Assembly: GCA_017428055.1 (NCBI GenBank)
Contig: JAFRRN010000048.1
Coordinates: forward strand, 1-56,165
DNA: 56,165 nt
Direction of reading: 5' to 3'
From: Prevotella sp.
GTDB taxonomy: Bacteria > Bacteroidota > Bacteroidia > Bacteroidales > Bacteroidaceae
Both the position numbers and the translations under genes were made by a program. The notes under the pieces were generated by a model. The model was not told where the DNA came from. It ran no database searches and worked only from the letters and a program-made list of their open reading frames with translations. Every line of letters begins with the position of its first letter. Position 1 is the first letter of the stretch. Shown piece after piece: positions 1 through 56,165 of this stretch.

Positions 1-1
1 C

Positions 2-1162
2 CAAACCTATTATCAAGATGACATACAGTATCAGTTTGCCTATCCGATGCTTCTTAAATGCTGCTGGCCAGCTGCAGGTGAGAGCCAAAGCGAACTCCTG
101 CAGAAGACGGAGGCCGAACTGAACCCATTGCAGTGGATGCATTCGGAATTGCCATTGATGTGCCGCCATGGTTTTGGGTTTATTATCGGATATTATGTCT
201 CTGCACTGACAGACGTAAGACAAACACCCCTGCCCTCGACCGTCCACTCGGATTTCATTATGCAGCTTCAGCAGGACGGTAAGGTACAACTGAACGATGA
301 CGAACTGCAGAAAGTAAAGGGTTTTCAGGCATTGCTTGCCAATTATCATGGGAATGATGTTGACATAAACGATGCATTCAGGTCGGACATCATTCCCATT
401 TTGAGCAAACCACTCATTGAACAGTACTGGGATTGGGAACTGAGCGAAAAGAACGTCCCACTTACCATCGGTGTCCTTGATTCCCTCGATTTGGACGATA
501 CCACCCGTGAAATCCTCAAGACGCAAACTTTCATGAAAGATATTGATGGCAAAAGCCACGTAGCCTCGCCTCGTGTATTGGATTTGGCACATCAGGAGGT
601 TCATCATCCCCTTCTCCTTCAGTCCATCGACAATGCCAATCAACGTATCAAGGATTTCTTGGAAGAGAGTCAGAAGAAACAGATGGTGATAGCACCAAAG
701 GACGGTACACCCGCCTCATTGCGTGTGTCGGACGAGGAGCTGAAGGGTATCACAGACGGTCAACAGCTCTTCGAGCACATCGTTAAGCCATTCAAGGGGT
801 ATGTCGTCTATGTGGATGTATGGGGAACATGGTGCGGTCCCTGCCGTGCCCAGATGGAAAATGTGCCCGACCTGAAGAAAGCGCTGGGAGACAAGCCCGT
901 CGTCTATCTCTATTTCTGCAACAACAGTCCCGAGGACTCGTGGCGCACCTTTATCATCCAAAAGCATCTCGATACCGACAATGCCGTCCACTACAACCTG
1001 CCTCGTGAACAGGAGAGTGCCATCGAGCGTTATTTGGAGGTAAGCGGCTTTCCCACCTACCGTCTTGTAGATACCAAGGGCCAGCTTATGCCAGGCGCAG
1101 CCCCATGGCCCTCCAATATCAGCGGCGTTGTCGCAGCCATAGAGCAACTGCTAACGCACTGA
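2..1162 (+). CDS. TlpA-like thioredoxin-domain protein (5' partial)
   Basis: The frame is open to the left edge, so the true start and any signal peptide lie outside the window; the Met at 47 is only an internal codon. The last ~130 residues form a TlpA/thioredoxin-like domain with a WCGPC redox site encoded near 830-846 and a cis-Pro region (SGFPTY) near the end. Upstream is a helical region without a family I recognise. By family knowledge such proteins are periplasmic thiol-disulfide reductases. It is the first of six same-strand genes and most resembles the C-terminal part of the gene at 5109 (shared pattern: CNNSPEDSW here, CNRSSEESW there). Substrate unknown. Confidence 0.8.
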   Translation, partial: QTYYQDDIQYQFAYPMLLKCCWPAAGESQSELLQKTEAELNPLQWMHSELPLMCRHGFGFIIGYYVSALTDVRQTPLPSTVHSDFIMQLQQDGKVQLNDDELQKVKGFQALLANYHGNDVDINDAFRSDIIPILSKPLIEQYWDWELSEKNVPLTIGVLDSLDLDDTTREILKTQTFMKDIDGKSHVASPRVLDLAHQEVHHPLLLQSIDNANQRIKDFLEESQKKQMVIAPKDGTPASLRVSDEELKGITDGQQLFEHIVKPFKGYVVYVDVWGTWCGPCRAQMENVPDLKKALGDKPVVYLYFCNNSPEDSWRTFIIQKHLDTDNAVHYNLPREQESAIERYLEVSGFPTYRLVDTKGQLMPGAAPWPSNISGVVAAIEQLLTH

Positions 1163-1214
1163 CTGACCATGTAACACACGAGATGAATTATTGTTTTCAC
1201 ACCAAAATAGAACA

Positions 1215-1820
1215 ATGAACAAGAAAACCATCATCATCGCTCTGCTCGCCCTCGTCGCAATGATGGGGCATGCACAAGAGATTAAAATGAACGAGGCATC
1301 GTTTAGTGACTATCTTCCTCTACTTAATGCCAAGGGCTACATGGCATACTGTTTCGATGTTAGCGCCATAAAAGGCAAGAATGTGAAATTCAACATCAGG
1401 GAATATGTCAATGGGAAAGAAGTGGAAGATTCTTCTCACTATTTCTTGTTCCCTTATACCTTCCAAGCAAATGGCGACAAACTGGTTATCGGCCTCCTCC
1501 CTTCAGAGACAGATTCTTTAGCCCTATGTTGTTTCAGTTGGGAGAATACGGTTTCATTTACATCTTCTCTGATACTTAAGCAAATATACTGGGAGAGCGA
1601 GAACAAGTATATATACTCATATACTTCAAAACCCTTTGAGTTAACAATGCCATTGGAAGCGGACACCGTCATTCCTCTTGTGTGTTATTGCTCATTCTGG
1701 TATGATGCGGAGTACAAAGTGACTCGTTGTTGTGGAGAGAACATTATCAACCCTGACCTCTCGTCAGATATTCTAAAATACGTCCCACATTACTACGTCC
1801 TCGGAATAAAATTCTATTAG
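1215..1820 (+). CDS. Exported protein of the leader-sharing array, no thioredoxin domain
   Basis: 201 residues from the Met at 1215. The frame runs back to 1191, but the Met at 1215 begins the leader shared with the next genes, so it is preferred. Residues 1-21 form a signal peptide ending near GHAQ with no lipobox. The mature part is ~180 residues, beta-rich in appearance, with several unpaired-looking cysteines (CCFSW, CYCSF, RCCGEN) but no CxxC thioredoxin motif. I do not recognise a family. It sits 52 nt after the preceding thioredoxin gene and 4 nt before the next, so co-transcription is likely. A role with the neighbouring thiol-redox proteins is only inferred from position and the shared leader. 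Confidence 0.75.
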   Translation: MNKKTIIIALLALVAMMGHAQEIKMNEASFSDYLPLLNAKGYMAYCFDVSAIKGKNVKFNIREYVNGKEVEDSSHYFLFPYTFQANGDKLVIGLLPSETDSLALCCFSWENTVSFTSSLILKQIYWESENKYIYSYTSKPFELTMPLEADTVIPLVCYCSFWYDAEYKVTRCCGENIINPDLSSDILKYVPHYYVLGIKFY

Positions 1821-1824
1821 GATT

Positions 1825-3291
1825 ATGAACAAGCAAACCATCATCATTGCACTGCTCGCCATCGTCGCAATGACGGGGCAGGCACAGAAGCATCTTCCAG
1901 AACTTAAGTATTCTAAGAAGCCTGCCGTATTAAAAGGAATGATTCTCGGAGATGCCTCGCAAAGACCAAATAGCGTGGGAGTACGCTACTTATTGAAATA
2001 TACATCGGGAATGGGTGATGCCCTAAGACAAGAAAGCACAGCCGTGGATGCCGACGGACATTTCAGCCTGAATCTGCCTACGGGTACGACGGTTGATTGC
2101 CATGTGACGGTGGGTAATTGCCGTTTCACCTGCTACGTGGTGCCTGGACAGACGGTTTCGTTTACGCTCAATCTTGGGAAGATGAAAAAGGGGTTGGCAG
2201 AAGCGCTGACATTCAGCGGACAGTTGGCCGACTTCAATCACGATTTGGTTTATGCTACTGAACAGGGCATTGACCCTGAGACCATATATCGTGACATAGA
2301 AGCGAAACGTAACATGGGAAAACTGGCAGACGAACTGCCCGAGAAGAGTGAACAGGGATACTTTAACTACTTGGACTCTACGTATCGGCATATCAATGAA
2401 CTGATAGGTGGCGATCATAAGATTGGCACTGCTTACCGTGAGTTTGCCAAAGCTGCAAACCGTTATGAACTGGGAGCGATGATGCCTTTCTGCTGTCAGT
2501 CCATCCAGTATGCGGGCATTGAAACCGATGAGGACTATGAGGCTTTCGAAGCACGGCTGCGACAGCGTCTTGATAACTATATGCTGGATGACCCTTGGGT
2601 AAACCCTGTGCTCAGTTATGTCATGTGGGGAATGCCCGAAACATTCGTCACTTCGTATGTCAGTTGGCCAGTAAAGTTGCCCGCAGACTATCAGCAGTGC
2701 CATCTGGCTTCGAAGTATCTGGAACAGATGGGAGCGCAGAAACAGTTGCTCACTGAAGAGCAGAAAGACAGTGTGCGGACATTCCTGCCAGTTCTTGGAC
2801 GTGATGTGTTAGACTATAACGACCGAATGGAGCGGGAACTGTCATTTGTCAGTGAGCAGGGGATGTCCCGCATTTGCACTTTACCAGACAGTACGAAAGA
2901 TTCTGATGACATCCTTTCGGCTGTGCTTCAACCATATCGCGGGCGTCCCGTATTGTTAGACCTCTGGGAAACCACCTGCGGCCCGTGCCGATTTGCTTTC
3001 AAGGAAATGCATGAGAAGAAGAAAGAGCTGGCTGGCCGCATGCACTTCGTCTGCATCGCCAGCGAGAACTCCGACCTCGCCACGTGGCAGCGTCTCATTC
3101 CCAACTACATCGGCGACCACTATCGCCTGTCCAAGCAACAACTCCAGGCTTTGCATCGGCAGATTCCCTGTGACACAAACGGCGTGCCCGTGTGGGTGGT
3201 CATCAATGCCGACGGTACCATCCACCACGCTTTCAAAGGCTGGGGCAGTCTCGACCAGATGATGAAAGAATTGTCGCCAGTACTAAAGTGA
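1825..3291 (+). CDS. Exported TlpA-like thioredoxin-domain protein
   Basis: 488 residues. Signal peptide 1-21 (leader shared with the array, ending GQAQ). Residues ~30-115 look like a small beta domain (GHFSLNLPTG, then VVPGQTVSFTL) as found at the N-terminus of many Bacteroidetes TlpA-type proteins. A helical middle follows, and residues ~370-488 form a thioredoxin fold with CGPC in the context WETTCGPCRF. The usual W-A-T-W before the first Cys is W-E-T-T here, so the second Trp is missing. Expected to be a periplasmic thiol-disulfide oxidoreductase; substrate unknown. The start is 4 nt after the previous stop. Confidence 0.85.
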   Translation: MNKQTIIIALLAIVAMTGQAQKHLPELKYSKKPAVLKGMILGDASQRPNSVGVRYLLKYTSGMGDALRQESTAVDADGHFSLNLPTGTTVDCHVTVGNCRFTCYVVPGQTVSFTLNLGKMKKGLAEALTFSGQLADFNHDLVYATEQGIDPETIYRDIEAKRNMGKLADELPEKSEQGYFNYLDSTYRHINELIGGDHKIGTAYREFAKAANRYELGAMMPFCCQSIQYAGIETDEDYEAFEARLRQRLDNYMLDDPWVNPVLSYVMWGMPETFVTSYVSWPVKLPADYQQCHLASKYLEQMGAQKQLLTEEQKDSVRTFLPVLGRDVLDYNDRMERELSFVSEQGMSRICTLPDSTKDSDDILSAVLQPYRGRPVLLDLWETTCGPCRFAFKEMHEKKKELAGRMHFVCIASENSDLATWQRLIPNYIGDHYRLSKQQLQALHRQIPCDTNGVPVWVVINADGTIHHAFKGWGSLDQMMKELSPVLK

Positions 3292-3324
3292 AAAATCGCG
3301 GAAATCTTCATTGACAAATAGACA

Positions 3325-5100
3325 ATGAACAAGAAAACTATAATCACCGCACTGCTCACCCTCGTCACTATGGCGGGACAGGGGCAGAGTGTTTGGGAAG
3401 AGCCATTAAAGGCCTATACGACAAGTCCTTCATTTGAAGTTCGCAAGGTTGAGCTGACAGCAAAGAGGACGATTCTCCATGTCCGTTATTCGAGTCTTCC
3501 AAACTATTGGTTTCAAATAAGCAATGAGAGCTATCTTCAAACCAATGGCAAACAGTATGATATAATTGGAAGTGATAGCATCCAACTGGGCAGCAGATTA
3601 GTTCTTGACGACAGTGGAAGCAAGGATTTTGTTCTTTACTTCCAGCCTTTGCCGACTGACACAAAGGAATTCGACTTTCTGGAGGGTTTGGCAGACGGCG
3701 ACTTCAAGGTGTTCGGCATCCACGACAAGGACTATGCGATTCCCGCAGCCCCTATACCTACCGATTATCTGGCTGACTATGCCGATGATGATCAACTGGC
3801 AGACATGAAATACAGCAACGAGCCTGCCATGATTCATTTCAAGGCACTCAACTATCGCAAGGGGATGCGAACAAGAATCAAGGTGCAGTATGTTGACTTG
3901 AAGAATCCTGCCAGGCCAGTAGATGCTGTGTGCCGTATGAGCGATGACGGGGAAGCAGAACTAAGTCTGCCAATTGGATTCCCACAAACTGTCTGGGCCG
4001 ACATTACCAATATTCCTTGGGGCTCTGATTGCATTCTTTATCTTGCACCAGGTAAAGAAATTACGGTGCTTGTTGACATGCTGCATGATGACAGAGCGAC
4101 CAACAGCAAATTTGTAGGATATAAAGGCTATTTTGCCAAGTTCGATAAGGAAAGGTATCAACAGGTTGTGAATGATTATTTAGGTAATGGTTACAAGAAA
4201 CCGACGCTTGAGTTGAAAGATGTACGTGATGTGCAAGCCTTGATGAATTATTACGATGAAGAGAGAGAAAACTTCACTAAGTGGATAGAAGAGTACAACT
4301 GTAGTAATGCCATCAAAAAATGGGGCTTCATTAGGATATTCATGCCACCCTACATTTCTTCTGGTGAGTTGGACTCTTTGGCCCAAACGAAGGAATTTAC
4401 GGATTATCTGCTACAGCACTACATGCGGAATCTTTACGAAAAGAAGATGTTGCTCAACTTCGATTTCGTGTTGGCCAGCAAATACTACATCATGGCCGAT
4501 GCCAAAGGTGTCAATGCCGACTTGGCACGCTATTGCTACTTCCTGCCACAAATGCTTGACGGGAAAAATGTAGAGAAACCGCTCATTGAGGACAAATCCC
4601 TTTCAGACCTCTACGACAAATATGTAGCAGAATATCAAACGACCGTTACAGCAAATAAACAAGGGCTTGCCGACAACATCCACTACCTCGACATGACGGA
4701 CGTGGCACCAGAAGCCATCCTGCAAACTATCCTCGATAAATACAAAGGTAAGACCATACTCATTGACATCTGGGCCACATGGTGCGGCCCCTGTATACTC
4801 GGACACGAAAAGATGAAACCGCTCAAAGAAGAACTGAGCGACAAGGATATTGTGTACATCTATCTCACTTCTCCCACATCGGATTACGACAAGTGGAAGA
4901 AAAACATCGCTGACATCTCTGGCGAGCACTATTACTTGACAGAAGCACAGAAGAACTACATCATGAATCAATACAAAGCCGATGGCATTCCTGCCTATGC
5001 CATCTACAACACCAAAGGTGAACTTACTTACAAGCAGGTGGGTTTCGCTGGTATTGAAGCAATCAGGGAAGCATTGGAGAAAGCACTTGACAACAAATAA
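3325..5100 (+). CDS. Exported TlpA-like thioredoxin-domain protein
   Basis: 591 residues with the shared leader as signal peptide (residues 1-21, ending GQGQ). Residues ~25-150 contain an extra beta-rich region, followed by the same beta module seen in the preceding paralogue (around DDGEAELSLP and LAPGKEITVLVD), a long helical region, and a C-terminal thioredoxin domain from about 460 with the canonical WATWCGPC site. The family carries out thiol-disulfide exchange in the periplasm. It lies 33 nt downstream of the previous gene and 8 nt upstream of the next, consistent with one operon. Confidence 0.87.
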   Translation: MNKKTIITALLTLVTMAGQGQSVWEEPLKAYTTSPSFEVRKVELTAKRTILHVRYSSLPNYWFQISNESYLQTNGKQYDIIGSDSIQLGSRLVLDDSGSKDFVLYFQPLPTDTKEFDFLEGLADGDFKVFGIHDKDYAIPAAPIPTDYLADYADDDQLADMKYSNEPAMIHFKALNYRKGMRTRIKVQYVDLKNPARPVDAVCRMSDDGEAELSLPIGFPQTVWADITNIPWGSDCILYLAPGKEITVLVDMLHDDRATNSKFVGYKGYFAKFDKERYQQVVNDYLGNGYKKPTLELKDVRDVQALMNYYDEERENFTKWIEEYNCSNAIKKWGFIRIFMPPYISSGELDSLAQTKEFTDYLLQHYMRNLYEKKMLLNFDFVLASKYYIMADAKGVNADLARYCYFLPQMLDGKNVEKPLIEDKSLSDLYDKYVAEYQTTVTANKQGLADNIHYLDMTDVAPEAILQTILDKYKGKTILIDIWATWCGPCILGHEKMKPLKEELSDKDIVYIYLTSPTSDYDKWKKNIADISGEHYYLTEAQKNYIMNQYKADGIPAYAIYNTKGELTYKQVGFAGIEAIREALEKALDNK

Positions 5101-5108
5101 AACGAACA

Positions 5109-7070
5109 ATGAATAAGAAAACCATCATCACCACACTGCTTGCCCTCGTCACGATGGCGGGGCAGGGGCAAGTGAAATCTGGTCTCGACCTCTGTTTGAG
5201 GGATGAGACAACGGGCGAATGGCTTATAGGGCTGTTCGACGAGTATGCCATCTACGACTGTGAGTATTGGAACTATGCCGAGACAGGAAAAGACCGTGTC
5301 GTGCTGACTAAGGACGGACAGCGCAAGGAGATTCGGATGAAGAAAAACGCTATCTCCATAGACGGCGTGAAGCATAAGACATCTGTACTGACTTCAAAGT
5401 TCTTGCCCGACTATCCCGCAAAGGACGGGATGGCTTTCGACGGCACATGGCTCGACAGCGAACAGGAGGCCACCTTGCGCGTAGTACATAGAAGCGGGAT
5501 GGCGGGTATCCGAACGATAACGAATTTCCACAATATAGTAAAAAAAGACGTGAAGAGTTACGCCGCCATAAGCGACTCCATAGGACGCTATGAGGCTCAC
5601 GTTCCACTCGTTGCTCAGACAGGTTCTATGCTTTTCACCAATGCCACACAGAATATCTATCACTTGGGCAACTGGGTGTGGATTCCATACGTCATCGGGC
5701 CAGGCGACAAAATACTGTTCTTTGTTGATGACATCGAAGGGCGAATCTACGTGATGGGTAAGACGGCACGCATGACTAACGAGTTTTTGAACTATCCGAT
5801 GTATGGCTACAGTATGGATTATGACGAGCGCAAGCAGTTGGACTTCGCGACGTTTATCAACAAATATAACGACGAGGAGCGTCTGCTATTGCAGCATCGC
5901 GATTCCGTTCTTGTCGCCCACCCGTTGCTCTCGAAACGCTATAAGGACTATACCGCTGGGATAATGATGTCGTTCTTTGCCCACGATTTGGGGCAGTTGC
6001 GCTTCAATCGCGGAAAGGTGAAACGCGAGGAAGTTCTGGGCGAGGCCGTGCGGCGCGACCTCTTCAACATCGACGTACCCTATATGGTGTTGGAACGCTA
6101 CGACTTTTTCCTGGATGATATTAGCGATGCCGCTATCCAAGACTATTGTAGGATTGGCAGTGGCGTGCCATTCCTGCACCACATCTTGCAGAAGGCACGC
6201 GACGGTCGGCTGAAACTCTCGAATGATGAAATCAGCCTCATCCAAAGTGAACTGCCTGCCGAAGAAGCCATTGAAATACCCAGACAGGAGTTGCTCGATT
6301 CTGTTGGCATTTGGATTGAAGGCTTTTACCTCACCGATACGCTGAACGCGATGTTTGGCAGTCGCCCCGAACTCTTCAACGAGATACTTGCGTACTATCA
6401 ACAACGGCGTTTAGCCGCACTCGACTCCCTCGACCTTCCACCTCTGCTGCGTGAAATAGTCATAGCCCGTATGATGACTGACAAGATAACTCACGACGTA
6501 AAGCCGATGGAAGACTATCAGTTGCAGATACTGCGCGAGAATGTGCATCAGCCCTACCTCTTGAGCGAAGTGCTAAAATTCAACGACCAGCTCATTGCCG
6601 CCTGCAAAGCAGCAGAGGCCATCGTCACCCCCGACCCGCGACCGCTGGCCGACCTGACAGAAGGCGAGGACATCTTCAACAAGATTGTGGAACCCTATCG
6701 AGGCCGCTACATCTACCTCGACGTGTGGGGAACATGGTGCGCCCCCTGTAAGCAGATGATGACCTTTGTGCCGCAGATGAAGGAACAACTGAAAGATCTC
6801 GACATCGTATATCTCTATCTCTGCAACCGCAGCAGCGAGGAGTCATGGAAAACGGCTATCTCACAGTTCCATTTGACTGGCGAGAACTGCATACACTACA
6901 ATCTGCCCGACAACCAGCAGAGCGCTCTCGAACGTTACATCGGCGTTGGTGGCTATCCTACCTATAAGATAGTGATGCCCAATGGGAAGCTTTTACCCAC
7001 ACAGGCACCACGTCCCGACCATCCCGAGGCGATTCGCAAAATGATTGAGGAAACGAAGAGCAACAAATAG
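5109..7070 (+). CDS. Exported TlpA-like thioredoxin-domain protein
   Basis: 653 residues, the largest member of the array. Shared leader/signal peptide at 1-21, a beta-rich N-terminal half (a conserved-looking VIGPGDKILFFVDD near 195-210), a long helical middle, and a C-terminal thioredoxin domain from about 520 with WGTWCAPC, then a GGYPTY cis-Pro segment. Its last ~130 residues are the closest match in the window to the partial gene at the left edge. Probable periplasmic thiol-disulfide oxidoreductase, substrate unknown. The stop lies 3 nt before the next ATG. Confidence 0.87.
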   Translation: MNKKTIITTLLALVTMAGQGQVKSGLDLCLRDETTGEWLIGLFDEYAIYDCEYWNYAETGKDRVVLTKDGQRKEIRMKKNAISIDGVKHKTSVLTSKFLPDYPAKDGMAFDGTWLDSEQEATLRVVHRSGMAGIRTITNFHNIVKKDVKSYAAISDSIGRYEAHVPLVAQTGSMLFTNATQNIYHLGNWVWIPYVIGPGDKILFFVDDIEGRIYVMGKTARMTNEFLNYPMYGYSMDYDERKQLDFATFINKYNDEERLLLQHRDSVLVAHPLLSKRYKDYTAGIMMSFFAHDLGQLRFNRGKVKREEVLGEAVRRDLFNIDVPYMVLERYDFFLDDISDAAIQDYCRIGSGVPFLHHILQKARDGRLKLSNDEISLIQSELPAEEAIEIPRQELLDSVGIWIEGFYLTDTLNAMFGSRPELFNEILAYYQQRRLAALDSLDLPPLLREIVIARMMTDKITHDVKPMEDYQLQILRENVHQPYLLSEVLKFNDQLIAACKAAEAIVTPDPRPLADLTEGEDIFNKIVEPYRGRYIYLDVWGTWCAPCKQMMTFVPQMKEQLKDLDIVYLYLCNRSSEESWKTAISQFHLTGENCIHYNLPDNQQSALERYIGVGGYPTYKIVMPNGKLLPTQAPRPDHPEAIRKMIEETKSNK

Positions 7071-7073
7071 GCA

Positions 7074-7736
7074 ATGAACAAGCAAACAATCATTACCGTA
7101 CTGCTCGCCCTTGTCGCTTTGGTGGGGCAGGGGCAGACAATCAAAACGGATTACGAGGATGTTTTAGATTCGCTCCCAATAGCCATGCAACAATACATGG
7201 CGATGCAAGGCGTACAGCATTTCCGCGTCATACTTACAGGAGATTTCAATGGTAAAAGAGCCAAGTTGAAGAAAATCACATGTGACAATGGAAAGTTCGA
7301 CGAGCGAATTCTTCTGTCAGATATAATGCACCTTGTATTTACCGACAGCATCGAAAGACTTGACTTCATGGCTGTACCATTCGGCAGCGACAGCCTACGA
7401 ATAGCCTGCTTCTACCCTGAATGTAACAATTACCGCCTATTTGAGGACAAGGTAAAAGCCGACAATATGAAAATCCTTTTGGAAACGTTGACTCCAGGCA
7501 ATGGTCCCGACTATCCTGTGATAGCCTATTCCTCGGGCATACCTGTCAATGGCGGCACATGGTTTTGCGGTTTGCGCGATGCTGGAATTGAGCCAAGACT
7601 TTGGTACGAAAAGCACGGCATCAATGACTATGTGTATTACACCGTAACACTCCAAGACGATGTGCCTTTCGATGGAAAAGCTGATTTCTATCTCAGGATA
7701 TCAAAGGAAGGCAGTTTAGGAATGCATAAACACTAA
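7074..7736 (+). CDS. Exported protein of the leader-sharing array, no thioredoxin domain
   Basis: 220 residues with the shared leader as signal peptide (ending GQGQ) and a mature part of ~200 residues with no CxxC motif. I do not recognise a family. It contains a run that reads like a beta-rich binding or structural domain (FRVILTGDFNGKRAKLKK, then FYLRISKEG near the end). It starts 3 nt after the preceding thioredoxin gene and closes the array; the next gene has its own promoter. Like the gene at 1215 it may be a partner of the redox proteins, but only leader identity and position support that. Confidence 0.75.
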   Translation: MNKQTIITVLLALVALVGQGQTIKTDYEDVLDSLPIAMQQYMAMQGVQHFRVILTGDFNGKRAKLKKITCDNGKFDERILLSDIMHLVFTDSIERLDFMAVPFGSDSLRIACFYPECNNYRLFEDKVKADNMKILLETLTPGNGPDYPVIAYSSGIPVNGGTWFCGLRDAGIEPRLWYEKHGINDYVYYTVTLQDDVPFDGKADFYLRISKEGSLGMHKH

Positions 7737-7811
7737 TTGGAACTGACTCATTGTCCCAGAAGATGTCACTATGTTTGCACGGGAAATGGCATTTTGAACA
7801 AATAGTTCAAA

Positions 7812-7838
7812 CCCATGTTACATACGTGAAAGCCCATG
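7812..7838 (+). promoter_or_regulatory. Candidate AraC-type operator: direct repeats 21 bp apart
   Basis: Two direct copies of CCCATG, at 7812-7817 and 7833-7838, lie exactly 21 bp apart, each preceded by a similar A-rich stretch (TTCAAA and GTGAAAG). The downstream copy is also half of CCCAT-GAA-ATGGG. They end 15 bp before the -7 element at 7853, where the -33 element should be and where no good TTTG exists. This arrangement fits a site for an AraC-family activator; the convergent propeller-AraC regulator is the obvious candidate. Confidence 0.45.
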
Positions 7839-7852
7839 AAATGGGAAATCTC

Positions 7853-7860
7853 TACCTTTG
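7853..7860 (+). promoter_or_regulatory. -7 element TACCTTTG of the GH53 gene
   Basis: A consensus Bacteroidetes -7 box with no clear -33 partner, as expected for an activator-dependent promoter. It lies inside the longest open frame (from 7836), which puts the real start at the Met at 7899. Another weaker match (TATGTTTG, 7770-7777) lies upstream. Confidence 0.65.
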
Positions 7861-7898
7861 CAGCAGAAATTTACATCAAAAAAACAGTGACTAAGACA

Positions 7899-9764
7899 AT
7901 GAGAAAAATCAACTGGATTACCATGCTCACCATCCTTATTTGGATGGGGCAAGCAACGGTGGCATACGCCATCACCGTGACAGACACCATTTTCGACCGC
8001 AAGGCTCACGAACATGACTTTGCCTTTGGGGCAGACATCGGCTTTGTGTCGCAGATGGAGAGTTGGGGAACGAAATGGCTTGACAAGAACGGGAGGCAGC
8101 GCGACATCCTCCAAATCCTCAAAGACCAAGGTGTTAATAATGTTCGCTTGCGCGTGTGGGTGAACCCCAGTGGAGGGTGGTGCGGCAAGGAGGATGTGGT
8201 GAAGATGGCAAAACGCGCCGACAAGTTGGGTATGGGCATCATGTTGAGTTTCCATTACAGCGACTCTTGGGCAGACCCTGGGACGCAGGATGTGCCTGCC
8301 GCATGGAAGAACCACACCGTGGCACAGTTGGAACTGGATGTCTACAACCATACGCAAGACATCATCAATGCCTTGAAGGCGGAAGGCATTACGCCCCGTT
8401 GGGCGCAAATCGGCAACGAGACAAAGCGGGGGATGTTTTATCCCACGGCACAGACCAACAAGGGAGGCACCGACAACTTCGCCAAGATGCTCAAGGCGGG
8501 CATCAAGGCTTGCAAGGACATCGACCCCGAGATACAAACCATCATCCATTTGCCTGACGGTCACGACAACTCGCTTTATCGGAACATGTTCGACCAGTTG
8601 AAGTCGAGGGGTGTGAAGTGGGATATCATCGGCATGTCTGCCTATCCCCGCTGGTCGCATTTGGACGGCCCGACGATGATTACGAAAGTGATGGCGAATG
8701 TCAAAGACCTCAAGAAACGATACGGTACGCCCGTGATGGTGGTGGAGACGGGGCATTATTGGAATAAGCCCATTGAGGCAAACCATTACTTGGTGGGGCT
8801 GATAGACGAATTGATTAAGGATGGCGACCCTGGCACGTTCTATTGGGAGCCGGAGTCGATGGCAGGGTATGACTTGGGGGCTTGGGATCAAAATACGAAG
8901 AAGCCTACGGAAGCCATGGACGCATTCCTCGGGTTGAAGCATACGGAGGTGACATGGGTGATGAGAGCCAGCGTGGCAGCCCCTGAGGATGGGCAGACAT
9001 TGGACGATGGCGACAACGTGACACTCAAGGCCACCGTGGAACATGTGCAAGGTAGAAGCGCGAATGTGGAGTTTTATTTAGACAAGAAATTGGTTGGCTC
9101 TGCCATAGGGCAGCCATACGAATTGGCGATTGACCATCTTGATGTGGGTGTCCATACGCTTTGGGGTAGGGCAGTGGATGCCGACAAGCATACGCAGATG
9201 ACCGATACCATCTTGTTTTATGTGGGACAATCGTGTGAGTTGGAACAAGGAGTGATGGTGAATCCCGATGAAAAAGGGGGAAGTGAGACTTGGAATGTGC
9301 AGTTTATGGAAAGTGGGAAATACCTTTTGGCGTTCGACTATGAGGTGGAACAGATTACGCGGGTTGACTTGTGGGTCAACGGCGACTCATTAGGGCGGCT
9401 CTATTTTTACAACATTGCTAACAATATTACGAAGAAAGAGATAGAAATACCCACGGCTGGGGAGTACGAATTGAAGATCATGGCTGCGGGAATCTTTGGC
9501 ATTCCCTCCATCAAGATTTTGCGTATTTTCCCATTGGACCAGCAACAAGTGCCCATTCAAAGGATAGTTGATGGTGTCGGATGGAATGATATGGATGACG
9601 AGAACGTAGAGGTGGATGTCTATAACTTGGCGGGGCAATGGCTCTATCGTTGTGGGGCGCGTCAGCTTGGCGTGACGTTGGGCGACAGGGAGTCGGCTGT
9701 CGTGTCGTTGCCGAATTGTGTCGGCGGCACGCCAAACATCGTGCGAAAGCATCGACTGAAATAA
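7899..9764 (+). CDS. GH53 endo-beta-1,4-galactanase with C-terminal accessory domains
   Basis: 621 residues from the Met at 7899, chosen because a -7 box lies upstream at 7853. Signal peptide ~1-25 (MRKINW..., ending AYA). The GH53 barrel spans about 35-330: GADIGFVSQME near the start, LRVWVNP, SFHYSDSWADP, the acid/base Glu174 in GNE and the nucleophile Glu283 in VETGHYW. The family hydrolyses beta-1,4-galactan (pectin type I arabinogalactan). An Ig-like domain (~340-430) and a beta-sandwich, possibly carbohydrate-binding, follow. The C-terminus starts like a T9SS sorting tail (VDVYNLAGQ) but then runs antisense through the 3' end of the neighbouring regulator. No SusC/SusD pair is adjacent. 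Confidence 0.93.
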   Translation: MRKINWITMLTILIWMGQATVAYAITVTDTIFDRKAHEHDFAFGADIGFVSQMESWGTKWLDKNGRQRDILQILKDQGVNNVRLRVWVNPSGGWCGKEDVVKMAKRADKLGMGIMLSFHYSDSWADPGTQDVPAAWKNHTVAQLELDVYNHTQDIINALKAEGITPRWAQIGNETKRGMFYPTAQTNKGGTDNFAKMLKAGIKACKDIDPEIQTIIHLPDGHDNSLYRNMFDQLKSRGVKWDIIGMSAYPRWSHLDGPTMITKVMANVKDLKKRYGTPVMVVETGHYWNKPIEANHYLVGLIDELIKDGDPGTFYWEPESMAGYDLGAWDQNTKKPTEAMDAFLGLKHTEVTWVMRASVAAPEDGQTLDDGDNVTLKATVEHVQGRSANVEFYLDKKLVGSAIGQPYELAIDHLDVGVHTLWGRAVDADKHTQMTDTILFYVGQSCELEQGVMVNPDEKGGSETWNVQFMESGKYLLAFDYEVEQITRVDLWVNGDSLGRLYFYNIANNITKKEIEIPTAGEYELKIMAAGIFGIPSIKILRIFPLDQQQVPIQRIVDGVGWNDMDDENVEVDVYNLAGQWLYRCGARQLGVTLGDRESAVVSLPNCVGGTPNIVRKHRLK

Positions 9765-11899
9765 CTGACAGACGAAAACCCCGTGGCATAGCTGATTTCG
9801 GTGACGTTCAGCCTTCCCTCTTGCAATAGGGCGGCGGCTCGCCGTAGGCGGATGGTGCGCACAAACTCTGTGGGTTTTTGCCCCGTGAGTGCCTGTATCT
9901 TGCGGTAGAAGGTCATTCGGCTCATGCAGAGGTCGCTGCTTAATTGCTCTACGCTGTAGTGTTCGTTGTCGATGTTTTTCTCTATCGTCTGGATTGCCAG
10001 GTTAAGCCAAAGATTGTCGGCTTGGGTCTTCGACTTCTCTTTCGGAGTGTCCGACGGTGTCTCTTGGGGCTTTTGGCTCACCTCCACGCTTTGCTTCATA
10101 CGCTCAATGAAGATATGGCGTTGGCGACGCAATATTAAGTAATGGATGAAGAGTGTCATAATTGCCCCAATCAAGAATAAATATATGCACCATGCCCACC
10201 AACTGCCCATCCATCGGGGAAGTCGCTCGACGACGGCATTGCGTTGCGGCTCGCTCCAACGGCAATAGGGTTGGGTGGTGGTTAGGTGGATGGAATACAT
10301 ATCATCTGTTGTCAGGCTTTCACTCCACAGGGTGTGTCTTTGGGTATCGTAATGGCGAACATACTTGTCACTATATAACATAAGATGTCCCATGCTGTCT
10401 ATCGACAATTGCAAAATGGCATCCCCATATTCATTGGAGGCATATTCGTCGAGCGTGGCTTTTCCGTCTTTGAAATGATAGAGCTGTCCATAGATGTTGG
10501 CGAGCCATAATGTGCCGTCGGGCGTGAAAGCCGTTGCGGAGATGTCTTGGAGGTTGGCATCGATGACTTCTGCCTCCTTAGTCTTGAGGTTGAGACGTTG
10601 CAACCCCTTGTTAGACGCAAACCAAACATATCCAAGCCCATCATCGGAGAGTGTGTTGGGGCGGGTGGGAAGGCTTGCGTATTCAGTAATAGTGTCCCAA
10701 GTGTTAGCAAAAAGCGTCTTCCCATCTGTCACCCACACGCCCTCTGCGTTCCTCCTCTTATTGATAAGGGGTAGCAAGGGAGAGTTTCCCCAACGGGATA
10801 AGTGCTTCTCTCCGTTGGTGGTATTTGTGACTACGCCCCCCTGTCTTTCGTGGTATTGCCAACGATACGTGCCGTCGGTAATGCCTTTTTCTTCTTTATG
10901 GTAAGGATCGGGACAAATGGCAAAAGCATGGGGGATGGTGCCTGCCACAAGGATGTTGCCACGTTGGTCGACGCTGAGGCGGCAAAGGGTTAGTTGTCCC
11001 TCTGGCAGGATGTGCGACAGGGAGATGGGTTGCAATGTTCCTTTGCTGGTGTCATAGAGTGTCAGCCCTTCTGTTGTGGTCATCCACAGAAGGCTTTTTT
11101 CCTTGTCGAAGAGTAAGTCGATACATATAGATGAGGTGTGGTTTGAAGCATCCTTGGAGTATGTTTGTGCTTGGGGGGCATTATCTCCTGTATCAGATAG
11201 GTAGCGGACAACGCCTTGGCCAATGGTGCCTATCCAAAAACAACGGTGCGTGACATCCTCAACGATGGCAGATGGGGCACTTCCACTATGCCAGGGCATT
11301 TCCTCGAATTGCCCTTTTGCGGCTGTCCACCTCAACAAACCACCATCCCACAATGCCACCCAGATGTCATGGTGGCTGTCCTCAATGATGTCTGCCACGT
11401 ACTTTCCGTTGCCTTTCCATAGGGCAGGATAGGTGTGGAGGAGTGTGTGGTCGGTCGAAAACTCGTAGATCTTGCGGTTGGATGTTAGCCAATAATGCCC
11501 GTTGCTCGCCACGCAAATGGCATCTACCCGTTTGTCGTCAACCTCTTTTATTCGTTGAATGCTATAATCTTTCTTGTCGAGGATATATGCGCCGTGGAAT
11601 GTACCGATGATAAGGGATGATTGGACTTCAGCCAAACAGGCCACATCGTTAGACCCCAACAGCTCTGGATGGTTGTTGTCAGAACGGAAAATGTCAACCT
11701 GCCGCCCATCATCTCGGCAAATGCCTCCGCCCTCCGTGGCGTACCAAAGGAATCCTTCGTGGTCTTCAATAAGGTGCAAGACCTTCTTGGATGGTAGCTG
11801 CTCTTGGTGCGGCAGGGATAGGAGGTGATAGTTGCTGGCATGGACGAGAACAGCCATCATCCATCCCATTATTAGGTATGCTATTCGATGTGTTGTCAT
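9662..11899 (-). CDS. Membrane beta-propeller/AraC one-component regulator
   Basis: 745 residues from the Met at 11899; the more upstream Met at 11935 precedes the -7 box, so it is rejected. N-terminal signal/anchor (~1-22), then regulator-propeller repeats (GFLWYATEGGG, HYWLTSNRKIYEF, LGYVWFASNKGLQRL, GTLWLANIYGQLYHF) filling the periplasmic part to ~500, one transmembrane helix near 575-598 (WWAWCIYLFLIGAIMTLFIH), a short linker, and a C-terminal AraC-type double HTH. The histidine kinase, phosphoacceptor and receiver domains of classical hybrid two-component regulators are absent. Probably senses a glycan and regulates the convergent GH53 gene; the two genes overlap by 103 bp at their 3' ends. 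Confidence 0.88.
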   Translation of the reverse strand: MTTHRIAYLIMGWMMAVLVHASNYHLLSLPHQEQLPSKKVLHLIEDHEGFLWYATEGGGICRDDGRQVDIFRSDNNHPELLGSNDVACLAEVQSSLIIGTFHGAYILDKKDYSIQRIKEVDDKRVDAICVASNGHYWLTSNRKIYEFSTDHTLLHTYPALWKGNGKYVADIIEDSHHDIWVALWDGGLLRWTAAKGQFEEMPWHSGSAPSAIVEDVTHRCFWIGTIGQGVVRYLSDTGDNAPQAQTYSKDASNHTSSICIDLLFDKEKSLLWMTTTEGLTLYDTSKGTLQPISLSHILPEGQLTLCRLSVDQRGNILVAGTIPHAFAICPDPYHKEEKGITDGTYRWQYHERQGGVVTNTTNGEKHLSRWGNSPLLPLINKRRNAEGVWVTDGKTLFANTWDTITEYASLPTRPNTLSDDGLGYVWFASNKGLQRLNLKTKEAEVIDANLQDISATAFTPDGTLWLANIYGQLYHFKDGKATLDEYASNEYGDAILQLSIDSMGHLMLYSDKYVRHYDTQRHTLWSESLTTDDMYSIHLTTTQPYCRWSEPQRNAVVERLPRWMGSWWAWCIYLFLIGAIMTLFIHYLILRRQRHIFIERMKQSVEVSQKPQETPSDTPKEKSKTQADNLWLNLAIQTIEKNIDNEHYSVEQLSSDLCMSRMTFYRKIQALTGQKPTEFVRTIRLRRAAALLQEGRLNVTEISYATGFSSVSYFSRCFRTMFGVPPTQFGNDTTADSLSPNVTPS

Positions 11900-11920
11900 T
11901 TGCTTTTTGTTATTATGGTG

Positions 11921-11928
11921 CAAAGATA
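11921..11928 (-). promoter_or_regulatory. -7 element TATCTTTG of the propeller-AraC gene
   Basis: Read on the minus strand the box lies 21 bp before the Met at 11899 and inside the longer open frame, which decides the start. The divergent promoter for the protease lies about 60 bp away. Confidence 0.7.
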
Positions 11929-11985
11929 CAAACAAAAAACATTATTTTTTATACCTTATCGTGTTGTTTATTGGGGAAAAAAGTG

Positions 11986-11993
11986 TAAGTTTG
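11986..11993 (+). promoter_or_regulatory. -7 element TAAGTTTG of the C10 protease gene
   Basis: The box matches TAnnTTTG and lies 16 bp before the ATG at 12010 and 25 bp before a second in-frame ATG at 12019. It is divergent from the regulator promoter in the same ~110-bp gap. Confidence 0.6.
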
Positions 11994-12009
11994 CAAAATA
12001 AACACCTAA

Positions 12010-14916
12010 ATGATTAGTATGAAACCCAAATTTTACTTAATGGTATTGTTTGCCATGATGGCAGCGCAGACATGGGGAAACCCCATTGGAAAGGTTGAGG
12101 CGCGAGCCATTGCACAGGAGTTTATCGGCGTAGCCGATACGGAAAGTGATGATGTTCCCATTTCACCTTATTATATATTCTCGCGTGGGAAAGGCCAGGG
12201 GTATGTTATCGTGAGCGGTGACGACTCCACGACACCCATTATCGGTTATACCGAGCAAGGAGACTTCGATTATGAGGCGTTGCCACAGCCCTTGAAGGAA
12301 ATGCTCGATGGGTGGGCTGAGAAGATTGCAAAGGTACAGAGCCAGCCTAAGAAGGCTGCTCCGAAACAAAGTGTTGCTAACCGTTTGCGTGTGGCACGTC
12401 GCGGCGTGGATGCTTTTAAGGCAAACTGGCAAGACATCCCATACCTCATCCAGACGCATTGGAACCAAGGCTCGCCCTATAATGACATCTGCCCTACCAA
12501 TCCCGAGAATGGAGGACGTGCGGTGACAGGATGTGTGGCGACGGCAGCGGCGCAGATTATCTATTATTTCCGTCGCGACGTGCCAGACACGTTGATGTAT
12601 GACACCCCCAAGTACAGTTATGGATACCCTGTGACGACATCGCTTCCACATGGCACGTCCATCAATTATAATATCATGCGCCTATCAGGACATGGCTCGG
12701 CGGCACAAGACGATGCCGTTGCCAAATTGATGTTTGCCATCGGTACCAGTTCCTATCTCACCTATGGAAGCTCAACAGGCGGACAACCCGACGAGGCGGG
12801 ACGGGCAATGAACAATCAGTTCTTGCTTTCTAATACATACGTCGGAAAGTGGGATTATTCACAAGCGGGTTGGGAGCGGTTGATTTATAACAGTCTGCTT
12901 GCGGGCAGTCCCATGTTGTATGGTGCGACCCATTATGAGGATGATGGCACTGCCAATGGTCATGCCGTGGTGCTTGACGGATACCAGGCGAGTACGGGCT
13001 TGTACCATTTCAACTTCGGTTGGGGTGGCCAGGGCGACGGCTGGTTTACTGTGGATGATGAGACGGGCATGAATGGTTTTAACAAGGATCAGCGGGGTTG
13101 CCTCAATTTTGTTCCCTTGCGTCCCAACGTGGAGGCAAAGATGGAAGTGGATGCCCTTTACCAGAATGCCAATTGTCCGGTGAAGGTAACGTTTACCAAC
13201 AAGAGTACCATTCCGTACGCATCGGGTGTGAGCCTGTATGTGAACACACGTGCCGCTCTTCCTGCCAATGCCAATAGCACGATATCGGATGCTGTACCCG
13301 TAGATGAGACTGCCGTCTTGACTTTCAACTATAAGCCAACCAGGTCGCAAACGCTTTATCTGTTTGTATGTGATGCCAATAAGCGCATTCTCGACTCATG
13401 TAGCGTGGAGGTGCGACCGTCGGTGGCTCATCTTCAAGTGGATGCCTTTACGGTTGACGCGGGAACGGAGCAGGAGGTGGTAGACGACATGGTGTTCCAT
13501 ACGGTCAACAATACCACTGCCAATGTCACTGCCCATTATACCAATGGCGAGGGTGGTAGTTTCTGCCAACCTATCCTAAGGTGTTACTTGGAGAAATACG
13601 ATATGGAAACCAAGCAATGGAGCAAGGTTACCAATAAATATACTACAGACTTGACATTCGAGGTAGGTGAGAGTAAGAATGTGGTGTATGAGTTTACCAA
13701 GTTGGAGCCAGGCATTTATTATCGTGCTTATTTGGACAAGACGGTGCGGTCGGTGTCAGAGGGAAGTTTGGAATACCTGACGACAGACAGCATCGTGTAT
13801 TTCAATGTGAGACAGTCAGACCTCCTAGTTCAAGTGGAGGGTCGCCAAGCCAAAGTAACGGGTACATACAACGATGCGTTGTTTGTGGAAGCAGTCAATG
13901 ACATCTCCGTCTGTTCGTATGACATGACGGGCGTGAAGGAGATTACCATGCGTCCCACCGTTGCCAACCCTAATGCCATTATCTACACGTCGTATGATGT
14001 GCCTGGGGCAGTGAATATCGTGAACAATGGCCATTGTGACAGTTTGGTGGTGAATACGGGATATGAGTTCCATGCCCCCATACCTTTCACTGCGGCACAT
14101 GCCTCGTTGGTTCTCGACAGGGCGGAACTTGGGATATGGCATGATGCCGTTGCTCCCTTTGCCGCCAAAGTTCCATACGGTATGCAGGTGAAGGTGCCAG
14201 ATGGTGTCAATGTAAATACCCATTACATTATATGGACGTATGTAGATGATCTCAAGGTGAATGACATCTTTATGTATTTGCCTGACAGAGAGGGATTGAA
14301 GGTGATAACAGCCGAGAATGTGGAAGTGAGTACAGATACCATTGTGGCTATGTTTGATGATGTCTTGAAGGCCTCCACCTATTATCAGAATGTGGATGCT
14401 GAGACGATGGTCTTGGGTGACAGGTCTGGCTTGTCTTATTATTTGCCAGTGGAGGAGGCTGGTCGCCTCGCTCCGTTCACTTCTGTCCTCTCCAATTATT
14501 ACAAAGGTGGCTATCGCACATGGAAATCATCGGATGAATATCATATTGACATCCGCTATCGCGCTTTGGCAAACCAAATCAACCAAGCGTATATTAGCCT
14601 TGCGGAGCATGGCGATGCACCAGTTGGGGCTGTGGAGGAACTGCAAGCAGCATTGAAACATGCAGAGGACATGTTTACATACCGTAGTGCCGCCTCTGAG
14701 GATGAGGCAAATGACGAGGGTAGTGTGTTGAAGGAGGCAATCGAGAAGTTCCTCAATGCCGTTGCGGATGGTATTCAATGGGTTAATGTTGGCGAAGAGG
14801 TGGATAATGGCATGAATGAGTATTATAACTTGAACGGCCAACGTGTGCAAACTCCCATGAATGGCATCGTTATCATCAAGCAAGGAAATAGGGTTAAGAA
14901 GATGTATGTCAAGTAA
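12010..14916 (+). CDS. Secreted C10 (streptopain-like) cysteine protease
   Basis: 968 residues from 12010; the in-frame Met at 12019 is equally possible and gives a more typical signal peptide (MKPKFYL...). Order: signal peptide to ~24; Spi_C10-type propeptide ~25-110 (YYIFSRGKGQGYVIVSGDD); peptidase C10 domain ~138-375 with nucleophile Cys175 in TGCVATA and catalytic His318 in NGHAVV, followed by FNFGWGGQGDGWF. A long beta-rich region of unknown role follows. The tail (YYNLNGQRV, then VKKMYVK) looks like a T9SS-type C-terminal sorting signal. Expected to be an outer-surface or secreted protease related to SpeB and interpain. Confidence 0.92.
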   Translation: MISMKPKFYLMVLFAMMAAQTWGNPIGKVEARAIAQEFIGVADTESDDVPISPYYIFSRGKGQGYVIVSGDDSTTPIIGYTEQGDFDYEALPQPLKEMLDGWAEKIAKVQSQPKKAAPKQSVANRLRVARRGVDAFKANWQDIPYLIQTHWNQGSPYNDICPTNPENGGRAVTGCVATAAAQIIYYFRRDVPDTLMYDTPKYSYGYPVTTSLPHGTSINYNIMRLSGHGSAAQDDAVAKLMFAIGTSSYLTYGSSTGGQPDEAGRAMNNQFLLSNTYVGKWDYSQAGWERLIYNSLLAGSPMLYGATHYEDDGTANGHAVVLDGYQASTGLYHFNFGWGGQGDGWFTVDDETGMNGFNKDQRGCLNFVPLRPNVEAKMEVDALYQNANCPVKVTFTNKSTIPYASGVSLYVNTRAALPANANSTISDAVPVDETAVLTFNYKPTRSQTLYLFVCDANKRILDSCSVEVRPSVAHLQVDAFTVDAGTEQEVVDDMVFHTVNNTTANVTAHYTNGEGGSFCQPILRCYLEKYDMETKQWSKVTNKYTTDLTFEVGESKNVVYEFTKLEPGIYYRAYLDKTVRSVSEGSLEYLTTDSIVYFNVRQSDLLVQVEGRQAKVTGTYNDALFVEAVNDISVCSYDMTGVKEITMRPTVANPNAIIYTSYDVPGAVNIVNNGHCDSLVVNTGYEFHAPIPFTAAHASLVLDRAELGIWHDAVAPFAAKVPYGMQVKVPDGVNVNTHYIIWTYVDDLKVNDIFMYLPDREGLKVITAENVEVSTDTIVAMFDDVLKASTYYQNVDAETMVLGDRSGLSYYLPVEEAGRLAPFTSVLSNYYKGGYRTWKSSDEYHIDIRYRALANQINQAYISLAEHGDAPVGAVEELQAALKHAEDMFTYRSAASEDEANDEGSVLKEAIEKFLNAVADGIQWVNVGEEVDNGMNEYYNLNGQRVQTPMNGIVIIKQGNRVKKMYVK

Positions 14917-14951
14917 GTGAAAGGAAAATGATTTTTTTCTTGTCAAAAGCA

Positions 14952-14981
14952 TTGGCAGTTCGATGCTTTTTCGTATATTTG
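14952..14981 (+). promoter_or_regulatory. Promoter of the purH-mre-rodA cluster
   Basis: TTG at 14952-14954, then 19 bp, then TATATTTG at 14974-14981. It lies about 30 bp before the start at 15013 and has no other gene to serve. Confidence 0.65.
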
Positions 14982-15000
14982 CGCTCTCATTTTTAATTGT

Positions 15001-15009
15001 AAGGAGGGA
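15001..15009 (+). promoter_or_regulatory. Strong Shine-Dalgarno before the IMP cyclohydrolase gene
   Basis: AAGGAGGGA ends 3 nt before the ATG at 15013. Such a strong anti-16S match is unusual among the genes in this window, most of which have A-rich leaders without a clear SD. Confidence 0.6.
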
Positions 15010-15012
15010 ATA

Positions 15013-15615
15013 ATGAAGGAAGGAAGAAAACAGATAAAGACCGCCCTCATCTCGGTTTTCCATAAAGACGGATTGGAAGAGTTGCTGGCAAAACTGAATG
15101 AAGAAGAAGTGGAGTTCCTTTCCACTGGTGGTACACAGACGTTTATTGAATCGTTAGGATATGCGTGTCGCACGGTGGAAAGTGTGACCACATATCCCTC
15201 TATATTAGGTGGTAGAGTGAAGACCTTGCACCCAAAAGTATTTGGTGGCATCTTGGCTCGCCGTGACAATGAGGGCGATATCGAGCAGATGAAAGAATAC
15301 GAGATACCTGCAATTGATTTGGTGGTGGTTGACTTGTACCCCTTTGAGCAGACGGTGGCCAGTGGTGCATCGGAAGATGACATCATCGAGAAAATCGATA
15401 TAGGTGGCATTTCCTTGATTCGTGCGGGTGCTAAGAACTTCAAGGATGTGGTGATTATCCCCAGCAAGGCAGAGTATGGGTTGCTCCTCGAGGTGTTGAA
15501 TGAAAAGGGTGCGCAGACTGACTTGGCAGACCGTAGGCTATTTGCCACCCGGGCATTCAGGGTGAGTAGCCATTATGACACAGCCATACATGAGTGGTTT
15601 GAGAATGGAAAGTAG
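15013..15615 (+). CDS. purH: IMP cyclohydrolase (PurH MGS-like domain only)
   Basis: 200 residues that match only the N-terminal MGS-like/IMP cyclohydrolase half of bifunctional PurH: FLSTGGT near the start, SILGGRVKTLHPKVFGGIL, VVVDLYPFEQT and EKIDIGGISLIRAGAKNF. It catalyses FAICAR to IMP, the last step of purine synthesis. Bifunctional PurH is ~510-530 residues with AICAR transformylase at the C-terminus. Here the frame stops at the domain boundary and no transformylase follows, so that activity must be encoded elsewhere. The clean boundary and strong SD argue against a pseudogene. First gene of the mre cluster. Confidence 0.9.
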   Translation: MKEGRKQIKTALISVFHKDGLEELLAKLNEEEVEFLSTGGTQTFIESLGYACRTVESVTTYPSILGGRVKTLHPKVFGGILARRDNEGDIEQMKEYEIPAIDLVVVDLYPFEQTVASGASEDDIIEKIDIGGISLIRAGAKNFKDVVIIPSKAEYGLLLEVLNEKGAQTDLADRRLFATRAFRVSSHYDTAIHEWFENGK

Positions 15616-15652
15616 TTAGCAGTTAAGTAGTAAGTAGTTAAGGAGTTAAGAG
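15613..15652 (+). repeat. Degenerate GTTAAG-type tandem repeat between purH and mreB
   Basis: The 40-bp spacer is built from imperfect copies of AGTTAAG/AGTAGTTAAG at roughly 10-bp spacing. It overlaps the purH stop and supplies the region just before the mreB start. Low-complexity DNA with no hairpin that I can see. Confidence 0.5.
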
Positions 15653-15654
15653 AC

Positions 15655-16677
15655 ATGGGATTTTTTTCTTTTATTCAGGAAATTGCGATGGACTTGGGAA
15701 CCGCTAATACTATCATCATCAGCGATGATAAGATTGTGGTAGACGAGCCGTCCGTAGTGGCACTCGACAGGCAGACTGACAAGATGATTGCCGTGGGCGA
15801 GAAAGCCAAGTTGATGCATGAGAAGACACACGACAAGATAAAGACGATACGTCCTCTACGTGATGGAGTGATTGCCGATTTCACGGCATGTGAACTGATG
15901 ATGCGTGGATTGATTAAAATGGTGCATACTGGCAACCGCCTCTATTCGCCCTCTTTGCGGATGGTGATAGGCGTTCCCTCGGGAAGTACGGAGGTGGAAC
16001 TTCGTGCCGTGCGCGATAGTGCCGAACATGCCAATGGCCGTGACGTGTACCTGATATTTGAGCCTATGGCTGCCGCCGTGGGTATTGGACTTGACGTGGA
16101 AGCACCAGAGGGCAACATGATCGTTGACATCGGTGGTGGCTCGACGGAAATTGCCGTGATTTCGTTGGGTGGTATCGTTTCCAATAATTCCATTCGTGTC
16201 GCTGGAGATGAGTTGACTTCGGACATTCAAGAGTATATGAGCCGTCAGCATAACGTGAAAGTCAGTGAGCGTATGGCTGAGCGTATCAAGATCCATGTGG
16301 GGTCGGCGTTGACCGATTTAGGCGATGAAGGTCCAGAAGACTATATCGTACATGGTCCAAACCGTATTACAGCCCTACCTATGGAGGTGCCTGTCTGTTA
16401 CCAGGAGATAGCCCATTGCCTTGACAAGACGGTTGCCAAGATTGAGAATGCGGTACTCTCCGCCTTGGAGAAGACACCGCCAGAGTTGTATGCGGACATT
16501 GTTCACAATGGCATTTACCTGACAGGTGGCGGTGCTTTACTTCGTGGACTTGATAAGCGCTTGACGGATAAGATTCACATTGATTTCCATATTGCCGACG
16601 ATCCATTGCATAGTGTGGCGAGGGGTGCGGGCATTGCATTGAAAAACGTTGACAAGTTCTCTTTCTTGATGCGGTAA
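15655..16677 (+). CDS. mreB: Rod-shape-determining actin homologue MreB
   Basis: 340 residues, the normal size for MreB. Phosphate-1 motif near the start (AMDLGTANTII), PLRDGVIADF, VGVPSG-type segment (VIGVPSGSTEVE), phosphate-2 (MIVDIGGGSTEIAVIS) and the C-terminal adenosine motif (GIYLTGGGALLRGLD). It forms membrane-bound ATP-dependent filaments that position the elongasome. The first residues (MGFFSFIQ) form the amphipathic membrane-binding start. Followed 3 nt later by mreC. Confidence 0.97.
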   Translation: MGFFSFIQEIAMDLGTANTIIISDDKIVVDEPSVVALDRQTDKMIAVGEKAKLMHEKTHDKIKTIRPLRDGVIADFTACELMMRGLIKMVHTGNRLYSPSLRMVIGVPSGSTEVELRAVRDSAEHANGRDVYLIFEPMAAAVGIGLDVEAPEGNMIVDIGGGSTEIAVISLGGIVSNNSIRVAGDELTSDIQEYMSRQHNVKVSERMAERIKIHVGSALTDLGDEGPEDYIVHGPNRITALPMEVPVCYQEIAHCLDKTVAKIENAVLSALEKTPPELYADIVHNGIYLTGGGALLRGLDKRLTDKIHIDFHIADDPLHSVARGAGIALKNVDKFSFLMR

Positions 16678-16680
16678 CAG

Positions 16681-17559
16681 ATGCGGAACCTCATTGCTTT
16701 TCTGGCGAAATACAACCACTGGATAGTGTTTGTGTTGTTTGAGGTGGTGAGTTTCGTTTTACTGTTTCAATACAACAGTTATCAAGGGAGCGTTTGGTTC
16801 TCGTCCGCTAATGCCGTCACAGGAAAGGTGATGGAATGGAGTTCGGGAGTGGAATCATTTTTCTCTTTGTCAAGAGTTAATGAGGAGTTGACGTATCGTA
16901 ACGCTTACTTGGAACACCAAGTGGCAACTCTTACCAAGAAATTGGAGAAAGTGCCGTTGGATTCTGCCTCCATCTACCGCGACCAGCTGCGCCTATTGAC
17001 AGAGTATAAGCTCATTCCCGCCAAGGTGGTGGGCAATGAGCTTAACAAACTCAACAACCTCATGACCATAGACAGAGGCTCCGTCGATGGCGTAAAGCCC
17101 GATATGGGAGTGGTGTGTGGCAGTGGTATCGTAGGCATTGTCTATCTTGTGTCAGCGCATTATTCGGTGGTGATACCCGTCCTGAATTCCCGTTCCAATA
17201 TTAGTTGTGCTATTCAGGGTCGTAATTATTTTGGTTATCTTTGTTGGGAAGGTGGCTCTTCCTCGTATGTTTTCTTGGATGATGTGCCACTCCATGCACA
17301 GTTTGAGATAAAGGATAAAGTGGTCACCAGTGGCTATTCTTCAGTCTTTCCACTAGGTGTGTTAGTGGGTACGATAGTCCAGAAAAAGAACTCAAGGGAT
17401 GGTCTTTCATACCGTTTGATGGTCAGGCTGTCAACAGACTTTGGTCGTTTGCGTGATGTCTGTGTCATTGATGATGCCTTGATGCGTGAGCGGATAGAAA
17501 TTATGAGGGCAGCACAGGATAGTCTTGGTTTGTCTGACAAGAAGAAAGCGTCGCAATAA
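16681..17559 (+). CDS. mreC: Rod-shape-determining protein MreC
   Basis: 292 residues. One N-terminal transmembrane helix (~14-32, WIVFVLFEVVSFVLLF), a coiled-coil stretch around 60-100 (NEELTYRNAYLEHQVATL), then the periplasmic beta-barrel core (MTIDRGSVDGVKPDMGVV, then IVYLVS and VIPVLNSRS). It links MreB/MreD to PBP2 in the elongasome. The start codon is 3 nt after the mreB stop, with mreD 13 nt downstream. Confidence 0.95.
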   Translation: MRNLIAFLAKYNHWIVFVLFEVVSFVLLFQYNSYQGSVWFSSANAVTGKVMEWSSGVESFFSLSRVNEELTYRNAYLEHQVATLTKKLEKVPLDSASIYRDQLRLLTEYKLIPAKVVGNELNKLNNLMTIDRGSVDGVKPDMGVVCGSGIVGIVYLVSAHYSVVIPVLNSRSNISCAIQGRNYFGYLCWEGGSSSYVFLDDVPLHAQFEIKDKVVTSGYSSVFPLGVLVGTIVQKKNSRDGLSYRLMVRLSTDFGRLRDVCVIDDALMRERIEIMRAAQDSLGLSDKKKASQ

Positions 17560-17572
17560 TCATATAGAATAG

Positions 17573-18073
17573 ATGAAGTTTGAGTTGTTGTGGTATATTT
17601 TGATGTTTGTGTTGTTGTGGATGATACAGGCATTGATTTGCAATCAGATTTGTTTGTTTGGTTGTGCCACTCCCATGATATACGTCTTTCTACCTTTGAC
17701 ATTCCGTATCAATTATCCCCGATGGGGTGTCTTGTCGTGGTGTTTTGTGATGGGGCTTTGTGTAGACATGAGTTCTAACACCCCAGGAGTGGGTGCAGCG
17801 TCCATGACATTGGTTGGGTTGTTGCAACCTTATTTGCTGGACTTGTTCATGCCTCGCGACAGCCAAGAGAATTTCCTGCCCACCATGAAGACCCTCGGTG
17901 TGAATAAATATGTGTGGTATGCCCTCTCATTGGTGTTTATCCATTGCCTGACATTTTTCACGTTGGAAGCATTCAACCTTTTTCATTGGGCGCAATGGAT
18001 AGGTTGTGTGTTAGGTTCCACAGCTCTGACTACTTTGCTTCTTTTGGCGGTGGAACGTTTTCGTACAGCATGA
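17573..18073 (+). CDS. mreD: Rod-shape-determining protein MreD
   Basis: 166 residues, almost entirely hydrophobic with four to five predicted membrane helices, e.g. ~5-22, ~33-48, ~58-75, ~115-135 and ~140-160. Size, topology and position between mreC and mrdA identify it; MreD is poorly conserved in sequence. It is the inner-membrane partner of MreC. Confidence 0.9.
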   Translation: MKFELLWYILMFVLLWMIQALICNQICLFGCATPMIYVFLPLTFRINYPRWGVLSWCFVMGLCVDMSSNTPGVGAASMTLVGLLQPYLLDLFMPRDSQENFLPTMKTLGVNKYVWYALSLVFIHCLTFFTLEAFNLFHWAQWIGCVLGSTALTTLLLLAVERFRTA

Positions 18074-18096
18074 AACCATCCTCTTAAATCATTGCC

Positions 18097-19953
18097 GTGA
18101 AAGAATTTGAACTCGAAAAAAGGAGAATTGTCATTGGTGGGGTGGCTATTGCGATTGTTGTCATCTACATCTTCCGATTGTTTGCTTTACAGTTGTTGAG
18201 CGACGACTACAAGCGCAATGCCGACTCCAATGCCTTCTTGAAAAAGATTGAGTTCCCTTCACGAGGTGCCATCATGGATCGCCATGGGGAGTTGTTGGTA
18301 TATAATCAGCCCGCATACGATGTTATGGTTATTATGAGCGAAGAGGATGGGCGACTTGACACGATGGAATTTTGCCAGTCGCTTGGCATCACGAAAGAGT
18401 TCTTCTTACAGCGAATGGCAGATATCAAAAACAAAAACAAGAATCCTGGCTATTCACGCTATACCCAGCAGTTGTTTATGAGCCAGCTTGCCGATAAGGA
18501 ATTTAGCGTATTTCATGAAAAGATTTACCGATTCCCAGGCTTTTATGTACAGAAAAGAAGTATTCGACAATACCAATACCCGTATGCTGCCCATGTGCTT
18601 GGTGATGTAGGTGAGGCTTCGCCCAGCGACATTAAAGAGGATGACTATTATCAGCCAGGTGATTATATTGGGAAAATGGGGGTAGAGCGTTCTTACGAAA
18701 GGCAGTTGCGTGGGCAGAAAGGCGTGCAAATCTTGTTGCGCGATGCCCATGGTCGCATTCAGGGAAGATATAAGGATGGTGAATATGACACGTCGCCCAT
18801 TGCTGGAAAGAACCTTACCCTTGGCATCGATGCCAAGTTGCAAGCGTTGGGTGAGCGGTTGATGGAAGGAAAGATTGGAAGTATTGTGGCTATCGAACCC
18901 TCCACTGGCGAGATCCTGTGCATGGTGTCAGCACCCACCTACGACCCCCGTTTGATGGTGGGGCGGCAGAGGAGCAAGGGGCATCAAACCTTACAGAACG
19001 ATGTGAGAAAACCCTTGCTGAACCGTTCCATCATGGGACAATATCCACCTGGCTCCACTTTCAAGACATCCCAGGCATTGACATTCCTCAATGAGGGAGT
19101 CATTACTCCCCAGACATCTTATTCGTGCCATCGTGGGTTTAATTTCAAGGGCTTGCATGTAGGTTGCCACGGACACCCCTCCCCTTTGAGCCTTGTGCCA
19201 GCTATCAGTACCTCATGCAACGGCTATTTTTGTTGGGGGTTTTATGACATGATGGTCAACCGCACGAAATATCCCCATGTGCAGGATGCCATGAACATTT
19301 GGCGAGACTATATGGTGAGTATGGGGTTTGGTTATAAACTTGGTGTTGACCTGCCGGGCGAGAAGCGAGGAATGATTCCCAATGCCCAATTCTATGATAA
19401 GGTTTACAAGAATGCCTGGAATGGCCTGACTGTCATCAGTATTTCCATTGGACAAGGCGAGGTAAACCTCACACCGTTGCAAATTGCCAATTTAGGGGCA
19501 ACCATCGCTAATCGTGGGTATTACTATGTTCCGCATGTGGTAAGAAAGGTGCAAGGTGAGGATTTAGATACTACATATACCCGACGCCATTACACCAAGG
19601 CGAGCCGCGAGGCATACGAATGGGTGGTGAAAGGAATGAGGGCTTCTGTTATGGGTGGTACCTGCCGTGCCGCCAACCGTAGTGACTATGCTGTGTGTGG
19701 CAAGACGGGAACAGCACAGAACCGTGGTCGTGACCATTCCGTCTTTATGGGCTTTGCCCCAATGGACGATCCAAAGATTGCCATTGCCGTCTATGTGGAA
19801 AATGGTGGGTTTGGAGCGCAGTTTGGTGTGCCTATCGGTGCGCTCATGATGGAGCAATATATCAAGGGAGAGTTGTCGAAAGCTTCAGAGGCTCGTGCCA
19901 CGGCTTTTCAGAGAAGGCACATCGGTTACGATAATACATATAAGAGCAAGTAA
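18097..19953 (+). CDS. mrdA: Peptidoglycan transpeptidase PBP2
   Basis: 618 residues from a GTG start at 18097. N-terminal membrane anchor ~12-35, pedestal/dimerisation domain (FPSRGAIMDRHGELL, IGKMGVERSYE), and a transpeptidase domain with the catalytic SxxK as STFK (Ser320), SxN as SCN (373-375) and KTG in CGKTGTAQ. Cross-links peptidoglycan during cell elongation, with RodA as the polymerase. The stop overlaps the rodA ATG by 1 nt, suggesting translational coupling. Confidence 0.96.
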   Translation: MKEFELEKRRIVIGGVAIAIVVIYIFRLFALQLLSDDYKRNADSNAFLKKIEFPSRGAIMDRHGELLVYNQPAYDVMVIMSEEDGRLDTMEFCQSLGITKEFFLQRMADIKNKNKNPGYSRYTQQLFMSQLADKEFSVFHEKIYRFPGFYVQKRSIRQYQYPYAAHVLGDVGEASPSDIKEDDYYQPGDYIGKMGVERSYERQLRGQKGVQILLRDAHGRIQGRYKDGEYDTSPIAGKNLTLGIDAKLQALGERLMEGKIGSIVAIEPSTGEILCMVSAPTYDPRLMVGRQRSKGHQTLQNDVRKPLLNRSIMGQYPPGSTFKTSQALTFLNEGVITPQTSYSCHRGFNFKGLHVGCHGHPSPLSLVPAISTSCNGYFCWGFYDMMVNRTKYPHVQDAMNIWRDYMVSMGFGYKLGVDLPGEKRGMIPNAQFYDKVYKNAWNGLTVISISIGQGEVNLTPLQIANLGATIANRGYYYVPHVVRKVQGEDLDTTYTRRHYTKASREAYEWVVKGMRASVMGGTCRAANRSDYAVCGKTGTAQNRGRDHSVFMGFAPMDDPKIAIAVYVENGGFGAQFGVPIGALMMEQYIKGELSKASEARATAFQRRHIGYDNTYKSK

Positions 19954-21422
19954 TGGTACAAGGAACAGAAAAACAGCCCAGTGTGCTTCAGTCACTCGAC
20001 TGGTGGACGGTTGCCATCTATTTGGCACTGCTGACTTTCGGATGGTTGAGTGTTTGTGGTGCATCTTATTCATACGGCGAGACAGACATTTTTAGCTTGG
20101 ACACCCGCTCGGGTATGCAAATCGTATGGATAGGAACGTCTATTTGCCTGGCGTTTGTCCTTGTCATGCTTGATGACCGTTTCTATGACACGTTGGCGTA
20201 TATTATCTATGGCTTCTTTATCGTATTGTTAATTGGCACCATCTTTAACCCTCATGAGATTAAAGGGTCGCGGTCGTGGCTTGTATTAGGACCTGTCCGT
20301 GTGCAACCGGCTGAGTTCGCCAAGTTTGCAACGGCATTGGCGGTGGCGAAGATGATGAGTACCTTTGGCTTTAACATCCGACAATTGAAAGACTTTGCAA
20401 AGGCATGTGCCATCATCTTTCTCCCCTTGTTGTTGATAGTGGCACAGAAAGAGACGGGATCGGCATTGGTCTATTTGGCTTTCTTCTTGGTGTTTTACCG
20501 TGAAGGGATGCCTGGGAGTATTCTGTTCACGGGAGTAGCTTTGGTTTTCTATTTTGTCGTAGGCATCAAATATGAGCATGTCTGGCTTTGGGATACGCCC
20601 ACGTCAGTGGGCAAGTTTGTCGTGTTGCTCTCTATCCAGTTGTTTACAGCAGGGATGATTCATGTCTATTGTGATGATAAAAAAAGAGCTAATCGCATCT
20701 TGTTTTATTCATTGTATATCACAGCCGTCTTCCTGTTGTTCTCTGAGTTTGTTATCCCATTTGATATAGTATGGGTACAGTTGGTGCTTTGTGCGTGGTT
20801 GATAGGTTACTTGATATATCACAGCATGTCACTGCGCATAAACAACTATTTCTTCTCGGCGCTGTTTGCGTTGGGGTCAGTATTGTTCTTCTATTCGGCT
20901 GACTATGTGTTGAATGACATGATGGAAAAGCATCAGCGTACGCGTATAAACGTGTTGTTGGGACTGGAACAGGATTTAGCAGGTGCAGGGTATAATGTGC
21001 ATCAGAGTGAAATTGCCATTGGTTCAGGAGGATTATTGGGCAAGGGCTTCTTAAATGGCACGCAGACGAAACTCAAGTTTGTACCAGAGCAAGATACTGA
21101 TTTTATCTTCTGTACGGTAGGAGAGGAGGAAGGGTTCTTTGGGTCGGCAGGTGTCTTGCTGCTGTTCCTTGCCTTGATATTGAGGCTTATCCACCTTGCG
21201 GAGCGACAACCTTTTAAGTTTGGCAGGGTTTATGGCTATTGTGTGTTGAGCATTTTCCTCTTCCATGTATTTATCAATGTCGGGATGGTGCTGGGCATCA
21301 CCCCTGTCATCGGTATTCCCTTGCCTTTTTTCAGCTATGGTGGCAGTAGCTTATGGGGATTCACGTTCCTGTTGTTTATTTTCCTGCGTATTGATGCGGG
21401 TAGGAACTTAATTCGCACCTGA
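19953..21422 (+). CDS. rodA: SEDS peptidoglycan glycosyltransferase RodA
   Basis: 489 residues, multi-spanning. SEDS signatures include GSRSWLVLGPVRVQPAEFAK and C-terminal GITPVIGIPLPFFSYGGSS. The middle part (KGFLNGTQTKLKFVPEQDTDFIF) matches the RodA/FtsW extracellular loop. It polymerises lipid II with PBP2, encoded immediately upstream with a 1-nt overlap. Somewhat longer than E. coli RodA (370), as is common in Bacteroidetes, because of an insertion around 215-300 with additional membrane helices. It ends convergently, 4 bp from gldH. Confidence 0.95.
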   Translation: MVQGTEKQPSVLQSLDWWTVAIYLALLTFGWLSVCGASYSYGETDIFSLDTRSGMQIVWIGTSICLAFVLVMLDDRFYDTLAYIIYGFFIVLLIGTIFNPHEIKGSRSWLVLGPVRVQPAEFAKFATALAVAKMMSTFGFNIRQLKDFAKACAIIFLPLLLIVAQKETGSALVYLAFFLVFYREGMPGSILFTGVALVFYFVVGIKYEHVWLWDTPTSVGKFVVLLSIQLFTAGMIHVYCDDKKRANRILFYSLYITAVFLLFSEFVIPFDIVWVQLVLCAWLIGYLIYHSMSLRINNYFFSALFALGSVLFFYSADYVLNDMMEKHQRTRINVLLGLEQDLAGAGYNVHQSEIAIGSGGLLGKGFLNGTQTKLKFVPEQDTDFIFCTVGEEEGFFGSAGVLLLFLALILRLIHLAERQPFKFGRVYGYCVLSIFLFHVFINVGMVLGITPVIGIPLPFFSYGGSSLWGFTFLLFIFLRIDAGRNLIRT

Positions 21423-21426
21423 TGGC

Positions 21427-21891
21427 TTAATATTTTGTCAGCATGATACCCACGTCGCCGATGCCTGGTAAAAGCTCGCGTTTCATGTCATGGCGTACGG
21501 TTACTTGCAACGAGTCTCCTGAGTTGAGGTGGATTTCTCCGATGTGGAATATATTTTGGTAATAGCTAACCCCTTGCTGCCTTGGCATACCGTTTTCCTC
21601 CCTCAATAGGCAGGGAATGGTGTCTGTGGATTTAAACAATGAAGGAAAAAAAGTCTTCTCCACGATGAGTGTGATGCCCATGAATGGATAGGAGCCATTG
21701 CTTCGCAGTTTCAGGTCCATCCCATAAACGCCCTCTGTCTCTGCCTTGGGTAATAAAAAAGTCAAGGTATCATCTTTTGCCCATCCCTCTAAGGGGGTGG
21801 GGGTGTAATGGTCATACACTTTCCGCTCATGGCATGATGCTATGGTTAGCAGTAGCCATGTAGCCCCAATTACCCATAAAGATTGTCTCAT
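21427..21891 (-). CDS. gldH: GldH-like gliding-motility lipoprotein
   Basis: 154 residues. Lipoprotein signal peptide with lipobox TIASC (Cys about residue 20) followed by a beta-rich mature domain (YGMDLKLRSNGSYPFMGITLIVEK, and near the C-terminus a GIGDVGIMLTK-like end) typical of GldH. In gliding Bacteroidetes GldH is a membrane lipoprotein linked to motility/T9SS; non-gliding Bacteroidales also keep it. Last gene of the minus-strand group metF-holB-ricT-gldH; 18 nt after ricT. Confidence 0.8.
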   Translation of the reverse strand: MRQSLWVIGATWLLLTIASCHERKVYDHYTPTPLEGWAKDDTLTFLLPKAETEGVYGMDLKLRSNGSYPFMGITLIVEKTFFPSLFKSTDTIPCLLREENGMPRQQGVSYYQNIFHIGEIHLNSGDSLQVTVRHDMKRELLPGIGDVGIMLTKY

Positions 21892-21909
21892 GAGTTTGGT
21901 AAGTCTTTA

Positions 21910-23106
21910 TCAGTCCTCTTTTTTCGGCTCTTGTGGACCGTTTCCATTCCGTTTTCCTCTGTTGTCGCGTTTAGGGTTGGTGGTGTTTGCTTTGCCGTTT
22001 TGAGGTGTTTTGTTCTTTTTCTTCTTGCGCTTACTCTTGTCAAAACGACTGATGTCCCCATCTTCCAAGAGGTCTGTGTGCATCTTCGTGGTCTTTTGGT
22101 CGCCATTCTCCAACAATGACGTGGGCTTAATGCCTTGTTTGTTCATTTCTATGATTTCCTTGGCACGGGCCGCAGTTATTGTCTCCAAGTTGACAGCAGC
22201 GTTCTTGGCAGTGGAATAAGTCACCAATCCAGCCAAAATGTCCGTCTTGAAAAGGAAATAGTCGCTATCCATGGTCTGTAGGATAATTTCCTTGCTGGGC
22301 AATTTGCGTGATGCCTCCATATAATCATCCACCTCATAATTGAGACAGCATTTCAACTTGGCGCACATGCCAGCCAACTTCTGTGGGTTGAGGGAAATGT
22401 CTTGGAAACGAGCTACGTTGGTGCTAACGCTGACAAAGTTCTTCATCCATGTGGCACAACAAAGTTCTCGTCCACAGGGACCTGTGCCACCAATGCGACC
22501 TGCTTCTTGCCTGGCACCGATCTGTTTCATCTCGATGCGTACATGGAAGGTGTCTGCAAGCACCTTAATCAACTGTCGGAAGTCTACACGGTCATCGGCA
22601 ATGTAATAGAAAATCGCCTTGTTGCCGTCGCCTTGGTATTCCACGTCGCCAATTTTCATCTGTAATCCGAGATTTTTGGCAATTTGCCGACTCTCGATCA
22701 TCGTGTCATGTTCGCGGCTTTTAGCCTCGAAATAACGGTCCATATCTGTCTGCTTGGCTATGCGAAACACTTTCTTGATGTCGTCTTCCGATTTCAAATT
22801 GGCTTTCTTGAGTTGCAGCTTCACGAGTCTTCCTGTGAGTGTCACCACGCCGATGTCATGACCAGGGCTTGCCTCAACCGCCACGATGTCGCCTTTTTTC
22901 AAGTCGAGTTTGCTGACATTATGGTAATATCCCTTGCGTGTGTTCTTGAATTGAACCTCCACGAGGTCTGTATCGTCATTGTTGCCTGGCACGTCCGCAA
23001 GCCAGTCATAGGTGTTCAGCTTGTTGTCTTGCCGTCCGCAACCTTTATGGGAAAGTCCCCTGTCGCACCCTCGGAAGACGTGAAATTCCATATCTTTATA
23101 ATCCAT
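21910..23106 (-). CDS. ricT: RicT/PSP1-domain protein
   Basis: 398 residues. N-terminal cysteine pattern (FRGCDRG, HKGCG), PSP1 domain with KKGDIVAVEASPGHDIGVV, YYIADDRVDFRQLIKVLA, and the conserved cysteine cluster GTGPCGRELCCATW plus GMCAKLKCCLNYE. RicT (YaaT) belongs to an Fe-S-containing complex that affects RNase Y-dependent mRNA processing in Bacillus; its role in Bacteroidetes is less clear. The last ~80 residues are a lysine-rich, low-complexity tail (KSKRKKKKNKTPQNGK), possibly nucleic-acid binding. Lies between holB and gldH in one direction. Confidence 0.88.
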   Translation of the reverse strand: MDYKDMEFHVFRGCDRGLSHKGCGRQDNKLNTYDWLADVPGNNDDTDLVEVQFKNTRKGYYHNVSKLDLKKGDIVAVEASPGHDIGVVTLTGRLVKLQLKKANLKSEDDIKKVFRIAKQTDMDRYFEAKSREHDTMIESRQIAKNLGLQMKIGDVEYQGDGNKAIFYYIADDRVDFRQLIKVLADTFHVRIEMKQIGARQEAGRIGGTGPCGRELCCATWMKNFVSVSTNVARFQDISLNPQKLAGMCAKLKCCLNYEVDDYMEASRKLPSKEIILQTMDSDYFLFKTDILAGLVTYSTAKNAAVNLETITAARAKEIIEMNKQGIKPTSLLENGDQKTTKMHTDLLEDGDISRFDKSKRKKKKNKTPQNGKANTTNPKRDNRGKRNGNGPQEPKKED

Positions 23107-23136
23107 TGTCTCTTTCTTAATATATATAATGTGTTT

Positions 23137-24273
23137 TTATTTCTTGATGAGTAATACTATCATTTGCAGGGCGAGGTCAAAGAAGACAATCTTTGCATTG
23201 GCGTTTTGTCCGATGTCGCGTCGTGCCAACGCCAATAGGTCATTGATTTCGATGACATTTGCCTCGTTGATAAATCGTGCAAAGTTCCGCGTGAAGTTCT
23301 CTTCCTCCAGTGTCAAGTAGTTGAGTTCCGCTTGATGGAAGTTGTACATGAAGTTTTCCCTGACCATCTGCATGAAGTAGGTGAGCATCCGCTTTTGTCG
23401 CTCGCGTCCGTAGCCCGCCACGGTCTCGCTCCATTTTTTCAGTTCTTTCACGTTGCGGGTGTATGCCATACGCATCAAGACGATAAACATGTTGAGGAAT
23501 TGGCTGTTCTCGTTGTCGGCATCCAATGCCTCCATGGCTCTTAGCCAACTGCCATTGGATAGCCTTGCGATGCGGTAAGCGGTGTCTTCTTCTATCCCCC
23601 GACGTTGAATGAGTGCCTGTTGGATGTCCTTCTCGTCTATCCGTTTGATGTCTATGCGTTGTGTTCGGCTGCGGATGGTCTCGATGAGATGCTCGGGCTC
23701 TTCGCATACCATGATGAAGAGGGTGAGTGCAGGGGGTTCTTCCAACAACTTTAACAGCTTGTTGGCGCATTCTTGGTTCATGCGTTCAGGCAACCATATC
23801 AAACTGATTTTATACCCTCCTTGGCTTGATTTTAGGCTTAATTTGCGTGTTAGGTCATCACTCTCTCCCGCGCCAATGATGGCTTGTTGGTTGGCTGCTT
23901 TCATTTGGTCAAGCCATTGGTCCATGGTGAAATAGGGACCGTCTGCGAGCAACTCATGCCATTCCTTGGTAAAGTCGTCGCTTACCATCTTGTGATCGGC
24001 AGACTTACCTGTAGGTCGAATGACAGGATAGGTAAAATGGAGGTCTGGGTGCTGCCATTTTTTTAGCATAGCCTCGGCGTTTCGACTCTGAGTCGTCTGC
24101 TCATTGCCGTCACGTTCCCCCAAAAGGTAGGATGCCAAAGCCAAGGCCAAAGCCATCTTCCCACTGCCCGAAGGACCGCAAAGCATGATGGCGTGCGGTA
24201 TCCTGTCTTCGAGTACCATCTTCATCAGCCGTCCTTTGGCTTCCTCTTGTCCTATGACTTCATCAAACTTCAT
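23137..24273 (-). CDS. holB: DNA polymerase III clamp-loader subunit delta'
   Basis: 378 residues. AAA+ clamp-loader fold: VIGQEEAKGRL, Walker A GPSGSGKMALALALA, then ISLIWLPERMNQECANKLLKLLEEPP (Walker B/sensor region with the conserved NKLLKLLEEPP), and SRTQRIDI sensor region. The Cys zinc finger of DnaX is absent. It helps load the beta sliding clamp on primed DNA. The start lies 1 nt after the metF stop, and ricT is 30 nt downstream. Confidence 0.9.
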   Translation of the reverse strand: MKFDEVIGQEEAKGRLMKMVLEDRIPHAIMLCGPSGSGKMALALALASYLLGERDGNEQTTQSRNAEAMLKKWQHPDLHFTYPVIRPTGKSADHKMVSDDFTKEWHELLADGPYFTMDQWLDQMKAANQQAIIGAGESDDLTRKLSLKSSQGGYKISLIWLPERMNQECANKLLKLLEEPPALTLFIMVCEEPEHLIETIRSRTQRIDIKRIDEKDIQQALIQRRGIEEDTAYRIARLSNGSWLRAMEALDADNENSQFLNMFIVLMRMAYTRNVKELKKWSETVAGYGRERQKRMLTYFMQMVRENFMYNFHQAELNYLTLEEENFTRNFARFINEANVIEINDLLALARRDIGQNANAKIVFFDLALQMIVLLIKK

Positions 24274-24274
24274 G

Positions 24275-25231
24275 CTATAATAGTTTTCCTACCACTTGCC
24301 CCACCAAGTCCACTGCTGACACTGTATAGAAATGGATGTTTTTCACGCCCGACTCATATAATTCCTTACATTGCATGGTTGTCCACTCCACGCCGAGGGT
24401 CTTCGCGTCGTCGTCGGTCTTGCATTTCAGTATTTCCGAGGCGAGTTCTTGTGGTAAGTCACAATGAAAAGTCTTGGGAATGACGGTCAGTTGTGATAAT
24501 TTGGCAAACGGCTTGATGCCAGGGATAATGGGGATGGTGATGCCTTTCTCCCGTGCTTTCTTTACGAAGTCGAAATATTTTCGGTTATCGAAAAACAACT
24601 GCGTGATGGCATATTGCGCCCCAAGGTCTTGTTTCATCTTGAGAAATTGCAGATCCATCTCCATGTTGGGTGCCTCCTCGTGTTTCTCTGGATAACAAGC
24701 CACACCATAAAGGAATGGCATCCCAGGCTTTTGGATAGGTGTCTCATCCGAAAAAAAACCTTCATTAAAATGATTGACTTGTCTAATGAGGTCAGTGGTA
24801 TGGGCATGGCCACCCTTTGTGGGCTTGAAGGTCTTGTCATCCTTTGCTTTGTCTCCTCTTAGGAGCAGGAGGTTGGAGATGCCCAGGAACTGTAAGTCAA
24901 GCAACTCATACTCAATGTCTTCGATGGTTGCACCACTACAGATGATGTGTGGGATAACTGGGATTTGGTATTTGTTTTGGATAGCGGCAGAGATGGCAAT
25001 GGTGCCAGGGCGGCGGCGAAGTCGCTGTCTCTCAAACTTCCCGTTTTCCAGTTCCTTATAGACAAATTCGCTGTGATGGGTCGTGATGTTGATGAAGATA
25101 GGATTATACCCTTTCAGCTTGTCGATGGTGGCAAACAAGGCATCCGTACCCGTCCCTTTCAATGGTGGGAGTACTTCAAATGAGAATTTCCGCTTGTCTG
25201 TATCTTGGTTGATGAGATCTAATACGTTCAT
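24275..25231 (-). CDS. metF: 5,10-methylenetetrahydrofolate reductase
   Basis: 318 residues, the usual MetF size. TIM-barrel flavoprotein: FSFEVLPPLKGTG at the start (conserved Glu), FINITTHH, IPHIICSGATIEDIE, LLLRGDKAKDD, AQYAITQLFFDN and IPIIPGIKPF. Reduces 5,10-methylene-THF to 5-methyl-THF for methionine synthesis. The 33-bp gap upstream to the beta-helix gene shows no promoter I recognise, so it may be transcribed from 27.1 kb with the two secreted-protein genes. Confidence 0.95.
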   Translation of the reverse strand: MNVLDLINQDTDKRKFSFEVLPPLKGTGTDALFATIDKLKGYNPIFINITTHHSEFVYKELENGKFERQRLRRRPGTIAISAAIQNKYQIPVIPHIICSGATIEDIEYELLDLQFLGISNLLLLRGDKAKDDKTFKPTKGGHAHTTDLIRQVNHFNEGFFSDETPIQKPGMPFLYGVACYPEKHEEAPNMEMDLQFLKMKQDLGAQYAITQLFFDNRKYFDFVKKAREKGITIPIIPGIKPFAKLSQLTVIPKTFHCDLPQELASEILKCKTDDDAKTLGVEWTTMQCKELYESGVKNIHFYTVSAVDLVGQVVGKLL

Positions 25232-25264
25232 CCTATCTCCATGAAAGGTGTACTTGAATGCTAA

Positions 25265-26725
25265 TTACATACTTGGAGATGACACCAAGATGAATGCGCT
25301 TGTATAGGAATAGCTGGAGGGAACGGTAAACGATACGCCATCGTAGGAAACGTTTTGCCCACCCGTCACATTGCTGGTGTATGTCTTGTAGGCTTGAGAG
25401 CCAGTTGTGGGGGTTACTTCTTTGCCTCCTATGCCCATAATGGTGGCACCCGTGACGTTGAATGTGTAATCGGTCTTGAAGGTCGTGGCCTTGTTGACTG
25501 ACACGGCACAATAAATGTTTCCGCCAGATAAGACGATGTTCCCGTCACTCTTGATACCCTGGGGCTTCGTGTCGTTATTGCTGTCATATTTATAGACACG
25601 TCCCGTTGTGACAACGTCCATGGTGCCTCCCGTCACGTTGATGTTGCCTGTGGCATTCAATCCCTTGCCACCAATACCCGTAGAAGCAAGCGAAACCGTT
25701 CCTCCTGACATGTTGAATGCCCCGCCGCATTTCACTGCCGATGAGCTGGTGATATCGCTTTCCGTTGTGTCGTAATAGGCGGCACCGGTAGTGGTGGAGG
25801 TAATGGTGCCTGCCGTGATAACGATGGTACTGTCACATTTGATGCCTTTGGAAGCATCTCCAGTGGTGGTGACATTCAATGTGCCACCATTGATGAAGAT
25901 AAATCCATTGTTCTCGTATGTATCCTTGGTTCCCTTGTTCACACCCTTGAAGCCACAATCAATGCCATCGCCTGTGGAATTGACAGTGATGTTTCCGCCA
26001 TCCAATTTGAAGTATTGGTCAACATGGATGCCGTCGGAAACGGCAGAATTCACGTTGATGGTGCCGTTACTCACGAGCATATAGTCGCCCGCCGTGATGC
26101 CATGCTTGGTATTTCCTGTGATATTGAGGGTACCCGTTCCATTCACTTCGGGGTGGCCGTCAATGTAGAGGCAAGCGTTATGTGAACCGTTGGAACAGTC
26201 TGTGAGTGTATTAGTTCCTGTTAATGTCACGTTGATGCGCTTACCGTTCTGGATGTCGATGGGTGCGCCGCTGGTATTGGTCAAGGTGAGATTATTCAGA
26301 ACCAATGATGCTTTGTATTCGCCATCCATGTAAAACGATCCATTGGTGGACGTTCCTGTCAGTGTGTATGTGATTTCATCAGCAAGTGATGTGTCCTGGA
26401 TGATGCTCACAGTTGCCCCGCTTGCGGTCACTGTCAGGTATTTGGCGACATTTCCCGCAACGACCACGTCTGCCGATGATCCATTGTAAGTGACGCTTAC
26501 GGTATTGTCTGCCACGGAGTTGTTGTTGATGACGATATTGTCGATTTCTGAAATCGTGTATGTCTTTCCCTCTATGGTGACGGTGGTTCCATTAGCGAAT
26601 GTCATGTCACCTGTGTTGGATGATGAGTGGGCATATGTCACTTCGCCCATCTTGACATTCAGTGTCTGTGCGGACATGGCAAGTGTGCAAAAGAAAAAAA
26701 AGGGGAAGATAGTTGCTTTTTTCAT
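25265..26725 (-). CDS. Secreted parallel beta-helix, Cthe_2159/DUF4353-like carbohydrate-binding protein
   Basis: 486 residues. Signal peptide ~1-19 (ending MSA). A short N-terminal module (~20-70, including NGTTVTIEGKTYTISEIDNI) precedes a domain of repeating strands with LNNLTLTNTSGAPIDIQNGK, CLYIDGHPEVNGTG, HGITAGDYMLVSNG, DGIHVDQYFKLDGG and KGIKCDSTIVITAGT. This rhythm matches the Cthe_2159 beta-helix family, described as binding acidic plant polysaccharides. The start overlaps the upstream gene by 4 nt, so the two are coupled. Confidence 0.82.
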   Translation of the reverse strand: MKKATIFPFFFFCTLAMSAQTLNVKMGEVTYAHSSSNTGDMTFANGTTVTIEGKTYTISEIDNIVINNNSVADNTVSVTYNGSSADVVVAGNVAKYLTVTASGATVSIIQDTSLADEITYTLTGTSTNGSFYMDGEYKASLVLNNLTLTNTSGAPIDIQNGKRINVTLTGTNTLTDCSNGSHNACLYIDGHPEVNGTGTLNITGNTKHGITAGDYMLVSNGTINVNSAVSDGIHVDQYFKLDGGNITVNSTGDGIDCGFKGVNKGTKDTYENNGFIFINGGTLNVTTTGDASKGIKCDSTIVITAGTITSTTTGAAYYDTTESDITSSSAVKCGGAFNMSGGTVSLASTGIGGKGLNATGNINVTGGTMDVVTTGRVYKYDSNNDTKPQGIKSDGNIVLSGGNIYCAVSVNKATTFKTDYTFNVTGATIMGIGGKEVTPTTGSQAYKTYTSNVTGGQNVSYDGVSFTVPSSYSYTSAFILVSSPSM

Positions 26726-27120
26726 TTCATAATGGTCTTATAGGTATTCCCACTCTTCTTCACCACATAGATACCATGGCTTAATATTGCTTGGGCATCA
26801 GAAAGGTTTTTGTATGTTCCTATCTTGCATCCTTCGATGCTATAGATTACATAGTCGCTTTCTTCTTCCGTAAACATGTTTCTGACGGCAGATGTAGCAG
26901 AAAAATACATCTTGTTCAGGTCTGTAAGGGCTATCGTTTTTGTTTCCCCATCCTGGCTGGCAATGAGGTTGCCATTATTAAAGGTGATGGTTGTTCCTGT
27001 TGCGGCGATGGTTGTGATGGTTCCGTCGGTCTGTTCGAAGGTCAGATATGGATATTCGTCAGCCATAACCCGTACTGATACCATAGCCATCAAAGCCACA
27101 AATAATACAAATCTTTTCAT
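26722..27120 (-). CDS. Small secreted protein sharing a module with its downstream neighbour
   Basis: 132 residues. Signal peptide 1-20 (ending VMA). Residues ~25-70 (TITTIAATGTTITFNNGNL, then TKTIALTDLNKMYFS) match the pattern of the N-terminal module of the downstream beta-helix protein. The C-terminus (GCKIGTYKNLSDAQAILSHGIYVVKKSGNT) looks like a type-A T9SS sorting tail. Function unknown. It overlaps the downstream gene by 4 nt and has its own -7 box at 27151-27158. Confidence 0.8.
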   Translation of the reverse strand: MKRFVLFVALMAMVSVRVMADEYPYLTFEQTDGTITTIAATGTTITFNNGNLIASQDGETKTIALTDLNKMYFSATSAVRNMFTEEESDYVIYSIEGCKIGTYKNLSDAQAILSHGIYVVKKSGNTYKTIMK

Positions 27121-27150
27121 GTTTTTAATTGTTAGTTATGTTAAGCCTTG

Positions 27151-27158
27151 CAAAAATA
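27151..27158 (-). promoter_or_regulatory. -7 element TATTTTTG for the secreted-protein/metF group
   Basis: On the minus strand, 30 bp upstream of the ATG at 27120, with a possible TTG 21 bp further up (27182-27180). Probably drives the two secreted-protein genes and, by read-through, metF-holB-ricT-gldH. Confidence 0.55.
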
Positions 27159-27215
27159 AGACAAAAAAACAATTGATGCAAATAAAGGATGCAAATGTAA
27201 TTGTTTTTTAACACT

Positions 27216-28616
27216 TTATGCCACATTGTCCATTCCCACGGAGAGGGTAGACTTCATCCATCTTCCTCGGAAAAGACGAATGAGGAACATGGTTCCACGG
27301 AATGTCAATTCCAGTGCCATGGCTGTCCAGACTCCTGCAAGTCCGTATTCTTTCGCCAATAGGGCAGCCACGGTGAGGCGTATACACCACATGCTTAAGA
27401 GGTTGATGATGGCGGGCTTGAAGGTGTCGCCAGCACCCACACAGACGCTGTATGTGACGATGGATGCCGCAAAGAAGGGCTCGGCGAAAGCCTCGATGCG
27501 TAGGCATTGCGCACCAAGGTCGCGGATGGCATCCACGGGGGTCATCAGTCCCATGAGTTGTGTGGCGGTGAGAAACATCACGAGTCCCATGACCGCCATG
27601 ACAACCATGCCCGAGAATACCGTCATCCGGGCAAAACTACGGCATAGGTCTTGTCGGTTGGCTCCCATGCTTTGCCCAACCAATGTCGTTGCTGCCTCGC
27701 CAATGCCATACCCAGGCATGTAGCATAGGCTCTCCGCTGTGATGGCGAAGGTGTTGGCGGCAATGGCAATGTTGCCAAGGGGTGCCACAATCATCGTGCT
27801 GACGATTTGCGCCCCACCCATGAGAATGTTTTGCGCTGCCATGGGGAGGCTGATTTTCGCAGCGTTTCGGATGTATTGCCAGTTGAGTTTCTCAATGGTC
27901 TTGTCGATATGGAGCGACAAGATATGGCTGCGGAAGACGGCGAAATAGGCTTGTATCGTCCCGCCGATGACGATGGCTGCCGCTGTTCCGAGCGCGACCC
28001 CCAACACGCCAAGGTGGAAAATGAAGATCAAGATATAGTTGAACACCACGTCCATCACGCACATGGCGATGCTCATGATGCTTGGTATGCGCATATTGCC
28101 AGAGCATTTGAGCATGGCTCCCGAGAGGTTTGACAATTGGAAGAAAGGCATGACGCACATGAATACCATGAAATAAATGGTGGCATCGCCCGCTATGTCT
28201 GCCTCGCCTCCCAACCAATAGGGTAGGCGATTTGAGATGAGAATGCCCACTATACCGATGACGATGCTCAATACCAATGAAAACCCCAATCCATGTCGAA
28301 AAACCGACCGGGCTTTCTTGAAGTCATTGGCACCGATGAAATGGGCGACCTGCACAGAGAAACCCATGGAAACGGCAGAGGTGAGGCTGCCAAATAGCCA
28401 GGTGGAAGACTCCACCAATCCACAAGCGGCAGAAGCTTCCACGCCGATGCGCCCCACCATGGCTTGGTCGATGAAGAACATCAATACGCTTGTGATTTGT
28501 GCGAGGATTGACGGGATGCTCAACCCAATGATCAAGTTGAGCTTGTCACCCGTGGATATTGGCGCACCTTGGCGGATGGCTTCCAATAAGATGTCGCTTT
28601 TCTTTCGTCTTGCCAT
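27216..28616 (-). CDS. MATE-family efflux transporter
   Basis: 466 residues, twelve predicted membrane helices in two halves. MATE features: IGLSIPSILAQITSVLMFFIDQAMVGRIG at the start (helix 1), then GFSVQVAHFIGANDFKKA, and the second-half repeat SLPMAAQNILMGGAQIVSTMI with TTLVGQSMGANRQDL. Na+- or H+-coupled export of cationic compounds is typical of the family; the substrate here is unknown. Single gene with its own promoter (28634-28664). Confidence 0.93.
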   Translation of the reverse strand: MARRKKSDILLEAIRQGAPISTGDKLNLIIGLSIPSILAQITSVLMFFIDQAMVGRIGVEASAACGLVESSTWLFGSLTSAVSMGFSVQVAHFIGANDFKKARSVFRHGLGFSLVLSIVIGIVGILISNRLPYWLGGEADIAGDATIYFMVFMCVMPFFQLSNLSGAMLKCSGNMRIPSIMSIAMCVMDVVFNYILIFIFHLGVLGVALGTAAAIVIGGTIQAYFAVFRSHILSLHIDKTIEKLNWQYIRNAAKISLPMAAQNILMGGAQIVSTMIVAPLGNIAIAANTFAITAESLCYMPGYGIGEAATTLVGQSMGANRQDLCRSFARMTVFSGMVVMAVMGLVMFLTATQLMGLMTPVDAIRDLGAQCLRIEAFAEPFFAASIVTYSVCVGAGDTFKPAIINLLSMWCIRLTVAALLAKEYGLAGVWTAMALELTFRGTMFLIRLFRGRWMKSTLSVGMDNVA

Positions 28617-28633
28617 AAGTCTTTTTCGTGGTG

Positions 28634-28664
28634 CAAAAATAACGCATTTACTCTAATCTCACAA
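28634..28664 (-). promoter_or_regulatory. Promoter of the MATE gene
   Basis: TATTTTTG (28641-28634 read on the minus strand) with TTG 20 bp upstream (28664-28662). The ATG at 28616 follows 17 bp after the -7 box. Confidence 0.65.
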
Positions 28665-28706
28665 GTGATTTGAGCGAATTATCGAGGTTGTCAGAGGGGA
28701 ATACAT

Positions 28707-28740
28707 AAAAATAGCGGCTCGAACTTTCGTCCGGGCCGCT
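28707..28740 (-). terminator. Rho-independent terminator of the short 29-kb transcript
   Basis: Arms AGCGGC/GCCGCT at 28713-28718 and 28735-28740, with a nested CGAA-CT-TTCG. On the minus strand they are followed by A and TTTTT (28711-28707). It lies about 47 bp after the stop of the 27-codon ORF and upstream of the MATE promoter, so it closes a transcript coming from 29.05 kb. Confidence 0.7.
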
Positions 28741-28786
28741 TCCTGAATATCAATTTTTTACTTTTTCCTGAAAATGTGTGGATGTC

Positions 28787-28870
28787 TTAACGACTTTCCG
28801 TAGAACGGTCCACAAACAAGATCACTGCTGTCGTGATCATGAATAATACACAAAAACCTGTAATAGTCAT
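28787..28870 (-). CDS. 27-residue putative membrane microprotein
   Basis: An ATG-to-TAA frame of 27 codons: residues 3-19 are hydrophobic (ITGFCVLFMITTAVILF) and the tail is charged (VDRSTESR), as expected for a single-span membrane peptide. It is preceded by an A/G-rich stretch (GGGTAAAAAG). It sits alone in a unit with its own promoter (29050-29081) and terminator (28707-28740). An internal GATCAC/GTGATC dyad lies within the frame. No homologue is recognised; it may be a peptide gene, or the transcript may act as an RNA. Confidence 0.5.
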   Translation of the reverse strand: MTITGFCVLFMITTAVILFVDRSTESR

Positions 28871-29049
28871 CTTTTTACCCTTTCTTACTTTAAATTAAAC
28901 ATTGCCCGAGCTTCACAGCTTGAGGCGTTACCTGATACAATCTTTATTACTAACAAACTAAAAACCTAATGGAAATTGAAGTTATCTCTATTTCTTTTCT
29001 TATGCTTTCACCATTCTCTCAAAGATCTCCTTTGTTCTTTTTGACGATG

Positions 29050-29081
29050 CAAAGGTACGACTGTTTGCGTACACAGCCAAA
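29050..29081 (-). promoter_or_regulatory. Promoter of the short 29-kb transcript
   Basis: Minus-strand TTTG (29081-29078), 20 bp, then TACCTTTG (29057-29050): one of the best consensus promoters in the window. No ordinary gene follows; transcription would run ~170 nt to the 27-codon ORF and stop at 28.7 kb. Confidence 0.75.
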
Positions 29082-29165
29082 CTTTTTCATGTCAAAAGTA
29101 GGGAAAGAGGGGTGCTTTTTGATATAAATCAATCGGTGTGTGCGAACACAATGCCGTTTTTAGGC

Positions 29166-29208
29166 AAAAAAGAAACATGGACGACATCGCAGAAATGCCG
29201 TCCATGTT
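29166..29208 (-). terminator. Terminator of the glyS-FKBP operon
   Basis: A perfect 10-bp inverted repeat, AACATGGACG (29174-29183) and CGTCCATGTT (29199-29208), followed on the minus strand by a T-rich run (TTCTTTTTT). It starts 20 bp after the FKBP stop. Confidence 0.8.
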
Positions 29209-29227
29209 ATATATAAATAATGTGTAG

Positions 29228-29902
29228 TTACTCTATCCAACCTCCATTTCTCTTGGCTTGGAACGGGGGAGGGGTCGCCCCGGCGCGGTAATATGACACC
29301 AATGAGATGTTGAAGATAAGCGTCGAATACCCTGGAATCTCCTGTGTCCCACTGGAATTGGTCGTTCCTGTGCTGCCGTATGCCAGTTGGTGGGGGACGT
29401 AAATCTCCCATTTATCGCCGATGTGCATGTTCATTACGGCGGTAGCAAAGCCGTCTGTCAAGCTTGAACAGCACAAGGTGGACGGTCGTGACGTGGAAGA
29501 ATCGAATGTGCCATAATAGGATTTGTCAAATGTGTAACCCGATGGGAAGGAGGCGGAAGGCAATAGTTTCCCCGAATAATGTACTCTCACAGAGTCAGTG
29601 AATAAGGGGCAACCAGAGCCATTACCTCGTTCCAGCACATGGACAATGATATGATTTTCGGGTCTTGTGGCAACGCTTTCTTCCAGAGACCATTTCTTGA
29701 TGATCATCCAACTGTTATCGCCAGCGGCAATTTTCTGCGTTGTTTGTGAATATAGGTTGTTGAAATAAGACTCATTTGTCTCCTGCCAATTGGCAAATTC
29801 CTCCACGCTGTCATCATTCTCCTTGCAAGAAGAAAGGGCGAAGAGGGCTATCAAACATATCAATGAGCCCCATTCTTTCCATCTTTTCGTTCTTCCTATC
29901 AT
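29228..29902 (-). CDS. FKBP-type peptidyl-prolyl isomerase lipoprotein
   Basis: 224 residues from the ATG at 29902; an in-frame GTG at 29911 is possible. Signal peptide with lipobox FALSSC, so membrane-attached. The C-terminal FKBP domain (~90-205) shows VRVHYSGKLLPS, YTFDKSYYG, DGFATAVMNMHIGDKWEIYVPHQLAYGSTG and TLIFNISLV. The usual inserted F/Y active-site pattern is only partly kept. Catalyses proline isomerisation in the periplasm or acts as a chaperone. It follows glyS by 22 nt and ends at a terminator. Confidence 0.88.
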   Translation of the reverse strand: MIGRTKRWKEWGSLICLIALFALSSCKENDDSVEEFANWQETNESYFNNLYSQTTQKIAAGDNSWMIIKKWSLEESVATRPENHIIVHVLERGNGSGCPLFTDSVRVHYSGKLLPSASFPSGYTFDKSYYGTFDSSTSRPSTLCCSSLTDGFATAVMNMHIGDKWEIYVPHQLAYGSTGTTNSSGTQEIPGYSTLIFNISLVSYYRAGATPPPFQAKRNGGWIE

Positions 29903-29924
29903 AAGGAACACATTATTATATTAT

Positions 29925-31466
29925 TTATTGTAATTTCTTCAGGAGACTTGAAATGCTCACCTGGTCCTCAATCAAGGAGCGTAACTCACTGATGGCAACA
30001 CGCTTTTGCTCCATCGTGTCACGGAAACGAACCGTCACGCAATTGTCATTCAACGTGTCATGGTCAACGGTCACGCAGAATGGTGTACCGATGGCATCAT
30101 GGCGGCGGTAACGCTTGCCGATGGTGTCTTTCTCCTCATAATGGGTATTGAAATGGAACTTCAGCTCGTTCACAATCTCACGTGCCTTCTCAGGCAGCCC
30201 GTCTTTTTTCACCAAGGGGAACACGGCGCATTTCACGGGAGCCAACGCTGCGGGTAGTTTCATCACCACACGTGTCTCTCCATTCTCCAGTTTCTCCTCC
30301 TCGTATGAATGGCAGACGATGGAAAGGAACATACGGTCTACGCCGATGGAGGTCTCTATCACGTATGGTACATAGCTCTCGTTGGTCTGTGGGTCGAAAT
30401 ATTTGATGCTCTTACCCGAATATTTCTCATGTTGTGAGAGGTCGAAGTTGGTGCGGCTGTGGATGCCTTCCACTTCTTTGAAGCCGAAGGGCATCTTAAA
30501 CTCTATGTCCGTGGCTGCATTGGCATAATGTGCCAGTTTGTCATGGTCGTGGAAACGATAGTTCTCTGCGCCGAATCCCAATGCCTGGTGCCAAGCCATA
30601 CGTGTCTGTTTCCATTTGGGGAACCAGTCGAGTTCCGTGCCGGGCTTCACGAAGAACTGCATCTCCATCTGCTCAAACTCGCGCATACGGAAGATGAACT
30701 GGCGGGCGACAATCTCATTGCGGAATGCCTTGCCGATCTGGGCGATACCGAAAGGAATCTTCATACGACCCGTCTTCTGTACGTTCAGGTAGTTGACAAA
30801 GATACCTTGTGCAGTTTCCGGGCGGAGGTACACCTTCATCGACGCATCGGCTGACGCGCCCATCTCCGTGGAGAACATCAAGTTGAACTGGCGTACGTCA
30901 GTCCAATTCTTTGTCCCGCTGATAGGGTCAACTATCTCTTCATCGATGATGATTTGTTTCAAAGCCTCAAGATCCGGACCTTGCATCGCCTCGGCGAAAC
31001 GCTCATGCAGGGCATCGCGCTTGGCTTTCGTCTCTGCCACGCGGGGAGAGGTTTCCAAATATTTTGCCTCGTCGAAGGCATCGCCAAAGCGTTTGCGGGC
31101 CTTTTCCACCTCCTTTTGGATCTTATCGTCATACTTGGCGATTTGTTCCTCAATGAGCACATCGGCACGATAGCGCTTTTTTGAGTCGCGGTTGTCGATG
31201 AGGGGGTCATTGAAAGCGTCCACGTGTCCGCTGGCTTTCCATATTGTCGGGTGCATGAAGATGGCGGAGTCGATGCCCACGATGTTCTCATGGAGCAAAA
31301 CCATGCTCTTCCACCAATACTGCTTGATGTTGTTTTTCAGTTCCACGCCGTTCTGTCCGTAGTCGTAAACGGCTGCCAATCCATCATAAATCTCACTACT
31401 TGGGAAGACAAAACCATATTCCTTGCAATGGCTGATAATCTTCTTGAAAACGTCTTCTTGTGCCAT
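29925..31466 (-). CDS. glyS: Glycyl-tRNA synthetase, single-chain type
   Basis: 513 residues from the Met at 31466; the Met at 31499 lies within the -7 box (31497-31504). Class II synthetase of the alpha2 type: YGFVFPSSEIYDGLAAVYDYGQNG at the start, motif 2 region GIAQIGKAFRNEI, FIFRMREFEQMEMQFFV, HYANAATDIEF, GIDRM-like motif 3 (GVDRMFLS) and an anticodon-binding domain at ~400-513. Attaches glycine to tRNA-Gly. Together with the FKBP gene it forms a two-gene unit. Confidence 0.96.
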   Translation of the reverse strand: MAQEDVFKKIISHCKEYGFVFPSSEIYDGLAAVYDYGQNGVELKNNIKQYWWKSMVLLHENIVGIDSAIFMHPTIWKASGHVDAFNDPLIDNRDSKKRYRADVLIEEQIAKYDDKIQKEVEKARKRFGDAFDEAKYLETSPRVAETKAKRDALHERFAEAMQGPDLEALKQIIIDEEIVDPISGTKNWTDVRQFNLMFSTEMGASADASMKVYLRPETAQGIFVNYLNVQKTGRMKIPFGIAQIGKAFRNEIVARQFIFRMREFEQMEMQFFVKPGTELDWFPKWKQTRMAWHQALGFGAENYRFHDHDKLAHYANAATDIEFKMPFGFKEVEGIHSRTNFDLSQHEKYSGKSIKYFDPQTNESYVPYVIETSIGVDRMFLSIVCHSYEEEKLENGETRVVMKLPAALAPVKCAVFPLVKKDGLPEKAREIVNELKFHFNTHYEEKDTIGKRYRRHDAIGTPFCVTVDHDTLNDNCVTVRFRDTMEQKRVAISELRSLIEDQVSISSLLKKLQ

Positions 31467-31496
31467 ATAAATGTCTGTTATTTGCGATATTGGCTG

Positions 31497-31504
31497 CAAA
31501 TTTA
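31497..31504 (-). promoter_or_regulatory. -7 element TAAATTTG of glyS
   Basis: Minus-strand TAnnTTTG match, 30 bp before the glyS ATG at 31466. It overlaps the upstream in-frame ATG (31499) and so decides the start. No clear -33 element. Confidence 0.6.
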
Positions 31505-31588
31505 CGACTTTTTTCCGAATAAATGTACCTTATTTATTTAATAATTGTCAATAATACATCATGTTCAAGGGATTGCATGGTGTCACCC

Positions 31589-31619
31589 TTGGCACTTTGT
31601 ATTCTTTTTCCTATCTTTG
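31589..31619 (+). promoter_or_regulatory. Promoter of the lipoprotein gene at 31.7 kb
   Basis: TTG at 31589-31591, 20 bp, TATCTTTG at 31612-31619. The ATG at 31679 follows ~60 bp downstream. Confidence 0.65.
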
Positions 31620-31678
31620 TTAGCGATTTTTCATGTTTTTAATTATACAAAAGTTATATTCCATTAATAGAGTTGACT

Positions 31679-32953
31679 ATGAAGAAGAAAGTGAAATTGG
31701 GGATGATTCCCCTCGTGTTCCTATCGGTTTGCTGCTTGCTGGCCTCATGTATCGGCGGCAAGGACAAGGTTGGGTTGAAAAATGTTTGTGGCACATTGGA
31801 TGGCCCGCTTGCAGAGGATTCCATCCCTGCGAGTCTCCAGCAGGCAATGGACCATGCCCTCAAGTTTCACCAACATGAAATCATGAACGATGAGGCAAAC
31901 GAAGTGAGCGTATGGAGTCTTGACGAGATCGACGAACTGTCCACTGAAGGCTTTGGAATCACGGTCGTAAAAGGAGCCAAGTCTACTACCTTCCCACAAA
32001 TCCGCAATGTGCGCCAGCCCAAGGCACGTTATGAGAGTGCCACGGGCGATTTGTGGCTTGCTACCAGTGCAATGGAAGGGACCGGTGTGCAGGTGGAGCG
32101 TCTTTACCAGATACGTTTCCAGGAAGACGGGCAAGCCACTATCGTCTCCACCATCGACCCATACGACATCCAGCAAGCCCTTTGCCAACGCTTGGGATAT
32201 TCTGTTGAGGGGCAGAACATCATACTTTTCATCGACCAACAACCGGTTGACTCCATGAAAAATACCGTGGGCGACATGGGGGCTTTTGATGATGATGCTC
32301 TATGGATAGGTGAGCAAATCAGTTATGACCTTAGCCATCCGCAGCCCCGTGTCGCTATTGTTCCTGGTGTTAAGTTCGTGACAGGACTGGTGTTGCATTA
32401 TGACGATAGCCCTGCTTTGATTGCTACTTTCGAAAAGGATGAAAATGGAAAGCTTACCCTTTCTGACATCAAGGTGAAAAAGGAAACGACCTATTTCCCT
32501 GCCATCAATCGCTATTTTGTCAACGAGATTGGCAAGGCGTATGCCGAAGCCGAATACTGTGTGCCTTTCCATACCATCGTGGGAGTGGACGATAGCGACG
32601 CAGAGGACATCAAGGTGTGGGGCGACTTCTGGGTGTTCAACTACAATCAAGTTGGCGACACCTTGAAAACAGTCTCTGGTGGAAGCCATCCTGGAATGTT
32701 GCACATCCGACAAACCGATACCGGCTATGAGGTAACGGCATTCGACCAGGTGGAGGACGGCTCCCAGCTCCTGCCGAGTGCCAAGCGTATCTTTGGCGAT
32801 AAGTACGACGATTTCCATGCCATCAACAGCGACGGGCAGAAACGCGAGAAAGCCCGCACAGAGGGGTTGGCGAACTATGTGATGACGCATAACCTCTCCG
32901 CCACCATATATCAAGACTATGGCTGGCCCGCCAAGAAGATAACGCTTGAATAG
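31679..32953 (+). CDS. Lipoprotein of unknown function
   Basis: 424 residues from the ATG at 31679. Signal peptide 1-24 with lipobox LLASC, followed by IGGKDK, so a lipoprotein. The mature part has mixed strands and helices with no domain I recognise: VSVWSLDEIDELSTEGFGITVV, a repeated-looking central part, and a C-terminal TIYQDYGWPAKKITL. Monocistronic: promoter at 31589-31619, hairpin terminator at 32959-32990. It is convergent with the DUF262 gene. Confidence 0.8.
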   Translation: MKKKVKLGMIPLVFLSVCCLLASCIGGKDKVGLKNVCGTLDGPLAEDSIPASLQQAMDHALKFHQHEIMNDEANEVSVWSLDEIDELSTEGFGITVVKGAKSTTFPQIRNVRQPKARYESATGDLWLATSAMEGTGVQVERLYQIRFQEDGQATIVSTIDPYDIQQALCQRLGYSVEGQNIILFIDQQPVDSMKNTVGDMGAFDDDALWIGEQISYDLSHPQPRVAIVPGVKFVTGLVLHYDDSPALIATFEKDENGKLTLSDIKVKKETTYFPAINRYFVNEIGKAYAEAEYCVPFHTIVGVDDSDAEDIKVWGDFWVFNYNQVGDTLKTVSGGSHPGMLHIRQTDTGYEVTAFDQVEDGSQLLPSAKRIFGDKYDDFHAINSDGQKREKARTEGLANYVMTHNLSATIYQDYGWPAKKITLE

Positions 32954-32958
32954 GGAAA

Positions 32959-32990
32959 GGGCGAAAGGGGCTATCTGTTCCCTTTCGCCC
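32959..32990. terminator. Bidirectional hairpin at a convergent junction
   Basis: A perfect 11-bp inverted repeat, GGGCGAAAGGG (32959-32969) and CCCTTTCGCCC (32980-32990), with a 10-nt loop. The loop contains the stop codon of the DUF262-HNH gene (32971-32973), and one arm is its last coding codons. Serves the lipoprotein on + and possibly DUF262 on -. No long T-run follows on either side. Confidence 0.65.
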
Positions 32991-33981
32991 TGTTGTGTGC
33001 CTTGCACAGCATCTGGCAGTTCTCGATGCTCGTCGCGCCGCCCTTGCTCCAAGCCGTCACGTGGTCGGCATCCATTTCCGATGCCTTGTAGATCCTTGTG
33101 CGGACGTTTTCATGCCCCTTGGCGCATTCCGGGCAATTGGAGATGCCTTGCCTCTTCGCCTCGTTGGTCTGCCTGGCGTAGACCGTCCGCTTGGTGTTTT
33201 CGTCAAAGAGGCGGATGTTCAGCAACCGCTTGTCCACCTCCCCGCCAAGCACATATTCGAAGATGCCCTTTTTGTTGGTGACAAACTCATCGGCATAGAG
33301 TTCGTCCACCCGTTGCCGCAAGACGGCAGGGTTGTACGAGCGGGTATGGTACAGTTCGTACAACATGCCCCATTCCAGCCCCCGCATCTCGCCCTTTGGT
33401 TCGCCGAACAGGGTCTTTGCCCATTCGATGACGGTGTCGAAATAGGTCTTCAGCTCCTCGATGCAGCGGTCTTGCCTGTGCTGGCTCATGTAGCCGCCGA
33501 TGTTTTCCTCGCCTTTCGCCACCCACGCGAGAGCTGTGTGCAGGATGTCCTGTCGGTTGGCGTTGCCGCTGACGTAGCATCCCCATTTCTGCATTTGCGG
33601 GTTGCGTGAGTTGCTGAATGTCGCTTTTGCCAGCGTCACGAAAGGCCCGGAGTATGTGGCGTTGAGCAACTCCTGCTTGTTCAACGGCACTCCTGCGATG
33701 TTGATGGTCTCAAACCATTCCTTGATTTCCTTTTCCGTGCCGTTGCAAATATAGACGAGCAGTCGGTAGTTGAGGATTTTCTCCCACTCCTCCGCCGTCA
33801 GTCCCGTAAAGTATTGTTCCATGCCAAACTTGTCCTTGATGGCGAACTTCTCCGTCACGAAACGCCCGATGCTCGTGATGCGCTGCTGCCCGTCGAGAAT
33901 CTCGTAGCGTCCCGCCTCGGGATCATTGAAGTAAATCAGCCCGATGGGATAGTCTTTCAACATGCTGTCGATGACCGCCAT
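32971..33981 (-). pseudogene. DUF262-HNH endonuclease-like protein, 5' truncated
   Basis: 336 residues from the first Met at 33981. The DUF262 domain carries [12 protein letters not shown] (the DGQQR NTP-motif) and [24 protein letters not shown]; the C-terminal HNH shows CPECAKGH, then [27 protein letters not shown]. The frame stays open 27 codons further upstream and encodes the conserved PEYQRNYLY segment. It then meets TAG at 34065-34063 with no ATG/GTG/TTG in between. Compared with the intact paralogue at 54963, about 30 N-terminal residues are missing. It is a truncated gene, or it starts at an unusual codon. Similar proteins (GmrSD/SspE-like) are nucleases that attack modified DNA. Confidence 0.7.
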
Positions 33982-34087
33982 CTCTTTCTTGCCGTCGTTC
34001 TCGGCATAGAGGTAGTTGCGTTGGTATTCGGGTTGTGGGTTCCAATTCGTGTCGCAGTGTGTCTAAAATATGGCTTTTTTGATGAAA

Positions 34088-34771
34088 CTACTGAGGTGAA
34101 TAATGCGGAGACAAGTTGCGATAAAGGTCGTAACCGCCTGTATCTGATGGAAAAATAATGGTGTCGATGAAATACAGATGGCCATCACCGCCAACAAGTA
34201 CATTACCGTCTACGGCATCAAAGATGTCGTGCTGCCCATTGGTGTAGTATGCGCCATCATCCTTTGGATGAAATCCCAAACGAATAAACTCATTGTTTAT
34301 TTCCTCTTTGGTTGCCAAGCGGGCATTCGCAACAAATTGCTGTACCAAGGCTGCACAAACCTTTCCATCGCGGTTTTCGGCAAATCCAATCAAACGATAT
34401 GCACAGTCGGGAAAATAATAGTTGTGCGCTTTGATACGCTCAAAGAACGGGGTGAGGTTGTCGTCAGAATAACGGAAGTCGTTCAGCTTGATGATTTCAC
34501 TTAAGTTTGGCGACAAATAGGTCTCGTTTTCTGACCCCCGGTCGAAAAAGTCGCCAAAAACCCTGCGGTCTTCAAACCAGCATCCTTGCTCCATTGCCCA
34601 TTGGCGAAGCTTCACCAATTGGACAGATTTGCAAGCCGTTGTTCCCGCAAGAGCCTCAATTGATTCAAGCACTCCTTGCGCGAAAGCGGATGCGCTCTCC
34701 AATATGCCATACTCTCCTTTTTCTCGGCATTCACCTTCTTGTGATAGTCGTTCAGCTTTATCTCCATTCAT
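34088..34771 (-). CDS. Kinase-fold protein resembling polyvalent-protein kinases
   Basis: 227 residues from the Met at 34771; the upstream Met (34804) overlaps a -7 box. A recognisable pattern is RGSENETYL, then EIIKLND (candidate ATP-binding Lys), YRLIGFAENRDGKVCAALVQQFV, ATKEEINNEFIRLGF, DAVDGNVL (Asp/Asn catalytic-loop-like) and FIDTIIF (metal-Asp-like). This matches the small kinase-like family seen in polyvalent proteins of phages and conjugative elements. I infer the family from motif order only. It lies between the EcoRI-type methylase and DUF262-HNH genes, all on the minus strand. Confidence 0.55.
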   Translation of the reverse strand: MNGDKAERLSQEGECREKGEYGILESASAFAQGVLESIEALAGTTACKSVQLVKLRQWAMEQGCWFEDRRVFGDFFDRGSENETYLSPNLSEIIKLNDFRYSDDNLTPFFERIKAHNYYFPDCAYRLIGFAENRDGKVCAALVQQFVANARLATKEEINNEFIRLGFHPKDDGAYYTNGQHDIFDAVDGNVLVGGDGHLYFIDTIIFPSDTGGYDLYRNLSPHYSPQ

Positions 34772-34794
34772 TCTGGCTTTAATAATTACTTTGC

Positions 34795-34802
34795 AAATGT
34801 AC
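34795..34802 (-). promoter_or_regulatory. -7 element TACATTTG of the kinase-fold gene
   Basis: Minus-strand box 23 bp before the Met at 34771 and 28 bp after the methylase stop. It suggests the kinase-fold gene can be transcribed independently of the methylase. Confidence 0.55.
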
Positions 34803-34830
34803 AAATAATTCTTGAAAATGCAAAAAACTG

Positions 34831-35955
34831 CTATCGTTTCTTGCAGATGATGATTCTTCCAAAGGGCTTTTGGGGGATGCCTTGGTCATCTAAATAATAA
34901 GGTTGCCCATCCCTGAGGCTTTTGTTCAGTTTCTTCAGTTCACGAGGGAAAGGCTTTAATCCCAACTCAAGCCCGTAATCACCATGAGGATGGCCTATAA
35001 TCTCGAATTGTTCAGGGCAATATTTATCAAGAAATGTGATGGGTACACCCATGACTCCATCGTAATCTATCGGAATGGCATCTGTGAAGGGAACATCTAT
35101 CGCATCGTAGTTGTCGTAATGGATATAGCCATTACCACGTATTTCTTTATGCTTGGAATAGATGATGTTGTCCTCCATTGTCATTAATGGTAATGGCTCA
35201 TGACGGCGACCGTGGTCAATGTTAGTAAACCAACAGCAATTTCGGAACTTCACCAGGTTTGTCGTGGCATCATATACTCCGTCGACATATTCTCTTGTTG
35301 GTGTTTTGGGTATTCCGAAATATGCGTTGCCAGCACTAAAACCATTTCCCAACCACATCTTGTTGTCTTTTATTAAAGGGAAGATTTCTTTGTACGATAT
35401 GGCATTCATACTACCAATACAGACGAATTGCTTGCCCGACTCCATAACCCACGCCATAAACTCCCTGAACAGCGAGAACGGGGGATTGGTGATGATGATG
35501 TCCGCCTCGTCGCGGAGTGCCTTCACCTCGTCGCTTCTGAAGTCTCCGTCGCCTTTCAGGTAACTCCAATGCAGGTCGTTGATGTTGAAACGGCCGTCGC
35601 CGTTGATGTCTTGGTCGAGCATGAAGATCTTGCCGTTGGTACGGCTCTTGTCCGCGTCGTAATAGGGGCTTTCCGTCTCGAAGAGCGTCGGCTCCCACTC
35701 CTTGATGCGTTTCGACTCCACGGCGTAGCTGGTCGAGATGAGTTTCTTTATGCCATACGCCTCGAAGTTCTGTGCGAAGAACTTGGTGAAGTTGCTCCAT
35801 TCCGGGTCGTCGCATGGCAGCAGCACCGTCTTTCCGCGAAACACGTCGGGGTCGTATTCTATGTAGGCGTTCATCTCTTTCTGTATGTCCGCGAACTGTG
35901 TATAAAACTCGTCGTTCTTTGCCGTCTTGGCATTCTGTAGGTTTATGTTTGCCAT
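34831..35955 (-). CDS. EcoRI-family adenine-specific DNA methyltransferase
   Basis: 374 residues from the Met at 35955 (MANINLQNAK). Conserved opening NDEFYTQFADIQKEMNAY, PCDDPEWSNFTKFFAQNF, and the N6-adenine catalytic motif NPPF at 157-160 in ADIIITNPPFSLFREF, then GNGFSAGNAYFGIP. This set is characteristic of the M.EcoRI family, which makes N6-methyladenine in GAATTC in the type member; specificity here is unknown. No EcoRI-type endonuclease is adjacent. Downstream are a kinase-fold gene and a DUF262-HNH gene. Only a near-match -7 box (GATATTTG, 35984-35977) is seen upstream. Confidence 0.9.
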   Translation of the reverse strand: MANINLQNAKTAKNDEFYTQFADIQKEMNAYIEYDPDVFRGKTVLLPCDDPEWSNFTKFFAQNFEAYGIKKLISTSYAVESKRIKEWEPTLFETESPYYDADKSRTNGKIFMLDQDINGDGRFNINDLHWSYLKGDGDFRSDEVKALRDEADIIITNPPFSLFREFMAWVMESGKQFVCIGSMNAISYKEIFPLIKDNKMWLGNGFSAGNAYFGIPKTPTREYVDGVYDATTNLVKFRNCCWFTNIDHGRRHEPLPLMTMEDNIIYSKHKEIRGNGYIHYDNYDAIDVPFTDAIPIDYDGVMGVPITFLDKYCPEQFEIIGHPHGDYGLELGLKPFPRELKKLNKSLRDGQPYYLDDQGIPQKPFGRIIICKKR

Positions 35956-36042
35956 TGTAGCCTTTGGTTGTCTTTGCAAATATCGGGATAATAATAGAAA
36001 TATGTGAGTGTCTCGGAAACAGGTCTGCGAGGAGCGGGAACA

Positions 36043-36681
36043 TCAAAACAAGTCTTGGGGGGAATCAATCAATGTGGTTGCGCCATGCCCCAACAAGAAA
36101 GCCCTGTCTCGGAATCCCCACAAGACGCTGATGCAGGGGATGCCGCAATTGCGGGCGGTCTCAATGTCCACGTCGCTGTCGCCCACATAGACAGATCCTT
36201 CCTTTGGAACATCCAATTGGCGCAAGGCTTCCATCACGGTGTCGGGGGCGGGCTTCTTGCGAATGCCCTCCCGCTCGCCAATTGCCACGGTTACCAAGTC
36301 GCCGAAGAAATGTCGGCACAACTCTTGTGTTGCCGCATAGAACTTGTTGCTCACCACGGCGACATTCTTCCCTTGTTCTTTCATCTTTTGCAACATTTCC
36401 ATGATGCCAGGATAGGGCTTCGTGGTGTCAAGATTATGCAATAGATAATGCTGACGGAATGATTGGTAGGTTTCTTCAAACAAGGGATTGTCCATGCCAT
36501 TGGGGATGGCTCGCTCCATCAGTTTCTTCACGCCGTTGCCGACGAACCGTCGCACCTCGTCGAGGCTACGCTCGGGCATTCCGTGGGAGCGCAGTGCATG
36601 GTTGCAACTGGCATGGAGGTCGCCCAGCGTGTCGAGGAGCGTGCCGTCTAAGTCAAAGATGTAAGTCTGGTATCGTCTCAT
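36043..36681 (-). CDS. gph: HAD-family phosphatase, phosphoglycolate phosphatase-like
   Basis: 212 residues from the Met at 36681. HAD motif I DLDGTLLDT, helical cap (~20-90), motif II VVSNK, and motif III/IV KKPAPDT then VYVGDSDVDIETARNCG. Typical of Gph/PGMB-like phosphatases; the substrate could be 2-phosphoglycolate or another small phosphate. Its ATG overlaps the upstream ABC-F stop as ATGA, indicating translational coupling. Confidence 0.85.
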   Translation of the reverse strand: MRRYQTYIFDLDGTLLDTLGDLHASCNHALRSHGMPERSLDEVRRFVGNGVKKLMERAIPNGMDNPLFEETYQSFRQHYLLHNLDTTKPYPGIMEMLQKMKEQGKNVAVVSNKFYAATQELCRHFFGDLVTVAIGEREGIRKKPAPDTVMEALRQLDVPKEGSVYVGDSDVDIETARNCGIPCISVLWGFRDRAFLLGHGATTLIDSPQDLF

Positions 36682-38462
36682 GATTCGATCTCGCTCAATT
36701 CCAACCACCTCATGCTCTTCTCGTCAATCTCATCCTTCAATGTGGACAGCCGTTTGCTTTTCGTCGTAAGGTCTTCCACCGAGAGTGTGCCGCTGCAAAG
36801 GGCTTCCTCTATCTGATGTTGCTCCGCTTCAAGCGTGGCGATGTCTTTCTCCAATTGCGCAAACTCGAGTTTTTCCTTGTATGTCATGCGCCGCTTGCCG
36901 TCGTCGCGCTTGGGTCTTTTATCCTCCTTGGCGGGCTTGTTTTGCCCTTTCTTGTTGTCCTTGCCCTCGATGGAAGTCATGCTTTTCCACTCGCGGTATT
37001 GCGAGTAATTGCCCGGGAAGTCCTTGATGACTCCTTGTCCTTGGAACACCAACAGGTGGTCAACGACCTTGTCGGTGAAATATCGGTCGTGACTCACCAC
37101 GATGACGCACCCCGCAAAGTCCTGCAAATACTCTTCCAATACCTGCAAGGTCTGGATGTCGAGGTCGTTGGTCGGCTCGTCGAGCACCAAGAAATTGGGA
37201 TTCCGCATCAACACGGTGCAGAGATAGAGCTTGCGCTTCTCGCCGCCGCTGAGCTTATACACATAATTATATTGTTGTTCGGGCGTGAAGAGGAAGTATT
37301 GCAGGAACTGAGAGGCACTCATCTGCTTGCCATTTCCAAGGTCGATGTACTCGGCGATGTTGCGCACGATGTCGATGACCTTCTGCTCCTCATTGAATTG
37401 TAGGCCCTCTTGCGAGAAATAACCGAAACGCACCGTCTCGCCAATGTCGAACTTCCCCGCGTCCAACGGCACCAATCCCAAGAGTAACTTGATGAAGGTG
37501 GACTTGCCCGTGCCGTTGCTTCCCACGATGCCCATCTTCTCAAATCGGGCGAAATTGTAGTAAAAGTCCTTCAAGATGACATTCTCGCCAAAGGCTTTCG
37601 ACACGTATCGGCACTCGAAAATTTTCGATCCGATATACACCTTACTCGCTTTCAGACGGATTTGCCTTTCCTCAATCCTGCGCTTGGCGACCTTCTCCAA
37701 CTCATAGAAAGCCTCCTCCCGATACCGTGCCTTATGCCCACGGGCCTGCGGCATACGGCGCATCCATTCCAATTCCGTGCGGTAGAGGTTGTTGGCCCGT
37801 GCCACTTCGGCGCGGGCGACGTCGATGCGTTGCTGCCTTTTCTCCAAGTAATAGGCATAGTTTCCACGGTAGGTATAGAGCCGTTGGTCGTCCAATTCGA
37901 TAATCATGTTGCATACCCGGTCGAGGAAAAAGCGGTCGTGCGTGACCATGAGCAGGGTCTTGTTGCCACGGGAAAGGAATCCTTCCAACCATTCGATCAT
38001 CTCCAAGTCCAAGTGGTTGGTGGGCTCGTCGAGGATCAACAGTTCGGGTTCGGTAATCAATACGTTGGCGAGAGCCACGCGCTTCTGCTGCCCCCCGCTC
38101 AGTTGTCCCATCGGTTGGTCGAGATCCTTGATTTTCAGTTGGGTAAGGATTTGCTTGGCTCGCAACACCCGTTCCTCCTCCCCGCGGTGGTTAAAGCAAG
38201 CATCCAACACCGATTCATCGGGGTCAAACCACGGCGACTGCTCCAAATAGCCAATCTTCAGGTCGCGCTTGCAGATAATCTTCCCCGCGTCATATCCCTC
38301 CTTGCCCGTCAACACGGAGAGCAACGTGGACTTCCCCGTTCCGTTCTTGGCAATGAGTCCCACCCGCTGCCCCTCGGAGATGGAGAAGGAAATGTCTTCA
38401 AACAGCGTCAATGCGCCAAATGACTTCGACAGCCCTTGAATGTCTATATATGGAATTGGCAT
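36678..38462 (-). CDS. ABC-F family ATPase, Uup-like
   Basis: 594 residues with two ABC domains: Walker A GLIAKNGTGKST, signature LSGGQQKR and Walker B LLILDEPTNHLDLE; second set GIVGSNGTGKST, LSGGEKRK and LVLDEPTNDLD. The linker between them is charged and helical, and a lysine-rich, coiled-coil C-terminal extension (~515-590) is as in Uup. ABC-F proteins act on ribosomes or nucleic acid, not as transporters. The -7 box ends only 4 nt before the ATG, so the mRNA may be leaderless. Confidence 0.92.
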   Translation of the reverse strand: MPIPYIDIQGLSKSFGALTLFEDISFSISEGQRVGLIAKNGTGKSTLLSVLTGKEGYDAGKIICKRDLKIGYLEQSPWFDPDESVLDACFNHRGEEERVLRAKQILTQLKIKDLDQPMGQLSGGQQKRVALANVLITEPELLILDEPTNHLDLEMIEWLEGFLSRGNKTLLMVTHDRFFLDRVCNMIIELDDQRLYTYRGNYAYYLEKRQQRIDVARAEVARANNLYRTELEWMRRMPQARGHKARYREEAFYELEKVAKRRIEERQIRLKASKVYIGSKIFECRYVSKAFGENVILKDFYYNFARFEKMGIVGSNGTGKSTFIKLLLGLVPLDAGKFDIGETVRFGYFSQEGLQFNEEQKVIDIVRNIAEYIDLGNGKQMSASQFLQYFLFTPEQQYNYVYKLSGGEKRKLYLCTVLMRNPNFLVLDEPTNDLDIQTLQVLEEYLQDFAGCVIVVSHDRYFTDKVVDHLLVFQGQGVIKDFPGNYSQYREWKSMTSIEGKDNKKGQNKPAKEDKRPKRDDGKRRMTYKEKLEFAQLEKDIATLEAEQHQIEEALCSGTLSVEDLTTKSKRLSTLKDEIDEKSMRWLELSEIES

Positions 38463-38466
38463 GGTG

Positions 38467-38474
38467 CAAAAGTA
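38467..38474 (-). promoter_or_regulatory. -7 element TACTTTTG touching the ABC-F start
   Basis: On the minus strand the last G of the box is at 38467 and the ATG begins at 38462, leaving four bases. Transcription would start at or next to the A of ATG, giving a leaderless mRNA. Confidence 0.5.
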
Positions 38475-38528
38475 AGGTATATCTTTTGTTTATTGCTTGC
38501 AAAGATATAGAATAATAAGGAAAAAAAC

Positions 38529-38557
38529 TTTGTTATCGCAAATTTTGTTTATCTTTG
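38529..38557 (+). promoter_or_regulatory. Orphan consensus promoter
   Basis: TTTG at 38529-38532, 17 bp, TATCTTTG at 38550-38557. No plus-strand gene follows: the only nearby frame is 14 codons (38623-38667), and the transcript would run antisense into the RelE/ParE toxin gene. Divergent from the ABC-F promoter. Confidence 0.6.
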
Positions 38558-38652
38558 CACATAATTACAACTCAAACGATTAGATTGATTACTCCCGTTC
38601 CATTCATTGCCTTGTGGCTTTTATGAAGTCGCAACGCAATTTTCAAAGATAC

Positions 38653-38937
38653 CTATCTGTTTTGTAGAGCTATAATGAATCTGACAATATGAATCTCATG
38701 GTCATCATACCAATAAAGCAATGAACTTTTAGGGTGGGTTTGGATGATGCGATAGGTTTTCTTACCACTTATCTTATACAACCTACCAACTGTTTGCATT
38801 CGTTGAATACGGAAAATAGCGTCAGCAACATGATTACGCATAGTCTCTGCCGCTTGCATACCTACATTATCTCCCTCCCATCTCCATTGCCTAACAAAGA
38901 TGCGGAATGCCCTTTTACCCCACGTGACTTTATACAT
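38653..38937 (-). CDS. RelE/ParE-family toxin
   Basis: 94 residues. Small basic protein with the RelE/ParE shape: N-terminal YKVTWGKRAFR, helical pair, then VGRLYKISGKKTYRIIQTH and LLYWYDDHEIHIVRFI as the beta sheet. RelE-type toxins cleave mRNA on ribosomes; ParE types inhibit gyrase; the sequence alone does not decide which. Its ATG overlaps the end of the upstream antitoxin gene by 8 nt. Confidence 0.78.
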   Translation of the reverse strand: MYKVTWGKRAFRIFVRQWRWEGDNVGMQAAETMRNHVADAIFRIQRMQTVGRLYKISGKKTYRIIQTHPKSSLLYWYDDHEIHIVRFIIALQNR

Positions 38938-39301
38938 AGAGTTCTGGAAACATTTTTCTTACCCATTCTTCGGGTGCATTTACATCTTCTTCATCTTCCT
39001 TGATGACAGTGTCGATGTCTGATAATTCATCCTCGTAAGGGTAAGGCTTGTCTATCATAAAGCCTTCTGCCTCCAATTCCCTTGCCAGTTCTTCGGGGCA
39101 ATATTGTTTTGTTTGTTCCTTGGCTATGGCAAATTTCTCTTCGTAGGATAATTCATCCTCGGGCGATATGATGGAATAGATTTTTTCCAATACGTTAAGG
39201 TCTCTTTCATCCTCCAATTTTTCCATGATATAGTTGCGCAGATGTGGGATGATGGGATTACTCGGTGTGTAATTGGATGCAATGGGTTCTTTTGCTTTCA
39301 T
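38930..39301 (-). CDS. Putative antitoxin paired with the RelE/ParE-like toxin
   Basis: 123 residues, very acidic toward the C-terminus (DELSDIDTVIKEDEEDVNAPEEW). No recognised DNA-binding fold, but the gene is upstream of and overlaps the toxin by 8 nt, the usual antitoxin-first order. Its promoter lies within a 9-bp inverted repeat (39320-39352), a likely autoregulatory operator. I did not recognise the antitoxin family. Confidence 0.65.
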   Translation of the reverse strand: MKAKEPIASNYTPSNPIIPHLRNYIMEKLEDERDLNVLEKIYSIISPEDELSYEEKFAIAKEQTKQYCPEELARELEAEGFMIDKPYPYEDELSDIDTVIKEDEEDVNAPEEWVRKMFPELYV

Positions 39302-39319
39302 ATATTCTGCCTATGAAGT

Positions 39320-39352
39320 ATGATGTATTTTTCGAATGCAAAGATACATCAT
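39320..39352. promoter_or_regulatory. Operator-like inverted repeat around the TA promoter
   Basis: ATGATGTAT (39320-39328) and ATACATCAT (39344-39352) are perfect inverted repeats separated by 15 bp. The minus-strand -7 box TATCTTTG (39346-39339) overlaps the right arm. A protein bound here would block the TA promoter, as expected for toxin-antitoxin autoregulation. Confidence 0.65.
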
Positions 39353-39601
39353 TTTTCGGAGAAAGCATGTTTCTATCAGACTTTTTGTGTGATAGAGCGG
39401 ATGCTTTACGAGAGAAATGACGGGAGAATAGGAATCCCACACCACCCTCACGGGCAATGTGGGACTGTTTGATGCATCATACCTAATTCTAAAATGAAGC
39501 TTAATCTAACAAAACGAGGGATAGACCCTCACATATTTATTATAGATTGCATGTTATATTTTTTAGGTTAGTTGTAGCGGATTGACCTATCCGCCAGGAT
39601 G
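39353..39601. other. Gene-free stretch between the TA module and the DUF4488 gene
   Basis: No gene is seen. It contains a weak 6-bp inverted repeat (CCCACA at 39436-39441 and TGTGGG at 39458-39463). This could end transcripts, but no T-run follows. Otherwise nothing recognisable. Confidence 0.5.
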
Positions 39602-40096
39602 TCATTTGAACATGTTTTGCTTGATGAGCTGCTCGATGTCGGTGGGAGTTTGCTTGTACTTGCAGCAGTTCACGATGTGTTTCACGACCTTGTCGGGCAG
39701 GGCGACCTTCTTCCAGACATCGTGGTGGTTCTTCCATTTTCCCTTGAAGGTGGTCTTGTCTACCAATACCATCTCATCTGGCTTGACTGCAGGGCGTCCC
39801 ATCTCGCTATACACGCCGTTCTTGAACGTGTAGGTGCCGTATTCGTGAGGCATCACCACGACTTTTCCCGCCTTGGACAGGGCAATCTCAGCACAGGCAT
39901 ACTCGCCGTCGGCTCCATAGTACTTGAATTGGCTGTAGCCACTCTCCTTGCCACAAACGACTTTCTTCTCACCTTCAAATTGCATGGATTCCATAATCCA
40001 TGTACCGATAAGTTCCTTGTCGGCGACTTTCGTCTGGGCATTCACTTGCAAGACACCCATGAGTGCCATTGCCATTACAAACAATACTTTTTTCAT
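39602..40096 (-). CDS. Secreted DUF4488-like protein
   Basis: 164 residues from the Met at 40096, which starts a clear signal peptide (MKKVLFVMAMALMGVLQVNAQ); the longer frame runs through the promoter. The mature part (ELIGTWIMESMQFEGEKK, YSQFKYYGADGEYACAEIAL, GTYTFKNGVYSEMGR, and a C-terminal LPDKVVKHIVNCCKY) resembles DUF4488, a lipocalin-like periplasmic family of unknown role in Bacteroidetes. Single gene with promoter 40145-40175. Confidence 0.75.
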   Translation of the reverse strand: MKKVLFVMAMALMGVLQVNAQTKVADKELIGTWIMESMQFEGEKKVVCGKESGYSQFKYYGADGEYACAEIALSKAGKVVVMPHEYGTYTFKNGVYSEMGRPAVKPDEMVLVDKTTFKGKWKNHHDVWKKVALPDKVVKHIVNCCKYKQTPTDIEQLIKQNMFK

Positions 40097-40144
40097 ACAA
40101 TTTACGTTTTTAATTGGGTTTGACAATAGGTTGATTATCGACGG

Positions 40145-40175
40145 CAAAGGTAGGGGCATTTGCCGACACGACCAA
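40145..40175 (-). promoter_or_regulatory. Promoter of the DUF4488 gene
   Basis: Minus-strand TTG (40175-40173), 20 bp, TACCTTTG (40152-40145), about 50 bp before the ATG at 40096. Confidence 0.65.
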
Positions 40176-40237
40176 GGAATCGGCTTTGCTTTTGGTTTGC
40201 ATTTGCAGTGCAAATGATTGGCAAACCAGCGACGTCT

Positions 40238-41266
40238 CTACATGGCGAGGATGAAGTCATCCCATTCCTTGGCACCGCCCTTTTTGCCGTACACCTTTTT
40301 ATACAGGCGGCTGCGGACGGTGCTGATGGTACTCACATCGCGGGATAGGATATTGGCAATGTCTTTCGGGGCGATACGCAGTTTGATGAGTAGGCAGACA
40401 TGATACTCCAGTTCAGACACGGGATAGAGGCTCCGCAACTGCGTGGTGAAGCCGGGGTAGATGGCCTTCAGGTGTCGCTCCACTTGTCGCCATTCTTCTT
40501 CCTTCATCACCTGGCCATTCGTCATGCGTTTTTGCAAGGCAGCGTAGTCATCGGATGCAAAGAATGTGTCCTCCACTGACTTGGCGGCTTGCCTCACAGC
40601 CTGTGGGCGGTTCTCCTGTACCTCTTGGATTTGATGCAGCTGGAGTTGTAGTTGCCGCATAGCTTTGCGTTTTGAGATGATGTATTGGGTGATGAGCAGG
40701 GCTATAACGATGAAGAATGCGAAGATATAGCCATGTCGTTGGAGCGTTTTTTCCTGCTGTCGTTCTTTTTCGGATAACACATAATTGTTCCTGTCTTTAT
40801 TGTCTTCATTGTTCAGGTCTTTTGCTATGATGTCACGTATTTCCGTTCCCCATTCCTGATAGATGCTGTCGGCACGTACCCATGTATACAACACGCCATT
40901 GCGTTGGATGGTGATGGCCGTGTCGCTATGGATGGTCAGCGGACGCGGGTCGTCGTCTTCCATGTAGAAGTATTCGCCGCCACCCTTGTCTAACAAAGTC
41001 ACCTGTCTCTTTACGGTTGGCGTGATGAGCAACCCTGATGGGATGGTTGCCAACTTGCAGATATATAGCATGGAGTCGAGGTCGTAGAGTTGGCAGAACG
41101 TACCATTGCCCTCAAGGGAATAGTCGTGTTCCACATCATCCATGGGATATTTTACATGACGTAGCGTCCAGGCTCCTTGGAGGATAAATGTCTGCTTGTC
41201 TTCCCTTGTGTTTCCACAGGCCAATATGAGAAGGCAAAGTATCAATAGCATTAAACCTTTCTTCAT
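40238..41266 (-). CDS. Lipoprotein-anchored transmembrane HTH regulator
   Basis: 342 residues from the Met at 41266; the frame's earlier Met (41287) lies within the -7 box. A lipobox LLILAC puts a lipid on Cys17. A periplasmic beta-rich part (~20-150) follows, then one transmembrane helix at ~179-198 (YIFAFFIVIALLITQYI), a helical linker, and a C-terminal helix-turn-helix like LuxR (LEYHVCLLIKLRIAPKDIANILSRDVSTISTVRSRL). By topology the HTH is cytoplasmic. A membrane-tethered transcription regulator is inferred; ligand and targets are unknown. Confidence 0.75.
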   Translation of the reverse strand: MKKGLMLLILCLLILACGNTREDKQTFILQGAWTLRHVKYPMDDVEHDYSLEGNGTFCQLYDLDSMLYICKLATIPSGLLITPTVKRQVTLLDKGGGEYFYMEDDDPRPLTIHSDTAITIQRNGVLYTWVRADSIYQEWGTEIRDIIAKDLNNEDNKDRNNYVLSEKERQQEKTLQRHGYIFAFFIVIALLITQYIISKRKAMRQLQLQLHQIQEVQENRPQAVRQAAKSVEDTFFASDDYAALQKRMTNGQVMKEEEWRQVERHLKAIYPGFTTQLRSLYPVSELEYHVCLLIKLRIAPKDIANILSRDVSTISTVRSRLYKKVYGKKGGAKEWDDFILAM

Positions 41267-41286
41267 CTTTCTTGCGTTTTCGGCCA

Positions 41287-41317
41287 CAAAGGTACAGTTT
41301 AACCCTCAAACGGACAA
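41287..41317 (-). promoter_or_regulatory. Promoter of the lipoprotein-HTH gene
   Basis: Minus-strand TTG (41317-41315), 20 bp, TACCTTTG (41294-41287). The upstream in-frame ATG at 41287 overlaps the box, so the Met at 41266 is the start. Confidence 0.65.
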
Positions 41318-41422
41318 GAATAGCGGTTTGCATTTTGTTTGCATTGCCTTTTGTTATCGTTATCAATTTCCCCAATCACTTTAACGATTACAAAAGATAA
41401 AACTCTTCACAGTTGTCGTTTT

Positions 41423-41725
41423 TTAACGGTTTCTTTTATCGTTTCTCTTCCCAAATAGGTCGGAGTGTGTACCCGTTCCAGTGAAAAGAAGGATTAGTTC
41501 CGTGTCGTGTTGTTCCCATATCAGCAGCCAGTCAGGCTTCAGATGACACTCCCAGCATCCTGCATAATCACCTGTCAGCTTGTGTGGACGATAGGCTATA
41601 GGCAACTGTCCATCGGTTTCAAGTAAACGGATAGCAGTTTTGAGCAGTTCCATGTCAAGCCCTCTCTTGCGACACCGTTCTGTATCTTTGCGGAATGTGT
41701 GAGTCATCCGAACCTCGTACTTCAT
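41423..41725 (-). CDS. YafQ-family mRNA interferase toxin
   Basis: 100 residues. YafQ signature residues are present: His in YRPHKL, His-Asp-Trp in ECHLKPDWLLIW, and a late His in GTGTHSDLFG. YafQ cleaves mRNA at the ribosomal A site. The C-terminal tail (RNDKRNR) is basic and extends past the related toxin at 47751. The antitoxin gene is 3 nt upstream. Second copy of this TA type in the window is at 47.5-48.0 kb. Confidence 0.88.
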   Translation of the reverse strand: MKYEVRMTHTFRKDTERCRKRGLDMELLKTAIRLLETDGQLPIAYRPHKLTGDYAGCWECHLKPDWLLIWEQHDTELILLFTGTGTHSDLFGKRNDKRNR

Positions 41726-41728
41726 AGG

Positions 41729-41932
41729 TCAAATACCTAATGACTTGAACATTTCGTCAGCGGATGAGAATTTTTCTATCTTTCCCTCACGAATGTCTTC
41801 TTGCGACCGCTCATAACTGCTCTTTTGGGAAGGGGAGACTTTCTGGACGAGTACACCCAAAGCTTTCAAATAGGTCATCAAGGCTTTTCCACTGGCAGTC
41901 CGCTCATTGAGTGTAATGGTATATGTTGCCAT
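41729..41932 (-). CDS. Antitoxin of the YafQ pair
   Basis: 67 residues. The N-terminal TITLNERTASGKALMTYL resembles the start of small ribbon-helix-helix-like antitoxins. The C-terminus SSYERSQEDIREGKIEKFSS, then ADEMFKSLGI, matches the antitoxin at 47527 (AYERS, SSADEFFKKMGI). Binds and neutralises the YafQ toxin encoded just downstream. The -7 box is at 41958-41965. Confidence 0.8.
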   Translation of the reverse strand: MATYTITLNERTASGKALMTYLKALGVLVQKVSPSQKSSYERSQEDIREGKIEKFSSADEMFKSLGI

Positions 41933-41957
41933 AATCTTCTATTGCTCTTGTTCGATG

Positions 41958-41965
41958 CAAAGATA
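41958..41965 (-). promoter_or_regulatory. -7 element TATCTTTG of the YafQ module
   Basis: Minus-strand TAnnTTTG match 25 bp before the antitoxin ATG at 41932. No clear -33 element, and no dyad that I can see. Confidence 0.55.
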
Positions 41966-42116
41966 CACATTTTTCTGCAATACTTATATCATCTTTTTGA
42001 AAAAAGTTCATGATAGAATACACATTGTACCCACATTCGGCGTTACAATTCAGTCATTTAGTTCCAGTCAAGCCTTCTCTTTAGTTGTTTGTATGTCTAT
42101 TTCACGTAGTTTTTCT

Positions 42117-42146
42117 TGGCATTTTGTTCAGAATAATATACTTTTG
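42117..42146 (+). promoter_or_regulatory. Promoter of nhaC
   Basis: TTG at 42117-42119, 19 bp, TACTTTTG at 42139-42146. The ATG at 42156 starts 9 bp later, so the leader is very short. Confidence 0.65.
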
Positions 42147-42155
42147 CATTTGAAT

Positions 42156-43577
42156 ATGCTTGCATTCATTCCTTTCCTCGTATTGATCTTGTTGCTGGTG
42201 TGTTGCATCAGCGTGTTTGGCAATGCCACGTTAGACGGTGCAAGCCAGGTGGCATTGTTGGTATCTTCTGCCGTGTGCGTGTTGATAGGTTGGATGATGA
42301 AGAGGCTTCGTTGGGAAAACCTTGAAAAGGAGATGACCGACAAGGTGGCAAGTTGCACGCCGTCCATCATCATCCTCCTGCTCATCGGTGCGATTAGTGG
42401 CACGTGGATGGTGTCAGGCATCGTTCCCACGATGATTTATTATGGGATGCAAGTGTTACACCCCCAATGGTTCTTGGTGAGCAGTTGTGTGTTGTGCGCC
42501 ATCGTGAGCCTGTTGATAGGCTCGTCGTGGACAACGGTGGCGACCATCGGCATCGCCCTGATGGGCATCGGCAAGGCATTGGGATTCTCCGACGGGTGGA
42601 TTGCGGGGAGCATCATCAGCGGTGCTTATTTTGGCGATAAGCTTTCGCCCCTGTCTGATACCACCGTATTGGCATCGAGTGTGGGGGGAACGCCCCTCTT
42701 CACCCATATCCGATACATGATGTTCACCACCATTCCCGCTTTTTTCATCGCGCTTGTCATCTTTTTCGTCGAGGGATTGTCGATGGATGTCACGGGAATG
42801 GGCAATGTCGCGATGTTCACAGAGGGTTTGTGGCGCACGTTCCATATCTCTCCGTGGCTGCTGCTCGTCCCAGTGGTGGTCGGCGTGATGATTGCTCGGC
42901 GGTGGCCGTCGATGGTGGTGTTGTTCCTGGCGGTACTCATTGCCGCCGTTGTCGCTTTGGTATGTCAACCGGAACGAGTGCAGGAGATTGCCGCGATGGG
43001 TGGAAGACAAGGGGGATTGGCACTGTATGAGGGCATCGTCCGTGCCTGTTACGACCAGACGAACATCGCCACGGGCGTTCCCGTGTTGGACGAATTGGTG
43101 CATACGCGCGGCATGGGCGGCATGATGCCCACCATCTGGCTCATCATCTGCGCACAGGTGTTTGCCGGCGCACTTACCGCCACGGGGCTCTTGCGCGACA
43201 TCATGTCGTACCTACTGCGGTTGGTACGCGGCACGTTCTCATTGGTGGCATCGACGGTCATGAGTGGCATCTTCCTCAACATCACCACCGCCGACCAGTT
43301 CCTGTCGATTATCCTGACGAGTTCGATGTTCAAGGACGAGTATCGCAAGCGGGGGTATGAGTCGCGTTTGCTCAGCAGGAGCTGCGAGGATGGCGGCACG
43401 GTGACATCGGTATTGGTGCCGTGGAACACGTGCGGACTGACGCAAAGCACCGTCCTTGGCGTAGCCACAGTCACTTATCTTCCCTATTGTTTCTTCAACC
43501 TGTTATCGCCCATCGTGAGTATGACAGTAGCAATGTTGGGGTGGAAAATAAGAAAGCCAGTTACAAACATAAAATAG
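42156..43577 (+). CDS. nhaC: NhaC-family Na+/H+ antiporter
   Basis: 473 residues from the Met at 42156 (MLAFIPFLVLILL); the frame extends upstream to 41907 but crosses the promoter and the divergent TA module. Multi-spanning, with the NhaC features SIIILLLIGAISGTWMVSGIVPT, SGAYFGDKLSPLSDTTVLAS, and a second-half EDGGTVTSVLVPWNTCG. Exchanges Na+ for H+ across the inner membrane. Monocistronic. Confidence 0.93.
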   Translation: MLAFIPFLVLILLLVCCISVFGNATLDGASQVALLVSSAVCVLIGWMMKRLRWENLEKEMTDKVASCTPSIIILLLIGAISGTWMVSGIVPTMIYYGMQVLHPQWFLVSSCVLCAIVSLLIGSSWTTVATIGIALMGIGKALGFSDGWIAGSIISGAYFGDKLSPLSDTTVLASSVGGTPLFTHIRYMMFTTIPAFFIALVIFFVEGLSMDVTGMGNVAMFTEGLWRTFHISPWLLLVPVVVGVMIARRWPSMVVLFLAVLIAAVVALVCQPERVQEIAAMGGRQGGLALYEGIVRACYDQTNIATGVPVLDELVHTRGMGGMMPTIWLIICAQVFAGALTATGLLRDIMSYLLRLVRGTFSLVASTVMSGIFLNITTADQFLSIILTSSMFKDEYRKRGYESRLLSRSCEDGGTVTSVLVPWNTCGLTQSTVLGVATVTYLPYCFFNLLSPIVSMTVAMLGWKIRKPVTNIK

Positions 43578-43634
43578 TATTTGGGTTGTTCATGAAAAAG
43601 TTATATAGAGCCAATATGCCTTTTTGGGTGAAAG

Positions 43635-43666
43635 TTTGATGGTTGTTGAAAAAAAGTGTATCTTTG
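43635..43666 (+). promoter_or_regulatory. Promoter of the HEPN-MNT module
   Basis: TTTG at 43635-43638, 20 bp, TATCTTTG at 43659-43666. The first ATG (43692) follows 25 bp later. Confidence 0.7.
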
Positions 43667-43691
43667 CATACGATATCTAATATAAAAGAAC

Positions 43692-44111
43692 ATGATGATG
43701 AATGAAAAAGTGACATATTGGATTGATATTGCTGATTACGATTTAGAAACAGCAGAAACTCTTTACAATGGAGGACGATGGCTTTATGTTGCTTTTATGT
43801 GTCACCAAGTGATAGAGAAAACTTTGAAAGCCTATTGGTGTTTTACTCAAGAGTCAGAGCCTCCATATACCCATAACTTAACGCGACTCTCTGAAGGTTC
43901 GGGGATTGACGTCTTGATGGATGAAGAACAGATGGATTTGATAGAAACACTCATACCGATGAATATACAAGCAAGATACCCAGAATACAAGGAACAGCTT
44001 GCGCGACTTCTAACCAAGGAAACATGTCGGAATATCATAGATGAAACGATAAAACTACAACAATGGATCAAAAACAAGCTCTCGAACTCGTCCGCCAATA
44101 TAAACAAGTGA
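43692..44111 (+). CDS. HEPN-domain protein of a HEPN-MNT pair
   Basis: 139 residues. Four-helix HEPN protein: WIDIADYDLETAETLYNGGRWLYVAFMCHQVIEKTLKAY, PPYTHNLTRL, then MNIQARYPEYKEQL. I do not see the RX4-6H RNase motif in its usual place (R29 to H38 is RX8H), so nuclease activity is uncertain. HEPN and MNT partners form a toxin-antitoxin pair. The first three codons are all ATG, and the third, fourth or later Met may be the real start. The 3' end overlaps the MNT gene by 49 nt. Confidence 0.8.
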   Translation: MMMNEKVTYWIDIADYDLETAETLYNGGRWLYVAFMCHQVIEKTLKAYWCFTQESEPPYTHNLTRLSEGSGIDVLMDEEQMDLIETLIPMNIQARYPEYKEQLARLLTKETCRNIIDETIKLQQWIKNKLSNSSANINK

Positions 44112-44365
44112 TTGCGCCACATTTTGATGGGAAGGCTAAAGTATATTTGTTTGGCTCTTACTCTAAAGGATATGCACGACCAGGGAGTGACATTGATGTG
44201 GCGGTTATCGTTCCATCGTTTGGAGATAACTGGTGGAAATGGACAAAGAGCCTATGGCATGATGTGAGAAAAGTCAGTACACTCATCGAGCCTGTTCTCA
44301 TGGAAGAGGATAGTCATTCTCCACTTTACGATGATGTCATGCGAACAGGTTTAGTGGTAGAATAG
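44063..44365 (+). CDS. MNT-type minimal nucleotidyltransferase
   Basis: 100 residues. Nucleotidyltransferase signature GSYSKGYARPGSDIDVAV: the GS at the start and DxD (DID) at the end bind metal and nucleotide. MNT partners of HEPN proteins can AMPylate the HEPN protein and so neutralise it. Starts 49 nt inside the HEPN gene (+2 frame relative to it), an unusually long overlap. Convergent with comEC. Confidence 0.85.
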   Translation: MDQKQALELVRQYKQVIAPHFDGKAKVYLFGSYSKGYARPGSDIDVAVIVPSFGDNWWKWTKSLWHDVRKVSTLIEPVLMEEDSHSPLYDDVMRTGLVVE

Positions 44366-44429
44366 GATAGCGATTCCATTGGTCACTCCATTCTCTTTTT
44401 ATCATAAATGGGATTCCATGAATTCTTTC

Positions 44430-46007
44430 TCATTCAATATGGTTTATTAGCAAGAACCTTGCTTGGAGATGCGCTTTCGTCAAACGATGGACGATGGCGA
44501 GGATTGTGATGATGAGGATGTAGATGAGGCATACCTCTAAGGGCGTGACGTGGATGTTGGTGATGGATGAGCAGGGTAGGGCGGCGATGGATGAAAGGGA
44601 GGTATTTCCCCATTCTACTACCTGTTCGATGATATGGAAAACGAATGCGCTAATTGATGGGAGAGGCAATAAGATGAGCCATACCACCATGCCGTACAAC
44701 ACGATGTAAGCCATGGGGATGACGATGAAGTTGGTAATGAGGAACAGGCAAGGGAAACTCCCGAAATAATACATAATAAGTGGGAACGTGGCAAGTTGGG
44801 CGGCGATGGGAATGACAAGGAACACCGTCGCCATCTTTCCCACAAGGGAATGAAAGTTGATACCCCGATGCCCCAACCATTGCAATACCGAGATGATGGC
44901 TGCCACGGAAAGAAATGACATTTGGAACCCCACATCCCAAAGCGTCAAGGGATTCGCCATGAGCATGACGATGGCGGCAAAGGTGAGCGTGTTGAGCGAT
45001 GTGGTGTGGCGATACGACGATGCCATGATTCCATAGACGGAGAGCATGACGGCCGAGCGTATGATGGAAGGCGACATTCCCGTCAGCACGACGTATGCCC
45101 ATACGGTAGTGAGAAGGAACGATGGCCTTATAACGCCTCTCTTACGACTTGATGCGGTGAAGAGCAAGATGCCGAAGAGTATGCTCAAATGGAGACCTGA
45201 AAGGGCAAGCACATGCGATGCCCCCGTATCGGAGTACAATTCCTTCGTCGCTTGGCTTAATGTCCCCTTTTCTCCCAAAGTCATGGCAACGATAATGGAG
45301 CGTGAAGGCGAGCCGTCTGCCGACGAAGGCATCCGTCGGATGATTTGTTCCCGCCATTGCATAGCGGCGAGGCGTGTCCGTTGAAACCATGACAACGAGG
45401 ATAGGGACACGACACAAGGTCTCCATCCATCCCGGGAAATGAAAGTTTGCCCCGCATATCCATGCACTTGTGCCCATCGTGCATAGTCAAATCCCAGGGA
45501 AGAATGATGGTTTTCTATGGGTTTGATACGTGAATGAGCCATGATGCCTTTTCCCAAAGCCAAAGCCTTTTCTTTGTCGGAGAGAGTGTCACGCAAGACG
45601 GAAGCCCGCAATTTGAAAGGTTTTCCTTTACTTACCACCAACAAGTCGAATTGTGTCACCTTGCCTTTCACTATGGGTTTGCTGGCGATGACTCCTTGAA
45701 ATGAAAATGAAGAATGTAGAAAGAAGAATGAAGAATTGGCTTGCGCCATTGGTTTCCAATCGAATGATTCTTCATTCTTCATTCTACATTCTTCATTTCC
45801 CACGAGCCATGCACCCAAGAAGAAGGTGGCGCATAAGATGAGGAGCGAAGAACTATAGCGTTCCATCCAGATGGAGACAACGACACTCACTGAGGCACAT
45901 GCCAACCATATCCAAGGCGGCACATGGATGAAATAATCGCCAAACACAATACCAAGAATCAGCGCTATACCCACCCTTGGCAAAGGGTATCGTTGTAGGT
46001 TTTTCAT
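44430..46007 (-). CDS. comEC: ComEC/Rec2-family DNA-uptake channel with inserted repeat element
   Basis: 525 residues. N-terminal membrane segments (~10-65), an OB-like region including ASVLRDTLSDKEKALALGKG and WAQVHGYAGQTFISRDGW, then the Competence domain (ALSGLHLSILFGILL, GMSPSIIRSAVMLSVYG, MLMANPLTLWDVGFQMSFLSVAAI). It forms the inner-membrane channel for ssDNA uptake. No C-terminal metallo-beta-lactamase domain, as in short Bacteroidetes forms. Residues ~71-104 are encoded by a 94-bp palindromic repeat that keeps the frame open. A second copy lies just upstream of the start. Confidence 0.9.
   Translation of the reverse strand: MKNLQRYPLPRVGIALILGIVFGDYFIHVPPWIWLACASVSVVVSIWMERYSSSLLILCATFFLGAWLVGNEECRMKNEESFDWKPMAQANSSFFFLHSSFSFQGVIASKPIVKGKVTQFDLLVVSKGKPFKLRASVLRDTLSDKEKALALGKGIMAHSRIKPIENHHSSLGFDYARWAQVHGYAGQTFISRDGWRPCVVSLSSLSWFQRTRLAAMQWREQIIRRMPSSADGSPSRSIIVAMTLGEKGTLSQATKELYSDTGASHVLALSGLHLSILFGILLFTASSRKRGVIRPSFLLTTVWAYVVLTGMSPSIIRSAVMLSVYGIMASSYRHTTSLNTLTFAAIVMLMANPLTLWDVGFQMSFLSVAAIISVLQWLGHRGINFHSLVGKMATVFLVIPIAAQLATFPLIMYYFGSFPCLFLITNFIVIPMAYIVLYGMVVWLILLPLPSISAFVFHIIEQVVEWGNTSLSSIAALPCSSITNIHVTPLEVCLIYILIITILAIVHRLTKAHLQARFLLINHIE
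45705..45798. repeat. Palindromic repeat element, copy inside comEC
   Basis: 32-bp arms at 45705-45736 and 45767-45798 are inverted repeats with one mismatch, built of GAAGAAT-type units; the 30-nt loop holds ATTGG-TTT-CCAAT. It is translated in frame within comEC. The loop matches that of the second copy at 46026-46103 (both contain CGCCATTGGTT, then CCAATCGAA). Confidence 0.85.
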
Positions 46008-46025
46008 AGCGTTTTTTTAATGAAG

Positions 46026-46103
46026 AATGAAGAGTGAAGAATGAAGAATCGGCTAACGCCATTGGTTCCCAATCGAACGATTCTTCATTCTTCACTCTTC
46101 ATT
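46026..46103. repeat. Palindromic repeat element, copy between comEC and the DUF3078 gene
   Basis: Perfect 26-bp inverted arms at 46026-46051 and 46078-46103 with a 26-nt loop containing ATTGG-TTC-CCAAT. It lies between the DUF3078 stop (46105-46107) and the comEC start (46007), so the hairpin fills the operon spacer. Same arm and loop design as the comEC copy. Confidence 0.85.
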
Positions 46104-46104
46104 T

Positions 46105-47412
46105 TTAGAAGTTGTAGTTGAATCCGATGGAGCAATACTCCTTGAACATCCAGTAACCGTGATGGTCGTCGCGGGCGCGGTTGTCGTCGAAGCGCGGATA
46201 GACGAAGATGTTGGTCGAGATGTACTTGTTGAATTGGAACGTGAACGTGTTTTCCCATTCATATTCCACGCGCTTGTAGCTGGTGAATCCATACATGCGG
46301 CTCTTCCATTTCACGTTTTCCGCCAGCACCCATGTGATGTCTATCGTGAACTGCGAACCGAAGTCGGTGTAATGGTGCTTGCCGTCATCGATGCCGTGGC
46401 GTGAGGGGAACCAGGAGAAATTGCCGTTATTGTTGTCGAACATGGTACGGTCTACATAGCGGTAGTTCACGGCGAGCGGGGAGATGTTGGCCGTTCCCGT
46501 GAGCTTCTTGTTGAGCCATTCGATTTTGTAATCCATACCAAGACCCAGTTTGAGGTCGAAGGGAGAGAAGAAGTCGGAGTAGGTGCGGCGGTCGTTCACC
46601 TTCAGTCCGCGCGTGAATTGCGTCTGCGCAATCATCTGCAAGGTGTAGTACCAATGCTTCGTGGCTTGCAAACCCACCTTGCTGGTGAGACGGATGAGGT
46701 CTTCGTTTGCCTTGAACTTGTTGACGGTATCGGAGCGGGAGGTGAGGAATCCGAGCTTCATCTCTAACTTGTTGTCCCACTTCCACTTGCTCTTGTTGTC
46801 GTAGTTGGCCTCAAGGGTCAGGCTCGACAATAAGGAGTAGTTGCTCTCGCCACCCTTATACCAGTTGCCCGATACGTAGTTTTGCAGGAATTGCAGGAAA
46901 CCGTCGCCCTTGAACGTCCAGAACTTCGGCTTTTCCACCACCACTTCCACGGGCTCGGGGTCGGCATCGATGGGTGCCTCGTTGCTCAGTTCGGCAATGG
47001 TGGAGGCGACAGAAGACGTCTCCCTCATCGTGGGCATGGGAAGGCTGGCGGTCTCCAGTTGCGCTACCGTGCCCCTTACGAGGTCGGGTCGTGTCAAGTA
47101 GATGTTGGCAAGCGTCTCGTTGATGGCTTGCTCTTCCACGTCTTTTTGACGTGAAGAGAAGAGGTCTTTCGTCACGCCGTTGTAATAGAGTACGGGCGAG
47201 AACAACTGGTAAAGCCTCGAGTTTGCCTTGGCATAGCCCAATTGTGCGTTGGCGTTCACCACGCTGTCATAGCGGGCCTTGTAGAAAGCCAATGAGTCTT
47301 GGTACTTCTTCACGATGGAAGTGTCCGCCTTCGTGCCGTAGTTGCTGGCCGACATTCCCAAAGAAACCATCCAAGCGATGGTCAGGATAATAGGTCTTAA
47401 TTGTTTCATCAT
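46105..47412 (-). CDS. DUF3078 outer-membrane beta-barrel-like protein
   Basis: 435 residues. Signal peptide ~1-22 (ending SMSAS). An N-terminal ~120-residue part (repeat-free, helical) precedes the DUF3078 region: FLQFLQNYVSGNWYKGGESNYSLLSSLTLEANYDNKSKWKWDNKLEMKLGF with alternating strands to the C-terminal aromatic residue (IGFNYNF), as expected of an outer-membrane barrel. Function unknown. Precedes comEC; the repeat element lies in the gap. The -7 box is at 47438-47445. Confidence 0.88.
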   Translation of the reverse strand: MMKQLRPIILTIAWMVSLGMSASNYGTKADTSIVKKYQDSLAFYKARYDSVVNANAQLGYAKANSRLYQLFSPVLYYNGVTKDLFSSRQKDVEEQAINETLANIYLTRPDLVRGTVAQLETASLPMPTMRETSSVASTIAELSNEAPIDADPEPVEVVVEKPKFWTFKGDGFLQFLQNYVSGNWYKGGESNYSLLSSLTLEANYDNKSKWKWDNKLEMKLGFLTSRSDTVNKFKANEDLIRLTSKVGLQATKHWYYTLQMIAQTQFTRGLKVNDRRTYSDFFSPFDLKLGLGMDYKIEWLNKKLTGTANISPLAVNYRYVDRTMFDNNNGNFSWFPSRHGIDDGKHHYTDFGSQFTIDITWVLAENVKWKSRMYGFTSYKRVEYEWENTFTFQFNKYISTNIFVYPRFDDNRARDDHHGYWMFKEYCSIGFNYNF

Positions 47413-47437
47413 TATTATGATTTAATAATTACAGTTG

Positions 47438-47445
47438 CAAAGATA
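47438..47445 (-). promoter_or_regulatory. -7 element TATCTTTG of the DUF3078 gene
   Basis: Minus-strand box 25 bp before the ATG at 47412, divergent from the TA promoter at 47466-47496. No -33 element seen. Confidence 0.6.
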
Positions 47446-47465
47446 ATTAAAAAAACTGAAAAAAA

Positions 47466-47496
47466 TTGGTGGAGTGTGAAAATGTTTTTATATTTG
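47466..47496 (+). promoter_or_regulatory. Promoter of the second YafQ module
   Basis: TTG at 47466-47468, 20 bp, TATATTTG at 47489-47496. The antitoxin ATG (47527) is 30 bp downstream. Confidence 0.65.
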
Positions 47497-47526
47497 TAAG
47501 CATCTAACCAATAATAACGATAGGTC

Positions 47527-47751
47527 ATGCTTAATACTTCTTCTTCTATTGCTCCCTGCGATTCTTTTACATTAGAATTGCCTAAGGATGATATTTCTTT
47601 CTTTAAGACTATAGCCAAAAAAATGGGATGGACGGTTAAACATAATCGTCGCAAAATGTCTGCATACGAACGTTCGCTTGACGATGTAGCGAATGGGCGC
47701 ATCAATGAATATTCATCTGCCGATGAGTTTTTTAAGAAAATGGGAATCTGA
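47527..47751 (+). CDS. Antitoxin of the second YafQ pair
   Basis: 74 residues. The N-terminal part (TLELPKDDISFFKTIAKKMGW) differs from the antitoxin at 41729, but the C-terminal part (AYERSLDDVANGRINEYSS, then ADEFFKKMGI) is clearly related. The C-terminus is presumably the toxin-binding part. Ends in TGATG, overlapping the toxin ATG by 1 nt. Confidence 0.82.
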   Translation: MLNTSSSIAPCDSFTLELPKDDISFFKTIAKKMGWTVKHNRRKMSAYERSLDDVANGRINEYSSADEFFKKMGI

Positions 47752-48041
47752 TGGCATATAGAATCACCACTACACACCAATTTGAGAGAGATCTCAAACG
47801 TTGTATTCGTCGTGGATTGCCAATGGATGACTTTCAGAAGGTTATCCGCCTGTTAGAACGGGATGGTAAATTACCCTCTATTTACAAACCTCATCAGTTG
47901 TATGGCGATCGAAAAGGTCAGTGGGAGTGCCATATCAAACCTGATTGGTTGTTGATATGGAATCAATTTGACGATGAGTTGAGACTGTTGATGTTGAATA
48001 CAGGCACTCACCCAGACCTTTTTGGGAAAAAGAAACGTTGA
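47751..48041 (+). CDS. YafQ-family mRNA interferase toxin, second copy
   Basis: 96 residues. Same key residues as the toxin at 41423: His in YKPHQL, ECHIKPDWLLIW, and GTHPDLFG near the end. RelE/YafQ fold endoribonuclease. Starts 1 nt inside the antitoxin stop. It is related to the copy at 41.4 kb (shared RLLE.DG.LP, HxKPDWLLIW), so the two modules may come from a duplication or two acquisitions. Confidence 0.88.
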   Translation: MAYRITTTHQFERDLKRCIRRGLPMDDFQKVIRLLERDGKLPSIYKPHQLYGDRKGQWECHIKPDWLLIWNQFDDELRLLMLNTGTHPDLFGKKKR

Positions 48042-48094
48042 CGAAAGGGTATCTTGAATTAGAAACTTATCAAATTTTGAAAGGGTTTCTCATG

Positions 48095-48127
48095 TTGCGA
48101 AATTTTTCGTTGCGAAACTTTTCGCAA
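48095..48127. promoter_or_regulatory. TTGCGAAA repeat cluster
   Basis: TTGCGAAA occurs at 48095-48102 and 48110-48117, and its complement TTTCGCAA at 48120-48127. The last two form a perfect 8-bp inverted repeat with a 2-nt gap. It could be an operator or the end of the YafQ transcript. The rest of the 48042-48290 spacer holds only the next gene's -7 box. Confidence 0.4.
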
Positions 48128-48258
48128 AGATAGATATTTTATTTGAAACGACCAAACGTGATACGAGTTTGTTGCCATTTTGGGCGGAATCAAAGGATTA
48201 TATAGGGCGATTTCATCATCTTTTTGCTTGAAAGCGTGGGATTGTCAAAAAGATGTCG

Positions 48259-48266
48259 TACTTTTG
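48259..48266 (+). promoter_or_regulatory. -7 element TACTTTTG of the dockerin-like protein gene
   Basis: 24 bp before the Met at 48291, inside the longer frame that starts at 48180, so it decides the start. The -33 element is unclear. Confidence 0.6.
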
Positions 48267-48290
48267 CACATTATTGAAAAAGAATCAAAC

Positions 48291-49004
48291 ATGAAAAGAG
48301 TATTTTTGTTTATTGCGTTCCTGTGGTTGGGAATCATGGGGGCGAGTGCGCAGACTGACAATTGCGATGTCAATGGTGACGGAGTGGTGAATATCAACGA
48401 TGTGATTTATGTGGTGGATCATGTCCTTGGCAAGGGACATGCTTCCACTCCCACGGTTGAGGCTATCGACCTTGGACTTCCGAGCGGAACGAAGTGGGCG
48501 AACATGAATGTGGGTGCAACGAGGCCCGAGGAATATGGTGGGTATTACGCTTGGGGTGAGACGGAGGAGAAAGAAGTTTGCGATTGGAGTACGTATATCC
48601 ATTGCGACGGCACGTCTGCCACTTGCCACGACCTTGGTTCTGACATCAGCGGCACGGAGTACGATGTGGCTCACGTGAAATGGGGCGGCGATTGGGTCAT
48701 GCCCACGTTGGATGAAATCAAGGAGTTAGTTGACAACTGCACAAGCGAGTGGACGACGCTCAACGGCGTGAACGGTCGTAAGTTTACAGGTCCCAATGGC
48801 AACAGCATCTTCCTCCCCGCTGCGGGTTATCTCGGGTACCCCGGTCTCCACGCTGTTGGCGATTACGGGTATTGTTGGTCGTCTACGCAGAGCACGAACT
48901 ACTCGACCAACGCCCACTTCATCCTATTCTATTCGGGTCGCGCCACTTGGACTGACTACGGTCGCCATGACGGTCTAAGCGTTCGCCCCGTGATTAGAAA
49001 TTAG
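48291..49004 (+). CDS. Secreted protein: dockerin-like EF-hand plus FISUMP/DUF1566-type domain
   Basis: 237 residues from the Met at 48291. Signal peptide 1-20 (ending ASAQ). Residues ~22-45 (DVNGDGVVNINDVIYVVDHVL) form one dockerin-type Ca2+ loop. From ~55 a domain begins EAIDLGLPSGTKWANMNVGA and contains GGYYAWGET, GGDWVMPTLDEIKEL and SVRPV near the end. This pattern is common in Bacteroidetes FISUMP/DUF1566-like surface proteins with a C-type-lectin-like fold. Role unknown; ligand binding is inferred. Followed by the gene-free repeat region. Confidence 0.78.
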   Translation: MKRVFLFIAFLWLGIMGASAQTDNCDVNGDGVVNINDVIYVVDHVLGKGHASTPTVEAIDLGLPSGTKWANMNVGATRPEEYGGYYAWGETEEKEVCDWSTYIHCDGTSATCHDLGSDISGTEYDVAHVKWGGDWVMPTLDEIKELVDNCTSEWTTLNGVNGRKFTGPNGNSIFLPAAGYLGYPGLHAVGDYGYCWSSTQSTNYSTNAHFILFYSGRATWTDYGRHDGLSVRPVIRN

Positions 49005-49103
49005 CGCATCCTTCTCGACACGGAAATGGAAATCAATTCCTTTATTGCCGCATGGATTGCGGTGGGGCGCAGATTTGCCCTACAATTATACACACAAACC
49101 ATG

Positions 49104-49201
49104 AATTTTTAATTTTTGTTGCAATGTTGCCACACTTCATATAACTCTCTGAAAGTCAACAAATTGAGGTGTGGCATTGAGGTGGCATTGGTGGCAACAA
49201 A
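49104..49201 (+). repeat. Left arm of the 98-bp inverted repeat
   Basis: Pairs with the right arm at 49533-49630; I count 7 mismatches in 98. Its last third contains a repeated GTGGCATT(G) motif. Confidence 0.85.
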
Positions 49202-49256
49202 TGCTGATTTTAACGAAATATTAACACAAAATAGCCGCAAAGACGCAACGAAATAG

Positions 49257-49287
49257 TTGCAAGTTTGGATGTTTTTTCGTAACTTTG
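49257..49287 (+). promoter_or_regulatory. Promoter reading into the 22-bp repeat array
   Basis: TTG at 49257-49259, 20 bp, TAACTTTG at 49280-49287, ~50 bp before the first complete repeat unit. With the terminator at 49728-49746 it would give a ~450-nt RNA without an ORF. Confidence 0.55.
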
Positions 49288-49336
49288 ACACCAGAGTCAC
49301 CGTCTTTGATATAGCTAACACATTACCAGAATCGAT

Positions 49337-49468
49337 ACCAGTGCGTGGTAATACTATTACCAGTGCGTGGTAACACCATTACCAGCGTGTGGTAGCGTCA
49401 TTACCAATATATGGTAATCACATTACCAGCATGTGGCAAATGTACTACCACGCTGCGGTAGCGAATAC
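49337..49468. repeat. Six 22-bp tandem units with an internal dyad
   Basis: Units start at 49337, 49359, 49381, 49403, 49425 and 49447 (exact 22-bp period), with a shortened unit at 49325. Each holds ACCA-N5-TGGT or a variant, usually as TTACCA-N5-TGGTAA. The last unit has CTACC and GGTAG, a matched change on both arms. Not CRISPR: no spacers of independent sequence and no cas genes. Confidence 0.8.
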
Positions 49469-49532
49469 TTTGTGGCACTCAAATTACACATTTTTCGTCC
49501 TATAACGATACGGAAAAACTCAATTTTTTGAT

Positions 49533-49630
49533 TTTGTTGCCACCAATGCCACCTCAATGCCACACCTCAATTCATTGACTTTCAGAGAATTATATGAGGT
49601 GTGGCATTGTTGCAACAAAAATTAAAAATT
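49533..49630 (-). repeat. Right arm of the 98-bp inverted repeat
   Basis: Inverted copy of 49104-49201 at about 93% identity by my count. The arms enclose 331 bp. No target-site duplication was identified. Confidence 0.85.
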
Positions 49631-49727
49631 CGTTGTTGTGCGTCAATTTGGGTGATAATACTTGACCTCAATACAATAGTTTTAGCCTTATAACATCAGA
49701 TTATATTTCACTCAATACACTTCCAAG

Positions 49728-49746
49728 ATGCCTAATGGCATTTTTT
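49728..49746 (+). terminator. Short terminator-like hairpin
   Basis: ATGCC-TAAT-GGCAT (49728-49741) followed by TTTTT. The stem is only 5 bp, so termination would be weak to moderate. It would end transcription from 49.29 kb before the pyrG promoter. Confidence 0.45.
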
Positions 49747-49755
49747 ATCATGCGA

Positions 49756-51471
<1,716 letters not shown>

Positions 51472-51593
51472 TGTTGTAGAAACGATATTCGATGCAGGAT
51501 AGGTAACAACAAAAATAAGTTGGCATGATTTTTGTTTTCTGTCGAAATGATAGAGTTGTGCCAAGTTAAAATACAAATATTACTCATAGAAAA

Positions 51594-53501
51594 ATGGATA
51601 AAAACAATTTAATTGGATTCGTATTGATCGCCCTCGTGCTGATTGGATTCAGTTGGTACACACGTCCTTCAGCGGAAGAGCAACGTGCCGCCTTCGTACA
51701 GGACTCCATCGCACAGGTGCAAAGGGTGAATGCCGAGAAACAACGCCAGGCAGAGGCTGCCGCCAAGTTGGCGGAAGCCAAGCAAAGGGTGGAGAACGAC
51801 ACCACGGCCCTATTCCATTCGGCGATGAAGGGTACGGAGAGCAAGGTTGTCTTGAAGAACGACAAGATAGAACTGACCCTTAACACCAAGGGAGCCACCG
51901 TGGAAAAGGCCGTCATCAAGGACTTTGAGGACAAGGACGACCATCCCGAACTGACCCTGTTTGACGAAACCACCCAAAAGATGAACTATACGCTTGTGGC
52001 AAAAGAGTCGAACATCGCCACGGAGGACTTGTTTTTTGAGGCATCGGGCGTGACCGACTCCACCGTGACATTCAAGGCGGTGGCGGGCGAGGGCAAGGAC
52101 ATCACGATGAGTTATCGCCTCGGCCCTGACTATATGCTCCATGCGAAGATGCTCGTGACGGGCATGGAGGGGCTTTTCGCTCCCAATACCAACACGATGG
52201 ACATCAACTGGAAGGACAAGTGTCGCCAGCAGGAAAAGGGATTCATGTTTGAGAACCGCTACGCCACGCTCACTTGGCATGAATGCGAGGGCGGTACTGA
52301 CTATCTGAACGAGACGAAGCAATATACCGATGAGCCTGTCAAGGAGAAGATTGACTGGGTGGCATTCAAAAACCAGTTCTTCTCTGCCGTCATCATCGCC
52401 AAGCACGACTTCCAAGCCAATGCCTTGATGACCTCCTTGCCACAAGAGAAAGGGTCGGGATTCCTCAAGCAATACGAGGCAAAGCTCAAGACATTCTTCG
52501 ACCCGAAGGGAATTACCCCCAGCGAGTTTGACTTCTATTATGGTCCCAATGACTTCCGCCTGTTGAAGCGGGTGGAGAAGCAATGCGACTTCGGCAAAGA
52601 CTTGGAGATGGAACGTTTGGTGTATCTCGGCTGGCCGTTGTTCCGTATCATCAACCGTTGGTTTACCCTCTATGTGTTCGACTGGCTCACGGGCTTGAAG
52701 ATCAACATGGGTATCGTCTTGATATTGATTACGCTCTTGTTGAAGGTCATCACGTTCCCCTTGGTGAAGAAGAGTTATATGAGCAGTGCCAAGATGCGTG
52801 TGTTGAAACCGAAACTCGATGCCGCCACCAAGCAATTCGACAAGCCAGAAGACCAGATGCAAAAGCAACAAGCCATGATGGCGGAATATGCTAAATATGG
52901 TGTGAGTCCTCTTTCGGGATGTTTGCCAATGCTCATTCAGATGCCTATCTGGATTGCCATGTTCAACTTCGTGCCGAATGCCATCCAGTTGCGCCGCGAG
53001 AGCTTCCTCTGGATTGACGACCTGAGTACCTACGACCCGATTATCGAATGGGGTAAGAATATATGGGGAATCGGCGACCACCTCTCATTGACGTGTATTC
53101 TCTTCTGCGTCGCCAACGTGCTTTATTCTTGGATGACCATGCGCCAGCAGAAAGACCAGATGGTGGGGCAACAAGCCGAGCAGATGAAGATGATGCAATG
53201 GATGATGTTCCTCATGCCCGTGATGTTCTTCTTCATGTTCAACGACTACTCATCGGGCCTCAACTTCTACTATTTCGTCAGTCTCTTCTTCAGTGCCGCC
53301 ATCATGTGGACACTCCGCAAGACCACCAACGATGAGAAACTCCTCGCCATCCTTGAGGCACGTTACCAGGAAAACAAGAACAACCCGCAGAAGAAAGTGG
53401 GAGGACTCGCCGCCCGTTTGCAAGCCATGCAAGAGCAGCAGATGGAAATGCAAAGAAAACGCGAGGAGCTGGAGCGCAAGAAACGCAACTTAGGGAAATA
53501 A
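51594..53501 (+). CDS. yidC: Membrane protein insertase YidC
   Basis: 635 residues. N-terminal helix ~5-22 (LIGFVLIALVLIGFSWY), a periplasmic beta domain (~60-350), then the YidC core: INMGIVLILITLLLKVITFPLVKKSYMSSAKMRVLKPK, SGCLPMLIQMPIWIAMF, SLTCILFCVANVLYSWMT and MMFLMPVMFFFMFNDYSSGLNFYYFVS. A Lys/Arg-rich C-tail (QMEMQRKREELERKKR) is present. Inserts membrane proteins with or without Sec. A strong terminator follows at 53534-53572. Confidence 0.96.
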   Translation: MDKNNLIGFVLIALVLIGFSWYTRPSAEEQRAAFVQDSIAQVQRVNAEKQRQAEAAAKLAEAKQRVENDTTALFHSAMKGTESKVVLKNDKIELTLNTKGATVEKAVIKDFEDKDDHPELTLFDETTQKMNYTLVAKESNIATEDLFFEASGVTDSTVTFKAVAGEGKDITMSYRLGPDYMLHAKMLVTGMEGLFAPNTNTMDINWKDKCRQQEKGFMFENRYATLTWHECEGGTDYLNETKQYTDEPVKEKIDWVAFKNQFFSAVIIAKHDFQANALMTSLPQEKGSGFLKQYEAKLKTFFDPKGITPSEFDFYYGPNDFRLLKRVEKQCDFGKDLEMERLVYLGWPLFRIINRWFTLYVFDWLTGLKINMGIVLILITLLLKVITFPLVKKSYMSSAKMRVLKPKLDAATKQFDKPEDQMQKQQAMMAEYAKYGVSPLSGCLPMLIQMPIWIAMFNFVPNAIQLRRESFLWIDDLSTYDPIIEWGKNIWGIGDHLSLTCILFCVANVLYSWMTMRQQKDQMVGQQAEQMKMMQWMMFLMPVMFFFMFNDYSSGLNFYYFVSLFFSAAIMWTLRKTTNDEKLLAILEARYQENKNNPQKKVGGLAARLQAMQEQQMEMQRKREELERKKRNLGK

Positions 53502-53533
53502 TAATCCCCATCCCCTAAAAACGAACCTATAAG

Positions 53534-53572
53534 AATAACCCCCAAGAGCCATCAAAACTCTTGGGGGTTATT
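53534..53572. terminator. Terminator after yidC
   Basis: Perfect 15-bp inverted repeat: AATAACCCCCAAGAG (53534-53548) and CTCTTGGGGGTTATT (53558-53572), with a 9-nt loop. It lies 32 bp after the yidC stop. The arm ends in TTATT, and no longer T-run follows. Confidence 0.8.
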
Positions 53573-53594
53573 GACATGGAAAGCGAAGACGAAT

Positions 53595-53655
53595 CTTGTA
53601 TTTTGCGTTAAAATCCAAGATAGTAACTTGTATTTTCCACGAAAATCCAAGATAG
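53595..53655. repeat. Two tandem 29-bp palindromes upstream of the DUF4143 ATPase gene
   Basis: Units at 53595-53623 and 53627-53655 (32-bp period) share CTTGTATTTT, five different bases, then AAAATCCAAGATAG. The two arms of each are inverted repeats with one mismatch (CTTGtATTTT against AAAATcCAAG). They end ~43 bp upstream of the -33 element of the next gene. The central five bases differ while the arms are kept, as expected of protein-binding sites. Confidence 0.75.
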
Positions 53656-53698
53656 AGTTTGTTTTATGTGATTTATTATCAATATTTTAGATAATTTC

Positions 53699-53729
53699 TT
53701 GTCATTTACCAACAAATTTTGTATCTTTG
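53699..53729 (+). promoter_or_regulatory. Promoter of the DUF4143 ATPase gene
   Basis: TTG at 53699-53701, 20 bp, TATCTTTG at 53722-53729, 16 bp before the ATG at 53746. The box lies inside the longer frame, deciding the start. Confidence 0.7.
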
Positions 53730-53745
53730 CGAAAACTTCATATAT

Positions 53746-54897
53746 ATGCTACAAAGAATATTAAGCTTAGAAGAAATACAAACAGATAGTATTTTCCTTT
53801 GGGGAGCTCGTCAAACGGGAAAGAGTACACTGCTACATACCTTGTTCCCCAATGCCCGTTATTATGATTTACTCAAGCCCAATGAGTATGTTAGGCTCCA
53901 TCGTAATCCAGAGATACTTATTGAGGAAACAGAGATGGCAGACAAGGGAGAGGTAATCATCATTGATGAAGTACAGAAGATTCCCGCCCTGCTTGATGCC
54001 GTCCATTGGCTGATGACCAATAAGGAGTTGCGGTTTATCTTGTGTGGGTCGAGTGCAAGGAAATTATATCGATGTGGGGCAAACCTGTTAGGTGGTCGGG
54101 CCATTCGCAAGACACTATATCCCTTGGTCAGTGCTGAAATACCGGATTTTGACATTCATCGCGCCTTGAACCACGGAATGCTCCCTCGCCATTATTTGGC
54201 GGAGAGTCCTCAAAAACGACTTCAAGCATATATTGGAGAGTACCTACATCAAGAAATAATAGAAGAGTCAATCGTCAGGAAACTCAATTCATTCACTCGC
54301 TTTTTGGAAGTGGCAGCTTTGAGTGATACAGAAATTGTCAACTACACAAATATTGCACAAGATTGCGGCATCGCCGCCGTAACGGTAAAGGAGTATTTCT
54401 CCATATTGCAAGAGACGCTTTTGGGCTTTTTTGTTCCCGCCTATAGCAAAGTCGTTAAGCGTAGGGTCATTCAAGCCCCCAAATTCTATTACTTCGATGT
54501 CGCCATACCTAATTATCTATTAGGACGGAAGGGAATCGAGCCGGGTACGGATGTGTATGGACACGCCTTGGAACATCTGATCGTCCAAGAGCTAAAAGCG
54601 TATCTTGGTTATCGCGAGAGCGACAAGAAACTCTCTTATTGGCATACTCTTGACAACAGATATGAGGTTGATGCCATTATAGGGGAGGCAGAATATGCCA
54701 TTGAAGTTAAATCGACGACTTTCGCCAAGAGTGAACACTTCAAAGGATTAAAGGCTTTCGGTGGTGAATATCCTGATGCCAAGCTGATACTCGTCTCCAT
54801 GGATGAGACGCCACGGAAGAAAGATAGCATAGAGATTTGGCCTGCCAAGGAGTTCCTCAAACGCTTGTGGCAAGATCAAGTCATTCAAGTGGTATAA
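53746..54897 (+). CDS. AAA_14/DUF4143 ATPase
   Basis: 383 residues from the Met at 53746. P-loop GARQTGKST (~20-28), Walker B EVIIIDEVQKIP, sensor segment RFILCGSSARKL and GGRAIRKTLYPLVSAEI. The C-terminal DUF4143 domain (~180-383) shows APKFYYFDVAIPNYLLG, ALEHLIVQELKAYL, and a PD-(D/E)xK-like segment with EVDAIIGEAEYAIEVKSTT (Asp, then Glu-x-Lys). Function is unproven; the ExK pattern suggests a nuclease-like fold. Often found as an isolated accessory gene. Preceded by two tandem palindromes. Confidence 0.88.
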   Translation: MLQRILSLEEIQTDSIFLWGARQTGKSTLLHTLFPNARYYDLLKPNEYVRLHRNPEILIEETEMADKGEVIIIDEVQKIPALLDAVHWLMTNKELRFILCGSSARKLYRCGANLLGGRAIRKTLYPLVSAEIPDFDIHRALNHGMLPRHYLAESPQKRLQAYIGEYLHQEIIEESIVRKLNSFTRFLEVAALSDTEIVNYTNIAQDCGIAAVTVKEYFSILQETLLGFFVPAYSKVVKRRVIQAPKFYYFDVAIPNYLLGRKGIEPGTDVYGHALEHLIVQELKAYLGYRESDKKLSYWHTLDNRYEVDAIIGEAEYAIEVKSTTFAKSEHFKGLKAFGGEYPDAKLILVSMDETPRKKDSIEIWPAKEFLKRLWQDQVIQVV

Positions 54898-54962
54898 GAT
54901 ACCCAAGAGGCTTGCCGTTGGACACTATCACAAGGTTGCTTGCAAGACAAGCCCGTTTCCTT

Positions 54963-56099
54963 TCACCTTGCCCCTTTCCGCCTATTGCATTCGCGGCAGA
55001 GCATTTGGCAATTCTCGGTGATTGTCTTTCCACCATCTCGCCAAGGGGTGATATGGTCGCCTTCCATTTCGCCCAGCTCAAACTCTTGGTTCTTGTTCGG
55101 ACAGTCGGGGTTGGCGCAATGATGGTGTTGGCGTTCATAAACTTCCAGTTTGATGTCGTCGGGAAATGCGCGAAGGCCTAATTCATGTTCGTCGCGGGTG
55201 AGTACGTATGGGCAGATGCCCTTCTTGTTTTGCACCTCGCTGTCAATCACGAGCCGTCCTATCTCTTGGTCTATCTTCGCCTTGTCAATCAATTCGTCCT
55301 TGAAACGGTCGTAGAGCTTTCCCCAGTCCACGCCTTTCATGATGAGCTTTCGCTTCTTCAAGTCAAACGTTGCCGTCACCCATGTGACAACCGCCGAAAA
55401 GTATTGCCACAATTGCGCAGCGTTGGGGTCGTGCTGGTGCTTCGCCATATATCCCTCGATGGTCATTCTCTGCCCTGGCTTACTCTGTGAGTTGGCAATC
55501 CATTTGAGAGCCGTTTCCAAATAGTCCTGCCGTATCGGCGAGCCGTTCATCAAATACTTTCCCATGTTGTACGCGGCACAATTCGACTTGGAGAAATACC
55601 GTTTTGCATCGCTTACAAATGGTCCTGCATAGACGGCGTTGCGCAACTCCTGTGCCGTGAGCCGTTCCCCGGCGATATTGATGGTCTCAAACCAGTCCAG
55701 CTTTTCCCTGTCATTACCCGAACAAACATAAACCATCAGTTCATAATCCAGTATTTCCTTTTGTTCGCTATCTGTCAGATTATGAAAGTATTGGAAATCG
55801 TAAGCGAAATCGCCATTCACGTATTGGCAAACGCTGATGGTGCGCTGCTGCCCGTCTAAAACCTCAAACGGCACGTCAGCATCTTCGTCGCGCCTCGCCC
55901 AATACATCACGTTCAACGGAAAACCTTTCTTGATGGTCGTAATCACCGCCGCCCGCTTCTTCTCGTCGTAGATGAACTCGCGCTGATAGGGTGGGCGGAT
56001 GTCAAGCCGACCGCCATAGCCGCGTACACCCTGTTCCTCGTTGTCTTCATAACCTTGTGTCAGTTCACGAATGGTAATCTTCTGTAATTCAATCTTCAT
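54963..56099 (-). CDS. DUF262-HNH endonuclease-like protein, intact paralogue
   Basis: 378 residues starting MKIELQKITIRELTQG. DUF262: PPYQREFIYDEKKRAAVITTIKKGFPLNVMYW, then EVLDGQQRTISV (DGQQR motif), and ETINIAGERLTAQELRNAVYAGPF. C-terminal HNH with CANPDCPN, then EGDHITPWRDGGKTITENCQMLCRECNRRKG. Such proteins (GmrSD- and SspE-like) couple an NTP-driven sensor to an HNH nuclease against foreign or modified DNA. It lies alone, convergent with the ATPase gene. Its start is only 66 bp from the window edge, so its operon is not known. Confidence 0.85.
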   Translation of the reverse strand: MKIELQKITIRELTQGYEDNEEQGVRGYGGRLDIRPPYQREFIYDEKKRAAVITTIKKGFPLNVMYWARRDEDADVPFEVLDGQQRTISVCQYVNGDFAYDFQYFHNLTDSEQKEILDYELMVYVCSGNDREKLDWFETINIAGERLTAQELRNAVYAGPFVSDAKRYFSKSNCAAYNMGKYLMNGSPIRQDYLETALKWIANSQSKPGQRMTIEGYMAKHQHDPNAAQLWQYFSAVVTWVTATFDLKKRKLIMKGVDWGKLYDRFKDELIDKAKIDQEIGRLVIDSEVQNKKGICPYVLTRDEHELGLRAFPDDIKLEVYERQHHHCANPDCPNKNQEFELGEMEGDHITPWRDGGKTITENCQMLCRECNRRKGAR

Positions 56100-56165
56100 T
56101 CCTATGTTTTGTCTTAATTGGTTCTAAACATGTATTTATGGACGCTAATAATTGTATGCGTGTAG

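Follow-up and report, generated by a model that had tools for sequence, protein, structure and literature searches.

In PICIs the replication origin is found directly 3' of the gene for the initiator, as two iteron sets flanking an AT-rich region (PMC6092414). The iterons of plasmids are 17-22 bp long, occur in three to seven copies and bind with a cooperativity that is tied to helical phase (PMC4980987). Among short repeated sequences, BrickBuilt of Porphyromonas gingivalis carries 23-nt direct repeats between ends of about 12 nt that resemble those of IS5-family elements (PMC4596501), and PINSR, a 188-bp repeat of Prevotella intermedia, has been judged non-coding (PMC4755523); all four descriptions are given as they appear in excerpts of their sources. 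A literature search returned no paper containing "DUF6078" and none that joins VapE or virulence-associated E with terminal inverted repeats, Bacteroid and mobile genetic element; BT4734 is mentioned there in two papers, BF3469 and DUF3874 in none.

We have analyzed a window of 56,165 nucleotides, the whole stretch studied here, on a contig of Prevotella sp. (JAFRRN010000048.1). A first-pass annotation had described inverted arms at 49104-49201 and 49533-49630 with 7 mismatches. A recount gives exactly 7 in 98 positions, and the pairing continues outward to the 105-nt arms listed in Table 1. The left arm by itself is an imperfect hairpin; in the right arm, the AT-rich spacer between the two motif sets is 27 nt long (78% AT). 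The six dyad units of exactly 22 bp reported between the arms start at 49335, 49357, 49379, 49401, 49423 and 49445, and the matched change CTACC/GGTAG in the sixth unit and the variable N5 are both present. The reported promoter is also found, as a match to the Bacteroidetes promoter consensus. The spacing of two helical turns holds for the 22-bp units, but the underlying repeat is a 6-bp half-site at every turn. Divided into steps of 11 bp, the array reads TACCAGTGCGT / GGTAATACTAT / TACCAGTGCGT ..., one half-site per 11 bp with strands alternating, which makes a dyad centre of either kind of N5. Of the weak terminator proposed at 49728-49746, a weak hairpin and a T run can be seen, outside the element and before the CTP synthase ORF, but a terminator scan does not report it and gives two other sites.

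Table 1. Parts of the inverted-repeat feature, in window coordinates.
Feature	Position	Strand	Remarks
Left terminal inverted repeat	49097..49201	+	105 bp; likeness to right arm continues out to ~49083
Left arm make-up			two tandem 8-bp motifs, TTGCAATG and TTGCCACA; spacer of ~30 bp; inverted motif copies GTGGCATTGAG, GTGGCATTGGT and GGCAACA
Bacteroidetes-type promoter, TTGC-N19-TAACTTTG	49257..49287	+	TTGC 49257-49260, 19 nt, TAACTTTG 49280-49287
First internal deletion, approximate site	49297..49322	+	145-aa DUF6078 gene stands here in C95 and C87; by-eye comparison with L012/L013
Degenerate leading half-site, TTACCAGAATCG	49323..49334	+	TTACCA at 49323-49328; retained in several copies
Array of six 22-bp dyads, (N/T)TACCA-N5-TGGTAA-N5	49335..49466	.	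putative DUF6078 binding lattice
Second internal deletion, approximate site	49467..49484	+	VapE gene stands here in longer copies
Stretch like the segment from VapE stop to right arm in C3	49485..49532	+	by eye; similar in deleted copies C62, C94, C21 and C97
Right terminal inverted repeat	49533..49637	-	105 bp, 91% identity to left arm

A search for other copies, whose absence would have counted against the annotation, gave 39 DNA matches, spread over 15 contigs of this genome including the one that holds the window (C35). Because related sequence is present on 15 contigs, the feature is real and not due to chance. Both arms and the array are kept in C35, C62, C94 and C21. Contigs C95 and C87 carry the left arm and the promoter, in the same place as in the window copy, then a 145-aa gene, the same array and a second gene cut short by the contig end; in C3 the end of this second gene continues directly into the right arm. 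The first gene encodes DUF6078 (PF19555; for the L012 ORF, E = 1.6e-41 and 142.5 bits against a cut-off of 27, over positions 1-145 of the 145-position model), and the second a VapE protein in which VapE-like, BT4734-like_N and DUF3874 domains are all found. From the overlap of the two halves at contig ends, each half being on a contig of its own, we infer that the full element measures about 2.9 kb and would read ~105-bp inverted arm, Bacteroidetes-type promoter, DUF6078 gene, 22-bp dyad array, VapE/BT4734-type helicase gene and inverted arm. Given these longer copies with genes, and shorter ones (C21 and C56) that retain stubs of a few last or first DUF6078 codons, the window feature is, by comparison of the copies, an internally deleted, MITE-like, non-autonomous copy of an undescribed element of rumen Prevotella. 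The deletion took both genes and left arms, promoter and array. Like MITEs, the copies in the window, C62, C94 and C21 are short, non-coding and repeated, with terminal inverted repeats; the longer copies encode DUF6078 and VapE. Judged by DNA similarity, the element is almost restricted to its own genome: matches in other genomes were found in 4 of 59, as short pieces only, with arrays in two of these four.

Two further observations concern the surroundings of the copies. At C97 6775-7225, about 40 bp from the 3' end of an upstream gene (PIN-like, by eye) recur as a direct repeat after a copy truncated on the left, as if duplicated by insertion. A separate dispersed repeat of about 230 bp, whose core resembles GGGGCAGATCAGCGTATCTGCCC, is situated some 30 bp beyond the element on C10 and C102 and is also present on C77 (L016, L020 and L018, respectively); a search with the flank that carries it gave 34 matches in the same genome.

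DUF6078 was found in 88 of 150 Prevotella genomes, and tandem TACC-N7-GGTA units in 24 of the 150, compared with 3 for a reversed control pattern (own genome included among the 150). We collected 77 DUF6078 gene records from the best-scoring matches and the loci of the own genome (one gene is present twice, as L081 and L113), so the counts below are valid for the better-scoring members of the family. Comparable arrays, the conserved dyads that had been proposed as something to look for elsewhere, are found beside these genes. In a strict test for a palindromic consensus, a 22-bp array lies downstream of 30 of 74 distinct DUF6078 genes and upstream of 6 of 72; pitches of 18-21 and 23-25 bp gave 0-2, two shuffled sets gave none, and loops of 4 and 6 gave one each. 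Loops of 3 and 7 gave 28 and 31, as these are the same palindromes shifted by one. In a test for an 11-bp lattice of any sequence, 58 of 77 regions scored above all 462 shuffles (49 downstream, 10 upstream), and at pitches of 8-14 other than 11 only 0-3 did. These 77 are 74 Prevotella regions and three added ones (B. finegoldii, P. distasonis and a fecal scaffold), which all pass; since the B. finegoldii and P. distasonis arrays had been seen by eye beforehand, 55 of 74 is the stricter count. None of 109 3' regions of other ORFs (180 codons or longer), taken from the fetched loci, has such a lattice.

The half-sites vary from gene to gene (TTACCA, GTACCA, GTTTCA, ATTCCC, GTCCCA, GTCCAA, TTTTCT, GTACGT and GTTCGC were seen) and covary with the predicted recognition segment of DUF6078. 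All seven DUF6078 genes of the own genome pass the lattice test, and for six a half-site could be assigned, drawn from TTACCA, GTACCA, TTTTCT, GTCCAA and GTTTAC. Beyond the genus, a search of 197 other genomes of the order found PF19555 in 5, with a lattice at 6 of their 9 genes. A weaker lattice of GTTTCA half-sites at 22-bp pitch stands beside DUF6078 on a spirochaete plasmid, pTS1 of Treponema saccharophilum (L232), suggesting transfer between phyla. The B. finegoldii sequence (L229, NZ_OY725951) is labelled a plasmid, bears alaS and GH92 genes, and may be a chromosomal contig. The pairing of DUF6078 protein and array is well supported by association and covariation, and the arrays look like DNA binding sites for this family of unknown function. 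The first-pass reading of protein sites in a MITE-like element is accordingly upheld, and is extended by a parent element and by DUF6078 as the likely binder.

Arrays also occur alone. The 18 solo arrays examined adjoin, in any orientation, genes that by eye resemble mutS, ruvB and others, and none of the 18 is flanked by inverted repeats; five further fetched loci bear variant arrays that the solo-array scan had missed. Solo arrays may be regulatory sites or relics. One genome that is 99% complete (G012) has TTACCA arrays at seven loci (L024, L028 and L164-L168) and no DUF6078 match, and it is possible that these arrays outlived their protein or are read by another one.

The VapE protein was found in 102 of 150 Prevotella genomes (own included) at E<=1e-20 and is about 605-710 aa long in most relatives. 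Stretches around VapE genes were taken from the top of the match list (20), with L155, L230 and L231 added. In 19 of them VapE and DUF6078 are adjacent, and inverted repeats (E<1e-4) stand just outside the pair in 16, the exceptions being L222, L227 and L230. In a controlled bracketing test, 15 of 16 DUF6078-VapE modules from other genomes were positive, compared with 6 of 491 shifted windows, and these six may in part reflect other real elements. Of four VapE genes that lack DUF6078, three are likewise bracketed (L216 is not), whereas arms were found at 2 of 77 DUF6078 genes, one of them weak, within 1.5 kb downstream, a distance too short to span VapE. The arms thus seem to go with VapE. A possible one-gene variant was seen at L138 (G025:C1), where DUF6078 and an array lie inside inverted repeats of about 230 bp (65%) with no space for VapE.

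The other 15 elements are 2448-3257 bp long, a length filled by DUF6078, VapE, arms and array, which leaves no space for a transposase; no integrase gene stands between the arms in any of the 15. No consistent target-site duplication was found at 19 elements, whose exact ends are uncertain. Read by eye, the arms keep one layout, tandem 8-9-bp motifs, an AT-rich spacer and inverted motif copies, while the motif itself varies from element to element. Compared with solved structures, a VapE profile (alignment A5) had a sole match at E<=0.01, to 7pds ('Similar to D. nodosus vapE'), which we take to be a SaPI Rep. In all 18 VapE sequences that reach it, the first Asp of AEP motif I, placed by eye, is replaced by T, S, K or V. 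This motif is described as hhhDhD/E in the part of PMC5862659 used here; it looks degenerate in the bracketed VapE clade, and the N-domain may therefore have lost the ability to prime.

Taken as a whole, these data are probably best explained if the window feature is a deleted, non-autonomous copy of an element in which DUF6078 binds the half-sites and limits VapE, and VapE replicates from the arms. The comparisons support the view that the feature is one of many copies or relatives of a recurrent module bracketed by terminal inverted repeats. DUF6078 would be a DNA-binding protein that combines a Zn-type Cys4 part with a predicted C-terminal helix-turn-helix for recognition of the half-sites, which it would occupy at each helical turn along a single DNA face. 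The motif TAnnTTTG precedes DUF6078 in 11 of 16 other modules and lies between DUF6078 and VapE in 1 of 16, with comparable lengths of sequence in the two places (3360 and 3161 bases), so that the array seems to lie inside a single transcription unit. Both genes would be expressed from the left promoter, on a transcript that crosses the array, where bound DUF6078 may limit read-through into VapE; where the array lies upstream of DUF6078, it would act as an operator. VapE, a relative of the SaPI-type Rep helicases, would bind the arms, which resemble a PICI origin in layout, and start replication there. Through the resulting copies the element and its deleted forms could spread. A transposase would then be unnecessary, and the element seems to spread without one.

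It is unlikely, though it is the strongest of the rival readings, that the array itself is the replication origin, with DUF6078 as initiator on iteron-like repeats, the VapE helicase loaded there and the arms serving integration only. The array does sit between DUF6078 and the helicase gene, and repeat size and copy number resemble those of plasmid iterons, whose cooperativity is phase-dependent, as far as the excerpted account goes (PMC4980987). However, plasmid iterons are direct repeats, while the half-sites here alternate; VapE was not found within 1.5 kb of DUF6078 in 58 of the 77 gene records; solo arrays adjoin varied other genes; one group has its array upstream of the DUF6078 gene; and VapE-only elements possess arms in the absence of DUF6078. 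We consider it improbable, and somewhat more so, that the feature is an ordinary MITE, recognised at its ends by a conventional transposase whose gene lies elsewhere, with DUF6078, array and VapE as passengers. Short copies with long inverted repeats and the many deletion derivatives are MITE-like. Against this, the same VapE family stands between such arms in many genomes, VapE alone is framed as well, and the modules show neither space for a transposase nor a consistent target-site duplication.

The first-pass annotation had also offered an RNA with six hairpins, and it is very improbable that the promoter yields an RNA of about 350 nt whose hairpins bind a repeated protein. The promoter does stand upstream, and the fold is very stable (z-score of -21), but that score is due mainly to the long inverted repeat, and no Rfam family reaches its cut-off over the feature. 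On the gene-sense strand of 30 arrays there are 692 Watson-Crick, 38 G.T, 43 A.C and 73 other pairs. An RNA hairpin should keep G.T and avoid A.C; with the two equally common, a DNA feature is favoured. The spacing of 11/22 bp is also exact despite a variable spacer, and nine DUF6078 genes, by half-site assignment, have the array upstream. Least probable of all is a REP/RAYT-like system with DUF6078 as the transposase that mobilises the arrays: the gene adjoins its own arrays and solo arrays lie around the genome, but in an alignment of 71 DUF6078 sequences no column that is invariant or nearly so holds a His, so that the motif of the HUH + Tyr transposases typical of such systems is absent, and with their 3-9 phased units the arrays do not resemble REPs.

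Returning to a deleted copy of a DUF6078-VapE element, the evidence in sequence is strong for an undescribed element family and for operator arrays that go with a family of DNA-binding proteins; from it we infer binding, replication and movement. A wider reading is held tentatively, at a little short of even confidence: a mobile element that spreads by means of a replication initiator alone, in which one helicase gene lies between two inverted PICI-like origins (TIR-VapE-TIR) and both transposase and integrase are lacking. DUF6078, a distinct family in wide use whose members bind specific DNA sites, each with a coevolved one-site-per-turn operator lattice, would have been recruited as its controller, the lattices occurring in many sequence codes, also solo, across Prevotella. 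DUF6078 gains a testable predicted function, sequence-specific DNA binding. Predicted protein-operator pairs with different half-sites, of at least five types in one genome, would be useful for studying the evolution of binding specificity. The BT4734/VapE genes common in Prevotella are suggested to include the cores of a small, undescribed element that moves with no transposase of its own, and a link between replication-origin hairpins and transposon-like ends is suggested.

Compared with the systems described at the outset, the element shares parts with each. With iteron plasmids (R6K, RK2, P1) it has in common a small number of repeats, 22 bp long at most, and the gene of a putative DNA-binding protein on the same element; it differs in its alternating inverted half-sites and in that the DUF6078-array pair also occurs where no replication gene is nearby. 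PINSR, as portrayed in excerpts of its description (PMC4755523), is likewise a highly amplified Prevotella sequence judged non-coding, but it has another length and no terminal inverted repeats. Bacterial MITEs such as BrickBuilt are, from the portions of their accounts consulted, also short and multicopy, with terminal inverted repeats, internal tandem repeats and an inner promoter; the arms here are hairpin-like and 105 bp long, the repeats are 22-bp alternating dyads, and longer copies encode DUF6078 and VapE. The SaPI/PICI replication module, in the excerpts cited, also has a VapE-type helicase, and its origin has a possible counterpart, in position and broadly in layout, in the right arm; the element here has two genes only between its arms, in about 2.9 kb, and hence no integrase, excision or packaging genes there, and it carries the origin-like sequence at both ends, inverted.
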